Part shown: positions 1 to 64,000 of the stretch, in pieces
How positions within the stretch are numbered: position 1 is the stretch's first letter
Layout of the letters: each line of letters begins with the position of its first letter
Position numbers and translations under genes: made by a program
Notes under the pieces: model-generated
Told to the model about the DNA's origin: nothing
Seen by the model: the letters and a program-made list of their open reading frames with translations, nothing else
Databases searched by the model: none
DNA from: Oscillospiraceae bacterium
GTDB lineage: Bacteria; Bacillota; Clostridia; Oscillospirales; Ruminococcaceae
Direction: 5' to 3'
Assembly (NCBI GenBank): GCA_017536405.1
Contig: JAFXHL010000052.1
Span: forward strand, 1 to 64,000
DNA length: 64,000 bases

Positions 1-13
1 ATCGGAGGCACCA
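1..13 (+). tRNA. 3' end of a tRNA (partial)
   Basis: The window opens with the 3' acceptor strand CGGAGGC, discriminator A and CCA of a tRNA whose body lies upstream. The spacing to the next tRNA fits a cluster. The identity cannot be read; an acceptor strand like this would suit a tRNA-Leu, but that is a guess. Confidence 0.5.
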
Positions 14-19
14 ACATTT

Positions 20-95
20 GCGGATTTAGCTCATCTGGTAGAGCGCCACCTTGCCAAGGTGGAGGTAGCGAGTTCGAGCCTCGTAATCCGCTCCA
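20..95 (+). tRNA. tRNA-Gly (GCC anticodon)
   Basis: A 76-nt cloverleaf with acceptor stem GCGGATT/AATCCGC, D-loop, anticodon loop TTGCCAA (anticodon GCC), T-arm with GTTCGAG, and an encoded CCA end. It is the second member of a tandem tRNA cluster and is followed 7 nt later by tRNA-Cys. Confidence 0.95.
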
Positions 96-102
96 TTTTC
101 TC

Positions 103-176
103 GGCGCTATAGCCAAGTGGTAAGGCGTGGGTCTGCAACACCCTGATCCCCGGTTCAAATCCGGGTGGCGCCTCCA
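103..176 (+). tRNA. tRNA-Cys (GCA anticodon)
   Basis: A 74-nt cloverleaf with acceptor stem GGCGCTA/TGGCGCC, anticodon loop CTGCAAC (anticodon GCA), T-arm GGTTCAAAT and an encoded CCA. The length and sequence fit bacterial tRNA-Cys. A strong terminator follows at once, so this is the last gene of the tRNA cluster. Confidence 0.95.
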
Positions 177-179
177 AAA

Positions 180-212
180 ATCCCGATTTTAAAATCGGGA
201 TTTATTTTTTTG
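180..212 (+). terminator. Rho-independent terminator of the tRNA cluster
   Basis: An AT-flanked inverted repeat, ATCCCGATTTT/AAAATCGGGAT, is followed by a T-rich tract (TTTATTTTTTT). It lies directly behind the CCA of tRNA-Cys. Confidence 0.9.
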
Positions 213-230
213 TCCTTTTTCAAAAAAGTC

Positions 231-259
231 TTTACTTTATTGTAATAATATAGTATAAT
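231..259 (+). promoter_or_regulatory. Promoter of glyA
   Basis: A -35 box TTTACT (231-236) and a -10 box TATAAT (254-259) are 17 bp apart, just downstream of the tRNA terminator and about 38 bp before the glyA start. Confidence 0.75.
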
Positions 260-296
260 ATATGTGATTATTTTTATAGGAAAGAGGTATTTTCAG

Positions 297-1553
297 ATGT
301 ACGAAAACATTATGGATACAATCGGCTTTGTTGCAGAATGTGACAAAGAAGTCGGCGAAGCAATGAAATCAGAACTTGCTCGTCAGAAGAGAAACCTTGA
401 ACTTATTGCAAGTGAAAACCTTGTTTCTCCTGCGGTTATGGCTGCTATGGGAAGTGTTCTCACAAATAAGTATGCAGAAGGTTACCCCAACAAGAGATAT
501 TACGGCGGATGCGAATGTGTTGACATTGTAGAAAGCATCGCTATCGACAGAGCTTGTAAGCTTTTCGGTGCAAAATTCGCAAATGTTCAGCCTCATTCAG
601 GTGCACAGGCAAATACAGCAGTTTATTTTGCTCTTCTTCAGCCCGGTGATACAGTTCTCGGTATGAGCCTTGCTGACGGCGGACATCTCACACACGGTTC
701 ACCCGTAAACCTTTCAGGTAAATATTTCAACTTTGTTTCTTATGGCCTTGATGACGAAACAGAAATGATTAATTACGATACAGTTCAGAAACTTGCTGAC
801 GAACATAAGCCCAAGCTCATTGTAGCAGGTGCATCTGCATATCCCAGAGCTATTGATTTTGAAAGACTTTCACAGATAGCAAAATCAGTAGGCGCTTATC
901 TTATGGTAGATATGGCTCATATCGCAGGTCTTGTTGCGGCAGGTCAGCATCAGTCACCCGTACCTTATGCTGATATCGTTACAACAACAACTCATAAGAC
1001 ACTTCGTGGACCCAGAGGCGGTCTTATCCTTACAAACAGCGAAGAACTCGCAAAGAAGATCAACTCAGCAATCTTCCCCGGAACACAGGGCGGTCCTCTT
1101 ATGCATACAATCGCAGGTAAGGCAGTATGTTTCGGCGAAGCACTCAAGCCTGAATTCAAGGATTACGGTAAGAGAGTAGTTGAAAACGCAAAGGCACTTG
1201 CAGATGGTCTTCTCAAGAGAGGATTCAACCTCGTTTCAGGCGGAACAGACAACCATCTTATGCTTGTTGACCTTCGTCCTTTCAACATCACAGGTAAAGA
1301 ACTTGAACATCGTCTTGATGAAGTATACATCACAGTCAATAAGAATGCTATCCATAACGACCCTGAAAAGCCTTTTGTAACAAGCGGTATCAGAATAGGA
1401 ACACCTGCTGTTACAACAAGAGGTCTCGGTGTTGAAGAAATGGAAAAAATCGCAGAATATATCTACCTCTGCGCAACAGATTTCGAAAATAAGGCTGACG
1501 AAATCCGTGCAGGCGTAAACGAAATCTGCGCTAAGTTCCCTCTTTACGAATAA
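297..1553 (+). CDS. glyA: Serine hydroxymethyltransferase
   Basis: This cytosolic PLP enzyme interconverts serine and glycine with tetrahydrofolate and is the main source of one-carbon units. The 418-aa product has the family's usual length. The N-terminal signature [10 protein letters not shown] and the PLP-binding motif TTTTHKT, with the Schiff-base lysine near residue 234, are clear. A GTG 33 nt upstream is in frame, but the ATG at 297 is preceded by AGGAAAGAGG at good spacing and is preferred. The stop codon overlaps the ATG of the downstream esterase by one base, so the two are translationally coupled. Confidence 0.97.
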
Positions 1554-2311
1554 TGGCTTCGTTTAACGGGACAATCTATTCTAAATCGCTCGGAATGGAT
1601 ACAAATCTGAATATTATTACACCACGCGGAAAATTGACCGATACCAACGGCAACATTCCGCGTGTTGCCTATCTGTTGCATGGTTTGAGCGATAACGCTG
1701 CTGCATGGCTTGAAAATGCCAACCTCCGTGAACTTTCAGATAAATATAATGTTGCATTTGTTATGCCCGAAGTTCAGCGCAGTTTTTATACAGATATGGC
1801 TTTCGGTCTTGATTATTACACATTCATTTCAGAAGAACTTCCCGAAATGGTTTCTTCTATTTTCAAATTTTCTGAAAAAAGGGAAGACATAGCTATAATG
1901 GGACTTTCTATGGGCGGATACGGTGCTTTTAAAATCGGAATGAGAAATCACGATAAATTCTCTAAAATCGGCGGTTTTTCGACAGTATGCGATGTAAAAG
2001 CCGCTATGAAAGATACCGATAATGTAACCTTTACGGAAAGAGAAAAAATATCCGTTTTAGGAAATGAACAGATCCTTTCTGATAACGATAATCTTTATCA
2101 TATATCAGAAGAATTTTCAAAGTCAGGTTTTAAAACAGAAATCTATTTTTCATGTGGCGAAAATGATTTTCTTCTTTCGATGAACAAAGATTACGCAGAA
2201 CATCTTAAAAGCCTTGAAATCCCGCATTCTTTTGAAATGTGGGAAGGTATACATAACTGGAAATTCTGGCGCGAATCACTTGACAAAGCACTTGAAAAAT
2301 TTTTTGGATAG
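1553..2311 (+). CDS. Esterase-D-like alpha/beta hydrolase
   Basis: This is a 252-aa cytosolic serine hydrolase of the tributyrin esterase/EstA-like group, with no signal peptide. The oxyanion segment LLHGLSD, nucleophile elbow GLSMGG (Ser near residue 122), acid GENDF and base His in EGIHNW give a complete Ser-Asp-His triad. Family members cleave short-chain acyl esters; some act on acetylated sugars or S-formylglutathione. The natural substrate cannot be told. It is translationally coupled to glyA (one-base overlap) and lies 9 bp before rarA. Confidence 0.85.
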   Translation: MASFNGTIYSKSLGMDTNLNIITPRGKLTDTNGNIPRVAYLLHGLSDNAAAWLENANLRELSDKYNVAFVMPEVQRSFYTDMAFGLDYYTFISEELPEMVSSIFKFSEKREDIAIMGLSMGGYGAFKIGMRNHDKFSKIGGFSTVCDVKAAMKDTDNVTFTEREKISVLGNEQILSDNDNLYHISEEFSKSGFKTEIYFSCGENDFLLSMNKDYAEHLKSLEIPHSFEMWEGIHNWKFWRESLDKALEKFFG

Positions 2312-2320
2312 GAGATAATT

Positions 2321-3592
2321 ATGCAGACTCCTCTTGCAGACAGAATAAGACCTAAAAGTCTTGATGAAATAGTAGGTCAGAAGCATCTGATAGGTGAAGG
2401 GAAACCTCTTCGCAGAATTATTGAAAGCGGAAGAGTTCCCAATATGATTTTCTATGGCTCTTCGGGTATAGGAAAAACGACAATTGCCCGAATTATCGCA
2501 GAAAATACCAATCTTAAACTCCATAAGCTCAACGGAACATCAGCATCTGTTTCTGATATAAAAGAGATTATCGCAGATTGCGATACAATAGACGGCATAA
2601 ATGGAGTTCTTCTTTATCTCGACGAAATCCAGTATCTCAATAAAAAACAACAGCAGAGCCTTCTCGAGTATATCGAAAACGGACAGATAACTCTTATCGC
2701 ATCAACAACTGAAAACCCCTATTTCTATGTTTATAACGCTATTGTCAGCCGTTCGACAGTTTTTGAATTCAAGCCTGTTACCGCTGAAGATGTTGTTCCT
2801 GCGGTAAAACGCGCTTTTAAACTTATGGAAGAAGATGTCAATGCAACGATAACCTATGACGACGGCGTATGCGAATATATCGCAAGGGCGTGTGGCGGAG
2901 ATGTCAGAAAATCGATAAACACAGTTGAATTCTGCGTTTTAGCGGGGGATATAACCCCAAAGGGAGTTTATGTTCCTCTTTCGCTCGCAAAAGAACTCGC
3001 ACAACGCAGTAATATGCGTTACGACAGAGACGGAGATACTCATTATGACCTTTTATCCGCTTTGCAGAAATCTATAAGAGGGTCTGATGAAAATGCGGCT
3101 ATCCATTATGCTGCAAGACTTTTAGAGTCGGGCGACCTTATCTCAATCTGCCGCAGACTTTTAGTTATAGCCGCAGAGGATATAGGACTTGCTTATCCTT
3201 TGGCAATACCGATAGTAAAGGCTTGTGTGGATTCTGCGTTGCAATTAGGTCTTCCTGAGGCAAGACTTCCGATAGCAGACGCGGTTATTCTCCTTGCAAC
3301 ATCACCAAAGTCGAATAGCGGTCATAATGCAATAAATGCCACTATTGATGATATTCAGAAAGGGCTTATAGGAGAATTTCCCCGTCATCTTCAGAATAAG
3401 CATTTTGATGGCGAGGATGCCACGGTCAAAGGTCAGCACTATCTTTATCCGCATGATTATCCCAACCATTATGTAAAACAACAGTATCTTCCCGATGAAC
3501 TTAAAGATGTTGTTTATTACGAATTCGGTGATAACAAAACCGAACAAGCAGCCCTTATGTATCGCAAAAAAATACTCGGAGAAATAAAGTAA
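2321..3592 (+). CDS. rarA: Replication-associated AAA ATPase RarA (MgsA)
   Basis: This 423-aa clamp-loader-like AAA+ ATPase acts at stalled replication forks. It starts with PLADRIRP as family members do. Walker A is GSSGIGKT (residues 46-53) and Walker B is LYLDEIQ. The C-terminal half has the family's tetramerisation region, ending with the characteristic stretch PHDYPNHYVKQQYLP. Length is normal. Its last A is the first base of birA's ATG. Confidence 0.95.
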   Translation: MQTPLADRIRPKSLDEIVGQKHLIGEGKPLRRIIESGRVPNMIFYGSSGIGKTTIARIIAENTNLKLHKLNGTSASVSDIKEIIADCDTIDGINGVLLYLDEIQYLNKKQQQSLLEYIENGQITLIASTTENPYFYVYNAIVSRSTVFEFKPVTAEDVVPAVKRAFKLMEEDVNATITYDDGVCEYIARACGGDVRKSINTVEFCVLAGDITPKGVYVPLSLAKELAQRSNMRYDRDGDTHYDLLSALQKSIRGSDENAAIHYAARLLESGDLISICRRLLVIAAEDIGLAYPLAIPIVKACVDSALQLGLPEARLPIADAVILLATSPKSNSGHNAINATIDDIQKGLIGEFPRHLQNKHFDGEDATVKGQHYLYPHDYPNHYVKQQYLPDELKDVVYYEFGDNKTEQAALMYRKKILGEIK

Positions 3593-4407
3593 TGAACGAA
3601 AAAGATGTTGTTTCTGAAAACGGAATAAGAGAGTATATTTCAAATAAATCTATTCCTTTTTCTTTTCATATCTATGACTTGATTGATTCGACAAACATCA
3701 GAATGAAAGAGTTTGCCGAAAAAGGCGAACACGAATGGTCTGTTGTCATTTCTGAAAGTCAGACAATGGGAAAGGGAAGACTCGGAAGAACTTTTTTCTC
3801 TCCATCCGATACAGGAATTTATATGACAATTCTTTTGCGTCCTTCTATTTCTCCTGAGGATACAACTAAAATAACAACCGCCATGGCAGTTGCCGTGGCT
3901 GAAACAATAGAAGATATTTCGGGCGAAAAAACCAATATCAAATGGGTAAATGATATTTATATCTCTGATAAAAAGGTTTGTGGAATACTTACAGAATCTT
4001 CTTTTGATGCAAAAACAAATTCTTTGAAATACGCCTTTGTCGGTGTCGGAATAAATGTCTATAACCCTTCTGATAATTTCCCTGATGATATAAAAAATAT
4101 TGCTGGATATATCTTCTCTGAAAGAAAAAAGGATACTAAAAACCGCATTATAGCAGGTGTTCTTGAAAGATTTTCAGAGTATTATAAAAATATAGAAAAA
4201 AATTCTTATTTTGAAAACTATAAGAAAAGACTTTTGTGGATAGGCGAAAAAATAAATATTATTTCTCCAAAAGGAACTACCCCCGCATTACTCAGGGGAA
4301 TAGATGAAAATTGCCGACTTATCGTTGAATATGATGATAATAGCGATGGAATTATCTCGTCAGGCGAGATAAGTATAAGAAAAAAGGAACTTTCTGATGA
4401 AGAGTAA
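3592..4407 (+). CDS. birA: Biotin--[acetyl-CoA-carboxylase] ligase, single-domain form
   Basis: This enzyme attaches biotin to the lysine of the biotin carboxyl carrier protein through biotinyl-AMP. The catalytic core shows DSTN, the adenylate loop GKGRLGR and the biotin-binding KWVNDIY, then a small C-terminal SH3-like domain. At 271 aa it lacks the N-terminal winged helix of repressor-type BirA, so it should be an enzyme only. It overlaps bioY by 11 bases, linking biotin uptake to biotin use. Confidence 0.93.
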   Translation: MNEKDVVSENGIREYISNKSIPFSFHIYDLIDSTNIRMKEFAEKGEHEWSVVISESQTMGKGRLGRTFFSPSDTGIYMTILLRPSISPEDTTKITTAMAVAVAETIEDISGEKTNIKWVNDIYISDKKVCGILTESSFDAKTNSLKYAFVGVGINVYNPSDNFPDDIKNIAGYIFSERKKDTKNRIIAGVLERFSEYYKNIEKNSYFENYKKRLLWIGEKINIISPKGTTPALLRGIDENCRLIVEYDDNSDGIISSGEISIRKKELSDEE

Positions 4408-4966
4408 AACGAACAAAGTCATAATGCTATGCCTTACAGCGCTTTTTACGGCACTGATAGCAGTAGGGGCATATATAAAAATCCCTGCATTTCCTGTTCC
4501 GATAACCTTGCAGACATTTTTTGTCATCCTTTCGGGAATTCTTCTCGGAAAAAACTATGGCTCTTTAAGCGTTATAGTCTATATTTTTTTAGGACTCTTA
4601 GGACTTCCTGTCTTTTCATCGGGTGGGGGAATACATTATGTTTTAAATCCGTCTTTCGGGTATATAACAGGGTTTGTTCTTTGCTCTTTTATAGTGGGGT
4701 ATTTGGTTCATAAAAAAGAAAACCCCTCTTTTAAAAGAATTTTTCTTTCATCAATAATAGGCGTTTTTCTTATATATCTTGTCGGAATGATTTATTATGT
4801 AATAATTTTAAATCTCTTTACAGATAACGCCGATTTGAGTTTTAAAGCAATTATCGTTTCGGGATTTCTTATTTTTATCCCACTGGATGTTGTTATCTGT
4901 ATCGTAGCATCGCTTATTTCAAAACGACTTATACCATACACTAAAAAATACAGAAAAAAATCCTGA
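4397..4966 (+). CDS. bioY: Biotin transporter substrate-binding subunit BioY
   Basis: This 189-aa membrane protein is the S component of an energy-coupling-factor biotin transporter, with about six hydrophobic segments. The N-terminal AVGAYIKIPAFPVPITLQT stretch and the following FFVILSGILLG are typical of BioY. No EcfA or EcfT genes are nearby, so it probably uses a shared ECF module encoded elsewhere. No biotin synthesis genes are seen in this window, consistent with scavenging. It ends at a bidirectional terminator. Confidence 0.93.
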   Translation: MKSKTNKVIMLCLTALFTALIAVGAYIKIPAFPVPITLQTFFVILSGILLGKNYGSLSVIVYIFLGLLGLPVFSSGGGIHYVLNPSFGYITGFVLCSFIVGYLVHKKENPSFKRIFLSSIIGVFLIYLVGMIYYVIILNLFTDNADLSFKAIIVSGFLIFIPLDVVICIVASLISKRLIPYTKKYRKKS

Positions 4967-4996
4967 GAAATTTTCTTCTCAGGATTTAATTTTTAC
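4958..4996. terminator. Bidirectional terminator between bioY and the DHHW gene
   Basis: The inverted repeat TCCTGAGAA/TTCTCAGGA has an A-run on its left and a T-run on its right, so it can end transcription of bioY (plus) and of the convergent DHHW gene (minus). Confidence 0.85.
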
Positions 4997-6102
4997 TTAA
5001 ACGCTGTGCTGTTATTGAGTATTGTTGTGCTGTAAATAAAGAGAATATCCTGATTATCTTTGAATTCAACAAGATTTCCTACCATCCCGCTCTGAACATA
5101 TCTTATGTCAACAAGCGTTATTTTCGAATATCCGTTTATCATAAGGGGAGCAAGACTGCTTGTAAAAGAATCTCTGAAAATAACGAGTTCTTTATCATTA
5201 TTCGCGTTAGGATTTTCTATTATCACAAGTGGGTCAGCACCTGAAAGGAAGAATTCATAAGGGTCTTTACTCTTTGCTTTATCAAAGTTATAAACAGTTG
5301 TTTCTTTCGGCATCCCTGTTGCATAACTTGTTGCAACGCAGTTTTCTATCTCTTGGTTTGTGAGATATTTTATTTTGTCAGGGGTTACGGGTAAAGCTAA
5401 CTGACCATAATAAACTCCGTAAAAATCATCGGGAAGTTCTGCTACTTCATATTCGGAATGAAGTTCTGTTCCCATTTCAGAACATATCTTTTCAGCTATG
5501 TCAACTATATTTTCCTGCTTCCAGTGAGTATCTGTCCTGTAAAAATCATCAATCTCAATCATATCAGAAATATCGATATAAGACATATATTCATTGTCTT
5601 TTATCATCTTTTCCTTGATTTCATTGTAGTCAACCGAAAGCCTTAATCCTTCTTCTGAAATATAACAATTCTTATCGGGGACTATCGTAAGATAGATATC
5701 AACATCCTTATCTTTAAGATTCTGCTCATAAAGGAATCTGAATTTTTTTGTAGCGTTATTCAGCATATCATAATTCAGAGGATATTCCGTCTTTGAAATA
5801 AATCCGTCCGAAAGATAAAGTTTGTTGTTATCGCGTTTATTGAAGATGAATAATTCGTTGAATGATTTTATTCCTCTTATATTATCACGCATAGGGAATT
5901 GGTCCATAGCGTAACTTTCAAAGTCAGACATAAACTTTCCATCCAGTATTGACTTAAACGAAATCTCAGGCATTTTTGCAAGAACTCGTCTTTCGCTGTC
6001 TGAATAGTCATCTGCTTTTTTGAATATACATACGGCTGAAACCACAAAGAGAAATATCGCCATAACAGATATAACTATAATTCTTCTTGTTTTTTCTTTC
6101 AT
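4993..6102 (-). CDS. DHHW-family SGNH-like O-acetylation accessory protein
   Basis: A 369-aa protein with one N-terminal transmembrane anchor (about residues 7-25) and an extracytoplasmic domain. It carries the DxHW-type motif as RTDTHW and a serine motif FRDSF, as in the AlgJ/AlgX-like DHHW family. Relatives move acetyl groups from a membrane MBOAT partner to a surface polymer. It sits 12 bp behind the MBOAT gene and has a perfect AAGGAGGTG ribosome-binding site. The acceptor polymer is unknown. Confidence 0.85.
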   Translation of the reverse strand: MKEKTRRIIVISVMAIFLFVVSAVCIFKKADDYSDSERRVLAKMPEISFKSILDGKFMSDFESYAMDQFPMRDNIRGIKSFNELFIFNKRDNNKLYLSDGFISKTEYPLNYDMLNNATKKFRFLYEQNLKDKDVDIYLTIVPDKNCYISEEGLRLSVDYNEIKEKMIKDNEYMSYIDISDMIEIDDFYRTDTHWKQENIVDIAEKICSEMGTELHSEYEVAELPDDFYGVYYGQLALPVTPDKIKYLTNQEIENCVATSYATGMPKETTVYNFDKAKSKDPYEFFLSGADPLVIIENPNANNDKELVIFRDSFTSSLAPLMINGYSKITLVDIRYVQSGMVGNLVEFKDNQDILFIYSTTILNNSTAFK

Positions 6103-6114
6103 AGCGACACCTCC

Positions 6115-7515
6115 TTAAAATCTGAAATATAAAAATGGATTGAATGAACCGTCAACCAGATATGCTGTTGATAAAACTGTAACAACAACAAGGAATATTG
6201 GTTCAGCAATGCTTATTATAAGATTTCCGACATTTTTATTTTCAATCTTTGAAATAATTTTTTTAGGAAGCGGTGTTGCCCCTATAACAGCAACAATAAG
6301 AATAACCGCAAAACTTAAAAGATAATAAAGCTGTTCGTGTGAAACAAGGGGAAGACCACCCATAAAGAACATTCCTGAAAGACAGGTGAGTGCATCGCTG
6401 AAATTATCGTTTGCAAAGATAACAAAACTTATCGCAACAAGAATTATAACATAGATATGGTTTAAAACCTTCATCTTTTCGAGTTTTTTGAGGAGCAGAA
6501 GTTTCTCGATAACGAGGAACACACCGAAGAAAAGACCCCATATTATAAAGTTCCATGCAGCACCATGCCAGAAACCTGTCAGTAACCATACTACGAATAT
6601 ATTAAAAAACCATCTGGGTTTCGAGCATCTGTTTCCGCCGAGTGGAATATAAACATAGTCCCTGAACCACGTTCCTAATGACATATGCCATCTTCTCCAG
6701 AATTCAGTGATACTTCCTGAAATATACGGATAGTCAAAGTTCTTGCAGAATTCAAAACCGAATATCTTTCCAAGACCTATTGCCATATCGGAATATCCCG
6801 AAAAGTCAAAATATATCTGAAGACCATAGGCTATTGCAAACATCCAGCAGAAAAGAACAGAACTTTCTGTTCTTCCTGTATATGCGTTGCAGAGTTCACC
6901 CAAAGAATTTGCTATAAGAACTTTTTTAGCAAGACCTATAACAAAAATTCTTATTCCCTGATATGTCTTCTCGAGAGTGTGAGTTCTGTTACTAAGCTGT
7001 TCTGCAATATCTGAATATCTTACAATAGGGCCCGCTATAAGCTGAGGGAAAAGCGAAACATAAAGCGCGAGGTTTATAGGATTTTTCTGCGCTTTTGCGT
7101 CGCCTCTGTAAACATCGATAACATAACTGAGTATCTGAAAAGTGTAGAAACTTATTCCTACAGGCAAAGCGAGTTTTAAAAGTTCCATAGAAAGACCTGT
7201 TATCGCATTGAAATTGCTTATAAAGAAATCCGCATATTTGAAATAAACAAGACATCCTATAAATACCATCGCTGAAATAAACAGAATTAACTTAGAAACT
7301 TTCTTTTCTCTGAATTTTTCAACTAAAAGTCCCGCGATATATCCGCATACTATTTCGATAGATATAAGAACGATATATTTTGGTTCGCCCCATGCATAGA
7401 AAAATAAACTTGCAATAAGCAAAACTGCATTTTTCAGCTTTTTGGGAACTACAAAATAGAGTATTAAAACTATCGGAAGAAAATAAAATAAAAATGTTAT
7501 GCTTGAAAACAGCAT
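6115..7515 (-). CDS. MBOAT family membrane O-acyltransferase (AlgI/DltB-like)
   Basis: This 466-aa polytopic membrane protein passes acyl groups, usually acetyl, across the membrane to surface polysaccharides. It has about ten or more hydrophobic helices, the MBOAT signatures FWRRWHMSLGTWFRDYVY and GFWHGAAWN, and the conserved active-site histidine in the latter. It forms a two-gene unit with the downstream DHHW protein. The initiation codon follows AAAGGAATGA. Upstream lies an unusual structured element (7536-7652) rather than a plain promoter. Confidence 0.92.
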   Translation of the reverse strand: MLFSSITFLFYFLPIVLILYFVVPKKLKNAVLLIASLFFYAWGEPKYIVLISIEIVCGYIAGLLVEKFREKKVSKLILFISAMVFIGCLVYFKYADFFISNFNAITGLSMELLKLALPVGISFYTFQILSYVIDVYRGDAKAQKNPINLALYVSLFPQLIAGPIVRYSDIAEQLSNRTHTLEKTYQGIRIFVIGLAKKVLIANSLGELCNAYTGRTESSVLFCWMFAIAYGLQIYFDFSGYSDMAIGLGKIFGFEFCKNFDYPYISGSITEFWRRWHMSLGTWFRDYVYIPLGGNRCSKPRWFFNIFVVWLLTGFWHGAAWNFIIWGLFFGVFLVIEKLLLLKKLEKMKVLNHIYVIILVAISFVIFANDNFSDALTCLSGMFFMGGLPLVSHEQLYYLLSFAVILIVAVIGATPLPKKIISKIENKNVGNLIISIAEPIFLVVVTVLSTAYLVDGSFNPFLYFRF

Positions 7516-7535
7516 TATAAATCATTCCTTTAAAA

Positions 7536-7652
7536 AATAAGGCTGATTTTGACGCGACAACCACATAGAAGTAAAGGTACCGAGCGGCAAACTGCGGTAC
7601 CTTTATTTTATACAAGAATCGCCAAAGGCGGCTCGCCTTGGTCAGCCTTTAT
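7536..7652 (-). ncRNA. Structured intergenic element, candidate leader or small RNA
   Basis: Read on the minus strand, about 115 nt fold into a closed multi-branch shape. An outer stem pairs AAGGCTGA (7642-7649) with TCAGCCTT (7539-7546) and is followed by ATTTTTT. Inside are a GC-rich hairpin with arms CCAAGGCG (7634-7641) and CGCCTTTGG, one base bulged, and an 11-bp perfect hairpin TAAAGGTACCG/CGGTACCTTTA (7572-7605). It lies between the lipoprotein stop and the MBOAT start. It matches no riboswitch class I know. It could be an attenuator, a free small RNA with its own terminator, or a MITE-like palindromic insertion. Confidence 0.5.
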
Positions 7653-7661
7653 TTATTTTGA

Positions 7662-8294
7662 TTAGCCTTCAATAGAAGTAGGGCACATTACAAAGAATAC
7701 CTTTGTTCCATAGTTGCCCATTACTGTTTCATCAGCTTCAACGCAGACATTCCATCTGGGGTCCGCAGTATCTTTAAGAGTTGTCATAAATGCAGCAACA
7801 TCATCTTCGCTTTCGAGTTCGAAAACATATCCGACAAAAGGAATAGAGCCTATCATAGGAGCGAACATAGCGCCCGACTTGAATCCGCCGATTTCTGTTG
7901 TGAATCCGGGGAGATATCCTGCTTCAACAGGCATAACAGCGGGACCAAACTGGATGACAGGGTTTGCTATAATCTGATTGGCAAGCTCTTCAACGCTCAT
8001 ATCGGGGTTTGCCTTGACTTTGTCTAAAAAGTCCTTGTAAAGTGTGTTTCCAAGTGTGTCTGCTGTTGCAGAGGGAGCAGTAGTATCTTCAGGGGCGTCT
8101 GTTGATTCTTCTGTAACGATGTCGGAATTTTCTGTTGCAACAGTTGTTTCTTCGGGAACAGTTGTTGTTTCCTCAGGAACAGTAGTAACTTCGGGTGTGG
8201 TTGTTGTGTCCGGTGTTTCAGCAGGTTTCTTCGAACAAGCTGTGATGCTCATAGCCATAGCGGCAACAAGCATAAGTGTCAATACCTTTTTCAT
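7662..8294 (-). CDS. Secreted lipoprotein with Thr/Pro/Glu-rich linker, function unknown
   Basis: This 210-aa protein has a lipoprotein signal peptide ending in the lipobox SITAC, followed by a low-complexity linker of about 50 residues rich in T, P and E, then a globular domain of about 140 residues. I do not recognise the domain. The start at 8294 is chosen because an AAGGAG site lies 6 nt before that ATG; a farther upstream in-frame ATG lacks one. It is upstream of the MBOAT-DHHW pair on the same strand, but the structured element separates them. Confidence 0.75.
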   Translation of the reverse strand: MKKVLTLMLVAAMAMSITACSKKPAETPDTTTTPEVTTVPEETTTVPEETTVATENSDIVTEESTDAPEDTTAPSATADTLGNTLYKDFLDKVKANPDMSVEELANQIIANPVIQFGPAVMPVEAGYLPGFTTEIGGFKSGAMFAPMIGSIPFVGYVFELESEDDVAAFMTTLKDTADPRWNVCVEADETVMGNYGTKVFFVMCPTSIEG

Positions 8295-8383
8295 TTTATT
8301 CTCCTTGATTATCAATGTGTTTTTTGTATATCATACCATAATAATATTATAATATCACATCATAGCATAAATATACTTTACTC

Positions 8384-8412
8384 ATTCTACAACATACTAC
8401 ATTTTTTGTCAA
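8384..8412 (-). promoter_or_regulatory. Promoter of the lipoprotein gene
   Basis: On the minus strand a perfect TTGACA (8407-8412) and TAGAAT (8384-8389) are 17 bp apart. This implies a 5' leader of about 85 nt before the lipoprotein start at 8294. Confidence 0.75.
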
Positions 8413-8464
8413 CAGAATTTATAGTTTTGTATCCAAATCGTAACTTTTAAAATAATAAAAAAAT

Positions 8465-8501
8465 AAAAGAGCGTTATTCTTTGAAAAAACAACGCTCTTT
8501 T
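8465..8501 (-). terminator. Terminator of the AraC-type regulator gene
   Basis: The inverted repeat AAAAGAGCGTT/AACGCTCTTTT is followed on the minus strand by a T-rich tract (TTTTATTTTTTT). It lies 3 bp beyond the stop codon at 8505. Confidence 0.85.
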
Positions 8502-8504
8502 CTG

Positions 8505-9326
8505 CTAAATTTTCTGTATAGGAACCCATATTTCACCGTATTTAGGGTCTAAATATACTTCAAGGTTATAATTACCCGCAAGTTTATATTCTTTACAATT
8601 CGGTAACCATTCGGTCCATATCTGTGTATTTACATCCTGAAGCGCTTTGGGACATTTTCCTTTGTAAGGAAATACCGCCCATGTTCCTGCAGGTATAATT
8701 CTTGTTATATATCCATCAGGAATATTATTCCAGGGCAAATACAAATCTGCAATGAGATAATCAAAGCTTTTTCCGTCATTATCAAGGCAGGCACCAAACA
8801 TTCCCTTTACGATTTTTCCACCACCTGTCTGATAATGTTCTTTCCACCATTCAGGTATTTCTTCATAAGATGTTTCGATATTGAACAATTTTGATTTGCC
8901 CATGATTGTAAAAGCCTCTTTTTCAACAATTCTGTAATCCATCATAGTTCCACCTTTCAATGTAAGACTTATTCTTAAAGGAGCAACGGATTTAAGATGC
9001 GCTCCTTTTTCTTTTGCAGCCTTAGGAGAAATTCCGTGAAATTTTGTGAACGCACGGGTAAAACTATCGTGAGAATCATAACCGTATTTCATAGCAACAT
9101 CGATTACCTTGGCATCAGAAAGAGAAAGTTCTTCTGCTGCTAATGTCAGTCTTCGGTTACGGATATATTCACTTACAGTAAATCCACAGAGTGCGCTGAA
9201 GATACGCTGAAAATGAAACTCTGAAACATAGGCTTTTGAGGCGATATCCTTTATTTCAAGTTTTTCTGTCAGGTTGTCTTCGATATAAGCTATGGCGTTC
9301 TGTATTCCGTCTACCCAGTTGTTCAT
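8505..9326 (-). CDS. AraC family regulator with GyrI-like effector domain
   Basis: This is a 273-aa cytosolic transcription factor. Residues 1-100 hold the two helix-turn-helix motifs of AraC/XylS (DIASKAYVSEFHFQRIF and YGYDSHDSFTRAF). The rest is a GyrI-like/SOUL-type ligand-binding domain, as in Rob- and multidrug-sensing regulators. The start at 9326 has an AAGGAAG site 5 nt away; a start 42 nt farther upstream lacks one. It stands alone, with no obvious target beside it, so its ligand is unknown. Confidence 0.88.
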   Translation of the reverse strand: MNNWVDGIQNAIAYIEDNLTEKLEIKDIASKAYVSEFHFQRIFSALCGFTVSEYIRNRRLTLAAEELSLSDAKVIDVAMKYGYDSHDSFTRAFTKFHGISPKAAKEKGAHLKSVAPLRISLTLKGGTMMDYRIVEKEAFTIMGKSKLFNIETSYEEIPEWWKEHYQTGGGKIVKGMFGACLDNDGKSFDYLIADLYLPWNNIPDGYITRIIPAGTWAVFPYKGKCPKALQDVNTQIWTEWLPNCKEYKLAGNYNLEVYLDPKYGEIWVPIQKI

Positions 9327-9429
9327 TTTTCCACTTCCTTTTCTAAGACTATAACTATGATAAATCATTTTAAAATCATTTTCCCGACTTTTTCTGCTTT
9401 CTTATGTCAAGTAATAAAGTTTTATATAA

Positions 9430-9458
9430 AAATCGCACCGATATCTCTATCGGTGCGT
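9430..9458 (-). terminator. Terminator of the GNAT gene
   Basis: The hairpin CGCACCGATA/TATCGGTGCG is followed on the minus strand by ATTTTTATATAAAA. It lies directly behind the GNAT stop codon. Confidence 0.85.
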
Positions 9459-9462
9459 AAAT

Positions 9463-9936
9463 TTACAAATTACATACCATTATGAATTCTTCTTCTGTTT
9501 CTCTGATTACTTCAAATCCGACTTTTCTATACATTTTAACAGCGTAATTTTCTTTCTGAACAGCAAGAGAGGCTTTTTTATATCCTCTTTGTCTAAGTTC
9601 CGAAATCATTGTTGTCATTAGCGCTGTTCCTATGCCGTAATTACGATATGGTTTATAAAGAGATATTGCAAAAGAGGGAACACCGTCTTCGATATGACCA
9701 TAATCATTCATATCCCTTACCCATACAGCACCGACAACCTTATCGTCTGTTTCCGCAACCAAACATATATCATCCTTTTCTTTGCCGAAATCTTTTATAT
9801 AAACCTGTAAATCTGGTTGGTTTATTATTGATTTCGGTGGAGGAGATACGCCTTCGGGAATGAAAATTGCTTCGTATATAAAATCTTCAAGCAGTATGTA
9901 TTCTTTTTCTTCAATTTTTCTGATGTTATAATCCAT
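9463..9936 (-). CDS. GNAT family N-acetyltransferase
   Basis: This 157-aa single-domain acetyl-CoA-dependent transferase has the GNAT core: strand-4 segment PSFAISLYKP, the acetyl-CoA loop YRNYGIGTALM and the C-terminal YRKVGFE motif. The ATG at 9936, 6 nt after GGAGG, is chosen over a TTG three bases upstream. It is a single-gene unit with its own terminator. The acceptor cannot be predicted from sequence. Confidence 0.88.
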   Translation of the reverse strand: MDYNIRKIEEKEYILLEDFIYEAIFIPEGVSPPPKSIINQPDLQVYIKDFGKEKDDICLVAETDDKVVGAVWVRDMNDYGHIEDGVPSFAISLYKPYRNYGIGTALMTTMISELRQRGYKKASLAVQKENYAVKMYRKVGFEVIRETEEEFIMVCNL

Positions 9937-9975
9937 CAATTACCTCCGATTAAAATCTACATTATTGTCAGCATT

Positions 9976-10578
9976 TTATTCAGAGTTTTCTTTTCGCCTT
10001 TGCATTATTTCACGTTCTTCAAGCTGTCTCTTGAACAGATATTGTAAAATTTCGTCTTCCTCTTTTGGTTTTAGTTTGACGAATTCACATCCATAACCAC
10101 TGTCATCATCCTGGCGTCTTACGATTCGTATTTCGGTATCAACGTGTAAAGAGGGGATAAGAATGTTACATTTGTGTCCTGTAACGAGAGCACCCTCGTA
10201 AGCGATGAAAATGCCTGTAACGCTTATATCCTTTATTTCTGTATCATAAGAATTTCCCTGAACAACAAGTATAGCAGGGATAGGAGGCACAGCGACCATT
10301 TTCAAAGCCCTTCTTCTGTCCGGAAGGTCAACAAAATCCGATGTGAGTTCAACAATCGCTTTTCCTTCTTTGAAACTTTGTATAATAGCATGAGCAGTAG
10401 CACGGTTTCCCGATATATCGTATCCCCAGAGAGTGATTTCTCTTCCGGTATCAATTTTCATATCGTGATTTCCGACATTCATTTCAAGAATATTGTCGTA
10501 AAAATCAAAAACAAATGATTTTGCAAATATTCTGTCATTGAAGGAAAGCTCTATCTTGTTCATTCTGTTCAGATTCAT
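9976..10578 (-). CDS. PilZ domain protein, possible c-di-GMP effector
   Basis: A 200-aa soluble protein with an N-terminal YcgR-like beta domain and a C-terminal PilZ domain. The second PilZ signature DISVTGI (DxSxxG) is intact. In the first signature the family's RxxxR reads as RRALK, so the second arginine is replaced by lysine. Binding of c-di-GMP is therefore plausible but not certain. No cyclase, phosphodiesterase or flagellar gene lies nearby. The AAAGGTG site before 10578 supports the start. Confidence 0.8.
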   Translation of the reverse strand: MNLNRMNKIELSFNDRIFAKSFVFDFYDNILEMNVGNHDMKIDTGREITLWGYDISGNRATAHAIIQSFKEGKAIVELTSDFVDLPDRRRALKMVAVPPIPAILVVQGNSYDTEIKDISVTGIFIAYEGALVTGHKCNILIPSLHVDTEIRIVRRQDDDSGYGCEFVKLKPKEEDEILQYLFKRQLEEREIMQRRKENSE

Positions 10579-10756
10579 ATAAAAACACCTTTCGTATTGA
10601 AGAATCTCAGGTTATAACGGAATAGCGATGCTCGTAGATTAAGTAACAGGTATGAGTTTTCTCGTTATGTATTATTTACGTAGCCTTAGATATTCTCAAT
10701 AACGAACTTTGTCTTATATGAATAGTTTCATATATTGAATATCAACAGACGATTTT
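10579..10756 (-). other. Intergenic region between mscL and the PilZ gene, no gene seen
   Basis: This 178-bp AT-rich stretch separates mscL from the PilZ gene, both on the minus strand. A weak hairpin (TATATGAA/TTCATATA, near 10718-10738) could end mscL transcription. I see no clear promoter, open frame or known RNA family in it. Confidence 0.3.
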
Positions 10757-11200
10757 TTACTTTGTGAGTTCAGATGTGCAATGAGGACATCTTGTTGCAT
10801 CAAGAGGAATTTCGCTCTTACAGAAGTCACATTTCTTTGTTGAAGGAGCAGCTTTGGGTTCTTCTTTCTTGAGCTTGTTTAAAGCCTTTACAATCATAAA
10901 CACAACAAGTGCCATGATGATAAAGTTTATAAGACCTGAAATGAAATTTCCGTAGTTAAGAGTAGCAGCCCCTGCCTCTTTCGCAAGTTCAAGAGTAGCA
11001 TATTCTTTCCCATCAAGTGCTATAAACCAGTTTGTGAAATCGAGTTTTCCTGTGAAAATACTGATAACAGGCATGAAAATATCATCAACAAGTGATTTTA
11101 CAATTCCTGTAAAAGCAGTGCCGACAATCATACCTACAGCAAGGTCCATCATGTTTCCTTTGACTGCGAAATCTCTGAATTCTTTAAAAAACTTCTTCAT
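10757..11200 (-). CDS. mscL: Large-conductance mechanosensitive channel with C-terminal zinc ribbon
   Basis: MscL opens under membrane tension to release solutes after osmotic downshock. The 147-aa product has TM1 with the constriction segment GNMMDLAVGMIVGTAF (residues 15-30), a periplasmic-type loop and TM2 (about 86-105). After the usual basic tail it carries an added zinc ribbon with CxxC pairs at C124/C127 and C138/C141. Such tails occur in some Firmicutes MscL proteins. The start at 11200 follows AAAGGCGG. Confidence 0.95.
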   Translation of the reverse strand: MKKFFKEFRDFAVKGNMMDLAVGMIVGTAFTGIVKSLVDDIFMPVISIFTGKLDFTNWFIALDGKEYATLELAKEAGAATLNYGNFISGLINFIIMALVVFMIVKALNKLKKEEPKAAPSTKKCDFCKSEIPLDATRCPHCTSELTK

Positions 11201-11234
11201 TTTAATCAAACCGCCTTTGTGATTTATTTTTTTA

Positions 11235-11263
11235 ATTATAATACAGTTTTGTTTCTTTTTCAA
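11235..11263 (-). promoter_or_regulatory. Promoter of mscL
   Basis: On the minus strand TTGAAA (11258-11263) and TATAAT (11235-11240) are 17 bp apart, about 35 bp before the mscL start. Confidence 0.75.
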
Positions 11264-11291
11264 TGTTTTTTGACATATTTTTTCAAATAAA

Positions 11292-11588
11292 TTATTCTAC
11301 ATATACATACTCAATAAGTTCTCTGTAAAGTTCACGATTGAAACTTTCTATATAGCATAATTCTTCGGTTGATGAAAAGCAACCTGTTTTTTCTCTGAGA
11401 TCAAGTATCTGTTCTGCGATTTCAGGCGGAATAGGTAGTGAAATGAGTTCTTCATATGTAGCGGTATTCAGGTTGACAGGCGTTATTTCTTTTCGGGTTT
11501 CAGCTGTTTCTGCTGCTGTAACAGCAACAGTTTCGGATACGGTCGTTTCTGCCTGCGTATAATCGGTTATGGTTTCTGTTTTGTGGGT
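11292..11588 (-). pseudogene. Detached C-terminal half of the ComEA-like protein, beyond an in-frame TAA
   Basis: In the same frame as the gene upstream, 98 sense codons follow its TAA (11589-11591) before the next TAA (11292-11294). They encode a Thr-rich linker and then a second helix-hairpin-helix unit: VNLNTATYEEL, then LPIPPEIAEQILDLR, then a stretch matching the first repeat's SIEEI...NG segment. No start codon or ribosome-binding site is visible here, so this part is either lost or made only by readthrough. The conserved repeat pattern argues that it was recently coding. Confidence 0.75.
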
Positions 11589-12032
11589 TTATGCGTTAAT
11601 AGTTGAAGCGTTTTTTGTTATGTAGGAATATGTTGTTGAAACTTCAGGAAGTCTTGATACATCAACAAAAATCTTATCCCTGTTTTCGTCAAGAAATTTT
11701 TCTCCGATTCCGTTTACATTCGTTATCTCTTCGATAGAATAAAAATAATTGTTATTTCTGTATTCTATGATTCTGCCAGATAATGCATCTCCGATTCCGT
11801 CAAGACTGCATAATTCTTCTTTCGTTGCGAAATTGATGTCTATCGGATATTTTATCATTATTTCTGATTTTTCTGTTTCAGCCGTAACAGTAATCGTTTT
11901 GACATTTCTATCGCTTATGTATGTTGAAACAACAGGTCTGTCATTGGGTTTGTCTGAATATACCGAATATATGGTTACAGCCATTATCAGAACAAATGAA
12001 GATGCTATGAAAAATATCTTTTCTTTGTTCAA
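11589..12032 (-). CDS. ComEA-like membrane-anchored helix-hairpin-helix protein, truncated by an in-frame stop
   Basis: The product of about 147 aa has an N-terminal membrane anchor (KIFFIASSFVLIMAVTIYS) and one ComEA-type HhH DNA-binding unit (INFATKEELCSLDGIGDALSGRI). ComEA binds incoming DNA during competence; dprA is also in this window. The reading frame continues unbroken beyond the TAA into a second HhH unit (11292-11588), so the present stop looks premature. The TTG at 12032, preceded by GGAAGGA, is the likely start; the ATG at 12056 sits almost on the predicted transcription start. Confidence 0.75.
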   Translation of the reverse strand: MNKEKIFFIASSFVLIMAVTIYSVYSDKPNDRPVVSTYISDRNVKTITVTAETEKSEIMIKYPIDINFATKEELCSLDGIGDALSGRIIEYRNNNYFYSIEEITNVNGIGEKFLDENRDKIFVDVSRLPEVSTTYSYITKNASTINA

Positions 12033-12065
12033 TATTATTCGTCCTTCCACTATCATTTCGACTAC

Positions 12066-12094
12066 ATTCTACCAAATATTACATATTTCGTCAA
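12066..12094 (-). promoter_or_regulatory. Promoter of the ComEA-like gene
   Basis: On the minus strand TTGACG (12089-12094) and TAGAAT (12066-12071) are 17 bp apart. The predicted transcript would begin near 12059, which favours the TTG start at 12032 over the ATG at 12056. Confidence 0.7.
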
Positions 12095-12098
12095 TATA

Positions 12099-12129
12099 AA
12101 AAGCCGTTGCTGTTTTGCAACGGCTTTTT
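12099..12129 (-). terminator. Terminator of the S1-domain gene
   Basis: The inverted repeat AAAAAGCCGTTGC/GCAACGGCTTTTT directly abuts the stop codon of the upstream minus-strand gene. Confidence 0.9.
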
Positions 12130-12130
12130 A

Positions 12131-13054
12131 TCAGAATACAACACTTATATCCTTGTTACTTTCTTCGGTTGAATATTTCCAGAAATCAATATGCTCATCA
12201 TCTGCTGTCAGGAAATATTCAACAGGCTCCTTATATGATTTATCCGAATCAAAAACATCGACAATAACAAGTTTTATTTTCATCTTATCAGGGATAATCG
12301 CTTTTATGTAAACACTTGCGGATTGACCGACCTTCACATCTCCTCTGAATTCCGCAAGTCCCGCAAGGTTAGGAGCCAGTTCTATAAAAATCCCGTAGTT
12401 TTCTATCGAACGCACGATTCCCGCAACAGTCTGACCGCTTTCGAAATTATCGGAATTCTCTTTCCATGTGCCTAAAAGTTCTTTATGAGAAAGAAGTATT
12501 TTATTTCCGTCATTGCCCTTTACAACAACATATATATCCTGATTTATGTCAAATCTGTCCGAAGGGTGCGATATTCTCGAAACAGAAATTGAGTCAATCG
12601 GTATAAGAGATGGTATGCCGCATCCAATATCAACAAAACACCCGAAAGAATCAATGTGAGTGACTTTAGCGGGAATAATATCTCCGGGAATAAGATTTTC
12701 TATAAATTCTTTTCTGCAATCTTCCTGAACGGCTTTTCGTGACAAGAAAATAGTCTTGTTATCATCTGATATATCCGTTACATAAAAGCATACAGGTTTA
12801 TTTACTCTTGAAATAAGAGCGATATCTCTTGTCCGTCCTTCTGTAATTCCTATTGCACCCTCTTCTCTCGGGATAATTCCTTTTATTCCGCAGAGGTTTA
12901 CAATAAGATTATGTTCGTTATCGCATATTTCAACTCTGGCCTCGAGTATTTTTTTGGTCATCATAGCCTCTCTGAGTGAAGAAATACTGCTTACTGAGCA
13001 TTTGTTTTCATAACTTGCTATCAGAGAGCCTTCGGGCATATATTTTCTGTTCAT
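12131..13054 (-). CDS. S1-repeat RNA-binding protein
   Basis: A 307-aa cytosolic protein with three S1/OB-fold units. The first, at about residues 36-105, is divergent. The second contains GDIIPAKVTHIDSFGCFVDIG and the third GQTVAGIVRSIENYGIFIEL. It resembles the partial ribosomal-protein-S1 homologues of Clostridia that bind mRNA or ribosomes. It is monocistronic, with a terminator behind it. A hairpin (13062-13082) lies directly before, and partly in, its ribosome-binding site. Confidence 0.85.
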   Translation of the reverse strand: MNRKYMPEGSLIASYENKCSVSSISSLREAMMTKKILEARVEICDNEHNLIVNLCGIKGIIPREEGAIGITEGRTRDIALISRVNKPVCFYVTDISDDNKTIFLSRKAVQEDCRKEFIENLIPGDIIPAKVTHIDSFGCFVDIGCGIPSLIPIDSISVSRISHPSDRFDINQDIYVVVKGNDGNKILLSHKELLGTWKENSDNFESGQTVAGIVRSIENYGIFIELAPNLAGLAEFRGDVKVGQSASVYIKAIIPDKMKIKLVIVDVFDSDKSYKEPVEYFLTADDEHIDFWKYSTEESNKDISVVF

Positions 13055-13061
13055 TTTATAC

Positions 13062-13082
13062 CTCCATATATTTTCTATATGG
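13062..13082 (-). promoter_or_regulatory. Hairpin overlapping the ribosome-binding site of the S1-domain gene
   Basis: On the minus strand the perfect stem TCCATATA/TATATGGA with a GAAAA loop runs into the Shine-Dalgarno GGAGGT (13060-13065). Part of the site is therefore in the stem. It could limit translation; whether the protein itself binds here is not known. Confidence 0.5.
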
Positions 13083-13111
13083 AATATTATGTCATTCGTT
13101 TACGGAATATT

Positions 13112-13474
13112 CTAAACAGAATGTATTTTAAGACCTTTATGATTAAGAATAATCTTTCTTACTTCATTTTCGTCCTTTTCATTACATGTTACCTGAATAA
13201 GCGCTGCTTTGGAAACTTCAGGTTTTCCTATTGAAACATTATTGTTGAACAACCTGAATTGTAAGTTATTGTTGAAAACAGCAGGAAGAAAATTCGGAAC
13301 ATTTGGTGCTTCGGTAGATGCGGGATAAAGATATGGGACATAGTTTATATCGCTGTCGGGAGAAGGCGCGTCAATCATTATTTTTCCGTTGTTCAGTTTC
13401 TTTTTTCTTATTGATACAGCGGCTGATTCCGCTGAGTCAACAGAGTCGAATTCTGCCGTTATTTTTATATTCAT
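13112..13474 (-). CDS. Hypothetical protein, orphan
   Basis: I do not recognise this 120-aa protein. It has no signal peptide or membrane segment. Its N-terminal 25 residues (a beta strand, then an Asp/Ser/Ala-rich helix) and its C-terminal 30 residues could form two alpha/beta halves, loosely like ferredoxin-fold or YflT-type stress proteins, joined by an Asn/Pro-rich middle. A good AAAAGGAGG site supports translation. It is divergent from the DUF951-prfA operon. Confidence 0.6.
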   Translation of the reverse strand: MNIKITAEFDSVDSAESAAVSIRKKKLNNGKIMIDAPSPDSDINYVPYLYPASTEAPNVPNFLPAVFNNNLQFRLFNNNVSIGKPEVSKAALIQVTCNEKDENEVRKIILNHKGLKIHSV

Positions 13475-13549
13475 AGAGAAAAACCTCCTTTTAAATCAGT
13501 TTAAACAAAATTAGTATCCTCTGAATCTATAATTTTATTAAGAAAATAT

Positions 13550-13579
13550 TTGCCTTTTTATCCATAATTGTGATATAAT
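13550..13579 (+). promoter_or_regulatory. Promoter of the DUF951-prfA operon
   Basis: TTGCCT (13550-13555) and TATAAT (13574-13579) are 18 bp apart, about 35 bp before the TTG start of the DUF951 gene. Confidence 0.65.
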
Positions 13580-13613
13580 ATAAAAAGTATTATTTTTTTA
13601 GGAGGCGACTGCA

Positions 13614-13805
13614 TTGGATATTGAACCCAAAGATATACTCACAATGAAAAAACCACATCCGTGCGGTTCGCATGAGATGCTTGTAATAAGGTCGGGTATG
13701 GATTTCAAACTCAGATGCACAGGGTGCGGAAGAGAATTTATGGTGGCAAGAAACAAGATAGAAAAAAATATCAGATCCGTAAACCGTGATGAAAGAGAGC
13801 GTTAG
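13614..13805 (+). CDS. DUF951 family zinc-ribbon-like protein
   Basis: A small 63-aa protein of the DUF951 family, common in Firmicutes and of unknown role. The family signature is present: KPHPCGSHEM, then GMDFKLRCTGCGRE, with three cysteines that may bind metal. The start is TTG, 8 nt after a perfect AGGAGG. In many Clostridia this family sits among chromosome-partition or translation genes; here it precedes prfA by 53 bp, probably in the same transcript. Confidence 0.85.
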   Translation: MDIEPKDILTMKKPHPCGSHEMLVIRSGMDFKLRCTGCGREFMVARNKIEKNIRSVNRDERER

Positions 13806-13858
13806 CAACGCTTGAATGCTTTATTTGACTGATATTATATTTAAGGAGATATGAAGAA

Positions 13859-14935
13859 ATGTTTGACAAACTTAAACTTACAGAAAAAAGATATGAAGAA
13901 GTAAACGAAAAACTTATGGACCCCAATGTTGTAAATGATAATGTTGCTTACAGAGACCTTATGAAAGAATTCAAGACTCTTACTCCCATTATCGAAAAAT
14001 ATCGTGAGTATCTCAAAGAAAAGCAGACTTTCGATGAGTCAAAAGAACTTCTCGATGCAGGTGGTCTTGATAAAGATTTCAGAGAAATGGTTCAGGAAGA
14101 ATATGATTCTTCAAAAGAAGCAGTAGCAACTATTACTGAAGAACTCAAAATCCTTCTTCTCCCTAAAGACCCTAACGATGACAGAAACGTTATCATCGAA
14201 ATCAGAGGTGGAGTAGGAGGAGAAGAAGCAGCTCTCTTTGCTCATTCTCTTTTCAGAATGTATTCTATGTATGCTGAAAACAAGCGCTGGAAGATAGATG
14301 TTATGAATATAAATGAAACAGAACTTGGTGGTATCAAGGAAATCAGTTTCTCTGTCGAAGGCGAAGGAGCATATTCAAGATTCAAGTATGAAAGCGGAAC
14401 GCATCGTGTTCAGCGTGTTCCAGAAACAGAATCACAGGGCAGAGTTCATACATCAGCCGCAACAGTTGCCGTTCTTCCCGAAGCCGATGAAGTTGAAGTA
14501 GATATCAATCCAGCAGATCTTTCTTTCGATACCTTCCGTGCAAGTGGTGCCGGAGGACAGCATATCAATAAAACGGAATCTGCTGTTCGTATAACTCATG
14601 CACCATCAGGTGTTGTCGTTGAATGTCAGGAAGAAAGAAGCCAGAGAGAAAATAAAGAAAAAGCAATGAAGATGCTCAGAACAAAGCTTTATGAAATGGC
14701 TCTCAAGGAAAAAACAGATAAAGAAGTTGCTGAAAGACGTTCACAGATTGGTTCAGGCGACCGCTCTGAACGTATCAGAACATATAACTATCCAGAAGGA
14801 AGAATTACCGACCATCGTATAGGACTTACAATTTACAGACTTGAATATATTCTTGATGGTAACCTTGATGAAGTTATAGACGCACTTGCGACAGCAGACC
14901 AGGCTGCAAAACTTTCAGCACAGTCAGAAGAGTAA
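13859..14935 (+). CDS. prfA: Peptide chain release factor 1
   Basis: RF1 recognises UAA and UAG and triggers release of the finished peptide. The 358-aa length is standard. The GGQ motif sits at about residues 232-234 in ASGAGGQHINK, and the C-terminal domain contains SGDRSERIRTYNYPEGR. The usual prmC methyltransferase gene is not next to it; sua5 follows 14 bp downstream instead. AAGGAGATAT precedes the start. Confidence 0.97.
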   Translation: MFDKLKLTEKRYEEVNEKLMDPNVVNDNVAYRDLMKEFKTLTPIIEKYREYLKEKQTFDESKELLDAGGLDKDFREMVQEEYDSSKEAVATITEELKILLLPKDPNDDRNVIIEIRGGVGGEEAALFAHSLFRMYSMYAENKRWKIDVMNINETELGGIKEISFSVEGEGAYSRFKYESGTHRVQRVPETESQGRVHTSAATVAVLPEADEVEVDINPADLSFDTFRASGAGGQHINKTESAVRITHAPSGVVVECQEERSQRENKEKAMKMLRTKLYEMALKEKTDKEVAERRSQIGSGDRSERIRTYNYPEGRITDHRIGLTIYRLEYILDGNLDEVIDALATADQAAKLSAQSEE

Positions 14936-14949
14936 TAAGAAGTGATAAT

Positions 14950-15966
14950 ATGAATTACAATACAGAAATCCTTTCTCCTACAGATGAAAATATAGAAAAA
15001 GCAGGAAGACTCCTCGGATCAGGCGAGGTTGTGGGCATTCCTACCGAAACTGTTTATGGTCTTGCTGCAGATGCTACGAACCCTGATGCAGTATCAAAAA
15101 TATTTGTAGCAAAGGGAAGACCACAGGATAATCCGCTTATAGTCCATATCGCAGATAAGGCGGATATCGAAAAGTATGCGAAAGATATTCCAGAAACAGC
15201 CTATCGTCTTGCTGATAAATTCTGGCCTGGGCCTCTTACAATGGTATTGCCTAAAAAAGATATTATTCCTAAAGTGACAAGCGGTGGACTGGATACAGTA
15301 GGTATAAGATTTCCTTCAAATCCTATTGCTCAGAAAATAATAAAGGCGGCAGGATTACCTCTGGCTGCGCCTTCGGCTAATTTGTCAGGAAAACCAAGCA
15401 CAACGACAGCAAAGCATGTATATGATGATATGAATGGCAGAATTTCAGCAATAGTCGATGGAGGAGCTTGCTCGGTAGGAGTTGAATCCACTGTTATCTC
15501 TTTTTCAGGAGAAGATGTTATCATATTAAGACCTGGATTTATCTCTAAAGAAGATTTACTTACTGTCGCTGATAATGTGATAATAGATAAAGGAGTTTTA
15601 TCTGAAATGTCAGAAGATGCCGTTGTCGCGTCTCCGGGAATGAAATATAAACATTATTCCCCTAAAGCGAATGTTGTAATCGTTGAGGGAGAGTATGACA
15701 ATTTCCTGTCTTTCTTTGAAAAGAATTATTCCGAGGGCATATATGCTATGATATTCGGCAATGAAACCAATGAATTTCCTTATCCTCATTTTTCTTATGG
15801 AGAAACAGATTCAGAACAGGCAGTTGAACTTTTTAATAAACTTCGTATGGCAGATGAGATAAACGCCAAAACAGTATATGTCAGATGCCCTTCAAAAGAC
15901 GGAGTGGGTCTTGCTGTTTATAACAGACTTATAAGAGCTGCAGGATTTGAGGTAATAAAGTTATGA
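14950..15966 (+). CDS. L-threonylcarbamoyladenylate synthase, Sua5 type
   Basis: This enzyme makes threonylcarbamoyl-AMP from threonine, bicarbonate and ATP, the first step of the t6A37 modification of ANN-decoding tRNAs. The 338-aa product has the YrdC domain (PTETVYGLAADA, SANLSGKPS) and the extra C-terminal Sua5 domain joined by the SPGMKYKHYSP linker. The stop overlaps the coaE start by four bases. Confidence 0.93.
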   Translation: MNYNTEILSPTDENIEKAGRLLGSGEVVGIPTETVYGLAADATNPDAVSKIFVAKGRPQDNPLIVHIADKADIEKYAKDIPETAYRLADKFWPGPLTMVLPKKDIIPKVTSGGLDTVGIRFPSNPIAQKIIKAAGLPLAAPSANLSGKPSTTTAKHVYDDMNGRISAIVDGGACSVGVESTVISFSGEDVIILRPGFISKEDLLTVADNVIIDKGVLSEMSEDAVVASPGMKYKHYSPKANVVIVEGEYDNFLSFFEKNYSEGIYAMIFGNETNEFPYPHFSYGETDSEQAVELFNKLRMADEINAKTVYVRCPSKDGVGLAVYNRLIRAAGFEVIKL

Positions 15967-16571
15967 TTATTGTCGGTCTTACAGGGCAGAGTGGTGCAGG
16001 AAAAACAACCGTATGTGATACATTTGAAAAAAGCGGGTTTGCTATTATCAATGCGGATATCGTTGCAAGAGAAGTTATGTCGAAAGGAAGTAAATGTCTT
16101 GAAGAAACTGTAAATGTTTTCGGAGATATTCTTTCAGAAGACGGAACCCTTGACAGAAAAAAACTTGCAGGGATAGTTTTTTCTGACAGTGATAAACTGA
16201 GCATTTACGAAAATATTATTTTTCCGTATATAATATCATCAATAAAAGAAAAGATAGATATGTATAAAAAAGAGATGTATAACTATATTCTTCTTGATGC
16301 ACCGACTCTTTTCGAGAGTAAAGCTGATGGTCTTTGTGATATAATAGTTTCTGTCATAGCAGACAGAGATATCAGATTAAATAGAATACTCAAAAGAGAT
16401 TCGATTACGCTTCATGAAGCGGAAAGCAGGTTGAATTCTCAGAAGAATGACGATTTCTACATGGGAAAATCTGACTATGTGATAAAAAATAATGGTTCAT
16501 TATCGGAACTTGAGAATAACACTATGGATGTAGTTAATTCTATTAAGGAGCAATCTGATGAAGAAAAGTAA
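15963..16571 (+). CDS. coaE: Dephospho-CoA kinase
   Basis: The enzyme phosphorylates dephospho-CoA in the last step of coenzyme A synthesis. The 202-aa protein has the P-loop GQSGAGKTT near its N terminus, the family DxD-like segment INADIVARE and the lid region RILKRD. It overlaps sua5 by 4 bases and the transglycosylase gene by 14 bases. Confidence 0.95.
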   Translation: MIIVGLTGQSGAGKTTVCDTFEKSGFAIINADIVAREVMSKGSKCLEETVNVFGDILSEDGTLDRKKLAGIVFSDSDKLSIYENIIFPYIISSIKEKIDMYKKEMYNYILLDAPTLFESKADGLCDIIVSVIADRDIRLNRILKRDSITLHEAESRLNSQKNDDFYMGKSDYVIKNNGSLSELENNTMDVVNSIKEQSDEEK

Positions 16572-17130
16572 TGCCAAAAAAGCAGGTCTGACTTTGCTGT
16601 TTGTATTTCTGGCTCTTATTTTCGGGATTGTAATTATTTTGCCAAAACTGTATAAAACATATCTTTATCCTAAAAAATATAGCGAATATGTTGGTATGAC
16701 GGCAAAAAAATATAATTTCGATGAAGATATGATTTATGCTGTTATCAGAACTGAAAGCAGGTTTAATCCCGATGCTGTTTCTGATGTCGGTGCAACCGGA
16801 CTTATGCAACTTATGCCCGATGCTTATGAATGGGTAAGATATCGTATGAAAGACGAAAGAGATATAACATACGAAGATATGAGGTCTCCTGAATACAATA
16901 TAGAATACGGAACATATCTTCTTAAACTTCTTTATGACGAATATGGAGATTATGAAACAGCCCTCGCAGCATATCATGCAGGAAGAGGAAGTGTGAATAA
17001 CTGGCTTAAAGACCCTGAAAATTCATCGGATGGAAAAATTCTTGATAAAAAAATACCGTCATCTGCTACGGCTCATTATGTTTATAAAGTAATGCACGCT
17101 TATGATGTGTATTCAAAAATATATGATTGA
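16558..17130 (+). CDS. Membrane-anchored lytic transglycosylase (SLT domain)
   Basis: This 190-aa protein has an N-terminal transmembrane segment (residues 10-30) and an extracytoplasmic SLT/lysozyme-like domain. The catalytic glutamate is in the motif AVIRTESRFNPDAVS, followed by GATGLMQLMP and the AYHAGRGSV signature. Relatives cut the glycan backbone of peptidoglycan, leaving anhydromuramic acid ends. It overlaps coaE and precedes the aminopeptidase by 12 bp. Confidence 0.92.
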   Translation: MKKSNAKKAGLTLLFVFLALIFGIVIILPKLYKTYLYPKKYSEYVGMTAKKYNFDEDMIYAVIRTESRFNPDAVSDVGATGLMQLMPDAYEWVRYRMKDERDITYEDMRSPEYNIEYGTYLLKLLYDEYGDYETALAAYHAGRGSVNNWLKDPENSSDGKILDKKIPSSATAHYVYKVMHAYDVYSKIYD

Positions 17131-17142
17131 AAGGTGATAAAA

Positions 17143-18549
17143 ATGGCTGAAAAGAAAATATCAGAAGGAAAAAAACTTCAGGAAAAACTTTTTATGAAAA
17201 AGGAACACGCTATGAAAGTTATTTCCGATGCGGAAGTAAAGAAAGCAGACAAATTCTGTGAAAGTTATAAAAAGTTTCTTGATGACTCAAAAACAGAAAG
17301 AGAAGCAGTTATAAAGTCAATAGAAATGGCTGAAAAGAATGGATTTGTTGAATTTGGTAAAACAAAATCACTTAAACCGGGAGATAAGGTTTATTATAAC
17401 AACAGAGGTAAGGCGATAATTCTCGCTGTTATCGGAACAGAACCGCTCGAAAACGGCGTAAGAATTGCCGCAGCTCATATCGATTCTCCCAGACTTGATA
17501 TGAAGCAGTGCCCTATATATGAAGATACCGAACTTGCACTTTTCAAGACTCATTATTATGGCGGAATCAAAAAATATCAGTGGACAGCTATCCCTCTTTC
17601 TCTTCATGGGGTTATTGTTAAGGCTGACGGAAGCAAAGTGAATATCTGCATAGGTGAAGATGAAAAAGACCCTGTTTTCTGCGTTACAGACCTTCTTCCT
17701 CATCTTGCTACGGCACAGATGGAAAGAAAAGCTCCTCAGATAATAAGAGGGGAAGAACTCAATATCCTTATCGGATCAAGACCCTTCAAGGATGATGATG
17801 TGAGCGAAAAGGTTAAACTTAACATCCTTAATATACTTTTTGAAAAATATGGCGTTACAGAAGCTGATTTCTTATCAGCAGAACTTGAAGCAGTTCCTGC
17901 ATTCAAGGCAAAGGATGTTGGATTTGACAGAAGTATGATAGGCTCTTACGGCCAGGATGACAGAGTTTGTGCATATACCGCCTTAGAGGCCACATTCGCT
18001 TGTAAAAAGCCTAAGAAAACAATAATTACTGTTCTTGCTGACAAAGAAGAAATAGGCAGTGACGGAAATACAGGACTTAATTCTTCTTATCTTCAGTATT
18101 TCATTTACGACCTTGCGAAGATTTTCAAAGCTGATGGATGGAGAGTTCTTACAAACTCAGAATGTCTTTCTGCCGATGTTAATGCTGCTTTTGACCCTAC
18201 ATTCCCTGATGTTAACGAAAAACATAATGCTGCTTATCTCAACAGAGGAGTTGTTGTGACAAAATATACTGGTTCAAGAGGAAAATCAGGAACATCTGAT
18301 GCGTCTGCTGAATTTATGGGAAGAGTAAGAAATCTTCTTGATAAAAATAAGGTTGTATGGCAAACGGGTGAACTCGGCAAGGTTGATATGGGCGGCGGCG
18401 GAACTGTTGCTATGTATATTGCCAACCTTGATGTTGATGTTATCGATGTCGGCGTTCCTGTTCTTTCTATGCATGCACCTTATGAAGTTACTTCAAAATT
18501 AGATGTATATATGGCTTACAGAGCATTTCTTGTATTTATGGAAGATTAA
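17143..18549 (+). CDS. M18 family aminopeptidase
   Basis: A 468-aa cytosolic metallo-aminopeptidase that removes N-terminal residues, often acidic ones, from peptides. Metal-site motifs are present: AAHIDSPRLD, DDRVCAYTAL, LADKEEIGSDG and the C-terminal SMHAPYE. The ATG at 17143, 7 nt after AAAGGTGAT, is preferred to a GTG 9 nt upstream that lies inside that site. It closes the DUF951-to-M18 gene run. Confidence 0.93.
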   Translation: MAEKKISEGKKLQEKLFMKKEHAMKVISDAEVKKADKFCESYKKFLDDSKTEREAVIKSIEMAEKNGFVEFGKTKSLKPGDKVYYNNRGKAIILAVIGTEPLENGVRIAAAHIDSPRLDMKQCPIYEDTELALFKTHYYGGIKKYQWTAIPLSLHGVIVKADGSKVNICIGEDEKDPVFCVTDLLPHLATAQMERKAPQIIRGEELNILIGSRPFKDDDVSEKVKLNILNILFEKYGVTEADFLSAELEAVPAFKAKDVGFDRSMIGSYGQDDRVCAYTALEATFACKKPKKTIITVLADKEEIGSDGNTGLNSSYLQYFIYDLAKIFKADGWRVLTNSECLSADVNAAFDPTFPDVNEKHNAAYLNRGVVVTKYTGSRGKSGTSDASAEFMGRVRNLLDKNKVVWQTGELGKVDMGGGGTVAMYIANLDVDVIDVGVPVLSMHAPYEVTSKLDVYMAYRAFLVFMED

Positions 18550-18556
18550 TTTTAAA

Positions 18557-18597
18557 ACCTGCCTTTGATTATATCAAGGGCAGGTTAACTTAAAATA
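18557..18597 (+). terminator. Hairpin, probable terminator of the M18 gene
   Basis: The strong stem AACCTGCCTTTGA/TCAAGGGCAGGTT stands 8 bp after the stop codon. The T-tract behind it is weak (AACTTAAAA), so termination may be partial. Confidence 0.6.
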
Positions 18598-18619
18598 TTA
18601 TATCAGGCGGTGGTCTTAT

Positions 18620-19021
18620 ATGAGATTAGACGGATTCGGCTTATTTGTAAATGATATGGGTAAAATGATACGGTTTTATCGTGATGTATTAGGGTTTGAA
18701 ATCAAAGAGAGCGAAGATACATCAAATGTTTATCTTATAAAAGATGACACATTGTTCCTTCTTTACGGCAGGGAAGATTTTGAAAAGATGACAAGTCGTA
18801 AATATGAATATATAAAAGGTCTTAACGGACATTCGGAAATCGCATTATATGTTGATACCTTTGAAGAAGTCGATAAGGTTTATAATGATGTTATTTCTAA
18901 GGGAGCAGTATCTGTACTTCCGCCTGAAGACGAGCCATGGGGGCAAAGAACCTGCTATATATCAGATCCTGAAGGGAATCTCATAGAAATAGGCTCGTTC
19001 AATAAACCATTCAGAACCTGA
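18620..19021 (+). CDS. VOC family (glyoxalase/bleomycin-resistance fold) protein
   Basis: A 133-aa protein made of two beta-alpha-beta-beta-beta units, from LFVNDMGKMIRFYRDVLGFEI to YISDPEGNLIEIGSF. This fold includes glyoxalases, dioxygenases and antibiotic-binding proteins. The final glutamate of LIEIG is the usual metal ligand. The substrate cannot be told. It is followed 42 bp later by a GNAT gene on the same strand. Confidence 0.85.
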   Translation: MRLDGFGLFVNDMGKMIRFYRDVLGFEIKESEDTSNVYLIKDDTLFLLYGREDFEKMTSRKYEYIKGLNGHSEIALYVDTFEEVDKVYNDVISKGAVSVLPPEDEPWGQRTCYISDPEGNLIEIGSFNKPFRT

Positions 19022-19063
19022 TAATAGTCGGTAGGATTTTAAATTAATTTGTGGTGAATAACT

Positions 19064-19498
19064 ATGATACGAGAAATATACATAAATGAATTAAATTCTT
19101 TGCTTGAATTATATACTCATCTCCACGAAACGGGATTGCCTGAAAATACTGAATACTTAGAAAAAACATGGCGTACTATCTGTAATGACGAAAATCATCA
19201 TATTATTGTGTGTGATATTGAAGGTAAGATAGTATCTTCATGTGTGTGCGTGATAATACCAAATCTTACGAGAAATATTCGTCCTTATGCATTTATCGAA
19301 AACGTTGTTACTCATTCGGATTACAGATGCAAGGGATATGCTACCGCCTGTCTGGAATTCGCTAAAGAAATTGCATTAAAGGAAAATTGCTATAAAATGA
19401 TGTTATTGACAGGTACAAAAGAAAATTCTACAATTCAATTTTATGAACAAGCAGGATATAACAAGAATGATAAAACAGCCTTTATTCAGTGGCTATAA
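19064..19498 (+). CDS. GNAT family N-acetyltransferase
   Basis: A 144-aa acetyltransferase with the strand-4 segment YAFIENVVTH, acetyl-CoA loop YRCKGYATACLEFA and C-terminal QFYEQAGYNKND. It probably shares a transcript with the VOC gene before it and ends at a strong terminator. The acceptor molecule is unknown. Confidence 0.88.
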   Translation: MIREIYINELNSLLELYTHLHETGLPENTEYLEKTWRTICNDENHHIIVCDIEGKIVSSCVCVIIPNLTRNIRPYAFIENVVTHSDYRCKGYATACLEFAKEIALKENCYKMMLLTGTKENSTIQFYEQAGYNKNDKTAFIQWL

Positions 19499-19508
19499 AC
19501 AGAAATAA

Positions 19509-19541
19509 ACCCTTTGCATTTGTAAAGGGCTTATTTTTTTA
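19509..19541 (+). terminator. Terminator of the VOC-GNAT unit
   Basis: The stem CCCTTTGC/GTAAAGGG is followed by CTTATTTTTTT, 11 bp after the GNAT stop codon. Confidence 0.85.
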
Positions 19542-19551
19542 TCAAAACCCC

Positions 19552-19580
19552 TTGACAACAATAAAAAATAGTTGTAATAT
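19552..19580 (+). promoter_or_regulatory. Promoter of the marR-flavodoxin-VOC operon
   Basis: A perfect TTGACA (19552-19557) and TAATAT (19575-19580) are 17 bp apart. The operator-like palindrome begins 4 bp downstream of the -10 box. Confidence 0.75.
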
Positions 19581-19583
19581 ACA

Positions 19584-19605
19584 AATAGGCAATATATTGC
19601 ATATT
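19584..19605. promoter_or_regulatory. Palindromic operator, probably for the MarR regulator
   Basis: A 22-bp inverted repeat with a perfect core GCAATATATTGC and flanking AATA/TATT arms; only one base pair breaks the symmetry. It covers the expected transcription start of the marR gene. Its length and position fit autorepression by a MarR dimer. Confidence 0.6.
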
Positions 19606-19619
19606 AGAGAGGTGATAAA

Positions 19620-20090
19620 ATGAATGCTAATGAAGTTATAAATATGATGGACGCTAAATATGCATTGTTTGGGTTGTTTTTTGCCTTTAATAACAGACTT
19701 CAGACAGTAGGGGATATGTTTTACGAAGAGATAACCTGTAAACAGTTTTTCTTACTTGCTTGTATGAATCTTTATCTCGAAGAAGCTCCGACAGCGAATG
19801 AACTCGCAAAAACAATGGGAACAACAAGGCAGAATGTCAAAGAAATTCTTTCGGGCTTAGAGAAAAAAGAAATGATTTATTTTGGTCAGGATGAAAAGGA
19901 TAAGCGAAAAAGACCGGTGTATCTTACAGAAAAAACAAAACAGATAGCAGGGAAATATATCGAGAAAGAAACCGAATTTATGAACCGATTATATGATGGC
20001 ATTTCTGAAGAAGAAGCAAAAATAGTTTATAATTTGATATCAAAAATAGAAGACAATCTTAAAAATATCGAGGAGGATTTCAAAAAATGA
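19620..20090 (+). CDS. MarR family transcriptional regulator
   Basis: This 156-aa winged-helix protein has the recognition region APTANELAKTMGTTRQNVKEIL and the wing DEKDKRKRPVYLT typical of MarR. Members act as dimers and release DNA on binding small phenolic or oxidising ligands. It overlaps the flavodoxin gene by four bases (ATGA). The palindrome at 19584-19605 suggests that it represses its own operon. Confidence 0.92.
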   Translation: MNANEVINMMDAKYALFGLFFAFNNRLQTVGDMFYEEITCKQFFLLACMNLYLEEAPTANELAKTMGTTRQNVKEILSGLEKKEMIYFGQDEKDKRKRPVYLTEKTKQIAGKYIEKETEFMNRLYDGISEEEAKIVYNLISKIEDNLKNIEEDFKK

Positions 20091-20605
20091 AAACAGTTGT
20101 AATTTATAATTCTCAGACGGGATTTACAAAGCGTTATGCAGAATGGATAGCAGAAGAAACTGGTGCAGATTGCTTTGAATTAAAAGAAGCTAAAAAGAAA
20201 AATCTTGATGAATATGACGCTATTGTTTATGGTGGATGGGCTTGTGCAGGAAGTATAAGCAAAATTGGTTGGTTTAAAGGTAATATCAATAAATGGAACG
20301 ATAAGAAACTTATAGCATTCTGCGTCGGTGGAAGTCCTGAAGATAACCCTGATATAGATATTTTTCTCAAGAACGCTTTTAAAGATAGCGAAAAGAAAGT
20401 TGATGTTTTTTATTGTCAGGGTGGATTCAATTACGAAAAAATGTCAGCATCTTCAAAGGTTATGATGAAAATGTTTACTAATATGCTGAAGTCGAAGAAG
20501 GATAAGACTCCTGAAGAGGAAAATATGATCAAGATGATTTCGTCATCTTATGATATTTCTGATAAAAAATATATCAAACCTATTCTGGAGTGCCTTAATA
20601 AATAA
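20087..20605 (+). CDS. Flavodoxin domain protein
   Basis: A 172-aa protein with the flavodoxin fold: FMN phosphate loop YNSQTGFTKRYAEWIA near the N terminus, and the second loop YGGWACAGSISKI. It resembles HemG-like flavodoxins that pass electrons to quinones or redox partners. It is translationally coupled to the MarR gene, so it may respond to a redox-active compound. Confidence 0.87.
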   Translation: MKTVVIYNSQTGFTKRYAEWIAEETGADCFELKEAKKKNLDEYDAIVYGGWACAGSISKIGWFKGNINKWNDKKLIAFCVGGSPEDNPDIDIFLKNAFKDSEKKVDVFYCQGGFNYEKMSASSKVMMKMFTNMLKSKKDKTPEEENMIKMISSSYDISDKKYIKPILECLNK

Positions 20606-20622
20606 AAGATTGGAGATATGCT

Positions 20623-20994
20623 ATGAAAATTGATAATTTTTATTTTGTTGTAGATAATATAGAAGAATCTATAGCATTTTATACTGAATTATTAGGTGAG
20701 AAACCGACTAATATAACAGATGACAGATGGGCTGATTGGAAAAATGAAAACAATCAGATTTATTTCGGGATAATCAGCAAAGAGACAACAGGGAGTAAGC
20801 AAATAAAAGGTAATAACGGTGTTTTAGGTTTATATACAGACGATATAGAAGGTGCATATAAAAAATGTATGGAATTAAATGCGAAAATATTGTATGAACC
20901 TGAGGCGATTCCTGACTCAAAAGATAATTATAAGTGTTTTGCTATTGAGGATTTGGATGGAAATAAAATTGAAATATCGTATTACGATAAATAG
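20623..20994 (+). CDS. VOC family protein
   Basis: A 123-aa VOC-fold protein, from FYFVVDNIEESIAFYTELLGE to FAIEDLDGNKIEISYYD. It is the third gene of the marR unit, 17 bp after the flavodoxin gene. Proteins of this fold in such operons often bind or detoxify the compound sensed by the regulator, but no substrate is indicated. Confidence 0.85.
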   Translation: MKIDNFYFVVDNIEESIAFYTELLGEKPTNITDDRWADWKNENNQIYFGIISKETTGSKQIKGNNGVLGLYTDDIEGAYKKCMELNAKILYEPEAIPDSKDNYKCFAIEDLDGNKIEISYYDK

Positions 20995-21015
20995 TATAAA
21001 TTATAAAGATATAAA

Positions 21016-21050
21016 AATAACTCGTGGAGAAAGGCTTCACGAGTTATTTT
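21016..21050. terminator. Bidirectional terminator
   Basis: The inverted repeat AATAACTCGTG/CACGAGTTATT has an A-run to its left and ATTTTAT to its right. It serves the marR-VOC operon (plus) and the convergent P-loop gene (minus). Confidence 0.85.
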
Positions 21051-21061
21051 ATGAATTTCTG

Positions 21062-22111
21062 CTATCTTTTTTTGATTTCTTTTATCAATTTATCAGTGAG
21101 TTTATTGATTTTTTCAAAATCAATTGCCGAAACATAGAATTTTTCGAGTTCATCGTGAATTTCCTTCGCTTTTTTCATACATTCAGCAGCCTCATCTGCC
21201 ATATTTGATAGTGCTTTTTTAGAAAAGTTAAGTCGTTCTTTCTTTTCAGAAATTTTGTTATGAAAATAAAATCTTGAAAAATTGATTTTTGTGGCATTGG
21301 GTTCGGTTTTGTTAAGCGGTGTAGAAGAAATAAGCGCTATATCAAGTTCGGGAATGGCTATATGTTCGTATAACACATTGTTACATAGTTCGCATTTGCT
21401 GACTATAATATCATATCCTCTATCGCTAATGCATTTTTCTAATTTCCTTAACATAAAGTCGGAACCTGCAAACAAACCATCGCATAAAAAGAATTTATTT
21501 TTATATGATATTTCTTGGGAAATATATCCATTTTGTGTCATTACCGAATATTTTTTAAATGATACCTTACCTGTAGTTGATTTTTTATCAGGGATATTCT
21601 TTTTTACAAATCTTTCTATAAAACCTGATAATTTGTTTTTGTTGAGAGCCGATAAACCTATTGAATATATATCTGAATTTATTGAAGATAAGGCTGTTAT
21701 ATATCTTCTGCATCGTTTGTGCCATTCTGAGTTTTCTTTTGTTGTGAGAATTATATCTTCTTCGTTTTTTTTCAGAGCGTCTGCATTCCAGAAATCGCCC
21801 AAGTGGATTATAGTCTGTTTTATTCCGGGATATATAGGATCGAATGTATGCGGAGAAGTTCCGTCTACTACTATAATTCCTTTCTTGTTTAGCACAACCG
21901 CATCGAGTGATTTTTCGTCGCTTGAACAATAATATAAATCAATATCATCGGTATCAGAAAAAGTTTCGACGACTTTTTTCATTATGGTTGATTTTCCTGT
22001 TCCGGGACCTCCCTTTAATATGTAAGTGAATTTATCTTCCGAATATATTGTTTCGTTGAAATCTGTTTTGAATCCTTCGGATGTCATTCCTCCTAAAAAA
22101 TAGCGATTCAT
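21062..22111 (-). CDS. PRK06851-like P-loop ATPase, function unknown
   Basis: A 349-aa cytosolic protein that resembles the PRK06851 group of Firmicutes ATPases, which carry two P-loop halves. The N-terminal half has a perfect Walker A (LKGGPGTGKST). The C-terminal half has a similar stretch, FFLCDGLFAGSDFMLRK, in which the GxxxxGK core is lost, so only the first site should bind ATP. The start at 22111 follows ATGGAGGAAA. It is a single-gene unit. The biological role of this group is not known to me. Confidence 0.75.
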   Translation of the reverse strand: MNRYFLGGMTSEGFKTDFNETIYSEDKFTYILKGGPGTGKSTIMKKVVETFSDTDDIDLYYCSSDEKSLDAVVLNKKGIIVVDGTSPHTFDPIYPGIKQTIIHLGDFWNADALKKNEEDIILTTKENSEWHKRCRRYITALSSINSDIYSIGLSALNKNKLSGFIERFVKKNIPDKKSTTGKVSFKKYSVMTQNGYISQEISYKNKFFLCDGLFAGSDFMLRKLEKCISDRGYDIIVSKCELCNNVLYEHIAIPELDIALISSTPLNKTEPNATKINFSRFYFHNKISEKKERLNFSKKALSNMADEAAECMKKAKEIHDELEKFYVSAIDFEKINKLTDKLIKEIKKR

Positions 22112-22203
22112 ATATTTTCCTCCATAAAAAATATTGTATCTTGTCAAAAAACTTATATTTCATCTTATGTATATTCAAATAATTTGCTACTATACAAAAA
22201 GAC

Positions 22204-22232
22204 TTGCATTTTGTTTTCAAAAGTAGTAAAAT
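22204..22232 (+). promoter_or_regulatory. Promoter of pduL
   Basis: TTGCAT (22204-22209) and TAAAAT (22227-22232) are 17 bp apart, 34 bp before the ATG. Confidence 0.7.
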
Positions 22233-22266
22233 GTAAATTGATAAAATTATTTAGGAGGCTTTTGCT

Positions 22267-22845
22267 ATGTCAAAGGAATTTATTGTTGAAACATCTGCAA
22301 GACATGTTCATGTTTCGCAGGAAGCATTGGAAACACTTTTTGGAAAGGGTGCAACTCTTACTCACAAGAAAGACCTTTCTCAGCCCGGACAGTTTGCTTG
22401 CGAAGAAAGAGTAACTGTTGTAGGCCCTAAGAAGGAACTTCCTAATGTTTCTATTTTAGGACCCGTAAGACCTGCTACACAGGTTGAACTTTCTGCTACA
22501 GATGCTCGTTCAATCGGTCTTTCAGCACCTATCAGAGAAAGCGGAGATGTTGCTGGTTCAGCACCCTGCAAACTCGTAGGACCTTGCGGAGAAGTTGAAA
22601 TTTCAGAAGGCGTTATTGTTGCTAAGAGACATATTCACCTTACACCCGCTGATGCTGAAGAACTCGGTGTTAAGGATAAGGATGTTGTATGGGTTAAGAT
22701 CGATACTCCCGAAAGAAAAGCAGTTCTCGGTGATGTAGTTTGCCGTGTATCAGATAAATTTGCAAGAGCAATGCATATTGATACAGACGAAAGCAACGCA
22801 ATCGGTGCTGGTTCTAACCTTACAGGTATCATTGTTGAAATGTAA
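22267..22845 (+). CDS. pduL: Phosphate propanoyltransferase (PduL family)
   Basis: PduL moves an acyl group between CoA and phosphate (acyl-CoA + Pi to acyl-phosphate + CoA). The 192-aa protein has the two PduL repeats with their metal-binding histidines: SARHVHVS near the N terminus and AKRHIHLTP at about residues 119-127. It has no encapsulation peptide and there are no microcompartment shell genes nearby, so it likely acts in the cytosol as an alternative phosphotransacylase for acetate or propionate formation. It stands alone between a promoter and a terminator, with AGGAGG before the start. Confidence 0.93.
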   Translation: MSKEFIVETSARHVHVSQEALETLFGKGATLTHKKDLSQPGQFACEERVTVVGPKKELPNVSILGPVRPATQVELSATDARSIGLSAPIRESGDVAGSAPCKLVGPCGEVEISEGVIVAKRHIHLTPADAEELGVKDKDVVWVKIDTPERKAVLGDVVCRVSDKFARAMHIDTDESNAIGAGSNLTGIIVEM

Positions 22846-22856
22846 TTTAATACATA

Positions 22857-22897
22857 TAAAACCACTTCTGAAGTATATCGGAAGTGGTTTTTGTTTG
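22857..22897 (+). terminator. Terminator of pduL
   Basis: The stem AAAACCACTTC/GAAGTGGTTTT is followed by TTGTTTG. Confidence 0.85.
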
Positions 22898-22899
22898 TG

Positions 22900-22928
22900 T
22901 TGAAATTTATATATTGATATGGTAAAAT
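22900..22928 (+). promoter_or_regulatory. Promoter of the membrane-anchored hydrolase gene
   Basis: TTGAAA (22900-22905) and TAAAAT (22923-22928) are 17 bp apart, 33 bp before the ATG. Confidence 0.7.
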
Positions 22929-22961
22929 GTTTTTATAAAATTCATTCAGAGGAAATATCTA

Positions 22962-23762
22962 ATGTTAAAAAGGAAAAAGACAATGGAGATAATCAGAATA
23001 ATTTTGATGATACTGATGTGGTTTTTGATAATAGAATTCTCATGTAATTTCATTATGCAGACTGTCAGTTATTCTTTTTATAAAAATGCAGAAAAGACGG
23101 AACAAGTATCTTATAAACCACAATTTATCCGATTTAATGATGCATTGACAGGATATGGGTATAATCTTGAAAAAGCATCAGATAAAGTGATTTTATTTTT
23201 TGGTGGTTCAGGATATATTGCATATAATTCCGTTGCTGCCTATTCAGGAAAATTTGATTGTCCTTTTATATCAGCAGATTATTATGGAACACAGGATAGC
23301 AAAGGAAGGATGAATCTTGATACTATGCAGAAAACGGCTGCTGAAATGTATGACTGGACGAAGAAGGAATATCCACAAGCGAAGATTGTGATTATGGGAC
23401 ATAGCTACGGAACAGGAATAGCCACATATCTTGCAAGTGTGAGAGAAACGGAGTGTCTTGTTTTAGCGGCGGGTTATCGTGATGTTTCAGATTTATACAA
23501 TAAAATGACTCCTGTTTTCTTTGGGCCTTTAAAAATTTTTATTTCAAACAATATAAAAACATCAGAGTATGCAGAAAGCGTTTCTTGCCCTGTATATGTT
23601 ATAGGATCTGATGCGGATACTACATTGGATTCTTCTTTACAGAAAAAAGTTTCTGAATGTTTTGAAAATTCAGAACTGAAAATTTTTGATGGAATTAATC
23701 ATGAAGATTATTTTATAAACGATAATGTTATTGATTATATAAAAGAAAAAACAAGCGTATGA
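22962..23762 (+). CDS. Membrane-anchored alpha/beta hydrolase
   Basis: A 266-aa protein with one N-terminal transmembrane helix (about residues 9-32) and an alpha/beta hydrolase domain. The oxyanion segment FFGGSGY, nucleophile elbow GHSYGTG, acid in IGSDADT and histidine in DGINHEDYF complete a triad. It resembles the YjiA/Bem46-like hydrolases of unknown substrate. It is monocistronic, with its own promoter and terminator. Confidence 0.82.
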   Translation: MLKRKKTMEIIRIILMILMWFLIIEFSCNFIMQTVSYSFYKNAEKTEQVSYKPQFIRFNDALTGYGYNLEKASDKVILFFGGSGYIAYNSVAAYSGKFDCPFISADYYGTQDSKGRMNLDTMQKTAAEMYDWTKKEYPQAKIVIMGHSYGTGIATYLASVRETECLVLAAGYRDVSDLYNKMTPVFFGPLKIFISNNIKTSEYAESVSCPVYVIGSDADTTLDSSLQKKVSECFENSELKIFDGINHEDYFINDNVIDYIKEKTSV

Positions 23763-23785
23763 TTTACATACACTTGTTTTTATTT
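23750..23785. terminator. Bidirectional terminator of the hydrolase and VOC genes
   Basis: The near-perfect stem AACAAGCGTATG/CATACACTTGTT overlaps the end of the hydrolase gene. T-rich tracts follow on both strands, so it also ends the convergent VOC gene. Confidence 0.8.
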
Positions 23786-24169
23786 TTATTCAGTTATTTC
23801 AATCTGATTTCCTTCAATTCCTATTATACAGCTTTCGTAGTAGCCATCGCCGGTTGTTCTTGGACCGCTGACAACATTATACCCATCGGATTTGAGTTTT
23901 TCGGTGAGTTCGTCTACGGCTGCTTTACTTCCTAAACTGAAAGCAATATGAATAAATCCTGTTCTTGTTAATGATTTTTCATCATCTTTTAATTCAGGTT
24001 TATTCATAATTTCAAGTCTTGCACCACTATCAAAACTCAGAAAATAAGAACGAAATTCTGTTGATTTATTGCGATAACCATCATTCGATTTTGCATTAAA
24101 ATATTTAACGAAAAAATCTTTTGTTGCTTCTAAATCGTTTACGTACATTGCTATATGTTCTATTATCAT
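23786..24169 (-). CDS. VOC family protein
   Basis: A 127-aa VOC-fold protein, from [20 protein letters not shown] to [14 protein letters not shown]. Histidine near the start, the central THEF-like region replaced by FIHIAFSLG, and the C-terminal glutamate resemble glyoxalase-type metal sites. The start at 24169 follows AAGGTGGG; longer in-frame extensions lack a ribosome-binding site. The substrate is unknown. Confidence 0.83.
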
Positions 24170-24202
24170 TAAAAATCCCACCTTTATTAACTTGTTTTCT
24201 AA

Positions 24203-24231
24203 ATTATAATGGTGACTGAATGAAAAGTCAA
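24203..24231 (-). promoter_or_regulatory. Promoter of the VOC gene
   Basis: On the minus strand TTGACT (24226-24231) and TATAAT (24203-24208) are 17 bp apart. Confidence 0.75.
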
Positions 24232-24319
24232 TAAAATACATGTATTATTTTACATAATCGGGATAAAATATGATATGTAAAATATGTTGCGATTTGTAGC
24301 AAAATTGTAAAAAAATATC

Positions 24320-24348
24320 TTTACATTTTGCAATAAATATGATATAAT
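24320..24348 (+). promoter_or_regulatory. Promoter of the rubrerythrin gene
   Basis: TTTACA (24320-24325) and TATAAT (24343-24348) are 17 bp apart. Confidence 0.75.
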
Positions 24349-24356
24349 ATTTCAAA

Positions 24357-24381
24357 TTGCAGAAGACAAATATTTCTGCAA
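24357..24381 (+). promoter_or_regulatory. Inverted repeat at the rubrerythrin transcription start
   Basis: The perfect arms TTGCAGAA/TTCTGCAA, separated by 9 nt, begin 8 bp after the -10 box. It could be an operator (for example for a peroxide or redox regulator) or a 5' mRNA hairpin. The sequence is not a canonical PerR box that I recognise. Confidence 0.4.
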
Positions 24382-24407
24382 ATTTGTAATGAAAGGATGA
24401 TTTAATT

Positions 24408-25046
24408 ATGGCAAAGTACAAATGTTTAGTATGCGGAGAAATTTTTGAGGCGAATAATGCTACAACCTGTCCTAAGTGCAATTCTGATAAGGTAGAAGCA
24501 GTTGCTGAAAAGTCAAAATATGCAGGAACAAAAACTGAAAAGAATCTTGAAGCTGCATTCGCTGGTGAGTCTCAGGCAAGAAATAAATACACATACTTCG
24601 CTTCAAAGGCTAAGAAGGAAGGTTTTGAACAGATTGCTGCTCTTTTCCTTAAAACAGCAGATAACGAAAAAGAACATGCTAAAATGTGGTTTAAGGAACT
24701 TAACGGCATAGGTGATACAGCTCAGAATCTCGAAGCTGCTGCTGATGGTGAAAACTACGAATGGACAGACATGTACGAGGAATTCGCTAAAACAGCCGAA
24801 GAAGAAGGATTTACAGAACTCGCTGCTAAATTCCGTATGGTTGGCGAAATTGAAAAGCATCATGAAGAAAGATATCGTGCTCTTCTTAAGAATGTTAAGA
24901 TGCAGGAAGTATTTGCTAAGAGCGAAGTTAAGGTTTGGGAATGTCGCAACTGCGGACATATCGTTGTTGGTATGAAATCTCCCGAAGTATGCCCTGTATG
25001 TGCTCATCCTCAGAGCTATTTTGAAATCCACGCTGAAAACTATTAA
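24408..25046 (+). CDS. Rubrerythrin with cysteine clusters at both ends
   Basis: Rubrerythrins reduce hydrogen peroxide in anaerobes using a diiron centre and a rubredoxin-type iron. This 212-aa protein has an N-terminal CxxC pair of pairs (C6/C9, C21/C24), a ferritin-like four-helix core with [18 protein letters not shown] and [10 protein letters not shown] as iron ligands, and a second rubredoxin module at the C terminus (CRNCG, CPVC). Classical forms carry only one such module. It is monocistronic with a strong promoter and terminator. Confidence 0.93.
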
Positions 25047-25060
25047 TTTTACAGTATAAT

Positions 25061-25097
25061 AAAAGCACTTCTGATTTTTGTCAGAGGTGCTTTTTGT
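25061..25097 (+). terminator. Terminator of the rubrerythrin gene
   Basis: The stem AAAAGCACTTCTGA/TCAGAGGTGCTTTTT ends in a T-run. Confidence 0.9.
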
Positions 25098-25104
25098 TTG
25101 TTGA

Positions 25105-25133
25105 TTGACTTTTCTGGATATTTATGGTATGAT
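25105..25133 (+). promoter_or_regulatory. Promoter of the GNAT gene
   Basis: TTGACT (25105-25110) and TATGAT (25128-25133) are 17 bp apart, 33 bp before the ATG. Confidence 0.7.
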
Positions 25134-25166
25134 CAAGTCGAATGCAGATTACAGAGGGGTGCTATA

Positions 25167-25658
25167 ATGGAAATCAGATATATAAATCAGGCGGATGATT
25201 TGTTTGAAATAAGCAATATATACGAAAACAGCTGGAAGTTTGCATATAGGGGTATCGTTCCACAGAATTACCTTGATAGTATTCCGAAAGGCCGTTGGGC
25301 GAATAGAATAAATAGAGAAGGAATGAACAATCTTGTTTTAATTGAAAATGGAGTTATAATAGGTACGGCAAGTTTTTGTAAATCAAGATGGGAACAATAC
25401 AATGACTATGGAGAAATAGTTTCGATATATTTTTTACCTGATTATATGGGCAAAGGATATGGTAATTATCTTTTGAAAAAATGTGTCGATGAATTGAAAT
25501 TTTTGGGTTATGACAAGATACTTTTATGGGTTTTAGAAGACAATCTCAGAGCAAGAAGATTTTATGAAAAGAATGGGTTTATCTGTTCTGATGAGTATAT
25601 TGATGATAATATTGGTGGAAAAGATTTAAGAGAAGTGATGTATACATATCACTTTTAA
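25167..25658 (+). CDS. GNAT family N-acetyltransferase
   Basis: A 163-aa acetyltransferase with strand-4 segment EIVSIYFLPDYMGKGYGNYLLKK holding the acetyl-CoA loop, and the C-terminal RRFYEKNGF motif. The ATG at 25167 follows GAGGGGTG. Upstream in-frame codons lie between or before the promoter elements and are excluded. It is a single-gene unit. Confidence 0.88.
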   Translation: MEIRYINQADDLFEISNIYENSWKFAYRGIVPQNYLDSIPKGRWANRINREGMNNLVLIENGVIIGTASFCKSRWEQYNDYGEIVSIYFLPDYMGKGYGNYLLKKCVDELKFLGYDKILLWVLEDNLRARRFYEKNGFICSDEYIDDNIGGKDLREVMYTYHF

Positions 25659-25672
25659 CATATTTCAATAAA

Positions 25673-25703
25673 ACAAGCGCCTGCATTTCGCAGACGCTTT
25701 TTA
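25673..25703 (+). terminator. Terminator of the GNAT gene
   Basis: The imperfect stem AAGCG-CTGC/GCAG-CGCTT is followed by TTTT, 15 bp after the stop codon. Confidence 0.75.
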
Positions 25704-25705
25704 AG

Positions 25706-26065
25706 TTATATTTCTTCCAGACTGTAAATATATCTGAATTCTATTAAATCTGAAGAATCAGATGCTTGTCCTTCAAGTTCTTCTTTGAGCGAATTGTTTT
25801 CGTCTATTATGAAGTAAATACATTTGCAACCATATTCAACAGCCTTTGGCATAAAATAATCAGCGACCCATTTCGTGTCTTCGGGAATATTTTCAAATCC
25901 TGTTCTTGTGTCAGCGACATAATCGCATTTATGCTCGTTGATTATGTCAAGAGCACACATCAATGGATTTCTGTAATCTTCATTACAGCAGAATTTCTTC
26001 CATTTAACGAACACGACATTATGTTTTTCGTTATAACTTACATCACAATATTCAGATGAATACAT
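25706..26065 (-). CDS. Small cytosolic protein, possibly STAS/SEC14-like
   Basis: A 119-aa protein of uncertain family. Its pattern (a strand with VVFVKW, a helix with PLMCALDIINEHK, DYVADTR, then a Trp-containing helix and CIYFIID) resembles the SpoIIAA-like STAS/SEC14 proteins found as orphans in many bacteria. No partner is evident. The ATG at 26065 is preferred to a GTG 9 nt upstream. It follows pyrE by 21 bp and may be cotranscribed with it. Confidence 0.6.
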   Translation of the reverse strand: MYSSEYCDVSYNEKHNVVFVKWKKFCCNEDYRNPLMCALDIINEHKCDYVADTRTGFENIPEDTKWVADYFMPKAVEYGCKCIYFIIDENNSLKEELEGQASDSSDLIEFRYIYSLEEI

Positions 26066-26095
26066 TTTAATCACTCACAATCTGAAAGGATTTTA

Positions 26096-26749
26096 TTATT
26101 CAACGCCGTATGTCTTTCTGTATTCGAGCATCTTGTCGAGATATTCTTTACCTTCAACAACGCCGTTTTTGATAGCATCAATAATATCGTTTACTGTAAC
26201 GATAGGATAGATCTTGATTCCGAATTCGTTGTAAACTTCCTGAACAGCAGAATATTCTCCCTGACCCTTTTCCATTCTGTCAACAGAAATAACCATTCCT
26301 GTGATATTTACATCAGCAGCGGCTTTGAGAACGGGGAGTACCTGTCTGATAGCAGTGCCTGCTGTGATAACATCTTCGATAATAACAACTTTTTCGCCGT
26401 CTGTGAGTTTCTTTCCTACGATAACTCCGCCTTCGCCATGGTCTTTTGCTTCTTTTCTGTCGAAGCAGTAGTTTACTTCTGTGTCGTATTTGTTGTAAAG
26501 AGCAGATGCACACGCTACTGCGAGAGGAATACCTTTATATGCTGGCCCGAAAAGTGTTTCAACGTCAATGTTGTTTTCTTTAATGCATTCAGCATAGAAT
26601 TCGCCAAGTTTTGCAAGTTGCTTACCTGTGTTGTAATTGCCTGTATTGATAAAATACGGAGCTTTTCTTCCGCTCTTGAGAGTGAAATCTCCGAATGTGA
26701 GAACCCCACATTCTACCATGAATTTGATAAAACTTTCTTTGTAAGTCAT
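26096..26749 (-). CDS. pyrE: Orotate phosphoribosyltransferase
   Basis: The enzyme joins orotate to PRPP to give OMP, the fifth step of pyrimidine synthesis. The 217-aa product has LKSGRKAPYFIN, the flexible-loop DRKEAKDHGEGG and the PRPP motif VVIIEDVITAGTA. No other pyr synthesis gene flanks it, apart from pyrH far downstream, which acts two steps later. Its promoter shares a -35 region with the divergent HAD gene. Confidence 0.95.
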   Translation of the reverse strand: MTYKESFIKFMVECGVLTFGDFTLKSGRKAPYFINTGNYNTGKQLAKLGEFYAECIKENNIDVETLFGPAYKGIPLAVACASALYNKYDTEVNYCFDRKEAKDHGEGGVIVGKKLTDGEKVVIIEDVITAGTAIRQVLPVLKAAADVNITGMVISVDRMEKGQGEYSAVQEVYNEFGIKIYPIVTVNDIIDAIKNGVVEGKEYLDKMLEYRKTYGVE

Positions 26750-26785
26750 TTTTATAACGTCCTTTCAATTTATGTTATTGACAAT

Positions 26786-26814
26786 ATTTTATCATATTAT
26801 CTATTGCATTTCAA
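26786..26814 (-). promoter_or_regulatory. Promoter of pyrE
   Basis: On the minus strand TTGAAA (26809-26814) and TAAAAT (26786-26791) are 17 bp apart. The -35 box shares base 26809 with that of the divergent HAD gene promoter. Confidence 0.7.
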
Positions 26815-26832
26815 GAGTATGAGTGGTAAAAT
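26804..26832 (+). promoter_or_regulatory. Promoter of the HAD hydrolase gene
   Basis: TTGCAT (26804-26809) and TAAAAT (26827-26832) are 17 bp apart, 17 bp before the ATG, so the leader is very short. Confidence 0.6.
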
Positions 26833-26849
26833 ATTTGTGGGTGAATTAT

Positions 26850-27488
26850 ATGAAAACTGTTTTGTTCGATCTTGATGGTACATTGACAGATTCGAGAGAA
26901 GGAATATTAAAATCAATACAGTATGCTCTGTCTTGTTATGGCATAGAAGAAGGCATGGAAAACCTCGGAATGTTTTTAGGTCCGCCTGCACATCTCGCTT
27001 TTCAGGAGTTTTATGGTTTCTCAGAAGAAAAAGCTTTTGAAATAACAAATGTGTTCAGAAAAAGATATTCTGAAAAGGGAATATACGAAAATCATATTTA
27101 TGATGGTATAAAGGAACTTCTTGAAAAATTTCATAGTGATGGGATAAAACTTTGTGTTGCAACATCTAAACCGCAGATATATACCGATAAGATACTTGAA
27201 AATTTTGATATAAGAAAATATTTCGATATAGTCGTTGGAAGCGATCTGGATGGAAAGTTATGCAATAAATCTGATATTATAGCAAAAGTTATTGAACTTG
27301 GCGGGTATGATAAATCAGAATGCTTTATGGTCGGAGATCGCAAATATGATATAATAGGTGCAAAAGAAAACGGTATAAAATCAGTGGCTGTTCTTTATGG
27401 ATATGGCAATATGGAAGAATTTATTTCTTCGAGTGCGGATTTTATTGTCGAAAAAGTTGAAGATATATATGAATCAGCACTTTTTTGA
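26850..27488 (+). CDS. HAD family hydrolase (phosphoglycolate phosphatase-like)
   Basis: A 212-aa phosphatase with HAD motif I LFDLDGTLTDS, motif II in VATSKPQ, the lysine region and motif IV MVGDRKYDIIGAKENG. The cap domain after motif I places it with PGP/PpaX-like enzymes; the substrate is not certain. The ATG at 26850 follows GGGTGAA. Confidence 0.9.
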   Translation: MKTVLFDLDGTLTDSREGILKSIQYALSCYGIEEGMENLGMFLGPPAHLAFQEFYGFSEEKAFEITNVFRKRYSEKGIYENHIYDGIKELLEKFHSDGIKLCVATSKPQIYTDKILENFDIRKYFDIVVGSDLDGKLCNKSDIIAKVIELGGYDKSECFMVGDRKYDIIGAKENGIKSVAVLYGYGNMEEFISSSADFIVEKVEDIYESALF

Positions 27489-27516
27489 AAAAATATGAAA
27501 AATTTTCAAAAAACAC

Positions 27517-27545
27517 TTGACAAGAGATTTTATAGAGTGTATAAT
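27517..27545 (+). promoter_or_regulatory. Promoter of the infC-rpmI-rplT operon
   Basis: Consensus TTGACA (27517-27522) and TATAAT (27540-27545) are 17 bp apart. The leader to infC is about 170 nt. Confidence 0.9.
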
Positions 27546-27551
27546 AGACAA

Positions 27552-27689
27552 GTAAAACAAAGCAGAACAATTCGTTCTCACCTTAGCACCAATGAGTGAC
27601 TTGGGTAAATAACAGAGAGAAATATGCATTTGATGTGTGTAGAACTTGAGTTATGAGCGTGAACGGATCTGTTCGCGCTCGAATTTTTA
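27552..27689 (+). promoter_or_regulatory. infC leader with attenuator (L20-leader-like)
   Basis: The long leader of the IF3-L35-L20 operon contains several pairing segments and ends with a strong terminator hairpin GAGCGTGAAC/GTTCGCGCTC (27655-27680) followed by GAATTTTTAT, all before the infC ribosome-binding site. Firmicutes control this operon by binding of ribosomal protein L20 to such a leader. Assignment to that family rests on position and architecture. Confidence 0.7.
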
Positions 27690-27722
27690 TAATTGGTTTT
27701 GATGTTACGGAGGTGCTTCACT

Positions 27723-28247
27723 ATCAGTACTAAAGAAAAGGAACTTGAAATTAACGAGGAAATCAGGGATAAAGAGATTCGATTGATTGGAGCGGATGGT
27801 GCACAGGTTGGTATCATTTCTGTTAAAGAAGCTCTTAAACTCGCTGAAGAAAGCGAACTTGACCTTGTTAAGATTTCGCCAAATGCCGTTCCACCTGTAT
27901 GCAGAATAATGGATTACGGAAAGTATCTTTTTGAACAGTCAAAGAGAGAAAAGGAAGCAAGAAAAAATCAGAAAGTTGTTGAAGTTAAGGAAATAAGAAT
28001 GTTTTCAAGCATCGACACTCACGATTTTGAGACAAAAGTAAATCAGGCCGTTAAGTTTCTTCAGGGAGGAGATAAGATAAAGGTTTCTGTTCGTTTTAAA
28101 AAGCGTGCAATAGCTCATCCTCATCTCGGTGAAGAATTACTCGAACGTTTTAAAGAAGCTTGTACTGAATTCGGTATTGTTGATAAGCCTATTAAGTCAG
28201 AGGGTCGTGCCCTTGTAATGTTTATCACACCGAAATCATCAAAATAA
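27723..28247 (+). CDS. infC: Translation initiation factor IF-3, AUC start codon
   Basis: IF-3 binds the 30S subunit, keeps the subunits apart and checks the initiator codon. The 174-aa product begins with the usual [18 protein letters not shown] segment after a short tail, and has the linker [12 protein letters not shown] and C-terminal domain. The start is ATC at 27723, 7 nt after GGAGGTG. In-frame TTG (27693) and ATG (27702) lie at or before that site and cannot use it. Rare start codons on infC let IF-3 limit its own synthesis in other bacteria. Confidence 0.93.
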
Positions 28248-28261
28248 GGGAGGAAAATACA

Positions 28262-28459
28262 ATGCCAAAGTTAAAAACACATTCTGGTGCTAAAAAACGC
28301 TTTAAGCTTACTAAGAATGGTAAGGTAAAGTTCCAGCACACAAACAAGAGACACAGACTCAATCAGATGGCTACAAAGCGTAAGAGACAGCTTCGCGTTT
28401 GCGGTGTTGCAGATGCAACAAATGTAGCAGCAATCAAAGAAATGCTTCCTTACAAGTAA
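28262..28459 (+). CDS. rpmI: 50S ribosomal protein L35
   Basis: This is the 65-aa basic protein L35, with the family signature [15 protein letters not shown] at its start and the KRHRLNQM segment. It sits between infC and rplT in the conserved order and has an AGGGAGGAA ribosome-binding site. Confidence 0.97.
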
Positions 28460-28505
28460 TCGGTAAGCATTGAGAACGAAAACAACAATACGGAGGTAGA
28501 AGAAT

Positions 28506-28859
28506 ATGGCTCGTGTTAAGGGAGCAATGATGACTCGCAAGAGAAGAAATAAAACTCTTAAACTCGCAAAGGGTTATTGGGGAAGCAAGAGTAAGCATTT
28601 TAAAATGGCTAAACAGGCCGTAATGAAATCAGGAAACTATGCTTACATCGGAAGAAAGCAGAAGAAACGTGAATTCAGACAGCTCTGGATTTCAAGAATT
28701 TCTGCTGCTGCAAAGATGAATGGCATGAACTATTCAACACTTATGAATGGTCTCAAGAAGGCAGGCATTACACTTAATCGCAAGATGCTTTCTGAAATCG
28801 CTATCAACGATCCTGCAGGTTTTACATCTATCGTTGAACAGGCAAAGGCAGCACTTTAA
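28506..28859 (+). CDS. rplT: 50S ribosomal protein L20
   Basis: L20 (117 aa) is an early 23S rRNA-binding assembly protein, with the motif RRKFRQLWI-like [11 protein letters not shown] and an N-terminal basic arm. In Firmicutes it represses its own operon through the infC leader. It is the last gene of the operon, before a strong terminator. Confidence 0.97.
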
Positions 28860-28873
28860 TCTATAGTTAATAA

Positions 28874-28906
28874 GAGTCAGGAGTATATTTTTACTTCTGA
28901 CTTTTT
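28874..28906 (+). terminator. Terminator of the infC operon
   Basis: The stem AGTCAGGAGTA/TACTTCTGACT is followed by TTTTTG. Confidence 0.85.
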
Positions 28907-28962
28907 GCCGTTTTTTATACCCGTTTAAAAGAGTGCATTTTACGATTGGATGAGGAGTTTTT

Positions 28963-29742
28963 ATGAAGAATTATGAAGTGATAACATCAAAAGATAACCC
29001 TTCGATAAAACTTTATAGAAAATTATCGGATAGTAAAAAGTCAAGAAAAGAGAATGGACTTTTTGTTCTTGAAGGTTCCAGATTATGCTTTGATTCTTCT
29101 GTGGTTTCAATGATAGAACTACTCATTATAACAGAAACTGCATATGATAAATATGCCGATAAGTTATTTGATATCGAAAAAAGTATTATAAAAATTTCAG
29201 ATGAACTTGGCAATAAACTCTCAGATACGGTTAATACGCAAGGAGTTTTTGCTATATGCAAAATTCCTGAAAAAACGGAATTGTCTGATTTTATTGAGTG
29301 TAATAAAAAATACATAGTTCTGAATTCGTTGCAGGATCCATCAAATGTAGGGACAGTTATACGAACAGCAGATGCGCTGGGAATCGATGGAGTTATTTTG
29401 TGTAAATGTTGCGATTTATACAATCCTAAGGTTATACGAGGCACGATGGGTTCTATCTTCAGAATAAAAACGATAGAATCTGGATTTGAAAATGTTATAT
29501 CAGAATTCAGATTGAAAAATGTAACATCATTCGCTGCTGTTGTTGATAAATCAGCCAAGAGTCTTACCGAATGTAATTTTTTAAACGGATGTGCCGTTGT
29601 TATAGGCAACGAAGGAAATGGTCTTTCGGATGATGATATTGAATTATGCGACGAAAAATTCACAATAAAAATGCATGGTAGCATAGAATCTTTCAATGCT
29701 TCTACTGCTGCTACAATTATATTATGGGAAATGTCAAAGTAA
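28963..29742 (+). CDS. TrmH/SpoU family RNA 2'-O-methyltransferase
   Basis: A 259-aa SAM-dependent methyltransferase of the SPOUT class that methylates a ribose 2'-OH in rRNA or tRNA. It has an N-terminal L30e-like substrate-binding domain (residues 1-100) and the trefoil-knot domain with motif 1 LQDPSNVGTVIRTADA, motif 2 VIGNEGNGLS and motif 3 HGSIESFNAS. The target nucleotide is not clear. It opens an 18-kb co-directional housekeeping run; I see only poor promoter matches before it. Confidence 0.92.
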   Translation: MKNYEVITSKDNPSIKLYRKLSDSKKSRKENGLFVLEGSRLCFDSSVVSMIELLIITETAYDKYADKLFDIEKSIIKISDELGNKLSDTVNTQGVFAICKIPEKTELSDFIECNKKYIVLNSLQDPSNVGTVIRTADALGIDGVILCKCCDLYNPKVIRGTMGSIFRIKTIESGFENVISEFRLKNVTSFAAVVDKSAKSLTECNFLNGCAVVIGNEGNGLSDDDIELCDEKFTIKMHGSIESFNASTAATIILWEMSK

Positions 29743-29754
29743 AGGGGAATATAT

Positions 29755-30990
29755 ATGATATACAATGAAAATGATGCTGTATTTTATTGGCTTTGGCTTG
29801 TAGATGTTTTCGGACCTGGAAATAATAGAATATGGGAAGTACTTTCTCATTTTGACAACGATCCCATTGCTACTTACAAAGCACTTCAAAAGGAAGATTG
29901 TAAATATATCACTAAAAATGAGTATAAAGCTGTATGCAATACATTCCTTGAAAGCATGTTTGATTTGATGGATTATTGCAATTCGAATAACTATATTGTT
30001 ATTTCGATAGATGACGAAAGGTATCCTCGGAGATTAAGGGAAATATTCAACCCTCCTGCCATATTATTCTGTATGGGAGATCCGAGCTTTATAAATAACG
30101 AGGTTGTTCTTACGGTTGTAGGAACAAGAAAACCTTCGGATTACAGTATGAAATTTGCACGAAAAATCTGTACCGAACTCGTGAGTTCGGGCGTAGTTTT
30201 GGCGAGTGGATTTGCACTTGGCATAGATTCAGCGGCACATAGGGCAGCACTTAAAGCCAATTCGAGAACGGTCGCTGTGCTTGGATGTGGACTCGATGTC
30301 GATTATCCTTCAGAAAATGCAAAAGTTAAGAAAATAATTGCAGTTCGTGGTGCTGTTATTACTGAATTTTTCCCCGGAACAAGACCGGAAGGCAAAAATT
30401 TTCCACAGAGAAATAGAATATTATCAGGTATTTCTCTTGGTACACTTGTGGTAGAAGCCTCACAGAGAAGTGGTGCACTTATTACAGCTGATTTTGCTAT
30501 GAATCAGGGAAGAGATGTATTCTGTGTTCCTCCTGCTGATTTGTTTGATCAGAGATACGCAGGGGTTATCAGGCTCATAAGAGAGGGCGCAATACCTACT
30601 TTTTCACATCTTGATGTTTTGTTTGAATATTATGAGAATTTTTCTCATAAACTTGTTTCTGTTAATCCTTTCAGTGATTATTCTGCCGGAGATGAGTTCT
30701 TTAACGAAAAACCTCATCGTGTTTCTGAAAATAAAGCAAAAGAACATTCTGAAAATGAAATTAAAACAGACACGGAAAATAATATTTCAAAAGAAAAGGT
30801 ATTTGATTTTTCCGGATATAATGATATTCAGAAAGGCATAATTATCGTACTTCAAAAGGGAGGAAGTCTGACTCCTGATGAGATTTCTGCGCTTATCGGA
30901 AGAGATATTTCATCTGTTCTTTCTGAACTTACAGAACTTGAAATAAACGGAGATATCGTGAAAAATCCTGGGCAGAGATACTCTGTCTGA
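29755..30990 (+). CDS. dprA: DNA-processing protein DprA
   Basis: DprA loads RecA on incoming single-stranded DNA during transformation. The 411-aa protein has the Rossmann-like core with VVGTRKPSDYS, SGFALGIDSAAH, PPGTRPEGKNFPQRNRI-like FFPGTRPEGKNFPQRNRI and RSGALITA. A charged linker of about 50 residues leads to a C-terminal winged helix ending in NPGQRYSV. Position between trmH and topA is common in Firmicutes. Confidence 0.95.
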   Translation: MIYNENDAVFYWLWLVDVFGPGNNRIWEVLSHFDNDPIATYKALQKEDCKYITKNEYKAVCNTFLESMFDLMDYCNSNNYIVISIDDERYPRRLREIFNPPAILFCMGDPSFINNEVVLTVVGTRKPSDYSMKFARKICTELVSSGVVLASGFALGIDSAAHRAALKANSRTVAVLGCGLDVDYPSENAKVKKIIAVRGAVITEFFPGTRPEGKNFPQRNRILSGISLGTLVVEASQRSGALITADFAMNQGRDVFCVPPADLFDQRYAGVIRLIREGAIPTFSHLDVLFEYYENFSHKLVSVNPFSDYSAGDEFFNEKPHRVSENKAKEHSENEIKTDTENNISKEKVFDFSGYNDIQKGIIIVLQKGGSLTPDEISALIGRDISSVLSELTELEINGDIVKNPGQRYSV

Positions 30991-31052
30991 TTATATGATT
31001 GTTATTTTGATTATGAAAAATTACTCCTGAGAAAGTCGAGGATAAATATACA

Positions 31053-33137
31053 ATGTCAAATCTTGTAATAGTAGAATCGCCCGCAAAGGCAAAAACAATA
31101 AAAAAATATCTTGGAAATAATTTTGAAGTTGTTGCCTCTATGGGACATATAAGAGATTTACCAAAATCAAAATTCGGGGTTGATATAGATAATGGTTTCC
31201 AGCCCCAGTATATAGAAATAAAAGGAAAAGAAGAACTTATAGATAAACTTACAAAACTCTCCAAAAAAAGCGAACAGGTTTACCTTGCAACCGACCCTGA
31301 CCGCGAGGGTGAAGCTATATCATGGCATCTTGCACAGATTTTAGGTCTTGATACAAATGAAGTCAACAGAGTTGCTTTCAACGAAATCACAAAATCCGGC
31401 GTTGAAACAGGAATGTCAAATCCGAGAAAGATAGATATAGACCTTGTTAATGCACAACAAGCAAGAAGAATTCTTGACAGAATCGTTGGATATAAACTCA
31501 GTCCATTTCTTTGGAAAAAAGTAAGAAGAGGTCTTTCTGCCGGTAGAGTTCAGTCTGTTGCTGTAAGACTTATTGTTGACAGAGAAAATGAAATAAGGGA
31601 ATTTGTTACTCAGGAATATTGGTCTATTGATGCTAAACTTACTGCACATTCTTCAAAGAAAGCATTTTCAGCAAAACTTTCAGCAGTTGACGGAAAGAAA
31701 ATTGAACTTCATACAAAAGAAGAAACAGATGAAATTCTCAAAAAACTTGATAATGCGGAATTTACAGTTTCAGATGTGAAGAAAAGTATTCACAAAAAGT
31801 CGCCATATGCTCCTTTTACAACATCAACGATGCAACAGGAAGCATCAAGGAGACTTGGATTTCAGGCCAGAAGAACAATGAAAGCCGCTCAGGAACTTTA
31901 CGAAGGTGTAGAAGTTGAAAATATGGGTGTAGTTGGTCTTATAACATATATGAGAACTGATAGCCTCAGAATTTCGAACGAGGCCAGAACAGCAGCATAT
32001 AACTACATCGAAGAAAAGTATGGCAAGGAATACATTCCTGAAAAACCAAGAATTTATAAATCCAAGAGCAATTCACAGGATGCTCACGAAGCGATAAGAC
32101 CTTCTATTCCTGAACTTACTCCTGAAAAAGTAAAGGGAAATCTCACAAATGATCAGTATAAACTCTATAAACTCATATGGGAGAGATTTATAGCAAGCCA
32201 GATGTCAAACGCCCTGCTTGATACAGTATCGGTTGATATTCTTGCTAATGATTGTAATTTTAAAGCAACGGGGTATTCTGTAAAATTTGATGGATTTACA
32301 GCGCTTTATGAAGAAACGAAAGATGAACAGGGAGAAGAAAATTCTGTTCTTCCTAAACTTTCAAAAGGAGAAGTACTCAAACTTAAATCTCTTGATGGCA
32401 ATCAGCACTTTACACAGCCGCCTGCAAGATTTACAGAAGCAACCCTCATTAAAACACTTGAAGAAAATGGAATTGGCCGTCCTTCGACATATGCGCCTAC
32501 GATAACAACAATTATCCAGCATCTTTATGTTGAAAGAGAAGGAAAACAACTCAAACCTACTTCTCTTGGCGAAGTTACTACAGAACTTATGAAAGAACAG
32601 TTCAAGCCTATTGTAGACGTTAAATTTACAGCAGGAATGGAAAATCAGCTTGACGAAGTTGAACTTGGAAAAAAAGACTGGGTTGAAACTTTAAGCGATT
32701 TTTATGACGATTTTAAAAAGACTCTCGAATCAGCAGAAAAGAATATGGAAGGAAAGAGAGTAAGGGTTCCTGATGAAAAAACAGATATTATATGTGATGT
32801 CTGCGGAAAAGAAATGGTTATAAAAATAGGAAAATTCGGAAAATTTCTTGCTTGTTCAGGATTCCCTGAATGTACAAATACAAAGAAAATAGTTCAGGAA
32901 ACGCCCGGTGAGTGTCCTCTTTGCGGAAAGAAGATTCTTCAGAAAAAATCCAAAAGAGGCAAAAAATATTATGGTTGTGAAGATAATCCTAAATGTGGAT
33001 TTATGACCTGGAATGTTCCTACAAAACACAAATGTCCTAACTGTAATTCTACTCTTTTTCAGAAGGGTGGAAAATCAGGTAAATTAGTTTGTGAAAAGAC
33101 AGGATGTAAATTCGAAAAGGCGGTTAAGGATGAATAA
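31053..33137 (+). CDS. topA: DNA topoisomerase I
   Basis: This type IA topoisomerase relaxes negative supercoils. The 694-aa protein has the Toprim domain (VESPAKAKTIKKYLG; acidic DPDREGEA), the active tyrosine in LITYMRTDS and three C-terminal four-cysteine zinc fingers (CDVC, CPLC and CPNC units). Length and order are normal. The downstream trmFO starts 8 bp before its stop. Confidence 0.97.
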   Translation: MSNLVIVESPAKAKTIKKYLGNNFEVVASMGHIRDLPKSKFGVDIDNGFQPQYIEIKGKEELIDKLTKLSKKSEQVYLATDPDREGEAISWHLAQILGLDTNEVNRVAFNEITKSGVETGMSNPRKIDIDLVNAQQARRILDRIVGYKLSPFLWKKVRRGLSAGRVQSVAVRLIVDRENEIREFVTQEYWSIDAKLTAHSSKKAFSAKLSAVDGKKIELHTKEETDEILKKLDNAEFTVSDVKKSIHKKSPYAPFTTSTMQQEASRRLGFQARRTMKAAQELYEGVEVENMGVVGLITYMRTDSLRISNEARTAAYNYIEEKYGKEYIPEKPRIYKSKSNSQDAHEAIRPSIPELTPEKVKGNLTNDQYKLYKLIWERFIASQMSNALLDTVSVDILANDCNFKATGYSVKFDGFTALYEETKDEQGEENSVLPKLSKGEVLKLKSLDGNQHFTQPPARFTEATLIKTLEENGIGRPSTYAPTITTIIQHLYVEREGKQLKPTSLGEVTTELMKEQFKPIVDVKFTAGMENQLDEVELGKKDWVETLSDFYDDFKKTLESAEKNMEGKRVRVPDEKTDIICDVCGKEMVIKIGKFGKFLACSGFPECTNTKKIVQETPGECPLCGKKILQKKSKRGKKYYGCEDNPKCGFMTWNVPTKHKCPNCNSTLFQKGGKSGKLVCEKTGCKFEKAVKDE

Positions 33138-34443
33138 GGTAACAGTTATAGGTGCTGGTCTTGCTGGTTGTGAGGCTGCATGGCAACTTTCTAATGCAGG
33201 GATACCGGTTGATTTATATGAAATGAAACCCAAGAAGTATTCTCCGGCACATAAATATCATGGTTTTGCTGAACTTGTATGTTCAAATTCACTTAAAGCG
33301 TCAAGACTTGATTCTGCAGCAGGACTTTTAAAAGAAGAAATGCGAATTCTGGGCTCAATTATAGTCCCTTGTGCTTACGAAACATCTGTCGCTGCCGGAG
33401 GGGCATTAGCTGTTGACAGAACTGCTTTTTCCGATCTTGTTACGGAAAGGATAAAATCAAGAGAAAATATAAATATAATCTATGATGAACTTAAAGAAAT
33501 TCCTGATGGCAATGTTATTATTGCAACAGGTCCTCTGACATCAGATGCTCTGGCTGATAGTATATCAGAAATCTGTGGTTCATATCTTAGTTTTTTTGAT
33601 GCTGCGGCACCGATAGTATCTTTCGATAGTCTTGATAAAAATCTTGTATTTTTCGCTTCGAGATATGGAAGAGGCGATGATGATTACATCAATTGCCCTA
33701 TGAATAAAGAAGAATATCTTGAATTTTATAATGCTCTTATTTCTGCTGAAAGTGCAGAACTTAAAGAACATGACAGAGAATTTTTTAAAGTTTATGAAGG
33801 GTGTATGCCGATAGAAGTTCTTGCTAAACGTGGAGAAGATACTATGCGTTTCGGTCCTTTGAAACCTGTGGGACTTACTGATCCACGTACGGGCAAAAGA
33901 CCTTATGCTGTTGTTCAACTCAGAAAAGAAAATAACGAAGGAACGATGTATAATCTTGTTGGTTTTCAGACCAATCTTAAATTCGGAGAGCAGAAAAGGG
34001 TTTTTTCGATGATAACAGGTCTTAAAGATGCTGAATTTCTGCGTTATGGTGTTATGCACAGAAACAGTTTCATAAATTCTCCTAAACTTCTTGATTCTGA
34101 TTTTTCTATGAAAGAACATAAAAATATATTCTTTGCTGGTCAGATAACAGGGGTTGAAGGTTATATCGAATCTGCTGCAAGCGGAATAATGGCAGGAATA
34201 AATATGGCAAGAAGACTTAACGGAAAAGAAACTCTTACTTTGTCGAAAGAGACTATGATAGGCGCTTTATCTTCGTATATAAGTGATGAAAGTGTCAAGG
34301 ATTTTCAGCCTATGGGTTGCAATATGGGGATATTACCCCCTCTTGAAACAAACATAAGAGATAAAAAGCTCAAATACCAGACACTTGCAGAAAGGTCTTT
34401 AAAGGTACTTGATGAATATCTTAATTCAAATGGAGGAATATAA
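33130..34443 (+). CDS. trmFO: FADH2/folate-dependent tRNA U54 methyltransferase
   Basis: TrmFO makes ribothymidine at position 54 of tRNA using methylene-tetrahydrofolate and FADH2. The 437-aa flavoprotein begins with the FAD fold VTVIGAGLAGCEAAWQL, has CSNSLKA with the nucleophilic cysteine and the C-terminal FFAGQITGVEGYIESAASG. The ATG at 33130 overlaps the end of topA. Coupling with topA is standard in Firmicutes. Confidence 0.96.
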   Translation: MNKVTVIGAGLAGCEAAWQLSNAGIPVDLYEMKPKKYSPAHKYHGFAELVCSNSLKASRLDSAAGLLKEEMRILGSIIVPCAYETSVAAGGALAVDRTAFSDLVTERIKSRENINIIYDELKEIPDGNVIIATGPLTSDALADSISEICGSYLSFFDAAAPIVSFDSLDKNLVFFASRYGRGDDDYINCPMNKEEYLEFYNALISAESAELKEHDREFFKVYEGCMPIEVLAKRGEDTMRFGPLKPVGLTDPRTGKRPYAVVQLRKENNEGTMYNLVGFQTNLKFGEQKRVFSMITGLKDAEFLRYGVMHRNSFINSPKLLDSDFSMKEHKNIFFAGQITGVEGYIESAASGIMAGINMARRLNGKETLTLSKETMIGALSSYISDESVKDFQPMGCNMGILPPLETNIRDKKLKYQTLAERSLKVLDEYLNSNGGI

Positions 34444-34444
34444 A

Positions 34445-35461
34445 ATGAGAATAGCAATAGATGCTTTTGGAGGAGATAATGCTCCTCTTGAGGTAATAAA
34501 AGGTTCAAGAAGAGCTGCTGATGAACTTGGAGTAGATATTATTCTTGTCGGAGATGAAGAAAAAATCAAATCCGTTTCATCAGAAAATAATATATCGCTT
34601 GAAAAAATTGAAATAAAACATACTACTGAGGTTTTTGATATTCATGATGATTCGACACTCATCATAAAAGAAAAGAAGAATACTTCTATGGCGGTAGGTC
34701 TCAAGATGCTTGCAGATGGTGAAAGCGACGCATTTGTTTCTGCAGGAAGTACCGGTGCACTTGTTGTAGGTTCGACATTTATCGCTAAAAGACTTAAGGG
34801 CATAAAGAGAGCGGCTCTTGCTCCTATTCTTCCTTCTCAGAACGGATTTTATATGCTTTTGGATGCGGGTGCCAATGTTGATTGCAGACCTGATATGCTT
34901 GTTCAGTTTGCTATTATGGGTTCTTGCTATGCTGAAAAAATTCTTGGTATAAAAAATCCGAGAGTTGGCCTTATAAATGTTGGCGCTGAGGAAACAAAGG
35001 GAAGAGAACTCGAACTTTCTACATACAAACTCCTCGAAGAGGCACCTATCAATTTCAAAGGAAATGCAGAAGCAAGAGATGTTCCTCTCGGAGAGTTTGA
35101 TGTTGTTGTTGCAGATGGCTTTACAGGAAATGTATTTCTTAAATCCGTTGAAGGAATGGGAGCTTTCTTCTCTAATTCTCTCAAAGATATGCTTATGAAA
35201 AACGGGAAACCAACTATTCCTGCAATCATGCTCAATAAGAAAATTAAGATTTTCAAGAAAAAGATCGATTATAAAGAACAGGGCGGTGCTGTTCTTATGG
35301 GTATTTCTAAACCTGTAATAAAAGCACACGGAAGTTCTGATGCAAAAGCTTTCTTCAATGCAATAAGACAAGCTAAACTCTGCGTTGAACAGAAGGTTAT
35401 CGAAAGCATATCTGAATCACTTGAAATTCTTGAAAACAAGTCGAAGACTGAACAGGTGTAA
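34445..35461 (+). CDS. plsX: Phosphate acyltransferase PlsX
   Basis: PlsX converts acyl-ACP to acyl-phosphate, the donor for PlsY in phospholipid synthesis. The 338-aa protein starts with RIAIDAFGGDNAP and contains DGESDAFVSAGSTGALV and VADGFTGNVFLKS. The ATG at 34445 lies one base after the trmFO stop, with GGAGGAATAT before it. The usual fab genes and acpP do not follow; rnc comes directly. Confidence 0.96.
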   Translation: MRIAIDAFGGDNAPLEVIKGSRRAADELGVDIILVGDEEKIKSVSSENNISLEKIEIKHTTEVFDIHDDSTLIIKEKKNTSMAVGLKMLADGESDAFVSAGSTGALVVGSTFIAKRLKGIKRAALAPILPSQNGFYMLLDAGANVDCRPDMLVQFAIMGSCYAEKILGIKNPRVGLINVGAEETKGRELELSTYKLLEEAPINFKGNAEARDVPLGEFDVVVADGFTGNVFLKSVEGMGAFFSNSLKDMLMKNGKPTIPAIMLNKKIKIFKKKIDYKEQGGAVLMGISKPVIKAHGSSDAKAFFNAIRQAKLCVEQKVIESISESLEILENKSKTEQV

Positions 35462-35464
35462 ATT

Positions 35465-36142
35465 ATGCGTTTTGAAGATATAATTCATTATAATTTTAAA
35501 AATCCTGAACTTTTGAATGAGGCACTTTCTCATTCTTCATATGCTAATGAAAACAGAAAAAACAGACAGAGCAACGAAAGGCTTGAATTTTTAGGAGATT
35601 CTGTCCTTTCTATTGTTGTTGCACAGTATCTTTTTGAAAATTACAGGGATTTGCCAGAGGGAGAACTTACAAAACTCAGAGCAGCACTTGTATGCGAAAA
35701 GACTTTATTCGGATTTGCGCAACAAATAGATCTCGGAGAATTCATACTTCTCGGCAAAGGAGAAGAACATTCAGGTGGAAGAGAAAGGCCCTCAATTCTT
35801 GCGGATGCTTTTGAAGCAGTTATTGCGGCGATTTATCTTGATGGTGGTCTTGAAGCAGCAAGAAAACATATACTTTCGTTCATTCCCAAAAATCTTGATG
35901 TGAAGAAAAAACTCACATTCAATGATTATAAAACAATGCTTCAGGAAATAATTCAGCAGAATCCTGATGAGAAAATAGAATATGTTCTTACTGAACAGTC
36001 TGGTCCTGATCACGATAAGCTGTTCGTTGTGGATGTTATGCTTAATTCTAATGTGATCGGAAAAGGCAAAGGCAGAAGCAAAAAAAAGGCTGAACAAATG
36101 GCAGCAAAAGAAGCGTTGGAGCTTATGGGATATGAAACATAG
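35465..36142 (+). CDS. rnc: Ribonuclease III
   Basis: RNase III cuts double-stranded RNA in rRNA and mRNA processing. The 225-aa protein has the catalytic signature NERLEFLGDSVLS (with its acidic cluster), LADAFEAVIAAIYLD and a C-terminal double-stranded-RNA-binding domain ending KKKAEQMAAKEAL. It overlaps the radical SAM gene by 11 bases. Confidence 0.97.
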   Translation: MRFEDIIHYNFKNPELLNEALSHSSYANENRKNRQSNERLEFLGDSVLSIVVAQYLFENYRDLPEGELTKLRAALVCEKTLFGFAQQIDLGEFILLGKGEEHSGGRERPSILADAFEAVIAAIYLDGGLEAARKHILSFIPKNLDVKKKLTFNDYKTMLQEIIQQNPDEKIEYVLTEQSGPDHDKLFVVDVMLNSNVIGKGKGRSKKKAEQMAAKEALELMGYET

Positions 36143-37127
36143 TAATATTGCAATTTTTATTCCGCATGTAGGATGTCCTCATTTTTGCAGTTTCTGCAAT
36201 CAATGTAATATTTCGGGAGAAAAAAACATCCCTACAGGTGAAGATGTTAAAAGGATATGTTCATCTGCAATAAATGAAATAACTGATAAGGCAAATACCG
36301 AAATAGCTTTTTTTGGCGGAAGTTTTACAGCTATTGACAGAGGATACATGATAGAATTGCTTTCTGCAGCAAATGAGTTTGTCGGAGAAGAAAAATTCAG
36401 AGGAATAAGAATCTCTACCCGCCCTGATTATATTGACGATGAAATTCTTTCAATTCTCAAAAAATACAGAGTAACCGCTATTGAACTTGGTGCCCAGAGT
36501 ATGTCTGACAAAGTTCTTGATGCTAATGAAAGAGGGCATTCAGCGGAAGATGTAAGAAAAGCATCTTCGCTTATAAAGAAATATGGATTCGAACTTGGTC
36601 TTCAGATGATGGCAGGACTTTATCAGAGTACAGAATCAGATGATTATTTTACAATGTGTGAAATAATTGCATTAAAGCCTGATGCAGTGAGAATCTATCC
36701 TGTCGTTGTGCTTGAAAACACAAAACTCGGCGAACTTTATCGGAATGGTGAATATAAACTTTATGATTTTGATAAGGCTGTTGAAATTTGTGCAAATATG
36801 CTTTATATGTTTGAATTTATGGGTATAAAGGTAATAAGGCTCGGTCTTCATGCGTCAAATGATGTTTCAGAAAACGCTATTGCAGGTTTCTATCACGATT
36901 CTTTCAGAGAAATATGCGAGAGTCGTATTTTCAGAATGAGGGTTATGTCATCGCTGAACGAGCGGAAAGGCGATTTTCTGATTGATGTTCCTAAGGGATC
37001 ATTAAGCAAGGCAATAGGACAAAAAAAGAGTAATATTGAATATTTCAGAAAAAATGGACTTAATATTTCTTTTAAAGAAAATTCCGGATTACGTGGATAT
37101 TGTATTTCAATAAAGGAAGTGAAATAA
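36132..37127 (+). CDS. Radical SAM protein of the rnc-smc interval
   Basis: A 331-aa radical SAM protein with the cluster motif CPHFCSFC (CxxxCxxC) near residue 14, the glycine motif FFGGSFTA and an Elp3/coproporphyrinogen-oxidase-like barrel. The short C-terminal region has PKGSLSKAIGQKKSNIEYF. It recurs between rnc and smc in Clostridia, but its substrate is unknown to me. An RNA or protein modification role is only inferred from the resemblance to Elp3. Its stop overlaps the smc start by one base. Confidence 0.85.
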   Translation: MKHSNIAIFIPHVGCPHFCSFCNQCNISGEKNIPTGEDVKRICSSAINEITDKANTEIAFFGGSFTAIDRGYMIELLSAANEFVGEEKFRGIRISTRPDYIDDEILSILKKYRVTAIELGAQSMSDKVLDANERGHSAEDVRKASSLIKKYGFELGLQMMAGLYQSTESDDYFTMCEIIALKPDAVRIYPVVVLENTKLGELYRNGEYKLYDFDKAVEICANMLYMFEFMGIKVIRLGLHASNDVSENAIAGFYHDSFREICESRIFRMRVMSSLNERKGDFLIDVPKGSLSKAIGQKKSNIEYFRKNGLNISFKENSGLRGYCISIKEVK

Positions 37128-40100
37128 TGTACTTAAAATCTTTGGAATTACAGGGGTTTAAATCTTTTCCAGATAAAATCAAACTTGATTTCAATAAAGG
37201 ACTTACTGCAGTAGTAGGTCCTAACGGAAGCGGGAAAAGTAATATAGGCGATGCTGTAAGATGGGTTCTCGGAGAGCAGTCTTCAAAGACACTCAGAGGC
37301 GCCAAAATGGAAGATGTTATCTTTGCAGGAACTCAGTTCAGAAAACCTATGGGCTATGCTCAGGTAACTCTTAATATAGATAACAAAAAAGGTATTCTTC
37401 AGGTTCCTGCCGAAGAAGTAAGTGTTACAAGAAAACTTTACAGAAGTGGCGAAAGTGAATACCTTATAAATGGTAGTCAGGTCAGACTTAAAGATATATA
37501 CGAACTCTTTATGGATACAGGACTCGGAAGAGATGGGTATTCTATTATAGGACAGGGCAGAGTTGCTGAAATAGTATCTGCCAAAAGTAATGAGAGACGA
37601 GAAATATTTGAAGAAGCTGCGGGAATATCTAAACTTCGCTATAAAAAAGCGGAATCTGAGAAAAAACTTGCTGCTGCTCAGGATAATATACTCAGATTAA
37701 AGGATATAATCAACGAGCTGGAAGTTCGTGTAGAGCCTTTGCGCATTCAGGCGGAAAAAACCAGAAAATACAACGAACTTGCTGAAAAGAGAAAATCTCT
37801 TGAAGTATCTTTCTGGATAAATAAACTTGATGAGTTAAAAGATAGTATAAAAGAAGTAGACGAGAAAATTCTTATCAATACTACTGAATACGAAAGTCTT
37901 TGCGCTGATATTGACAGAATTGAGAGCGAAATCCAGGATTGTCATAATTCGATGCAGGAAGGTAACATAAAGATAGAACAACTGCAGGAAAGTATCCTTG
38001 AAACAGAACGCAAAAACGGACAGATAAATTCTGATATTGCCGTTTATGAAAATGATATTCTTCATAATATCGAACTTATAAACAATTTTGTTGAACAGCA
38101 GAAAAACAGCGCAGTTTCGTCAATAGAACTGAGAAATAAGATAGAAGAAGGCAATATAAAAGCAGAGGAATTTGCGAATGCAGAAAAAGAGATTGGCGAA
38201 CTTCTGTCAAAACTTCAGTTTGAACTTGAAAGATTGCTTGCAGAATCCGATAAATTCAATGAAGAATTTGAACAGGCTGAAAGTAATATAAATCAGTTAT
38301 ATATTAAACGTTCAGAATATTCTTTTGCTATTGCTTCTTCTGAAAAAAACGTTATCGAGTTAAAAGAAGGTCTTGAAGAACAGAAGTTACATAAAGAAGA
38401 AACAGAAAAATCTGTTGCTTTGCTTGAAGATGAATACAAAGAAAACAATAAGGGCGTTAAGGCAACAGAAGAAGTTCTTGCTGAATTTACAAATAAAATC
38501 AGCGGATATAATCGCTTATTTGAAAGTAAATCAAAGAAACTCGAAGAAAGCAAATCGTCTCTTCAGGAACTTGTTATAAAGCAGAATGAAATAAAGCACA
38601 GAATTCAGATTATTACCGAACTTGAAAACAATATGGATGGTTTTTCTTATAGTGTTAAGGAGATTATCAAAGCAGGTAAGAATCATCAACTTAACGGAAT
38701 TCATGGGAGCGTTGCACAACTCGTAAAGGTTGATGCTGAATACTCGGTTGCGGTTGAAACAGCTCTTGGTATGGCACTTCAGAATGTTATTGTTGAAAAT
38801 GAAGATACAGCAAAGAGATGTATAAGACTTCTGAAAGAACAGAAAGCAGGAAGAGCGACATTTTTACCGATAACATCTGTAAAAGGAAATAAACTTGACG
38901 TTTCATCATTTGAAAATGAAACAGGATATGTTTCTCTTGCAAGTGAACTTGTGGATTTTGATAGTAAGTATACAGGGATAGTTAATTATCTTCTCGGAAG
39001 AATTGTTGTTGCGGATGATATTGATTCTGCTTCGTATATCGCAAAGAAGAACGGATACAAATTCAAGATAGTTACACTTGATGGTCAGGTTATCAATGCA
39101 GGCGGTTCGTTTACAGGCGGTTCTGTATCAAAGTCGGCAGGAGTTCTTACAAGAAAAAATGAAATTGTATCTTTGAATAAAGAACTCGAAAAAATAAATG
39201 TCGATTGCGAGTCTTTAAAGAAAGATACTATGAAACTTCAGGCGGAAAGTGATAAACTTGGATTTGATATAGAAGGAATCAAGGAAAAGATTTCTGAAAC
39301 AAATGAAGATAAAATCCGTTTTGAATCTGAAAGTAAACGAATAGAATCGCTTATATCTCAGGCTAAAAATCAACTTGAAACAATTTATTCAAATGAAAAG
39401 ATGATAAACGAGAAGATAATTCTCGAAAATCAGAAATCAAATGATACGAAAAATCTTCTTTCTGAATGCGAAAAGCAGATTTCTGAAAGCGAAGCACTTG
39501 TTACTTCCCATCAGGAAGAGAAAGAAACAATAAAGCATAAGAGAGAACAATTGTCTTCTGAAATTTCTTCGAATAAACTTAAACTTCTTGAAATCAGAAA
39601 AGACAAGGAGAGTGCTGAGGCAGGCGTTGAACAACTCAAAGCAACGTCTCTTGAATTGAGACAGAATGCTATTGATTTTGAAAAACAAATCGAAAAGCAG
39701 AGCGATCTTATCGAAGAGAAAAAAGCACTTATAGAACTCAGAAAGAAAGAACTTTCCGATTCTGTTGATACTATAAAAGAAATAAAGGAAAAGATTATTT
39801 CTGTTCAGACAGAAAACAGAAATTTTGAACAGAAATCAGGTATTCTTCGCAAGGAAGAAAAAGCGCTCGGCGAAAATAAAGAAAAATTTTCTGCCGAAAG
39901 AGCAAGACTTCTTTCAAAGAAAGAATCTTTCCAGAAAGAATGTGACAATATTTCAACAGAACTCTGGGAACAGTATGAAATGACAAGATCTGATGCTGAA
40001 AAGATTGCTGTCCAGATAGAAGATATGCTTGTTGCACAGAGAGATCTTAACGAAATCAAGAATAAGATAAAAAATCTTGGCGCTATTAATCCTTCTGCTA

Positions 40101-40696
40101 TCGAAGAATATGAAGAAGTATCTGAAAGATATAAGTTTATGTCTGAACAACTCAGCGATGTTGAAATGTCCAAAAAAGAACTTGAAAGACTTATCGACGA
40201 ACTCACAAACGATATGAAGAAAAAATTTTCAGAAAGTTTTGAAGAAATCAATAACAATTTCAAGCAGATATTTGTTGAATTATTCGGTGGAGGAAAGGCG
40301 GAACTTGTTCTTGTCAATCCTGATGATATTCTCGAATCAGGAATTGAAATAAACGTCGCACCTCCCGGAAAAGTTATCAAAAATCTTTCTCTTCTTTCGG
40401 GCGGAGAACAATCATTTGTTGCTATTGCAATATATTTTGCAATTCTCAAGCTGCGTCCTGCACCATTCTGTATACTCGACGAAATCGAAGCAGCACTTGA
40501 CGATGTTAATGTTTCTAAATATGCACAGTATCTTAGAAACTTTACAAAAACAACTCAGTTTATTCTTGTTACACACAGACGTGGAACAATGGATGAAGCG
40601 GATATGCTTTATGGTGTTACAATGCAGGAAAAGGGTATATCAAAACTTCTCAAAATGTCACATGACGAAATAAATTCTATGGCTATCGAAGGATAG
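37127..40696 (+). CDS. smc: Chromosome partition protein SMC
   Basis: The SMC ATPase folds and segregates the chromosome. The 1189-aa protein has N-terminal Walker A GPNGSGKSNIGDA, two long coiled coils, a hinge domain at about residues 505-670, the signature LLSGGEQ and Walker B CILDEIEAALDD near the C terminus. Full length. The ATG at 37127 is used; an upstream in-frame ATG lies inside the radical SAM gene. ftsY follows 15 bp downstream. Confidence 0.97.
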   Translation: MYLKSLELQGFKSFPDKIKLDFNKGLTAVVGPNGSGKSNIGDAVRWVLGEQSSKTLRGAKMEDVIFAGTQFRKPMGYAQVTLNIDNKKGILQVPAEEVSVTRKLYRSGESEYLINGSQVRLKDIYELFMDTGLGRDGYSIIGQGRVAEIVSAKSNERREIFEEAAGISKLRYKKAESEKKLAAAQDNILRLKDIINELEVRVEPLRIQAEKTRKYNELAEKRKSLEVSFWINKLDELKDSIKEVDEKILINTTEYESLCADIDRIESEIQDCHNSMQEGNIKIEQLQESILETERKNGQINSDIAVYENDILHNIELINNFVEQQKNSAVSSIELRNKIEEGNIKAEEFANAEKEIGELLSKLQFELERLLAESDKFNEEFEQAESNINQLYIKRSEYSFAIASSEKNVIELKEGLEEQKLHKEETEKSVALLEDEYKENNKGVKATEEVLAEFTNKISGYNRLFESKSKKLEESKSSLQELVIKQNEIKHRIQIITELENNMDGFSYSVKEIIKAGKNHQLNGIHGSVAQLVKVDAEYSVAVETALGMALQNVIVENEDTAKRCIRLLKEQKAGRATFLPITSVKGNKLDVSSFENETGYVSLASELVDFDSKYTGIVNYLLGRIVVADDIDSASYIAKKNGYKFKIVTLDGQVINAGGSFTGGSVSKSAGVLTRKNEIVSLNKELEKINVDCESLKKDTMKLQAESDKLGFDIEGIKEKISETNEDKIRFESESKRIESLISQAKNQLETIYSNEKMINEKIILENQKSNDTKNLLSECEKQISESEALVTSHQEEKETIKHKREQLSSEISSNKLKLLEIRKDKESAEAGVEQLKATSLELRQNAIDFEKQIEKQSDLIEEKKALIELRKKELSDSVDTIKEIKEKIISVQTENRNFEQKSGILRKEEKALGENKEKFSAERARLLSKKESFQKECDNISTELWEQYEMTRSDAEKIAVQIEDMLVAQRDLNEIKNKIKNLGAINPSAIEEYEEVSERYKFMSEQLSDVEMSKKELERLIDELTNDMKKKFSESFEEINNNFKQIFVELFGGGKAELVLVNPDDILESGIEINVAPPGKVIKNLSLLSGGEQSFVAIAIYFAILKLRPAPFCILDEIEAALDDVNVSKYAQYLRNFTKTTQFILVTHRRGTMDEADMLYGVTMQEKGISKLLKMSHDEINSMAIEG

Positions 40697-40711
40697 CTGA
40701 AAGGAAGTACT

Positions 40712-41617
40712 ATGGGATTATTTGAAAAAATAAAATCTGGTCTTTTAAAAACCAAAGAATCAATGGTAAAGAGAATAGATAGCTTTATAGGTTCTTTCAC
40801 GAAAATTGATGAAGAATTTTTTGAAGAACTTGAAGAAATTCTTATTACCAGCGATATAGGTGTATCAACTTCAGTAAAAATATGCGATGAACTTCGTAAG
40901 AGAGTCAAGGAAAAGGGAATAACAGATCCTCTTGACATAAAGTCAGAAATGAAGGAAATAATTGTTGAAATGCTTGGCGAAGATAAACCTCTTGATCTTT
41001 CGACAAAACCTTCTGTTATTGTAGTTATAGGAGTTAATGGTGCAGGAAAGACAACAACAATCGGTAAACTTTCTGCACAACTTAAAAATTCTGGCAAAAA
41101 GGTTGTTGTTGCAGCAGCAGATACATTCAGAGCGGCAGCGATAGATCAACTTGAAGTCTGGACAAAACGCAGCGAAGTCGATATTGTGAAACACGCCGAG
41201 GGCTCGGATCCTGCTGCTGTAGTATTTGATGGAATTTCAGCGGCGAAAGCAAGAAATGCGGATGTTCTTATATGCGATACCGCTGGAAGACTTCATAATA
41301 AGAAAAATCTTATGAATGAACTTCAGAAGATTTCTAAAATAATCCATACACAGTGTGAAGAAAGTTCGGTTGAAACCCTTCTTGTTCTTGATGCTACGAC
41401 AGGTCAGAATGCTGTGAATCAGACAAAACAGTTTATGGAAGTTGCTGATATAACAGGTATAGTTCTTACTAAACTTGATGGCACAGCAAAGGGCGGTATA
41501 ATTATTTCTATTGCTGATGAACTTAAAATTCCTGTTAAACTTATAGGCGTCGGAGAACAGATAGATGACCTTCAGACATTCAGCAGAACTGATTTTGCAA
41601 ATGCTTTATTTGACTAA
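40712..41617 (+). CDS. ftsY: Signal recognition particle receptor FtsY
   Basis: FtsY is the GTPase that receives SRP-ribosome complexes at the membrane. The 301-aa protein is the short form, without a long acidic A domain. It has the NG domain with GVNGAGKTTTIGKL, DTFRAAA, DTAGRLH, TKLDGTAKGG and GVGEQIDDL. Coupling to smc is common in Firmicutes. Confidence 0.97.
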   Translation: MGLFEKIKSGLLKTKESMVKRIDSFIGSFTKIDEEFFEELEEILITSDIGVSTSVKICDELRKRVKEKGITDPLDIKSEMKEIIVEMLGEDKPLDLSTKPSVIVVIGVNGAGKTTTIGKLSAQLKNSGKKVVVAAADTFRAAAIDQLEVWTKRSEVDIVKHAEGSDPAAVVFDGISAAKARNADVLICDTAGRLHNKKNLMNELQKISKIIHTQCEESSVETLLVLDATTGQNAVNQTKQFMEVADITGIVLTKLDGTAKGGIIISIADELKIPVKLIGVGEQIDDLQTFSRTDFANALFD

Positions 41618-41626
41618 GGAGATATT

Positions 41627-42235
41627 ATGAAGATTATACTTGCATCAAATAATAAAAATAAAATTGTTGAACTAAAACAAATTCTATTTCCTTTAGGTTA
41701 TGAAATTATTTCGCAATCAGAAGCAGGAGTCAATATCGAAGTTGAAGAAAGCGGAACAACATTTGAAGAAAATTCGATGATAAAAGCGAAAGCAATTTAT
41801 GAAATTTCTAAAATGCCGGTTATCGCTGATGATAGTGGACTTGAAGTGGATTATCTCGGTAAGGCACCTGGAGTTTATTCTCATAGATATGCAGGTGAGA
41901 ATGCAACAGATAAAGATAGATGCAAGAAAATCCTGAATGAACTTGATGGAGTTTCTGACGAGAAAAGAACAGCACGATTTGTCTGTGTTATTTCTTATAT
42001 CGATTCAAATGGCAATGCATCTGTTATGAGAGGCGAATGTGAAGGATTTATCGGAAAAGAAATGAAAGGTGATAATGGTTTTGGATATGATCCTATATTT
42101 ATGATAGGTGATCGTTCATTTGCCGAAATTTCTTCTGAAGAAAAAAACACAATCAGCCACAGAGCGAATGCACTTAAAAAACTTACAGAAAAATTAAAGG
42201 GAGAAAAATATGATAACAACAAAGCAGAGAGCTGA
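41627..42235 (+). CDS. XTP/dITP diphosphatase (RdgB/HAM1)
   Basis: The enzyme hydrolyses dITP, dXTP and related non-canonical nucleotides, keeping them out of DNA and RNA. The 202-aa protein has LASNNKNKIVELK, ADDSGLEVDYL, SHRYAGENATD and FGYDPIF. It overlaps the yhbY-like gene by 26 bases. AAGGAGATATT precedes the start. Confidence 0.94.
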   Translation: MKIILASNNKNKIVELKQILFPLGYEIISQSEAGVNIEVEESGTTFEENSMIKAKAIYEISKMPVIADDSGLEVDYLGKAPGVYSHRYAGENATDKDRCKKILNELDGVSDEKRTARFVCVISYIDSNGNASVMRGECEGFIGKEMKGDNGFGYDPIFMIGDRSFAEISSEEKNTISHRANALKKLTEKLKGEKYDNNKAES

Positions 42236-42506
42236 ACTCAGAGGACTTGCCAATAATCTTGAGGATTTATTTCAGATAGGAAAAGGTGGAATTTCGGATA
42301 CTGTAATAGCACAGGTTGAAGAGGCGCTTGTTGCAAGAGAACTTATAAAAATAAAAGTTTTACTTGAAACATCTCCTGTTACTCCCAGAGAAGCAGCAAC
42401 AGAACTTGCGGAAAAGACTAATTCTGATATAGTTCAGGTTATCGGCGGAAAAATAGTTCTTTTCAGAAGAAATCCTAAAAAACCTATTATCATATTGAAA
42501 AAGTGA
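42210..42506 (+). CDS. YhbY-type CRM-domain RNA-binding protein
   Basis: A 98-aa protein consisting of one CRM domain (QRAELRGLANNLEDLFQIGKGG and the C-terminal GGKIVLFRRN). Such proteins associate with pre-50S ribosomal particles. It begins inside the end of the diphosphatase gene and is preceded by AGGGAGAAAAAT. Confidence 0.92.
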   Translation: MITTKQRAELRGLANNLEDLFQIGKGGISDTVIAQVEEALVARELIKIKVLLETSPVTPREAATELAEKTNSDIVQVIGGKIVLFRRNPKKPIIILKK

Positions 42507-42523
42507 TTTTAAAGGTGAATTGT

Positions 42524-43207
42524 ATGGAAAAATACAGGATTACAGATAATAAGAATGCTTGTTTTATACTTTCGGCTTTGTTTTGGGGATTTTTGTTGTT
42601 TGTTGAATTTAAAGGAACAATTTTGTTTCGTGTTTTTCCTAAAGACCTACTTATAGAATACATAGATCCTGTTTTTTACGGAATGTTTTTTCTTGCGGTT
42701 ATTATAATTTTCAGAAAAGCATTTATTGTATCTGCAAAAGATTTTGTTGAAAATTTTAAAAAATATATCGGATTGTCTGTAATATTTTTCTTTGTCACGA
42801 TGCTTCTTATGGTTGTGTCTGCAGTTGTTATTTATTCTTTTGGAATAGGTGATAGTTCTAATCAGCAGGCTATCGATGAAGCAGTTGTTCAATATGGATT
42901 TTTGCAGATTATAACGGTTTGTTTGTTAGGCCCTGTTGTAGAAGAGGTTTTCTATAGAGGGATTATTTTTGAAATGTTGAAAGGCGAAGGAAATAGCATG
43001 ATAGGAAATATAATTGCTGTTATCCTGACATCATTTATTTTTGCTTTTATGCATGTTTCGCTTGTTGATTTCAGCGTTACGGATATGATTGCAAATATAC
43101 CTATACTTATGCTTGGACTTATGCTGACGATGTTGCGATGTAAAACAGATAATATTTTATGCTCTGTTATTGTTCATATCGGCATAAATGTTATCGCTAC
43201 GATATAA
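42524..43207 (+). CDS. CPBP family intramembrane metalloprotease
   Basis: A 227-aa polytopic membrane protein with about six to eight helices and the CPBP/Abi motifs EEVFYRGIIF and FAFMHVS; the late histidine-containing VHIGIN segment completes the pattern. Relatives include CAAX-type proteases and bacteriocin self-immunity proteins. The target is unknown. The ATG at 42524 follows AAAGGTGA. It sits in the housekeeping run between yhbY and nadD. Confidence 0.88.
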   Translation: MEKYRITDNKNACFILSALFWGFLLFVEFKGTILFRVFPKDLLIEYIDPVFYGMFFLAVIIIFRKAFIVSAKDFVENFKKYIGLSVIFFFVTMLLMVVSAVVIYSFGIGDSSNQQAIDEAVVQYGFLQIITVCLLGPVVEEVFYRGIIFEMLKGEGNSMIGNIIAVILTSFIFAFMHVSLVDFSVTDMIANIPILMLGLMLTMLRCKTDNILCSVIVHIGINVIATI

Positions 43208-43231
43208 TTATTTTTGAAAAGAGAAAATAAT

Positions 43232-43828
43232 ATGAAGATATGTTTTTTCGGCGGGACATTCAATCCTGTTCATAACGGACATGTAAGGCTTCTTGAAAAC
43301 GCAAAGGAATATTTTGGTTTTGATAAAATCATTGTAATTCCTACGAATATTCCTCCGCACAAGGAAGTTGTATTTTCTGTTTCGGATGATGACAGATTGA
43401 ATATGTGCAAACTTGCTTTTGATGGCATGGCTGAGGTTTCTGATTATGAAATAAGAGAGAATACCATCAGTTATACTATAAATACAATGCATCATTTCAA
43501 AGAAATTTATCCTGATGATGAATTCTATTTTCTTATGGGAAGCGATATGCTTTTTATGTTTAAAAAGTGGAAAAATTATAAGGAACTTATTTCACTTATT
43601 TCTGTTGTTGTTGCTTCAAGAGAAGATAATGAACTGGAATCTCTTGAAAATAAAAAAGCTGAACTTGAAATAGATGGTGCAAGGATATATATTATCAAAG
43701 CAGAACCTTATGTGGTTTCATCAAGTATGATAAGAAATATGATAAAATCAGGAAAAAAAGATTTTTCTTGCTATTTGCCCGAAAGAGTAGTAGAATATAT
43801 TTTGGACAAAAAATTATATCTGGAGTAA
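43232..43828 (+). CDS. nadD: Nicotinate-nucleotide adenylyltransferase
   Basis: NadD makes deamido-NAD from nicotinate mononucleotide and ATP. The 198-aa protein has FFGGTFNPVHNGH at its start and the SSSMIRNMIKSG motif near the end. The ATG at 43232 has only a weak purine-rich site (GAAAAGAGAAA). The yqeK gene starts 5 bp after its stop, the usual Firmicutes order nadD-yqeK-rsfS. Confidence 0.95.
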   Translation: MKICFFGGTFNPVHNGHVRLLENAKEYFGFDKIIVIPTNIPPHKEVVFSVSDDDRLNMCKLAFDGMAEVSDYEIRENTISYTINTMHHFKEIYPDDEFYFLMGSDMLFMFKKWKNYKELISLISVVVASREDNELESLENKKAELEIDGARIYIIKAEPYVVSSSMIRNMIKSGKKDFSCYLPERVVEYILDKKLYLE

Positions 43829-43833
43829 TTGAT

Positions 43834-44433
43834 TTGAAATACGATATTGAAAAATTCAAGAGCGTTCTTGAAGAAAGACTAAGCAAAAAAAGATACATTC
43901 ATAGTATTAATGTAGCAGATAAGGCAAAAAAACTTGCTGAAATATGGGGTGCCGATGAAGAAAAAGCATATGTAGCAGGACTTCTTCATGACATATGTAA
44001 AGATATACCACATTCAGAACAGCGAAAACTTCTTGAACTTAGCAATAAAGATGTTACAGATGAAGAACTTATAATTCCTCAGTTGTGGCATGGGATAGCA
44101 GGGGAAGTTTATTGCAGAACGGTTCTTGAAATAGATGATGAGGATATACTTAATTCGATAAGATTTCATACTGTTGCAAGAAAAGATATGACTTTGCTTG
44201 AAGAAATTATCTATTTAGCAGATCTTACATCAGCAGACAGGGATTATCCTGATGTTGATTATATGAGAAAACTTGTAAAAAAAGATATAGAAGAGTCTAT
44301 GATTTATGCTTTGCAGTATTCCGTATCGGATGTTGTCAGAAGAAAATCTCTTTTGCCAAAGCACACAATAGAGGCATATAACAGATACATATATAATTCA
44401 AAGAAGGCGAGGAAAACGGATGACTCAGAATGA
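43834..44433 (+). CDS. yqeK: HD domain protein YqeK (symmetrical Ap4A hydrolase type)
   Basis: YqeK cleaves diadenosine tetraphosphate symmetrically to ADP. The 199-aa protein has the HD-domain motifs HSINVADKA, GLLHDICKD, WHGIAGE and YLADLTSADR. A TTG at 43834, 8 nt after TGGAG, is the likely start, since upstream in-frame codons lie within nadD. It overlaps rsfS by 14 bases. Confidence 0.92.
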   Translation: MKYDIEKFKSVLEERLSKKRYIHSINVADKAKKLAEIWGADEEKAYVAGLLHDICKDIPHSEQRKLLELSNKDVTDEELIIPQLWHGIAGEVYCRTVLEIDDEDILNSIRFHTVARKDMTLLEEIIYLADLTSADRDYPDVDYMRKLVKKDIEESMIYALQYSVSDVVRRKSLLPKHTIEAYNRYIYNSKKARKTDDSE

Positions 44434-44779
44434 GATTATAGAAAAGATTGTAACCGCTCTTGATAAAAAGAAAGCGGAAGATATAAAAGCTATCAATATA
44501 CACGATTTGACAATTCTTGCAGATTACTTTATAATAGCAAGCGGGAACAGTACAACTCAGACCAAGGCGCTGGCTGATGAAGTTGAATATCAGTTGTCAC
44601 TTCTTGGTATAGAACCTACAAGAACAGAGGGACATTCAGGGTCTACGTGGATAATACTCGATTATTCTGATATCCTTGTTCATATCTTTTACAAAGAAAC
44701 AAGAGAATTCTACTCGCTCGAACGACTATGGTCGGATGGTAAAGAGATGGATATAAGTCATCTTGTTACAGCAAATTAA
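44420..44779 (+). CDS. rsfS: Ribosomal silencing factor RsfS
   Basis: RsfS binds L14 on the 50S subunit and blocks subunit joining when nutrients are short. The 119-aa protein has the family stretch LTILADYFIIASGNS and the C-terminal WIILDYSDILVHIFYKETREFY. Confidence 0.95.
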   Translation: MTQNEIIEKIVTALDKKKAEDIKAINIHDLTILADYFIIASGNSTTQTKALADEVEYQLSLLGIEPTRTEGHSGSTWIILDYSDILVHIFYKETREFYSLERLWSDGKEMDISHLVTAN

Positions 44780-44817
44780 AGTCAATTATAAAAAAATAAC
44801 ATAAAGGGTTGATAAGA

Positions 44818-46536
44818 ATGAAGTACGATTTTTTGAACATTGAAAAGAAATGGCAGAATTACTGGGATGAAAACAAAACATTCAATGCAGTAATAGACCG
44901 CAGTAAACCTAAATTTTACGGGCTCGTAGAGTTTCCATATCCTTCAGGGGCGGGAATGCACGTAGGTCATATCAAGGCTTATTCAGGACTTGAAGTCGTA
45001 TGCCGTAAAAAACGTTTAGAGGGATATAATGTTCTTTTTCCTATAGGATTTGACGCTTACGGTCTTCCTACAGAAAATACGGCGATAAAGACAGGAACAC
45101 ATCCTCGTAAGGTAACTGACAATAATATCGAAAAGTTCACAAGCCAGCTTAAAAGAGTAGGATTTTCATTCGACTGGGACAGAGTAATTGATACTACTGA
45201 AGAAGATTACTACAAATGGACACAGTGGATTTTCCTTAAAATGTTTGAAAACGGACTTGTTTTCAGAGATAAGACACTCGTAAATTACTGCCCCAGTTGT
45301 AAGGTTGTTCTTTCAAACGAAGATTCACAGGGTGGTAAGTGCGATATCTGTCATACCAATATTGTTCAGAAGACTAAAGAAGTATGGTATCTCAGAATTA
45401 CAGAATATGCTGATAAGCTTCTGGAAGGACTCGGAAAAGTAGATTATCTTCCTATGATTAAACTTCAGCAGGAAAACTGGATAGGTCGTTCAACAGGAGC
45501 TTTTGTAAATTTTGATATTAAGGGTATTGACGAAAAACTCAGAATTTACACTACTCGTCCTGATACACTCTACGGCGTAACATTTATGGTTATCGCTCCT
45601 GAACATCCTATTATTGAAAAATATCGTGATAAAATCACAAATATTGATGCTCTTGATGAATACAAGAAGGAATGTTCTCTTAAGAGTGAATTTGAAAGAA
45701 CTCAGCTTGTTAAGGATAAAACAGGTGTGAGAATAGAGGGACTCTCTGCAATCAATCCTATTACAGAGAAAGAAATTCCTGTCTATATTTCAGACTATGT
45801 TATGATGGGTTATGGTACAGGTGCTATTATGGCAGTTCCTGCACATGACTCAAGAGACTATGATTTTGCTAAAAAATTCGGAATTGATATAATCGAAGTA
45901 ATCAAGGGCGGGGACATTTCAAAGGAAGCCTATACAGGCGATGGAGAAATGGTAAACTCAGGCGTCCTTGATGGAATAAGCAATAAAAAGGATGCTATCG
46001 AAAAGATGCTTTCTGTTCTTGCTGAAAAGGGATGCGGTGAAAAGGGCGTTCAGTATAAGATGAAAGACTGGGCATTCAATCGTCAGAGATACTGGGGTGA
46101 ACCTATTCCCATAGTTCATTGTCCTGAATGTGGAATAGTTCCTGTTCCTTATGAAGAACTTCCTTTAAGACTTCCTCCTGTTGATGATTTCAGACCCGGA
46201 ACAGACGGGGAAAGCCCTCTTGCTAAGATTGATTCATTTGTGAATTGCAAATGCCCTAAGTGTGGTAAGGATGCAAAACGTGAAACAGATACAATGCCTC
46301 AGTGGGCAGGTTCATCATGGTATTTCCTTCGTTATTGTGATCCTAAAAATGCTGAAGCGCTTGCTTCAAAGGAAGCACTTGATTACTGGATGCCTGTTGA
46401 CTGGTATAATGGTGGTATGGAACATGTTACAAGACACCTTATCTATTCTCGTTTCTGGCATAAGTTCCTTTATGATATAGGCGCTGTTACAACAGAAGAA
46501 CCTATTCAAAGAGAACTGCTCAGGGCCTTGTTTTAG
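44818..46536 (+). CDS. leuS: Leucyl-tRNA synthetase, N-terminal 572 residues before a frameshift
   Basis: LeuS charges tRNA-Leu. This part has the HIGH-type motif [11 protein letters not shown], the zinc-like CPSC/CDIC region, the editing domain and the start of the returning Rossmann core. It then ends abruptly after TTEEPIQ in an unrelated tail and a stop at 46536, about 230 residues short. Reading in the -1 frame from 46509 continues with [19 protein letters not shown], exactly the expected sequence. The cause is most simply one missing A in the AAA run at 46508-46510. The ATG at 44818 follows AAAGGG. Confidence 0.93.
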
Positions 46537-47222
46537 GACCCGATGGCGTTAAGATGAGTAAGTCAAGAGGAAACGTTATAGACCCTAATGATGTTGTTGA
46601 TGAATATGGTGCAGATGTTTTAAGAGTTTATGTTCTCTTTATGGGAGATTATGAACAGGCAGCTCCCTGGAGTGAAAACAGTATGAAGGGATGTAAGAGA
46701 TTCCTTGATAGAATATGGGCACTTCAGGATAAAATCGTTGATGGTGATGGATATCGCCCTGAACTCAGAGCAGCTATGCACAGAACTATTAAGAAGGTAT
46801 CAAAGGATATCGAAGATATGAAGTTCAATACAGCGGTTGCTGCTATGATGACTTTAATCAATAATATTTACGATATTGGAACAATAAACAGAGCGGAATA
46901 CAGAGATTTGCTTATTATGCTCAATCCTTTTGCACCTCATATTACAGAAGAAATCTATGAATTATGCGGATTCGGCGGATATGTTCATGACGCAAAGTGG
47001 GTTGAATATAACGAAGAGTTCTGCATCGAAGATACAATCGAAATAGCAGTTCAGGTCAATGGTAAACTCAGAGGAACAGTTATGATTGCATCGGATGCAG
47101 AAAAGGATGATGTTATTGCAATTGCTAAATCAGATGCGAAAATTGCTGATTTTATAGCAGGAAAGGACATTGTTAAGGAAATTTATGTTCCTAAGAAACT
47201 TGTAAATATCGTTGTTAAGTAA
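46509..47222 (+). CDS. leuS: Leucyl-tRNA synthetase, C-terminal part in the shifted frame
   Basis: This segment completes leuS: the KMSKS catalytic motif (VKMSKSRGN), the anticodon-binding helical domain and the small C-terminal domain ending VNIVVK. An ATG inside KMSKS (46554) is the first in-frame start but has no ribosome-binding site and would lose half the active site. Restoring one base gives a normal protein of about 801 aa. As LeuS is essential, a sequence error or a very recent mutation is more likely than true loss. Confidence 0.9.
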
Positions 47223-47237
47223 TTTTTAAAAAACCAC

Positions 47238-47267
47238 TTGACAATTTATATGGTTATGGTGTATAAT
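47238..47267 (+). promoter_or_regulatory. Promoter of rpsU
   Basis: TTGACA (47238-47243) and TATAAT (47262-47267) are 18 bp apart. The leader to rpsU is about 105 nt. Confidence 0.8.
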
Positions 47268-47379
47268 AATTTTTGTATCATCGAGATATGAATATTTTGT
47301 TACCATAATTTGATGCTTATAGTATCAGATTTTTCTGGTATATAATCCTCTGTCAAATGGCAAAGGGAGGGAATGAGAA

Positions 47380-47556
47380 ATGGCAGAAATCCGTGTTGGT
47401 AAGAACGAATCACTTGACACAGCACTCAAGCGTTTTAAGAGAAGCTGCGCTAAAGATGGCGTAATAGCTGAAGTTCGTAAAAGAGAACACTATGAAAAGC
47501 CTTCGGTTAAGCGTAAGAAGAAGTCCGAAGCTGCGCGTAAGCGTAAGTACAACTAA
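47380..47556 (+). CDS. rpsU: 30S ribosomal protein S21
   Basis: A short 58-aa basic protein of the small ribosomal subunit that helps mRNA recognition. It begins [19 protein letters not shown] and ends in a Lys/Arg-rich tail ([15 protein letters not shown]), as S21 does. The ribosome-binding site is AAGGGAGGG. It is monocistronic, with a strong promoter and terminator. Confidence 0.96.
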
Positions 47557-47563
47557 CAATGAG

Positions 47564-47592
47564 GGCGAGCAGTTTTTCTCTGCTCGCTTTTT
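47564..47592 (+). terminator. Terminator of rpsU
   Basis: The stem GCGAGCAG/CTGCTCGC is followed by TTTTTC. The yqeG ATG is only 21 bp further on, so partial readthrough is probably how yqeG is expressed. Confidence 0.85.
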
Positions 47593-47612
47593 CATTATGA
47601 GGAGAATTTGAA

Positions 47613-48122
47613 ATGCTGTTTAAACCTACTTTTGTTTTTAATACAGTAACCGAGATAACATCCGCTTTTCTTAAACAGAATGGCATAAAGGGACTTATTC
47701 TGGATTTGGATAACACATTAACCACGCATAATAATCCTAAGCCACCTAAATATATCATTGCCTGGATAAATGCAATGAAGAGTGCTGATATTCCACTTGT
47801 TATTGTTTCAAATAATAAATATGATAGAGTAAGACCTTTTGCTCAGATGTTACAACTTCCGTTTATTTCAGATGGTGCAAAGCCTCTTACCAAGGGGATT
47901 GATGAAGCCAGAAAGGCTATGCGTCTTTCGAAAAATGAAGTTGCAATAGTCGGGGATCAGATTTTTACAGATATGCTTGGGGCGAATATAAAAAGAATGC
48001 CGACTATTTATGTTTATCCTATTGAACTGGAAGATGGGTTGTTTTTTAGATTCAAACGTGTTCTTGAAACACCGTTTCTTCCAAGAAAACACGATTTCAA
48101 ATCAAGGAGAAAAAAAGCATGA
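47613..48122 (+). CDS. YqeG family HAD-IIIA phosphatase
   Basis: A 169-aa HAD-superfamily phosphatase of the YqeG type. Motif I is LILDLDNTLTTHNNPKPP, motif II VIVSNN, and the later motif VGDQIFTDMLGANI. The family's physiological substrate is not established to my knowledge. GAGGAG precedes the start, and its stop overlaps the next gene by four bases. Confidence 0.9.
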   Translation: MLFKPTFVFNTVTEITSAFLKQNGIKGLILDLDNTLTTHNNPKPPKYIIAWINAMKSADIPLVIVSNNKYDRVRPFAQMLQLPFISDGAKPLTKGIDEARKAMRLSKNEVAIVGDQIFTDMLGANIKRMPTIYVYPIELEDGLFFRFKRVLETPFLPRKHDFKSRRKKA

Positions 48123-48973
48123 CAGCTATTTTCGGACCTGCAGGTACTCCTGAAGATTTTAAAATCAAGGGGTATAAGAATTCTCTGGATGTTCCTGATT
48201 ATCTTTGCGAAATGGGACTTGATTGTTTTGAATATCAATGCGGACAGGGAGTAAGAATAAAAGAAGAACTCGCGAGAAATATCGCTGATAAAGCGAAAGA
48301 AAAGAATATTACAATGTCTCTTCATGCACCTTATTTTATTTCTCTTTCAAGCATTGAAAAAGAAAAAAGGGATAAAAGTATAGATTATATTCTTCAGAGT
48401 GCCAGAGCGGTTGATTGGCTTGGTGGCACAAGAATAGTCATACATTCTGGCTCTTGTTCTAAAATATCACGAGAAGAAGCACTTTTTTTCGCAAAAGATA
48501 CTTTGAAAAGAGCAAGAGAGGCACTTGTTTCAGAAGGACTTTCTCATATAAGATGTTGTCCCGAAACTATGGGTAAAGTTAATCAACTCGGCAATCTTGA
48601 TGAGGTTATGGAACTCTGTCTGGTTGATGAAAGTTTTATACCTTGTATAGATTTTGGTCATCTTAACGCAAGGACTTTTGGTAATTCAAAAACAAGAGAA
48701 GATTACGAATTGATACTTAAAACTATTGAAAATAAACTCGGGAAATCAAGACTTAACGAATTCCATTCTCATTTCAGTAAGATAGAATATACAGAAAATG
48801 GCGGAGAAAAACGCCATCTTACATTTGAGGATACGGTTTACGGACCTGAATATGAGCCTTTGATGGAACTTGTTTATAGATATGGAATATCACCGACTTT
48901 TATCTGTGAAAGTGCAGGAACACAAGGAATAGATGCAAAATCTATGAAAGATTATTATATGAACTTGAGATAG
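48119..48973 (+). CDS. Endonuclease-IV-like TIM-barrel protein with one altered metal ligand
   Basis: A 284-aa TIM barrel of the AP endonuclease 2/endonuclease IV family, which cuts DNA at abasic sites with three zinc ions. Most ligands are visible: SLHAPYF, VIHSGS, CPETMGK, DFGHLNA, FHSHFS and CESAG. The usual D-x-H pair near residue 231 reads K-R-H, so one aspartate ligand is replaced by lysine. It may still be a repair nuclease or a repurposed isomerase-like barrel. It is coupled to yqeG by an ATGA overlap. Confidence 0.82.
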   Translation: MTAIFGPAGTPEDFKIKGYKNSLDVPDYLCEMGLDCFEYQCGQGVRIKEELARNIADKAKEKNITMSLHAPYFISLSSIEKEKRDKSIDYILQSARAVDWLGGTRIVIHSGSCSKISREEALFFAKDTLKRAREALVSEGLSHIRCCPETMGKVNQLGNLDEVMELCLVDESFIPCIDFGHLNARTFGNSKTREDYELILKTIENKLGKSRLNEFHSHFSKIEYTENGGEKRHLTFEDTVYGPEYEPLMELVYRYGISPTFICESAGTQGIDAKSMKDYYMNLR

Positions 48974-48990
48974 TTTCAGGAGGCATTTTT

Positions 48991-49431
48991 ATGAAAATTC
49001 TTATCATTAACGGGCCTAATATCAATCTCACCGGAATGCGCGAAAAGGGAATTTATGGCAGCGAAACTTATTCCGATATATGCGAATATCTTTACGATTA
49101 TTCAAAATCAAAGGGAATTGAAACAGAAATTATTCAGACTAATCACGAAGGTGAGATTATAGATAAGATTCATTCTGCTCTGGGTGTTTACGATGGCATA
49201 GTAATTAATGCTGGCGCCTATACTCATTATAGCTATGCTATAAGAGATGCTATATCAGCCGTTAATATTCCTTGCATAGAAGTTCATTTCAGCAATATCC
49301 ACGGCAGAGATGAATTCAGAACAAAATCTGTAATTGCTCCTGTTTGTAAAGGACAGATAGCAGGATTTGGAAAGTACAGTTACTGTCTTGCTATTGATGC
49401 TCTTTTGGATATCAAGGGGGTAAAAGCATGA
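48991..49431 (+). CDS. aroQ: 3-dehydroquinate dehydratase, type II
   Basis: AroQ dehydrates 3-dehydroquinate in the shikimate pathway. The 146-aa protein has IINGPNINLTGMREKGIYG with the catalytic tyrosine, NHEGEIIDKIH and EVHFSNIHGRDEFR with the catalytic histidine. It overlaps the M24 peptidase gene by four bases in the conserved aroQ-pepP-efp order. Confidence 0.96.
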   Translation: MKILIINGPNINLTGMREKGIYGSETYSDICEYLYDYSKSKGIETEIIQTNHEGEIIDKIHSALGVYDGIVINAGAYTHYSYAIRDAISAVNIPCIEVHFSNIHGRDEFRTKSVIAPVCKGQIAGFGKYSYCLAIDALLDIKGVKA

Positions 49432-50534
49432 AGGATGCACCATATGTAGGGAATTATGTTCATTCTTTATATGATAAATGCTATAAATATGTTGATTGTA
49501 TAATACTTACATCTGATACAAATATAAGATATTTTACAGAAGCAAATATTTCAGAGGCTATTTTTGTGGCCGCTCGTACAGGCGCGTGGTGTTATCTTTT
49601 TGTAGATTCCAGATATTATGAAGATGCTTGTCGTGAAGCAATGAATTGCGAGGTTGTTCTTCGTAAGAATATAAAAAAACAACTCTCTGAGTGCTTTGAA
49701 AAACATGGTGTTACAAGAATAGGAATAGAAGCAGAACACCTTACTGTAAGCAAATTTGTAGATCTTAAAATGAATTTCCCGAAAATAGAAATACTTGATA
49801 GTAATTTTGTGAGTTCAGGAATTGAAGTAATACGAACCAATAAGACCGATTCTGAACTGAATAAAATTCATAAAGCTCAGCTTATTTCAGAACAAGCACT
49901 TGATTCTCTTATAAAAAACGATATCAGAGAGGGTGTATCTGAACGTTATCTTGCTGCAAAGTATTATGAATATATTTCAAGATTCGGTGCTGAAAAAACA
50001 GCTTTTGATACAATAGTTCTGTTTGGAAGCAATTCATCCAAACCCCATGGGGTTCCTTCAAACAGGACATTGAAAAAAGGAACTAATATTCTTATCGACT
50101 GCGGTGCTAAATATTACGGATATTGTAGTGATATGACACGAAATATCTTTTTTGGAACACCAACTGATAAATATCTTAATGTCTATAATATTGTTCTTGA
50201 AGCACAGAAAAGAGCGATTGAAAAAGTGGCTTTTGAAGCAAGACTTGAAGATATCGATGCTGCAGCAAGAGATTATATAAAAGAACAGGGATATGGAGAT
50301 AAATTCGGACATGCCACAGGACATGGTGTCGGGATGGACATTCACGAGTACCCATCTATTGCACCACAAGAACCATGCGTTCATCCGATTATTGAGGATA
50401 GAATGGTAGTTACTATAGAACCGGGAATATATCTTCCTGGTAATTTTGGTGTTAGAATAGAAGATTTAATCGCTGTCAAGAAAGATAAAGTATATAATCT
50501 GACGAATTTTTCTAAAGAATTGATTGTTTTGTAA
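49428..50534 (+). CDS. M24 family aminopeptidase P-like peptidase
   Basis: A 368-aa dinuclear metallopeptidase that removes the residue before an N-terminal proline. It has an N-terminal creatinase-like domain and the pita-bread domain with LIDCGAKYYGYCSDMTR, GHGVGMDIHEYP and TIEPGIY, which hold the five metal ligands. Its neighbour efp encodes a factor for proline stretches, a pairing seen across Firmicutes. Confidence 0.95.
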   Translation: MKDAPYVGNYVHSLYDKCYKYVDCIILTSDTNIRYFTEANISEAIFVAARTGAWCYLFVDSRYYEDACREAMNCEVVLRKNIKKQLSECFEKHGVTRIGIEAEHLTVSKFVDLKMNFPKIEILDSNFVSSGIEVIRTNKTDSELNKIHKAQLISEQALDSLIKNDIREGVSERYLAAKYYEYISRFGAEKTAFDTIVLFGSNSSKPHGVPSNRTLKKGTNILIDCGAKYYGYCSDMTRNIFFGTPTDKYLNVYNIVLEAQKRAIEKVAFEARLEDIDAAARDYIKEQGYGDKFGHATGHGVGMDIHEYPSIAPQEPCVHPIIEDRMVVTIEPGIYLPGNFGVRIEDLIAVKKDKVYNLTNFSKELIVL

Positions 50535-50541
50535 AAAATAC

Positions 50542-50570
50542 TTGATTTTTTATATAAAATGAAGTACAAT
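50542..50570 (+). promoter_or_regulatory. Promoter of efp
   Basis: TTGATT (50542-50547) and TACAAT (50565-50570) are 17 bp apart, 34 bp before the ATG. Confidence 0.65.
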
Positions 50571-50604
50571 AATAATATTAAATTATGACATACGGAGGTT
50601 TCTT

Positions 50605-51162
50605 ATGATTACAGCAGGAGATTTCAGAAACGGAGTTACTTTCGAAGAAGACGGAAATGTTCTCCAGATTGTTGAATTTCAGCATGTTAAGCCCGGTAAA
50701 GGCGCAGCATTTGTAAGAACAAAGATCAAAAACGTTATTACAGGTGCAGTAATTGAAAAGAGTTATATCCCTTCAGCAAAATTCCCTACAGCTTTTGTTG
50801 AAAGAAAGGATATGGAATATTCTTATTCTGATGGAGATCTTTACTATTTTATGGACTCTGAAACATATGAACAGGTTCCTATCAGCTCATCAGAACTTTC
50901 AGACAACTTCAAGTTCGTTAAGGAACAGATGGTATGTAAAGTTTGCTCATACAAGGGCAAGGTATTCGCTGTTGAACCCCCCAACTTTGTTGAACTTGTT
51001 GTAACAGAAACAGACCCTGGATTCAAGGGTGATACTGCTACAAACGCAACAAAGCCTGCAGTTCTTGAAACAGGCGCTGAAATTAAAGTTCCTCTTTTCA
51101 TCGATCAGGGCGAAACAATCAGAATCGACACTCGTACAGGCGAGTACATGGAAAGAGTTTAA
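50605..51162 (+). CDS. efp: Elongation factor P
   Basis: EF-P binds ribosomes stalled at proline runs and promotes peptide-bond formation. The 185-aa protein has three OB-like domains. The loop lysine lies in [13 protein letters not shown] near residue 32, and the C-terminal signature is [11 protein letters not shown]. No EF-P modification gene is seen in this window. ACGGAGG precedes the start. Confidence 0.97.
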
Positions 51163-51196
51163 TTCTATTATTGATTTTTAATAAGGAGGCAATATT

Positions 51197-51628
51197 ATGA
51201 GTCTTACAGAAAAAGTTGCTTATCTTAATGGTCTTATGTCAGGTCTTGATATAAACGATTCAACATCTGAAGGTAAGGTTTTACTTCAGATGGCTGATAT
51301 TCTTTCAGAAATGGCTGATGTTATCGAAGGAGTTCAGGATGAAATCGACGAAATCACAGAACTTGTTGATACAATCGATCAGGATCTTGGCGATGTAGAA
51401 GAAGATCTTTACGGTGATGATTGTGATTGCGACTGTGATTGTTGCGATGATGATTGCGATTGTGATTGCGCAGATGACGATTTCCTTTATGAAGTTGTTT
51501 GCCCGAGTTGCGGAGATTCAATCTGTCTCGACGAGTATATGATTGAAGACGGATCCATCAACTGTCCTAATTGCAATGAACTTCTTGAATTCGATCTTGA
51601 AGAATGCGATTGTGAAGATTGCGAATAA
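51197..51628 (+). CDS. CD1247-type protein with Asp/Cys repeat and zinc ribbon
   Basis: A 143-aa acidic protein of the kind named after the CD1247 N-terminal domain in Clostridia; function unknown. Residues 1-70 form a helical domain (SLTEKVAYLNGLMSGLDI and on). Residues 74-95 are almost only alternating Asp and Cys. A four-cysteine zinc ribbon (CPSC, CPNC) follows, and the tail again has DCDC-like residues. The Asp/Cys stretch could bind metal. It is 34 bp behind efp with AAGGAGG before the start. Confidence 0.75.
   Translation: MSLTEKVAYLNGLMSGLDINDSTSEGKVLLQMADILSEMADVIEGVQDEIDEITELVDTIDQDLGDVEEDLYGDDCDCDCDCCDDDCDCDCADDDFLYEVVCPSCGDSICLDEYMIEDGSINCPNCNELLEFDLEECDCEDCE
51415..51480 (+). 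repeat. Short tandem repeat encoding Asp-Cys alternation
   Basis: Repeats of GATTGTGATTGC and close variants lie within the CD1247-type gene and encode the Asp/Cys-rich stretch. Such repeats can gain or lose units by slippage in multiples of 3 without breaking the frame. Confidence 0.7.
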
Positions 51629-51654
51629 TATTGCATATAATTAAATATTGATAC

Positions 51655-51776
51655 TTGTTTCAGGGCGAGGTGAAATTCCTCACTGGTAGTAATGCCTAAA
51701 AAGGTTAGTCTACGAGCGCTTGCGCAGAATCGGTTGGATTCCGATACCAACGGTAAAGTCCGGATTGAAGAAACAA
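51655..51776 (+). promoter_or_regulatory. FMN riboswitch (RFN element)
   Basis: The closing stem TTGTTTC/GAAACAA (51655-51661 with 51770-51776) encloses the conserved RFN core: CAGGGCGAGGTGAAATTCC, CTGGTAGTAATGCC, AGTCTACGAGCG and the final AACGGTAAAGTCCGGATTGAAG. It is followed by a strong terminator and then ribU, so FMN should switch off ribU by termination. Confidence 0.93.
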
Positions 51777-51800
51777 AAATAGGCGATTTATTGTCTGTTT

Positions 51801-51841
51801 GCGCCCGCAAGGTATATTTGCGGGCGCTTTTTATTTTTTAG
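51801..51841 (+). terminator. Riboswitch-controlled terminator before ribU
   Basis: The stem GCGCCCGCAA/TTGCGGGCGC is followed by TTTTTATTTTTT, ending just before the ribU ribosome-binding site GAGGTGAT. It is the expression platform of the FMN riboswitch. Confidence 0.93.
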
Positions 51842-51855
51842 AGGTGATAGAGTAT

Positions 51856-52521
51856 ATGAAAAATGAAAAACTCAAAAAAATGATTGTCCTTTCAATGTTG
51901 GCAGCAATTTCTTATCTTACTGTATTTCTGATAAGAATACCATTCATTCCTGCGGTTGATTTCCTTAAATATGAGGCAAAGGATGTTATCATAGCAATAT
52001 CGGGATTTTTATACGGACCTTTATCTGCATCTTTGGTATCTGTGGTTGTTTCTTTTATAGAAATGCTTACAATAAGCAGTACAGGACCATACGGACTTAT
52101 TATGAACATTTTTTCAACACTTTCGTTTGTCCTTCCTGCATCAATAATATATAAACGCAAAAAATCCATAAATTCTGCAGTTATAGGGCTTTGTGCGGGC
52201 GTAGTTGTAATGACGCTTGCTATGCTTATGTGGAACTATTTTATAACTCCACTATATCTTAAAGTTCCGACAGAAGTAGTTGTCGGTTTGATGTTGCCCG
52301 GATTTTTACCATTTAATCTTATAAAAGCACTTATCAATGCGGTTATTACATTTATTCTCTATAAGCCTCTTGTTAAAATACTCAGAAAAGCAAAGCTTAT
52401 GCCTAAACAGGAAGAACCTGAAAACTCTGAAAAGAAATCAGCATTACTTTTCAATATAATAGCGGTTCTTGTTCTTATTGTACTTGTTGGGATTATTATT
52501 GCTATTAAATTTCTGAAATAA
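51856..52521 (+). CDS. ribU: Riboflavin ECF transporter substrate-binding subunit RibU
   Basis: RibU is the riboflavin-binding S component of an ECF transporter and shares the EcfA/T module encoded elsewhere. The 221-aa protein has six helices with the family stretch VDFLKYEAKDVIIAISGFLYGP, and the N-terminal MIVLSMLAAISYL segment that meets EcfT. It carries an extra hydrophobic helix at the C terminus (about residues 198-220), after a charged linker. The FMN riboswitch upstream supports the substrate assignment. Confidence 0.95.
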   Translation: MKNEKLKKMIVLSMLAAISYLTVFLIRIPFIPAVDFLKYEAKDVIIAISGFLYGPLSASLVSVVVSFIEMLTISSTGPYGLIMNIFSTLSFVLPASIIYKRKKSINSAVIGLCAGVVVMTLAMLMWNYFITPLYLKVPTEVVVGLMLPGFLPFNLIKALINAVITFILYKPLVKILRKAKLMPKQEEPENSEKKSALLFNIIAVLVLIVLVGIIIAIKFLK

Positions 52522-52526
52522 TTCTA

Positions 52527-52555
52527 TTGACATAACTTGACCTATATAGTATAAT
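52527..52555 (+). promoter_or_regulatory. Promoter of metK
   Basis: Consensus TTGACA (52527-52532) and TATAAT (52550-52555) are 17 bp apart. The SAM-I riboswitch starts about 21 bp downstream. Confidence 0.85.
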
Positions 52556-52575
52556 AATCTTGAAAATTGAATAGC

Positions 52576-52669
52576 CTTATCAAGAGTGGCGGAGGAAACA
52601 GGTCCTATGAAGCCCGGCAACCTATTCAAAATAAGGTGCTAATTCCTGCGGAGCAATCCGAAAGATGAG
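52576..52669 (+). promoter_or_regulatory. SAM-I riboswitch (S box)
   Basis: The core matches SAM-I: P1 CTTATC with GATGAG, then AAGAGTGGCGGAGG, the GGTCCTATGAAGCCCGGCAAC segment read across its two strands, AAGGTGCTAATTCCTGC and the GCAA before the closing strand. SAM binding should favour the terminator downstream and lower metK expression. Confidence 0.96.
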
Positions 52670-52686
52670 GATTTTTTAGAAATCAG

Positions 52687-52716
52687 ACGCTTTCGATGTT
52701 TCGAAAGCGTTTTTTA
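52687..52716 (+). terminator. Riboswitch-controlled terminator before metK
   Basis: The stem ACGCTTTCGA/TCGAAAGCGT is followed by TTTTTATTC. It is the expression platform of the SAM-I riboswitch. Confidence 0.93.
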
Positions 52717-52760
52717 TTCGGCTATTGGTTTTCAAATAAATCAATACGGAGGAATTATAA

Positions 52761-53936
52761 ATGAAAACATTTTTTACTTCAGAATCGGTTACAGAAGGAC
52801 ATCCCGACAAAGTTTGTGACCAGATTTCAGACGCTGTTCTCGATGCTATTCTTGAACAGGATCCAATGGCGCGCGTTGCTTGCGAAACTGCTTGTACCAC
52901 AGGTATGGTGCTTTGTATGGGTGAAATTACAACAACAGCAAGTGTTGATATTCCTAAAATAGTAAGAAAAACAGTTATTGATATCGGTTATGATAATGCT
53001 GAGTGTGGTTTTGACGGAAATACATGCGCTGTTCTCACAAGCATTGATGAACAGTCTGCTGATATTGCAATGGGAGTTGATAAAGCTGATGAGGCTAAAA
53101 AAGGCTCATCTGCTGACAACGATGTTACAGGTGCAGGGGATCAGGGCATGATGTTTGGCTATGCTTGTAATGAAACAGAAGAACTTATGCCTATGCCAAT
53201 CTCACTTGCACATAAACTTTCAAAAAAACTTTCAGAAGTCAGAAAGAACGGAACTTTGCCTTATCTTCGCCCCGACGGAAAATCACAGGTGACTGTTGAA
53301 TACGAAGATGGAAAGCCCGTGAGAGTGGATACAGTTGTTGTTTCTTCTCAGCATAGCGATGATGTTACTCTTGAACAGATAAGAAAAGATATTATAGAAA
53401 AGGTGATAAAGACGACTATTCCTGCTGAACTTATGGATGAAAATACAGTTTACTATGTAAATCCTACAGGAAGGTTTGTTATTGGCGGACCTCACGGAGA
53501 TAGTGGTCTTACGGGAAGAAAGATTATAGTTGATACTTATGGCGGATATGCTTGTCACGGTGGCGGAGCGTTTTCAGGAAAAGATCCCACAAAAGTTGAC
53601 CGTTCAGGTGCTTATATGGCAAGATATATTGCTAAAAATATCGTAGCGGCGGGTCTTGCTGAAAAATGCGAAGTGGAACTCGCTTATGCAATCGGTGTCG
53701 CGAAGCCTGTATCTGTTCTTGTTCAGACTTATGGTACAAGCTCGTACTCATCAGAACAACTTGCAGCTGCTGTTGATAAGGTATTTGATTTAAGGCCTGC
53801 GTCGATTATAAAAACTCTTGGCCTCAGAAAGTCACAGTATAAAAATCTCGCTGCTTATGGTCATATGGGAAGAGAAGAACTTGATGTAGCATGGGAAAAG
53901 ACAGATAAGGTTGACGAACTTAAAGCGGCTTTATAA
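52761..53936 (+). CDS. metK: S-adenosylmethionine synthetase
   Basis: MetK makes SAM from methionine and ATP. The 391-aa enzyme has [20 protein letters not shown], the signature [12 protein letters not shown] and the phosphate-loop [16 protein letters not shown]. The SAM-I riboswitch gives feedback control. The radical SAM enzymes in this window (ScfB and the rnc-smc protein) use its product. Confidence 0.97.
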
Positions 53937-53980
53937 CGATTTTTTGATAAACTCAATCGTTTAAAGAAATAACAAAATTA

Positions 53981-54019
53981 AAACCCGAAGAAATATGTTT
54001 TTCTTCGGGTTTCTTTTAT
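53981..54019 (+). terminator. Terminator of metK
   Basis: The stem AAACCCGAAGAA/TTCTTCGGGTTT is followed by CTTTTATTT. Confidence 0.88.
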
Positions 54020-54048
54020 TTGGAAAAGCATTTATTTTGTCTTTTATA

Positions 54049-54077
54049 TTGACTATTATTTTGTAAAGTTGTATAAT
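54049..54077 (+). promoter_or_regulatory. Promoter of the GHL10-amidase operon
   Basis: TTGACT (54049-54054) and TATAAT (54072-54077) are 17 bp apart, 37 bp before the ATG. Confidence 0.8.
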
Positions 54078-54114
54078 AAATATACATATTGTATTATTTT
54101 TATGGAGTTGTCAT

Positions 54115-55617
54115 ATGAAAAAGAAAATATCTTTAATCCTGACATTTTTTCTTATAATTAGTTTATTGACAGCTTGTCGTAAGGAAATAGAAAGTATTCC
54201 ATACGAAGAAGAATCGACAATTTCTTCAGGAGAGATTATAGATTTTTTTAATCCTGACGGAACACTTTATTCTGACACGACTTTGATTTCTGAACTTGAA
54301 TTACCCGTAGAAACAGAATATACATCAGAAAACACGTTAGTTTCTGAATCTATAAGTCAGACTTCAGAAACTACAACAAAACCTGTAACTCAGGAAACAA
54401 CCATTGTTACAACAACAGAAGAAACAACAACTACTACAACTGTTGCGACCACAACCGCTGTTCCGATAACTACAACCGTTGCAACGACTACAACTATACC
54501 GAAGGCTACATACAATCCTTCAAATTACACTCCTCTTAATTACAGTAACCAGATCGGAATATGGATTTCCTTCCTTGAATTTCAGAATGTTCTTAAAGGA
54601 AAGTCGGAATCGCAATTCAGGAAATCTGTATGTGAGATGTATGATAATTGCGTATCTATGGGAATCAACACAGTCTATGTTCATGCTCGTTCCCATGGAG
54701 ATGCATTCTATGTTTCAGATTTATATCCATGGTCAAAGAACATAACAGGAGAAATTGGTGCAAAACCTTCGTTTGACCCATATGAAATACTTGTAGAAGA
54801 GGCACATAAAAGAGGTCTTTCGTTTCATGCATGGATAAACCCTATGCGTACTGTGACAGAAGATGATATGAAAAAAATATCTGATTCTTATCAGATTAAA
54901 AAATGGGCGAAAAACAAAAATGGTACATATATCGTTAATGTAAACGGAACATATTGGCTTAATCCTGCTTATAAAGAAGTAAGACAACTTATTGTAAATG
55001 GCGCACAGGAGATAATTTCAAAGTATAATGTTGATGGAATTCATATAGATGATTATTTTTATCAATCATCGTTTACAAATTCTTTTGATAAATCTGCGTT
55101 TTCTTCAAGTGGTTATTCTGATTTGAAAAGTTTTAGGGTTAACAATATAAATCTTATGGTAAAGGAAATTTATAGCGGTGTAAAGAATATCAATCCATCG
55201 GTTTTATTTGGTATAAGTCCTGCGGGGAATATAGACAACTTATATGCTTATCATTGTGCAGATGTAAAAACATGGTGTTCTAAAAACGGATATTGCGATT
55301 ACATAATTCCGCAGATATACTGGGGATTTACACATAAGTCTGCTGCTTATGATAAAATGCTTGGACAATGGTGTTCTATACATACAAATAAAAATGTAAA
55401 ACTTGTCGTAGGGCTTGCGGCATATCGTGCCGCGGACGGAGAAATGGAGAATGAACCTCAGGTTCTTTCAAAGCAGATTTCTTATTTTAAAAATCAATAT
55501 CCTTCGCATTACGGAGGAGTAGCTTTCTTCAGATACGAAAACCTTTTTAAACCATCGTCAGCACAAAAAAGTAAAATTCAATCTGAATTGGAAGCACTGG
55601 AATCACAACTTGAGTGA
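54115..55617 (+). CDS. GHL10-family glycosidase-like lipoprotein
   Basis: A 500-aa surface lipoprotein. Its signal peptide ends in LLTAC; a Thr-rich linker (about residues 80-135) leads to a TIM barrel of the GHL10 family (PF02638). Hallmarks are HARSHGDAFYVSDLYPWS, HAWINPMR, VDGIHIDDYF (residues 306-315) with its paired aspartates, and YIIPQIYWGF. A GHL10 member in E. coli, DigH, cuts peptidoglycan glycans stripped of peptides. The gene directly downstream encodes an amidase that would make such glycans, so a wall-trimming role is likely but inferred. Confidence 0.87.
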   Translation: MKKKISLILTFFLIISLLTACRKEIESIPYEEESTISSGEIIDFFNPDGTLYSDTTLISELELPVETEYTSENTLVSESISQTSETTTKPVTQETTIVTTTEETTTTTTVATTTAVPITTTVATTTTIPKATYNPSNYTPLNYSNQIGIWISFLEFQNVLKGKSESQFRKSVCEMYDNCVSMGINTVYVHARSHGDAFYVSDLYPWSKNITGEIGAKPSFDPYEILVEEAHKRGLSFHAWINPMRTVTEDDMKKISDSYQIKKWAKNKNGTYIVNVNGTYWLNPAYKEVRQLIVNGAQEIISKYNVDGIHIDDYFYQSSFTNSFDKSAFSSSGYSDLKSFRVNNINLMVKEIYSGVKNINPSVLFGISPAGNIDNLYAYHCADVKTWCSKNGYCDYIIPQIYWGFTHKSAAYDKMLGQWCSIHTNKNVKLVVGLAAYRAADGEMENEPQVLSKQISYFKNQYPSHYGGVAFFRYENLFKPSSAQKSKIQSELEALESQLE

Positions 55618-55635
55618 CAGAAAGGAGGGAAAGGT

Positions 55636-58605
55636 ATGAGAAAACGTGTTATTTCAAAAATATTTGCTATGTTTGTTGTGTTTATAGCTTTTTTTGCACA
55701 AAACAGTGTTCAGATATCAGCTGTTATGGAAGGGACAGAGGTAACAACAGTTCCTGAAACAGTTGTTCCTACAGAAAATGCATTTACTGATGAACAACTT
55801 GAAGATTTTGTTGAACCTGAATATGTAAGTCAGTTTACCTTTCCTGACTATATGAAAGCTGTAACATTAAGACCTTCTATTGATTTTGCAAAAGAAATTA
55901 TTACTCAAACAGAAGATGGGGTGATTATCAAGTCAGAACCTACATCAGAACAGATTTCCGCTGAACTTGATGAAATAATGTCGAATATTTCATCACTTGG
56001 TATGAACTCGGTTATTATCTTTACATCTTATAATGGTAAGGCTTATTACTCCGATGATATAAATGATACTGTAGAAGTTACTCCGGTTGAAATGGCGATA
56101 TCAAAAGCTAAAGATAACGGACTTTTTGTTTATCTTGTGTTTGATATAAATTTTGTTCTTACGAGTCTTGAAAATAAGACTTTACAGGAAAGAATAGATT
56201 ATCTTGCGATAAAAACTCATTATTTTACAGCAAAAAACAGAGTTGATGGCATACTTCTGAATGGTTATTATTCGTCTAAAAACAAGACGAGTCTTAACGA
56301 CTATATGCAGAATGGTTCAGGAATAGGTTTTGAAAACTGGCTTATGGATAATGGGGCTTATGTTTTTAGCCTTGTAAGTGATGCTATAAGAAAAACGAAT
56401 AATACTGTTCCTGTAGGAATTTATATTTCAGATGTCTGGTCTAACTATACAACAAACGAAAAGGGTTCACAGACTTTTGGACAATTCGAGGCGCTTTCAG
56501 ATGGATACGCGGATACTCTCTCCTATGTTCAGTATGGATATGCTGATTTTATTATGCTTGATGCACAGGGTGCTATTACAGATGAAAATGTTCCTTTTGA
56601 AGAACTTGTTCGTTGGTGGGCGAATTATGCTGTTCTTGAAAATCTCCCTTTTTATGTAATGCACAATAACCAGAAGATATACACGGACGAACAGGGATGG
56701 AGTTCTCCTGATCAGGTTGTAAAACAGCTTCTTATTACGGAGAAGGTTGACGGATACAAGGGGAGCGCTTTTAAATCTTACACAGACCTTGTCAAGAACG
56801 TCGAAGAAAGTACGGATCTTTTAGGGAAATATTATGATTCTACTATAAATCTTGATACTATTGACAATGAACTCAAAATAGTATCTCCTTCATCGAAGAA
56901 ATTCACAACAGAAGAACCTACTGTTGCTTTTATGGGTAGCTTTGATCCTAATTTTACTGTTTATTTCAATGGTAAAGAAATACAGCTTAACGATGCAGGA
57001 AACTTCTATTACGAAGTTGACCTTGATGTAGGTCTTAATACCTTTACTATCAAAAATAAAGGCAAAACGACAACATATAACATAACAAGAAAAGTTACTG
57101 TTCTCAAATCTGTTGAACCAAGCGGTGCGATGGAAGTGGATGGTGGAACAAATATCACTATACGTGCGATAGCATATAAAGGTTCTTATGTAACCGCTCA
57201 GATCAACGGAAAGAGCATACAGCTTGTTCAGAACGAAGGAAGTATCGAAGGAGAAGCAAACTCAAGTTACGCTTATTTTACTGCTACATATACTACGCCT
57301 AAAGGAATTATAGGAAAGGCTCAGGATTTGGGACAGGTTGTTGTATACGGAACTTATGCAGGAAAGAACGGCGCTAAATTTAATGAATCGCTTTATGGAT
57401 CTACAATAGTTGTTTCACCACTTCCTGAAGTTCCGAATAATGCTGATGGAAGTATTCTCAAAACAAAGTATGATGATACAAATGTCTATAATTACAAAAC
57501 GACAGATAGTATAAAAACTCCTGATATGGCAAGACTTCCTTCAGGAACTATTGATTATTGTGTCAAAACGGTAACATATAGCGGAGTAAAGTATTATCTT
57601 ACACTTTCGGGTAAGAGATTCAAGGCTTCCGATGTTAAAGTTCTTGAAAATTCTCCTATCGGTCAGAATGATATATCTGTTGTTTCCTGTACACAGGATG
57701 GGTATGACACAATTCTGAAATTGAAACTTAACAAACGAACGCCATTTTCTATTTCTTACGGTGGAGTGTCTTATACAGATGGATATGAGGTTTCAAGTTT
57801 CAGTGCGTCAACGGTATCTATTACATTTGATTATACAAATAATGCTTATGGTTCTGTTGATATGCCATCTGGTTCGTTGTTCTCGTCCGCTTCTTGGAGC
57901 GATGCTTCGACTACAAATGTTTCAAGAAACAAACTCACTCTGAACCTTGCAAGAAAAGGCATTTTCGGAGGAGTGACATCGTATTATGATGATAACGGAT
58001 ATCTTACATTCAGATTTAACGGAAATAGTGGCTCTCTTGCAGGTTCTGTAATTGTAATCGACCCAGGACACGGTGTTACCGCGAACGGAAAGATAGACCC
58101 GGGAGGAGTAGGACACATTACAGACCAGTCAGTAGCACTTGCGGTTTCTAAACTTCTTGAATCAAAACTCAAGGCGAGAGGTGCTACGGTTTATCGTCTT
58201 AAAACAGAGTCGACATTTTATGATACAGAGCAAAGACCTGTTATCGCAAGACAATATAATCCCGATGTATTTATTTCGCTTCACGGAAATAAAGCCTCGG
58301 ATTCTTCGGTAAGAGGAACAGAAGCGTGGTATTTTACTCCATATTCCTATCCTCTTGCAAACAGTGTTTCTAAACAGGTTTCAAGATATTTTACCAATAA
58401 TGTTTATAGCGATGGTTCTAATAAAAACAGAGGTGCAAAACAGAGTTATTATTATGTAACTCTTGAGCAGGATTTTGCTTCTATTCTTGTTGAAATCGGA
58501 TTTGTTTCGAATTATGAAGAGGCCATGGCGATGAGTAATTCAAAACATCAGGACGGAATAGCAAATGCCATCGCAAACGGAATCGAAGAATATCTTTCAA
58601 GATGA
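55636..58605 (+). CDS. Secreted N-acetylmuramoyl-L-alanine amidase with degenerate GHL10-like barrel
   Basis: A 989-aa secreted protein with a signal peptide. Residues about 75-400 form a GHL10-like barrel that matches its upstream neighbour in outline, but the catalytic HIDDYF segment reads LLNGYY (about residues 205-210), so the acids are lost. One or two Ig-like domains follow (about 420-550). Amidase_3 begins at DPGHG (809-813), with SLHGN and the catalytic glutamate in VEIGFVSN. The usual second zinc ligand, a glutamate, appears to be D in HITDQSV. The barrel may bind glycan and place the amidase. Confidence 0.85.
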   Translation: MRKRVISKIFAMFVVFIAFFAQNSVQISAVMEGTEVTTVPETVVPTENAFTDEQLEDFVEPEYVSQFTFPDYMKAVTLRPSIDFAKEIITQTEDGVIIKSEPTSEQISAELDEIMSNISSLGMNSVIIFTSYNGKAYYSDDINDTVEVTPVEMAISKAKDNGLFVYLVFDINFVLTSLENKTLQERIDYLAIKTHYFTAKNRVDGILLNGYYSSKNKTSLNDYMQNGSGIGFENWLMDNGAYVFSLVSDAIRKTNNTVPVGIYISDVWSNYTTNEKGSQTFGQFEALSDGYADTLSYVQYGYADFIMLDAQGAITDENVPFEELVRWWANYAVLENLPFYVMHNNQKIYTDEQGWSSPDQVVKQLLITEKVDGYKGSAFKSYTDLVKNVEESTDLLGKYYDSTINLDTIDNELKIVSPSSKKFTTEEPTVAFMGSFDPNFTVYFNGKEIQLNDAGNFYYEVDLDVGLNTFTIKNKGKTTTYNITRKVTVLKSVEPSGAMEVDGGTNITIRAIAYKGSYVTAQINGKSIQLVQNEGSIEGEANSSYAYFTATYTTPKGIIGKAQDLGQVVVYGTYAGKNGAKFNESLYGSTIVVSPLPEVPNNADGSILKTKYDDTNVYNYKTTDSIKTPDMARLPSGTIDYCVKTVTYSGVKYYLTLSGKRFKASDVKVLENSPIGQNDISVVSCTQDGYDTILKLKLNKRTPFSISYGGVSYTDGYEVSSFSASTVSITFDYTNNAYGSVDMPSGSLFSSASWSDASTTNVSRNKLTLNLARKGIFGGVTSYYDDNGYLTFRFNGNSGSLAGSVIVIDPGHGVTANGKIDPGGVGHITDQSVALAVSKLLESKLKARGATVYRLKTESTFYDTEQRPVIARQYNPDVFISLHGNKASDSSVRGTEAWYFTPYSYPLANSVSKQVSRYFTNNVYSDGSNKNRGAKQSYYYVTLEQDFASILVEIGFVSNYEEAMAMSNSKHQDGIANAIANGIEEYLSR

Positions 58606-58607
58606 TT

Positions 58608-58650
58608 AAAAAGACACTTTTGATTTTTATATCAAAAGTGTCTTTTAGAT
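58608..58650 (+). terminator. Terminator of the GHL10-amidase operon
   Basis: The stem AAAAGACACTTTTGAT/ATCAAAAGTGTCTTTT is followed by AGATTTTATTT, 3 bp after the amidase stop. Confidence 0.85.
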
Positions 58651-58678
58651 TTTATTTCCACTAATTTAAAAAACATAC

Positions 58679-58707
58679 TTGAAATACTTATGAAAATGTG
58701 TTATCAT
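58679..58707 (+). promoter_or_regulatory. Promoter of yajC
   Basis: TTGAAA (58679-58684) and TATCAT (58702-58707) are 17 bp apart. Confidence 0.65.
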
Positions 58708-58783
58708 ATAATTTATGTTGAAACTATTGCTAATGAAGAATTGCAATTCAGTTGTCAAAATAAATATAATCCGGAGGAATAAA

Positions 58784-59131
58784 ATGCACGAACTTTTAAA
58801 CATTATTGTTGCTACAGCTAATACAACAGCAGAAGAGCCTTCCGTTACAGCTTTTCTTCTCACAACAATACTTCCTTGCGTAGCATTCTTTGCTATTATG
58901 TATTTTATAATGATAAGACCTCAGAAGAAAAAGCAGAAGGAAGAAGAGGAAATGCGTAAAAATCTTCAGATAGGTGACGAAGTTACTACTATCGGAGGAA
59001 TTGTAGGAATCGTTGTTCGTAAGGGCGAAGATACAGTTGTTATCGAAACAGGTGGAGACAGAAGTAAAATCAGAATAAAAACTGCTGCTATTCAGTCAAA
59101 CGCAACTATTCACGACGCTAAAGAAGAATAA
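58784..59131 (+). CDS. yajC: Preprotein translocase subunit YajC
   Basis: YajC is a small membrane subunit that associates with SecDF-YidC. The 115-aa protein has one transmembrane helix followed by the family signature FIMIRPQKKKQKEEEEM and a cytoplasmic domain with GDEVTTIGGIVG. The ATG at 58784 follows CGGAGGAA. secD and secF are not in this window; scfA-scfB lie downstream, as in other Clostridia. Confidence 0.95.
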   Translation: MHELLNIIVATANTTAEEPSVTAFLLTTILPCVAFFAIMYFIMIRPQKKKQKEEEEMRKNLQIGDEVTTIGGIVGIVVRKGEDTVVIETGGDRSKIRIKTAAIQSNATIHDAKEE

Positions 59132-59137
59132 AATATA

Positions 59138-59190
59138 TACTCCCCGAATAGATATTATTGAGAAATTTCGTAATATCAGGAGGGGAGTAT
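59138..59190 (+). promoter_or_regulatory. Hairpin that buries the ribosome-binding site of the TIGR04086 gene
   Basis: An outer stem TACTCCCC/GGGGAGTA (59138-59145 with 59182-59189) and an inner stem GATATTA/TAATATC (59151-59157 with 59171-59177) enclose most of the leader. The Shine-Dalgarno AGGAGGGGAG lies within the closing strand, and TTTT follows at once. It may be both the yajC terminator and a translational block. Confidence 0.6.
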
Positions 59191-59191
59191 T

Positions 59192-59584
59192 TTGCGTTAT
59201 AACAACAATTTTAAAAATAGTAAATTATATCTTTGGCTTTCATCTGTTGGCACAGGTGTCGCTGTAACTATAATATGTCTTATGTTATTTTCTTTTGCTA
59301 TGACAGGAATAGATGTTTCGGACGGCGCAGTTTCTACATTCGGAAGCGTTTCGGTATGTGTTGGTAGCTATTTTTTTAGTTTTCTTGTTGGTAAAAAACG
59401 AAGAAAAGACGGGATTTTGATAGGCATTATATGTGGTGGAATATCATTCAGCATACTTATCGCTCTTAATCTGCTGCTTTTAAGAAATCCGTTTACATCG
59501 GCATTTTTTTCGAAATTATCAATGATTATGATATGTAGCATAATAGGTGGCATCATAGGAGTTAACTCAAAGATAAGAATTTAA
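59192..59584 (+). CDS. TIGR04086 family membrane protein
   Basis: A 130-aa membrane protein with four predicted helices in two pairs and glycine-rich segments (CGGISFSILIAL, CSIIGGIIGV). It matches the Clostridial TIGR04086 family, which is found near yajC and the SCIFF genes; function unknown. The start is TTG at 59192, after AGGAGGGGAG, which is inside a hairpin. Confidence 0.82.
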   Translation: MRYNNNFKNSKLYLWLSSVGTGVAVTIICLMLFSFAMTGIDVSDGAVSTFGSVSVCVGSYFFSFLVGKKRRKDGILIGIICGGISFSILIALNLLLLRNPFTSAFFSKLSMIMICSIIGGIIGVNSKIRI

Positions 59585-59602
59585 ACTTTTTATTAAAAAC
59601 TA

Positions 59603-59631
59603 TTGAAATCATATGTAATATGTGGTATAAT
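59603..59631 (+). promoter_or_regulatory. Promoter of scfA
   Basis: TTGAAA (59603-59608) and TATAAT (59626-59631) are 17 bp apart; the leader is about 70 nt. Confidence 0.8.
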
Positions 59632-59706
59632 ATCCTTAAGGTTTTGGATGTGCCGTTTTACATATTCTGTAATTCGGTAAATAAAATTGTAATGGAGGAA
59701 TTATAA

Positions 59707-59847
59707 ATGAAACACATCAAAACAATCAACGCTGCAAATCTCAAGAAAACTGCTGAAAAAGGCGGATGTGGAAAGTGCCAGGCTTCATGCCAGTCAGCTT
59801 GTAAGACATCTTGTACAGTAGCAAATCAGAAGTGCGAAAACAAGTAA
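59707..59847 (+). CDS. scfA: SCIFF ranthipeptide precursor (six cysteines in forty-five)
   Basis: A 46-aa ribosomal peptide with the SCIFF hallmark: leader MKHIKTINAANLKKTAEKGG, then a core with six cysteines at 21, 24, 28, 32, 36 and 43. ScfB-type radical SAM enzymes form thioether bridges from these cysteines to the gamma (or other) carbons of partner residues. SCIFF peptides are almost universal in Clostridia and some have been linked to quorum-type signalling. GGAGGAATTATAA precedes the start. It has its own promoter, and a hairpin separates it from scfB. Confidence 0.97.
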   Translation: MKHIKTINAANLKKTAEKGGCGKCQASCQSACKTSCTVANQKCENK

Positions 59848-59863
59848 TAATTGTTTTACTTAA

Positions 59864-59893
59864 AAAGGGACAGAAATGTCCCTTTACTTTTTG
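59864..59893 (+). terminator. Hairpin between scfA and scfB, partial terminator
   Basis: The stem AAAGGGACA/TGTCCCTTT with a GAAA loop is followed by ACTTTTTG. It lies 16 bp after the scfA stop and 29 bp before scfB. It probably lets much more precursor mRNA than enzyme mRNA be made. Confidence 0.75.
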
Positions 59894-59914
59894 CCTTGAT
59901 TCAGGAGGAAACTT

Positions 59915-61282
59915 ATGATACATAAATATAAATATAATGATATGAATATCGTTCTCGATGTTCATAGCGGTGGAGTTCATGTTGTTGACGATCTCAGTTA
60001 TGAAATTCTTGATTATATAAAAGTTCCTATGGATGAAAAATGCCCTGATAATATAATTGATGGGCTTTCAGGGAAATACAATGCAGATGAAATAGTATCC
60101 TGTTATGATGAACTCTACTCTCTTTACAAAGAAAAAATTCTTTTCTCTGAAGATGATTATGAAAGATTTGCAAAATACTCAGTCGCTTCTCCAGTAAAGG
60201 CGATGTGTCTTCTTATTTCTCAGGATTGTAATTTAAGATGTGAGTATTGCTTTGCGGAAACAGGAGATTTTGGAATGGGTAGAAGTCTTATGTCGCTTGA
60301 AACAGGAAAAAAAGCTATAGACTTTCTTCTCGAAAAATCAGGAAACAGAGAGAATCTTGAACTGGATTTCTTCGGCGGAGAGCCTCTTATGAATTTTGAT
60401 GTTGTAAAAGAAATCGTAGAATACGCGAGAATGCGCGAAAAAGAGTGTGGCAAGAATTTCCGCTTTACAGTTACAACAAATGGTCTTCTTCTTACAGATG
60501 ATAAGATAGATTTCATCAATAAAGAGATGTCAAATGTCGTTCTTTCGATAGACGGAAGAAAGTGCGTGAACGATAAAATGCGTCATCGTATCGACGGAAC
60601 AGGATGCTATGATACAATCATAGAGAAATTCCGCAAAACCGTTGATTCAAGAGGAAATAAGGAGTATTATGTCCGCGGAACATATACAAAATATAATCTT
60701 GATTTTTCTGAAGATGTTTTCCATCTTTACGAACAGGGATTTGATCAGATATCAGTAGAGCCTGTGGTTGCTCCTGATACAGCGCCTTATGCTCTTACCG
60801 AAAAAGAACTTCCTGCTATTTTTGCTGAATACGATAAACTTGCAGAAAGACTCCTTGAAAATGACAAAAACGGCAAACATTTTAATTTTTTCCATTTTAT
60901 GCTCGATCTTGACCAGGGCCCTTGTGCTATAAAAAGATTAAGAGGTTGTGGATGCGGAAATGAATATGTAGCCATCAGCCCTAATGGTGATATTTATCCT
61001 TGTCATCAGTTCGTAGGAATTGACGAATGGAAAATGGGCAATCTCAACGAAGAGACATTTGATTATAAAATAAAGGATTATTTTGCTTCAGCACATATAT
61101 ACACAAAGGAAGAGTGCAAAAAATGTTGGGCAAAATTCTATTGCAGTGGCGGATGTAATGCGAATAACTACATATATGCCGGCGATGTTCATAATGCTTA
61201 TAAGATGTCTTGCGAAATAGAAAAGAAACGTCTCGAATGTGCGATCTATATGAAGGCAGTAAAAGCTTGTGAAAATGAATAA
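59915..61282 (+). CDS. scfB: Radical SAM thioether-forming SCIFF maturase
   Basis: A 455-aa radical SAM enzyme that cross-links ScfA. It has an N-terminal leader-binding (RRE-like) region of about 90 residues, the SAM cluster motif CNLRCEYC (C105, C109, C112) and a C-terminal SPASM domain with many cysteines (CGCG, CHQF, CKKC, CSGGC) for two auxiliary Fe-S clusters. CAGGAGGAAAC precedes the start. The neighbouring scfA supplies the substrate. Confidence 0.96.
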   Translation: MIHKYKYNDMNIVLDVHSGGVHVVDDLSYEILDYIKVPMDEKCPDNIIDGLSGKYNADEIVSCYDELYSLYKEKILFSEDDYERFAKYSVASPVKAMCLLISQDCNLRCEYCFAETGDFGMGRSLMSLETGKKAIDFLLEKSGNRENLELDFFGGEPLMNFDVVKEIVEYARMREKECGKNFRFTVTTNGLLLTDDKIDFINKEMSNVVLSIDGRKCVNDKMRHRIDGTGCYDTIIEKFRKTVDSRGNKEYYVRGTYTKYNLDFSEDVFHLYEQGFDQISVEPVVAPDTAPYALTEKELPAIFAEYDKLAERLLENDKNGKHFNFFHFMLDLDQGPCAIKRLRGCGCGNEYVAISPNGDIYPCHQFVGIDEWKMGNLNEETFDYKIKDYFASAHIYTKEECKKCWAKFYCSGGCNANNYIYAGDVHNAYKMSCEIEKKRLECAIYMKAVKACENE

Positions 61283-61301
61283 ACATTTTTTATAAAATCT
61301 A

Positions 61302-61330
61302 TTTACTTAATTGCGAAAATATAGTAAAAT
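61302..61330 (+). promoter_or_regulatory. Promoter of pyrH
   Basis: TTTACT (61302-61307) and TAAAAT (61325-61330) are 17 bp apart; the leader to the ATG is about 55 nt. Confidence 0.65.
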
Positions 61331-61391
61331 ATAGATTGAGCAGGATTGAAAATCTATGCTGAATTGACATTTATTGTTTACGAGGTGTAAT

Positions 61392-62102
61392 ATGGAACCA
61401 AAATATAAAAGAATACTTCTGAAACTCAGCGGCGAAGCACTTGCAGGAGAAAAATCAATGGGACTTGATTATAATATCATTACCGGTATCTGTGAAAGTA
61501 TAAAAAAATGTTATGATGCTGGTGTTGAAATAGGAATCGTTGTCGGAGGAGGAAATTTCTGGCGCGGTCGTTCAAGTGGTGCTATGGACAGAACAAGGGC
61601 AGATCACATTGGTATGTTAGCGACTGCCATGAATGCACTTGCTGTTGCTGATATTCTTGAAAGTATTGGAGTTCCTGTAAGAGTTCAGACAGCGATTACT
61701 ATGCAACAGGTAGCTGAACCTTATCTCAGAAACAGGGCGGTAAGACATCTCGAAAAAGGAAGAGTAGTTATATTCGGCTGTGGAACAGGAAATCCATTTT
61801 TCTCAACAGACACAGCAGCATCACTCAGAGCTGCTGAAATAGATGCAGAGATTATTCTTAAAGCGACAATGGTAGATGGCGTATACGATAAAGACCCTAA
61901 TCAGTACGATGATGCTGTAAGATACTCGACAATCAATTTCAGTGAAATCCTTGCAAAGGGTCTTAAAGTTATGGATATGACGGCTGCTTCTATGTGCCGT
62001 GATAACAATATACCTATCCTTGTATTTAACCTTGATAATCCTGACAATATTTACAAATCGCTTCTCGGTGAAGATGTCGGAACATTGGTTACAACAGATT
62101 AA
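61392..62102 (+). CDS. pyrH: UMP kinase
   Basis: PyrH phosphorylates UMP to UDP. The 236-aa protein of the amino acid kinase fold starts with [15 protein letters not shown] and has [23 protein letters not shown] and [11 protein letters not shown]. The ATG at 61392 follows CGAGGTG. It heads the conserved pyrH-frr-uppS-cdsA order. Confidence 0.97.
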
Positions 62103-62122
62103 TTTGAAAGGACAGATTAAAA

Positions 62123-62677
62123 ATGAAAGAACAGATGAATTCAGCAAAAGAAAAAATGGAGAAATGTCTTAATTCTCTTAAACATGAATATTCAACAATA
62201 AGAGCAGGAAGAGCAAATCCTGCGGTTCTTGATAAAGTTCTTGTAGATTATTATGGTGCACCTACACCTGTCAATCAGTTAGCAGCAATCTCTGTTGCTG
62301 AAGCAAGAGTCCTTGTTATTCAGCCTTGGGATGCTTCAGCACTTAAACTTATCGAAAAAGCAATTCTTGCTTCTGAAATAGGAATTACTCCTACAAATGA
62401 TGGTAAACTTTTAAGACTTACATTTCCACAGCTTACTGAAGAAAGAAGAAAGGAACTTTGCAAGCAGATAAAGAAATTTGCTGAAGAAGGCAAGGTTACT
62501 ATCAGAAATATCAGAAGAGATGCTATGGATAAATTCAAAGCAATGAAGAAAAATTCTGAAATTACAGAGGACGATCTTGCAAACTGCGAAAAGGATGTTC
62601 AGAAACTTACAGATAAGTATGTTGCTGACATTGATAAAGCCGCAGAAGAAAAAGAAAAGGAAATTATGTCTATCTAA
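62123..62677 (+). CDS. frr: Ribosome recycling factor
   Basis: RRF splits post-termination ribosomes with EF-G. The 184-aa protein has EYSTIRAGRANPAVLDKV, VIQPWDASALKLIEKAI and the C-terminal long helix. It lies 20 bp after pyrH with GAAAGGACAG before the start. Confidence 0.97.
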   Translation: MKEQMNSAKEKMEKCLNSLKHEYSTIRAGRANPAVLDKVLVDYYGAPTPVNQLAAISVAEARVLVIQPWDASALKLIEKAILASEIGITPTNDGKLLRLTFPQLTEERRKELCKQIKKFAEEGKVTIRNIRRDAMDKFKAMKKNSEITEDDLANCEKDVQKLTDKYVADIDKAAEEKEKEIMSI

Positions 62678-62695
62678 TTTTTGAGGTGCGAAAAT

Positions 62696-63409
62696 ATGTC
62701 CGAAAACAATTCATCAAGGCTTCCCGCTCATATAGGTTTTATAATGGATGGCAATGGAAGGTGGGCTAAAAAAAGAGGTCTTGAACGCAAATTCGGGCAT
62801 AAGGAAGGTGCCAGGACATTTAGAAAAATAGTAAGTTACTGTAAAGAACTTGGTATAAAATACATTACATTTTATGCTTTTTCTACTGAAAACTGGAAAA
62901 GGCCTAAAGATGAAGTAGAATCTATAATGGCGCTTTTTGACCAATATCTTGATGAAGTAAGAGAACATACAAAAGAAAATGTCAGAGTGATGTTTATTGG
63001 TGATAAATCTGCTTTTGATGAAAAATTCAGAAACAAGATGATTGCTCTTGAAGAGGATTCCAAGGATTTTGACGCAATGACATTGATTCTTGCCATAAAT
63101 TATGGCGGCCGTGATGATATTATATTTGCTGCAAAACAAGCTGCAGAGCTTGTCAAAGAGGGTACTATATCATCATCGCAGATAGATGAAAGTTTATTTT
63201 CTAATCTTTTATATACCAAAGGTATCCCTGATGTTGATTATATAATAAGACCCAGCGGGGAATTGCGTTTGTCGAATTTTCTTATATGGCAGGCTGCTTA
63301 TGCAGAATATTATTTTACAGATATTCTTTGGCCTGATTTTGACAAGAAGGATCTTGACAAGGCACTTGACGAATTTAAGAATAGAAAAAGACGATTTGGA
63401 GGTGTATAA
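62696..63409 (+). CDS. uppS: Undecaprenyl diphosphate synthase
   Basis: UppS builds the C55 lipid carrier for wall synthesis by adding isopentenyl units to farnesyl diphosphate. The 237-aa protein has HIGFIMDGNGRWAKKRGL, FYAFSTENWKRP and IIRPSGELRLSNFLIWQAAYAE. The ATG at 62696 follows GAGGTG. Confidence 0.96.
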   Translation: MSENNSSRLPAHIGFIMDGNGRWAKKRGLERKFGHKEGARTFRKIVSYCKELGIKYITFYAFSTENWKRPKDEVESIMALFDQYLDEVREHTKENVRVMFIGDKSAFDEKFRNKMIALEEDSKDFDAMTLILAINYGGRDDIIFAAKQAAELVKEGTISSSQIDESLFSNLLYTKGIPDVDYIIRPSGELRLSNFLIWQAAYAEYYFTDILWPDFDKKDLDKALDEFKNRKRRFGGV

Positions 63410-63414
63410 CTGCA

Positions 63415-64000
63415 ATGTTGCAAAGAATAATCACTGCAGTTGTAGGAATTTGCGTTGCTTTGGTTCTTGTAATTCTTTCTGGTACGATAGCATATAATTT
63501 TACATTAGCAATAATTACAGCTATTCTTTTATGGGAAATTTTACGTGCTAATAAATGCGATGAACATAAATTATTGTTTGGTGTATGCGTAGCATTTGGC
63601 GCGCTATTGCCATTTTTCAAGCTTGAAATTTTAAGCTCATATGTTGAAATATTTTATGTGGTTTTTGCTTTGGTTGCTCTTTTTCTCTTTTTGTTTTATT
63701 TTCAGAAAATCAAAGTCGAGAAATTTTCGTATATGATAGCATTTACTATGCTTATATCGTTTTCTATGAACTGTTTTTTTGAAATTAGAAACAATTATAT
63801 TCATGGGCTTTATTATCTTTGTCTTACACTTGCAGCATCATGGCTCGCTGATGCGGGTGCTTATTTTGTAGGAGTTACACTTGGAAAACACAAGCTTTGT
63901 CCTTCTATTTCTCCTAAGAAAACAATAGAAGGCGCTGTCGGAGGAGTCGTTATTACTGCTATCATTTTCAGTCTTGCGTGTTTTGGATATAAACTTGTCC
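63415..64000 (+). CDS. cdsA: Phosphatidate cytidylyltransferase (partial, runs off the window)
   Basis: CdsA makes CDP-diacylglycerol for phospholipid synthesis. About 195 residues are in the window: several membrane helices, then the start of the family signature, DAGAYFVGVTLGKHKL and SPKKTIEGAVGG. The ATG at 63415 is about 10 nt after GGAGGTG, which overlaps the end of uppS. The C terminus lies beyond 64000. Confidence 0.95.
   Translation, partial: MLQRIITAVVGICVALVLVILSGTIAYNFTLAIITAILLWEILRANKCDEHKLLFGVCVAFGALLPFFKLEILSSYVEIFYVVFALVALFLFLFYFQKIKVEKFSYMIAFTMLISFSMNCFFEIRNNYIHGLYYLCLTLAASWLADAGAYFVGVTLGKHKLCPSISPKKTIEGAVGGVVITAIIFSLACFGYKLV

Follow-up and report, generated by a model that had tools for sequence, protein, structure and literature searches.

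Group IIC introns use intrinsic-terminator hairpins as targets and are ribozyme retroelements that insert beside the stem. Among serine recombinases, a clade of multi-targeting large enzymes (DUF4368/TndX-like) that is rich in DUF4368 has been described, one member of which has a TT core (PMC10083194, in the passages drawn on here). In addition, the integrative mobilizable elements IME_Rho_tet have been reported to target MAFF2 ORFs (PMC12904643, likewise in the parts considered); 'IME_Rho' does not stand for rho-independent terminators there. Bacterial MITEs are represented by elements such as MITEAba12 (PMC6382973). Among open-licence PMC papers, with subscription journals lying outside this scope, no report was found of terminator loops that harbour MITEs or elements of serine recombinases.

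The window, which is the whole stretch of 64,000 nt analysed here from an Oscillospiraceae bacterium, contains on its minus strand an 8-bp outer stem in which AAGGCTGA (7649-7642) pairs with TCAGCCTT (7546-7539) and is followed by ATTTTTT (7538-7532), while two hairpins, hp1 (7639-7621) and hp2 (7604-7573), lie within it and the stem of hp2 is an 11-bp perfect one (TAAAGGTACCG/CGGTACCTTTA). The folding energy of 151 nt was -42.7 kcal/mol versus a shuffled mean of -33.15 (z -2.77), and 2 of 200 shuffles folded equally well. The hairpin region is flanked by a lipoprotein-like ORF and an MBOAT ORF, with a DHHW ORF beyond. An earlier note made from the letters alone had described the outer stem, a GC-rich hairpin, the 11-bp hairpin and the T-run, and had placed them between a lipoprotein gene and an MBOAT-DHHW pair; the fold, the ORFs and the Pfam MBOAT match all agree with it. 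Its remark that the region fits no RNA class also held, as Rfam 15 gave no match near the gathering score, and no group II intron match was found at the region in the same search. The insert described below holds no ORF of at least 80 aa in the window ORF list, and the serine recombinase gene that is present in related elements is absent from it. The features of the locus are the following.

7642-7649, minus strand: host terminator left (5') arm AAGGCTGA; identical arm in the empty orthologues of G005 and G004
7539-7546, minus strand: host terminator right (3') arm TCAGCCTT; identical arm in G005 and G004
7532-7538, minus strand: host terminator T-run ATTTTTT; same in G005
7549-7641 (ends +/- a few bases), minus strand: type-A mobile repeat, an insert of ~90 bp; missing from G005 and G004, with homologous copies elsewhere
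7621-7639, minus strand: hp1, AAGGC-GAGCC-GCCTT plus TGGC, the left-end hairpin common to types B and D; from compensatory changes in 11 copies and a pattern search
7573-7604, minus strand: hp2, AAAGGTACC..GGTACCTTT, a terminator-like inner hairpin; from sequence and fold
7554-7572, minus strand: right-end motif ACTTCTATGTGGTTGTCGC, akin to serine-recombinase element ends; from the copy alignment and those ends
7662-8315, minus strand: lipoprotein-like ORF, the upstream host gene with the invaded terminator; from the ORF and its orthologues
6115-7515, minus strand: MBOAT gene, a downstream bystander; from Pfam MBOAT and orthologues

The orthologous junction of G005, whose lipoprotein and MBOAT orthologues are 88% and 96% identical to those of the window, is ~79 bp shorter, and its sequence AAGGCTGAC-CGAAAACT-GTCAGCCTT-ATTTTTT is that of a textbook terminator with a GC-rich stem, a short loop and a T-run, whereas the loop in the window is enlarged by the insert. 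In G004, whose lipoprotein orthologue is only 62% identical, the junction reads AAGGCTGGC-TGTTTTT-GTCAGCCTT-ATTTTT, and in both genomes the lipoprotein terminator has a loop of 7-8 nt and no element. The insert is present in G003 at 99% identity, and G001 has an unrelated simple terminator at the orthologous place. As G005 and G004 both carry this terminator but not the element, the outer stem with its T-run is the ancestral state and the inner hairpins were inserted; judged by this comparison of orthologues, the structure is the lipoprotein gene's own intrinsic terminator with a ~90-bp element in its loop. The type-A repeat probably entered the apical loop behind the lipoprotein gene in an ancestor of G003 and G000, the window's own genome. 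The single multi-hairpin element of the earlier note was therefore right in structure but not in unity, as it joins a host stem and T-run to an insert. A leader for MBOAT or surface O-acylation, which it had proposed, is contradicted because copies of the element follow unrelated genes and these relatives keep the terminator without it; for the window genes this is an ordinary repeat insertion beside, not for, the MBOAT gene. A small RNA with its own terminator had also been suggested, and the T-run does lie in a terminator, but one that belongs to the upstream lipoprotein gene and is older than the insertion; a free small RNA is not supported, and nothing here requires it.

Type A runs from hp1 through hp2 to the right end ACTTCTAT..GGT, and its copies are dispersed at unrelated sites among these gut bacteria, with a paralogue at G000:C77 and others in G003, G005 and elsewhere. 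The copy alignment gave the consensus hp1 AAGGGGAGCCCCTTTGGGC, then AATCCGTAATAAACAAATC, hp2 AAGGGTACCGAGTTTGTGGCTCGGTACCCTT and then AATTACTTCTATACGGTCATTACCTTAA. A covariance model of 11 copies matched 26 of 297 family genomes at E<=0.01, most strongly in the own genus and genus g116; the weaker matches include plain terminators resembling hp2, and the copy counts are incomplete, the best candidates (at most 13) being scored per genome. Matches to hp2 only in G001, G002 and G004 (e.g. L005, L009) were considered as copies and dropped, and the BLAST and model counts exceed the true copies because one such match, G001:C148, is a plain terminator. As to terminal inverted repeats, the two halves resemble each other only imperfectly when one is inverted, and the ends are AAGGGG..CCTTAA. 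Most copies have AA on both sides and the copy at C55 gains two A compared with its empty site, as expected for a 2-bp core, and the two end A's may be either a 2-bp target duplication or AA owned by the element. Wherever an empty orthologue is known (six sites), hp1 lies towards the upstream gene, but no orientation rule is claimed because a type-B copy at G004:C7 reads the opposite way towards its flanking gene. Being non-coding and dispersed, and having orthologous empty sites, type A is by these sequence traits MITE-like, which was the remaining proposal of the earlier note; dispersed copies with target-site duplications had been named there as the mark of a mobile repeat, and the dispersal in unrelated contexts was found while the duplication stays ambiguous.

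Ten type-A sites were compared, six of which have an orthologous site lacking the element, in each case a simple terminator whose loop took up the insertion, and four were uninformative: relatives found for C2 and C14a have unrelated terminators, C29b is without an orthologue, and C195 is filled in all three genomes where it was seen. Besides the window, the informative sites have these empty counterparts.

C15/C77, empty in G005: ATGGTACTC-CGAGAA-GAGTACCAT
C39a, empty in G000: GACAGCAAG-CATTTTT-CTTGCTGTC
C39b, empty in G000: GACGGAC-AAATAAT-GTCCGTC
C55, empty in G005: GGTATCAGGT-AAAA-ACCTGATACC
C204, empty in G000: AAAGGGTACTGAG-TTATTG-CTCGGTACCCTT

The host stems vary from site to site. When the flanks of 27 chosen copies (15 of type A and 12 of type B) were paired, 16 had an own-flank stem with a score of at least 11, compared with 17 of 300 mispaired controls, and six had no stem by this test; this set omits truncated, composite or orthologous copies such as G005:C208, G003:C14b, G000:C77, G003:C39:208618, G000:C49, L004, L125, L128 and L132. 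Comparison of filled and empty sites shows that type A inserts into terminator loops and that the insert stays enclosed by the arms and T-run that were there before it. Termination is probably retained after insertion, since the host stem can still form, the T-run is kept and hp2 is itself terminator-like. In G005:C46 (L078), an extra reversed gene pair, presumably sigma-factor-like, separates the empty C15/C77 terminator from a leader that resembles a cobalamin riboswitch.

A search for the hp1 pattern in eight genomes gave 58 matches versus 10 for the reversed control. In type B, hp1 is followed by TTTCGTAA..TTACGAAA and the right end CGATAAAACTTCTTTATCGGTAGTACCCTAA; this type likewise sits in terminators, and hp1 and the ends are common to types A and B while the inner hairpins differ. 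Type B was also found inserted reversed at hp1 of one type-A copy (G000:C77 versus G003:C15). In type D, hp1 terminates an element with a large serine recombinase gene, and this arrangement occurs at four places. The type-D copy G004:C115 has a clean empty orthologous terminator at G001:C148, the site at G004:C4 has a relative (G001:C2) that retains half of hp1 in the terminator loop, and for the site at G001:C14 the contig of the relative stops at the arm. Two terminator loops, L278 (G001:C2) and L197 (G001:C40), contain hp1 or half of it only, where relatives have a full type-D or type-B element, and they are possibly excision scars. Moreover, G002 carries tandem arrays (L186, G002:C10:116257-116372; L200, G002:C10:187276-187487; L187, G002:C11:374755-374865) of ~96-nt units, each led by hp1 with a variable inner hairpin and CTCGGTAAC. 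As well, a third hp1-led sub-type (L174, L190 and L159, that is G000:C21, G003:C39:309444 and G005:C43) has the terminator left arm ACGCTCTG duplicated beside a tRNA-like sequence.

The type-D recombinase, a protein of 538 aa with Resolvase, Recombinase, Zn_ribbon_recom and DUF4368 domains, is intact at G000:C74 in the window's own genome. Its 41 relatives come mostly from MAGs named Ruminococcus, Ruminiclostridium or Oscillospiraceae, and a conserved right-end motif directly follows the recombinase gene in 36 of them, as counted by a pattern composed post hoc with the sequences already seen. A T-run lies within 32 nt of the right end in 22 of 35 judgeable relatives versus 6.4% in the control, the other 13 right ends being without one and L238 being left out because its contig ends there. 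The sub-type 1 recombinase element has the end AATACTTCTGTATGGGTGGTC, which resembles type A, and sub-type 2 contains CGATAAAACTTCTTTATCG, a 19-nt identity to type B. The opposite end in L261, L268, G001:C20 and G003:C89 is close to the type-A right end (20 of 21 nt in L261), and a terminator-like arm adjoins this region in L261, G001:C20 and G003:C89. As sequence similarity, the sharing of ends between types A and B and the recombinase elements is evident. The hp1 end is common to type A and type D and the right end to the other recombinase elements, and no single element was seen with both; among the recombinase elements, hp1 was found at the end of type D and in neither sub-type 1 nor sub-type 2. 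The hp1 pattern revealed no left end upstream of recombinase genes, and a search for the type-D far end in G004 found nothing. In L261, both terminator arms surround ~6.4 kb with a truncated recombinase ORF, beside which the cargo (L261:2062-8500) presumably comprises a two-component system and a CotH-like protein, and L284 (G003:C89), which has recombinase-type ends, carries what we assume to be a membrane protein. Two other members, L232 and L241, resemble integrative mobilizable elements because of their MobA/MobL relaxases.

We consider it probable, with good confidence, that the window insert is a MITE-like ~90-bp repeat in a terminator loop and a non-autonomous relative of a DUF4368-type recombinase element for which terminator loops are targets. 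The insertion itself is shown by orthologous sites, and mobilisation by a DUF4368-type recombinase is likely. Type A might be a deletion derivative or end-mimic of a multi-targeting large serine recombinase element, whose recombinase would recombine a circular form with an AA/TT dinucleotide of the terminator loop; the palindrome of A-arm and T-arm would thereby offer an abundant and harmless landing site. A complete type-D element would then have a far end like ACTTCTATACGGTCATTACC and, on its two sides, the arms of one terminator. The unusual point is the intrinsic-terminator loop as a landing site, apparently common to the whole group of serine-recombinase elements. A wider reading, to which we give an even chance, is that a multi-targeting recombinase clade may use the terminator hairpin (A-rich arm, AA/TT loop, T-rich arm) as a general attachment site and may have spawned types A and B as non-coding passengers of ~90 bp with their own terminator-like hairpin, a safe harbour in which integration would be abundant and harmless to the host because the passengers carry that hairpin. 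Mobile DNA requires common, harmless targets, and a terminator-loop recombinase family, if true, would exemplify this clearly; the recognition, by a serine recombinase, of a short palindrome present at hundreds of sites would also become testable. Besides, caution is called for with multi-hairpin 'RNA motifs' downstream of genes, since terminator insertions can look like them.

The alternative that the insert is retained as a structured RNA, with hp1 and hp2 functional as a small RNA, in 3' end processing or as a second terminator and with mobility explaining the spread only, is unlikely. Compensatory changes, which the earlier note had proposed to look for, were seen in hp1, where 4 of the 6 pairs have both partners altered among 11 copies (11 cells versus 3.8 in shuffles), and the fold z of -2.77 and the terminator-like hp2 point the same way. 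These compensatory changes suggest that pairing is kept, which fits recombination or RNA alike, since hairpins at recombinase ends would be kept as DNA too; covariation can also be mimicked by related copies, the inner hairpins differ between types A and B although hp1 and the ends are kept, and Rfam gave no near-threshold match. Mobilisation by another enzyme, e.g. a Y1 transposase (REP/RAYT or IS200/IS605) acting on single-stranded hairpins, would fit the two hairpins near the ends, the lack of a clear target duplication and the palindromic target, and the likeness to serine-recombinase ends would then reflect common target use; in genome searches that covered recombinases and end motifs, that likeness was as specific as full identity over 19 nt in one comparison and 20 matching positions out of 21 in another, and we regard this as quite improbable. 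Spread by recombination or gene conversion among terminators with common GGTACCGAG stems, with no transposition, is hardly credible: hp2 does resemble the common terminator stems of the genus (G001:C148), but the host arms vary per site while the insert and both ends are conserved, and a type-B element has entered a type-A copy at its hp1.

Like group IIC introns, a DUF4368-mobilised type A would have intrinsic-terminator hairpins as targets, whereas those introns are ribozymes placed beside the stem. Type A is short, non-coding, dispersed and structured as are MITEs of the MITEAba12 kind, but differs from what is described of them in its likely serine recombinase partner, its lack of a clear target-site duplication and its landing in terminator loops (PMC6382973, in the parts considered). 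The recombinase elements found here resemble IME_Rho_tet as portrayed in the passages considered, in which inverted terminal repeats bound an element with a relaxase gene and with a serine recombinase at one of its ends, the boundary lying 81-90 bp past the recombinase stop; the targets there are MAFF2 ORFs, not terminator loops, and the window element is gene-free (PMC12904643). In the passages of PMC10083194 drawn on, the recombinases come with no non-coding passengers, unlike here, and the word 'terminator' is absent from the main text as consulted. These recombinases otherwise have, like type D, Resolvase, Recombinase, zinc ribbon and DUF4368 domains together with many targets, and the TT core of the one clade member fits the AA/TT flanks observed here (PMC10083194).

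Follow-up and report, generated by a model that had tools for sequence, protein, structure and literature searches.

An amidase that acts first, followed by a cutter of denuded glycan, has been described for the Escherichia coli GHL10 protein DigH, a denuded-glycan hydrolase (PMC12288456), and for the SpoIIP/SpoIID system of sporulating Firmicutes, in which the amidase strips the peptides and its partner cuts the denuded strands (PMC6221140). Both E. coli division and spore engulfment already offer examples of such cooperation, in which the activities reside in separate proteins, and the E. coli amidases AmiA, AmiB and AmiC are likewise separate proteins. To our knowledge, neither a fused or paired amidase of this kind nor a dead barrel has been described in E. 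coli. Cwp19 of Clostridioides difficile (5oq2/5oq3), a GHL10 protein with a solved structure, has been reported to be a lytic transglycosylase active on whole peptidoglycan (PMC6016235), so that DigH is just one reference point; Cwp19 contains cell-wall-binding CWB2 repeats and no amidase. The Amidase_3 amidases CwlV (1jwq), AmiC (4bin) and CwlD (7rag), unlike the second protein considered below, all lack a GHL10-type barrel. A published GHL10-amidase architecture was not found in the open-licence literature, from which most subscription papers are missing.

The window analysed in this study, 64,000 nucleotides of a gut-dwelling Oscillospiraceae bacterium (GCA_017536405.1, contig JAFXHL010000052.1, positions 1-64,000, forward strand), contains two neighbouring genes that probably encode two cell-wall cutters acting in sequence. 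All features are on the + strand. The open reading frames lie exactly where the original prediction had placed them, at 54115..55617 (P1, 500 aa) and 55636..58605 (P2, 989 aa), and at the same place in the two proteins P1 reads VDGIHIDDYF (55030..55059) and P2 reads VDGILLNGYY (56242..56271). A terminator-like hairpin 3' of metK (53981..54012, a 13-pair stem and then a T-rich tail) may insulate the pair upstream, and another (58609..58646, 16-pair stem) stands immediately 3' of P2, both being pattern matches only. Between the first hairpin and P1 there is one promoter-like site for both genes, TTGACT-17-TATAAT (54049..54077), located 37 bp 5' of the P1 start, which with 11 of 12 consensus matches is the best in a region where the count of such sites is not above that in shuffled sequences. 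The 18-base gap between the genes includes a ribosome-binding site for P2, GAAAGGAGGG (55620..55629). The preferred reading, to which we assign a probability of about 0.72, is that the genes form a peptidoglycan-cleavage operon that was once one protein, the barrel of the chain now being dead and glycan cutting being supplied by the upstream GHL10 lipoprotein.

P1 matches the Pfam GHL10 family (PF02638) with an E-value of 4.6e-52 and 177.5 bits, above the curated cut-off of 27.9, and its barrel (residues 148-489, 54556..55581) matches Cwp19 along its length (5oq2, E 2.4e-55). The active site was assessed at the 12 positions listed for Cwp19 in PMC5765458. P1 keeps 12 of 12, with His in place of Gln77, as in 27 of 82 P1 proteins, and the Asp pair of its beta4 segment VDGIHIDDYF is equivalent to Asp195/Asp196 of Cwp19; all 82 P1-type barrels retain 11-12 of the positions. 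The N-terminal signal peptide of P1 ends in the lipobox LLTAC, which identifies it as a lipoprotein. The lipobox pattern was found in 63 of 71 paired P1 proteins, and several of the remainder still end in a plausible lipobox. Judged by its sequence, P1 is a putative catalytic glycan cutter whose GHL10 barrel is intact; DigH carries a domain of this kind, and its amidase-then-glycan logic would match.

P2 is a secreted five-domain protein with a signal peptide; the lipobox pattern does not match the window protein and matches just 3 of 89 P2-like proteins. Its N-terminal barrel is followed by a Glucodextran_B-like beta domain (residues 412-489, 56869..57102; PF09136, E 7.2e-8), by further all-beta domains recognised from the secondary structure of the model and conserved across the family (residues 496-800, 57121..58035), and by a C-terminal Amidase_3 domain (residues 806-984, 58051..58587; PF01520, E 1.2e-36, 126.8 bits). 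A column check found the metal site and catalytic Glu of Amidase_3 conserved, as in CwlV, AmiC and CwlD. The P2 residues are H812, D830 and H883, which from established knowledge of Amidase_3 we take to be the metal ligands, and E953, presumably the catalytic one; at D830 a Glu is present in 62 of 65 relatives, and Asp in the genus of the window. The NCBIfam CwlD model gave 89.7 bits with P2, well under its cut-off of 221.6. P2 is predicted to be an active amidase, a reading against which the Asp ligand of this genus counts.

The barrel of P2 (residues 64-405, 55825..56850) gave no GHL10 match in a Pfam search of the window protein at E <= 1. Some relatives of P2, such as L051 and L129, do pass the Pfam cut-off for GHL10. 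A phmmer comparison of the barrel with Cwp19 gave an E-value of 3e-13, a profile search matched Cwp19 as the sole PDB entry (E 4e-44), and profile-profile comparison with P1-type barrels gave 2e-37. The AlphaFold2 model of the barrel has a pLDDT of 94.8, and its top three Foldseek matches are Cwp19 chains (E 2e-20, TM 0.79), the next match being at E 2.6e-9. By these sequence and model comparisons, the P2 barrel is homologous to the GHL10 barrel far beyond chance. It shares with Cwp19 the fold and a W-N...GS-T loop but not the active site: Tyr197 only is kept of the 12 positions, and the degenerate catalytic segment VDGILLNGYY carries D195->N and D196->G in Cwp19 numbering. All 88 P2-type barrels retain 0-4 of the positions. 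Judged by these residues, the P2 barrel is a GHL10 homologue but not a catalytic member. The original prediction, which had described an inactivated GHL10-like barrel followed by Ig-like domains and Amidase_3, agrees with these results. The barrel is not decaying debris, since its dN/dS of 0.016-0.019, similar to that of the amidase domain, reveals purifying selection; strongly selected yet dead, the barrel poses a clearly delimited pseudoenzyme question for cell-wall biology.

In 198 genomes of the family to which the window belongs, 74 of 90 P2-like open reading frames have a same-strand GHL10 frame directly upstream, typically at a gap of 10-100 bp, and the other 16 have no adjacent GHL10; the expected pairing in relatives was thus observed. 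The genes flanking the pair vary, being common to at most 12 of 89 loci, which rules out that the adjacency is a by-product of conserved gene order. A GHL10 match is absent altogether from a few genomes with P2-like proteins, both in the family (G195, G001) and outside it (G211, G225). About half of the genomes of the family carry GHL10 without a P2-like protein, and GHL10 is therefore independent of P2.

One-chain relatives, with the same five-domain chain and an apparently live barrel, occur in 17 families elsewhere in the order and class. Their barrels keep 10-12 of the 12 active-site residues and dead barrels 0-5, with none in between, and in most of these genomes the chain itself is the only strong GHL10 match. 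An adjacent GHL10 gene accompanies 74 of 93 dead-barrel chains versus 0 of 28 live-barrel chains (Fisher 3e-15, uncorrected for relatedness); the tree requires just two barrel losses, so this link rests mainly on one clade. In trees from quick searches, in which dead barrels form long branches, the linker-amidase region places the dead chains, together with the live chain L161, among the live chains as one clan (36 rows, support 100), and the P1-type barrels form a separate clade of the barrel tree (26 rows, support 100). The W-N...GS-T loop (VWSN...GSQT in P2, 56434..56475), which is also present in Cwp19, was found in 31 of 31 live chains (by a loose pattern) and in 72 of 93 dead barrels, and is missing from the window P1. 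The loop and the separate P1-type clade rule out that the P2 barrel is a copy of P1. On the sequence evidence, we infer that the dead barrel has its origin in the barrel domain of such a one-chain enzyme.

According to the preferred reading of a split one-chain cutter, the secreted P2 would first strip stem peptides off the glycan by means of its Amidase_3 domain, and the membrane lipoprotein P1 would then cleave the glycan strand with its live GHL10 barrel. The ancestor would have had both activities in one chain, with a live GHL10 barrel at its start, Amidase_3 at its end and the beta domains between them, a form that many further families in the class apparently retain. In the lineage leading to the window genome, the chain's own barrel would have lost catalysis and been retained as a non-catalytic folded domain, with the separate upstream GHL10 lipoprotein gene taking over glycan cutting. 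The one-chain relatives, in which both enzyme domains are apparently intact, offer independent support for the two-step module. The two steps would occur here in two arrangements, fused in a single chain and divided between neighbouring genes, which by association strongly implicates the little-studied GHL10 family of Gram-positive gut bacteria; the sequence of events lends itself to a direct test on purified one-chain and two-chain versions. SpoIIP/SpoIID follows the same logic with unrelated domains, and the window genome has separate matches to SpoIIP and SpoIID.

As to the role of the dead barrel, it is possible, if somewhat doubtful, that it serves as a glycan-binding targeting module keeping the amidase on its substrate. 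The strong purifying selection is consistent with this, as are the loop (W-N...GSxT) that P2 keeps near the barrel mouth, as in Cwp19 and the live chains, and some conserved aromatics in mouth-side loops (W268, W355, Y211, Y223); however, the positions likely to contact sugar in Cwp19 (W36, W127, Y297, F367) are lost or variable in P2-type barrels. Retention of ligand binding was tested by conservation at the former active-site face with a negative result, conservation on the mouth side not exceeding that of the opposite side (p 0.75). Of the original interpretation, the dead GHL10 barrel, the neighbour pairing and the two-step module are supported, and glycan binding and targeting by the barrel, like the proposed action at division, are conjectural.

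A rather doubtful option is that P1 docks to the barrel or is activated by it, the barrel being a pseudoenzyme that regulates its active homologue and brings both enzymes to one site. The tight gene pairing is specific to dead-barrel chains, and there are precedents for complexes of amidases with lipoproteins or activators (GerS-CwlD 7rag, LytH-ActH 7tj4, EnvC-AmiB 8c0j), but the 16 of 90 dead-barrel chains without an adjacent GHL10 argue against it. Tentatively, the barrel might also be a pseudoenzyme regulator in a wider sense, either a receptor coupling both enzymes or a sensor of denuded glycan, which arose after cutting moved to the lipoprotein; if so, the pair would be a controllable version of a formerly fixed one-chain cutter. 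It is unlikely that the barrel is a mere structural spacer left from the one-chain ancestor: it occupies the same place in all chains, and its conservation is spread over core and loops, as a spacer would allow, but its dN/dS is as low as that of the amidase domain, and near-invariant residues (W328, D304, G376, Q364) at 22-97% identity exceed the needs of a spacer, though folding constraints could partly explain them. A still enzymatic barrel with a rebuilt active site is highly improbable, because, despite its confident fold and the Asp kept at position 195 in 48 and at 196 in 20 of 88 P2 barrels, the family shows no conservation of the catalytic Asp196, and three further residues, R132, Q295 and W127, are lost as well.

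A single-protein search found 12 close relatives, mostly from Oscillospiraceae MAGs, several of them from ruminant guts.

Two open reading frames on the forward strand were found exactly where the original prediction had placed them. The first, P1 (54115-55617, 500 aa), encodes a lipoprotein (lipobox LLTAC) in which a Thr-rich linker leads to a GHL10 domain (Pfam 4.6e-52) that matches Cwp19, a Clostridioides difficile GHL10 protein of solved structure, at 2.4e-55. The second, P2 (55636-58605, 989 aa), encodes a signal peptide without lipobox, followed by a barrel, a Glucodextran_B-like domain, further beta domains and Amidase_3. Pattern matching located a terminator-like hairpin 3' of metK (53981-54012), a near-consensus promoter 5' of P1 (54049-54077), a strong ribosome-binding site of P2 within the 18-base gap between the genes, and a second hairpin immediately 3' of P2 (58609-58646), the arrangement that a two-gene operon would show.

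A Pfam search of P2 did not recognise the GHL10 barrel. The window P2 sequence alone matches Cwp19 at 3e-13, the P2 family profile does so at 4e-44 as its sole PDB match, and the P1-type and P2-type barrel profiles match each other at 2e-37. An AlphaFold2 model of the P2 barrel, built from 65 relatives, reached a pLDDT of 94.8; the structures closest to it are the three Cwp19 chains, whose E-values are better than all others by about eleven orders of magnitude. Active-site retention was scored at 12 positions, comprising the likely active-site residues of Cwp19 (W36, Q77, W127, R132, D196, Y197, S250, Q295, Y297, G328 and F367; PMC5765458) and the neighbouring D195. All 82 P1-type barrels retain 11-12 of these residues and all 88 P2-type barrels 0-4, in an alignment where single loop positions of P2 may be shifted by a residue; the change of DD to NG in beta4 of the window P2 and the loss of W127 and R132 are independent of such an error. 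Judged from sequence and predicted structure, the P2 barrel is of GHL10 type and lacks the active site, as had been claimed on both counts. The amidase site is intact across the P2 family (H812, Glu at 830 in 62 of 65, H883 and E953). At 58123-58125 this otherwise near-invariant metal-ligand Glu is replaced by Asp in the window's genus (3/65 relatives).

Co-occurrence of the pair in relatives, on which the original prediction depended, was recovered in a sample of 198 genomes from the window's taxonomic family: 74 of the 90 P2-like ORFs counted on fetched loci have a GHL10 ORF directly upstream on the same strand, with gaps of mostly 10-100 bp. Since GHL10 is present in 181 of the 198 genomes, co-presence alone would say little, and adjacency is the informative part. 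Conserved gene order as the cause of the pairing was ruled out, because no gene flanking the window pair is found again in more than 12 of 89 loci.

The P2 barrel-plus-linker profile was run against the wider order and class (40 loci read); the P2 domain order occurs in many other families, but the barrel there scores as ordinary GHL10. In 31 such one-chain proteins 10-12 of the 12 active-site residues are retained, and counts over the 127 chains checked form two peaks, with no chain at 6 to 9. Of the live chains, 28 had an upstream stretch long enough to be scored and none of these has a neighbouring GHL10 gene, versus 74 of 93 dead chains (Fisher 3e-15, a value that ignores relatedness, the tree requiring just two barrel losses). 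Most live-chain genomes have no strong GHL10 match besides the chain; two genomes (G533, G289) have a second one. Glycan-cutting and amidase functions thus appear to be joined either in one protein or through neighbouring genes. At three loci (L165, L170, L164) the same linker and amidase are preceded by an N-terminal region in which a GHL10 barrel can no longer be recognised. At another (L051:43-4305, genome G067), a GHL10 gene is followed by one for a P2-like amidase that bears an extra C-terminal SpoIID domain (PF08486, 9.6e-11), which joins the amidase to two kinds of glycan cutter; on its domain matches, this fusion is a further independent join of a P2-type amidase with a denuded-glycan cutter.

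In the linker-plus-amidase tree, a single clan (36 rows, support 100) holds the dead chains plus one live chain (L161) and sits amid live chains. Genomes G176 and G088 encode a second, paralogous GHL10-amidase chain that has also lost the barrel active site (L092:2626-5580 and L129:3872-6814); it is placed elsewhere, within a live clan (support 98), and by this position represents a second, independent loss. The dead barrel as a copy of P1 was rejected on the barrel tree, where a clade of P1-type barrels alone (26 rows, support 100) is separate from dead and live chain barrels, and on a WxN...GSxT loop shared with live chains and absent from the window P1. This loop, VWSNYTTNEKGSQT in the window P2, is present in Cwp19 and, by a loose pattern, in 31/31 live chains and 72/93 dead barrels, the loose pattern also matching 26/85 P1-type sequences; a strict pattern matches 5/85 P1-type sequences versus 26/31 live and 61/93 dead barrels. 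Trees and loop together make a live one-chain barrel the most likely ancestor of the dead barrel, the direction from live to dead being based on the sharing of the catalytic residues with Cwp19 and GHL10 at large.

Measured against the closest relatives of the window, the dead barrel has a dN/dS of 0.016-0.019, greater distances being saturated. This value is similar to that of the amidase domain (0.015-0.036) and below that of the live P1 barrel (0.043-0.045), which indicates that the dead barrel is maintained. Comparison of conservation between its two faces gave no sign of ligand binding; the barrel may bind glycan, dock P1 or serve as a scaffold.

Denuded glycans arise through amidases and are degraded by DigH, which functions in cell separation (PMC12288456); Cwp19 is a lytic transglycosylase that cleaves peptidoglycan (PMC6016235), and SpoIID requires prior amidase action by SpoIIP (PMC6221140). 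The window pair may serve division, cell separation or turnover; the window genome also carries its own SpoIIP and SpoIID matches. In the inferred two-step wall cutting, P2 would act first and P1 second. What the sequences and models show are the domains, the intact amidase and P1 sites, the dead P2 barrel, the operon-like layout, the recurrent pairing and the live one-chain relatives. The individual domains are already known; a search of open-licence literature turned up no account of a GHL10-amidase chain, of its division between two neighbouring genes or of the dead barrel.

Elsewhere in the window, a SCIFF system of known kind lies near yajC (59707-61282), with a 46-aa Cys-rich peptide and a radical SAM maturase (TIGR03974, 696 bits), and an Asp/Cys-rich, zinc-ribbon-like protein with a CD1247 N-terminal domain (NF045650) is encoded at 51197-51628.
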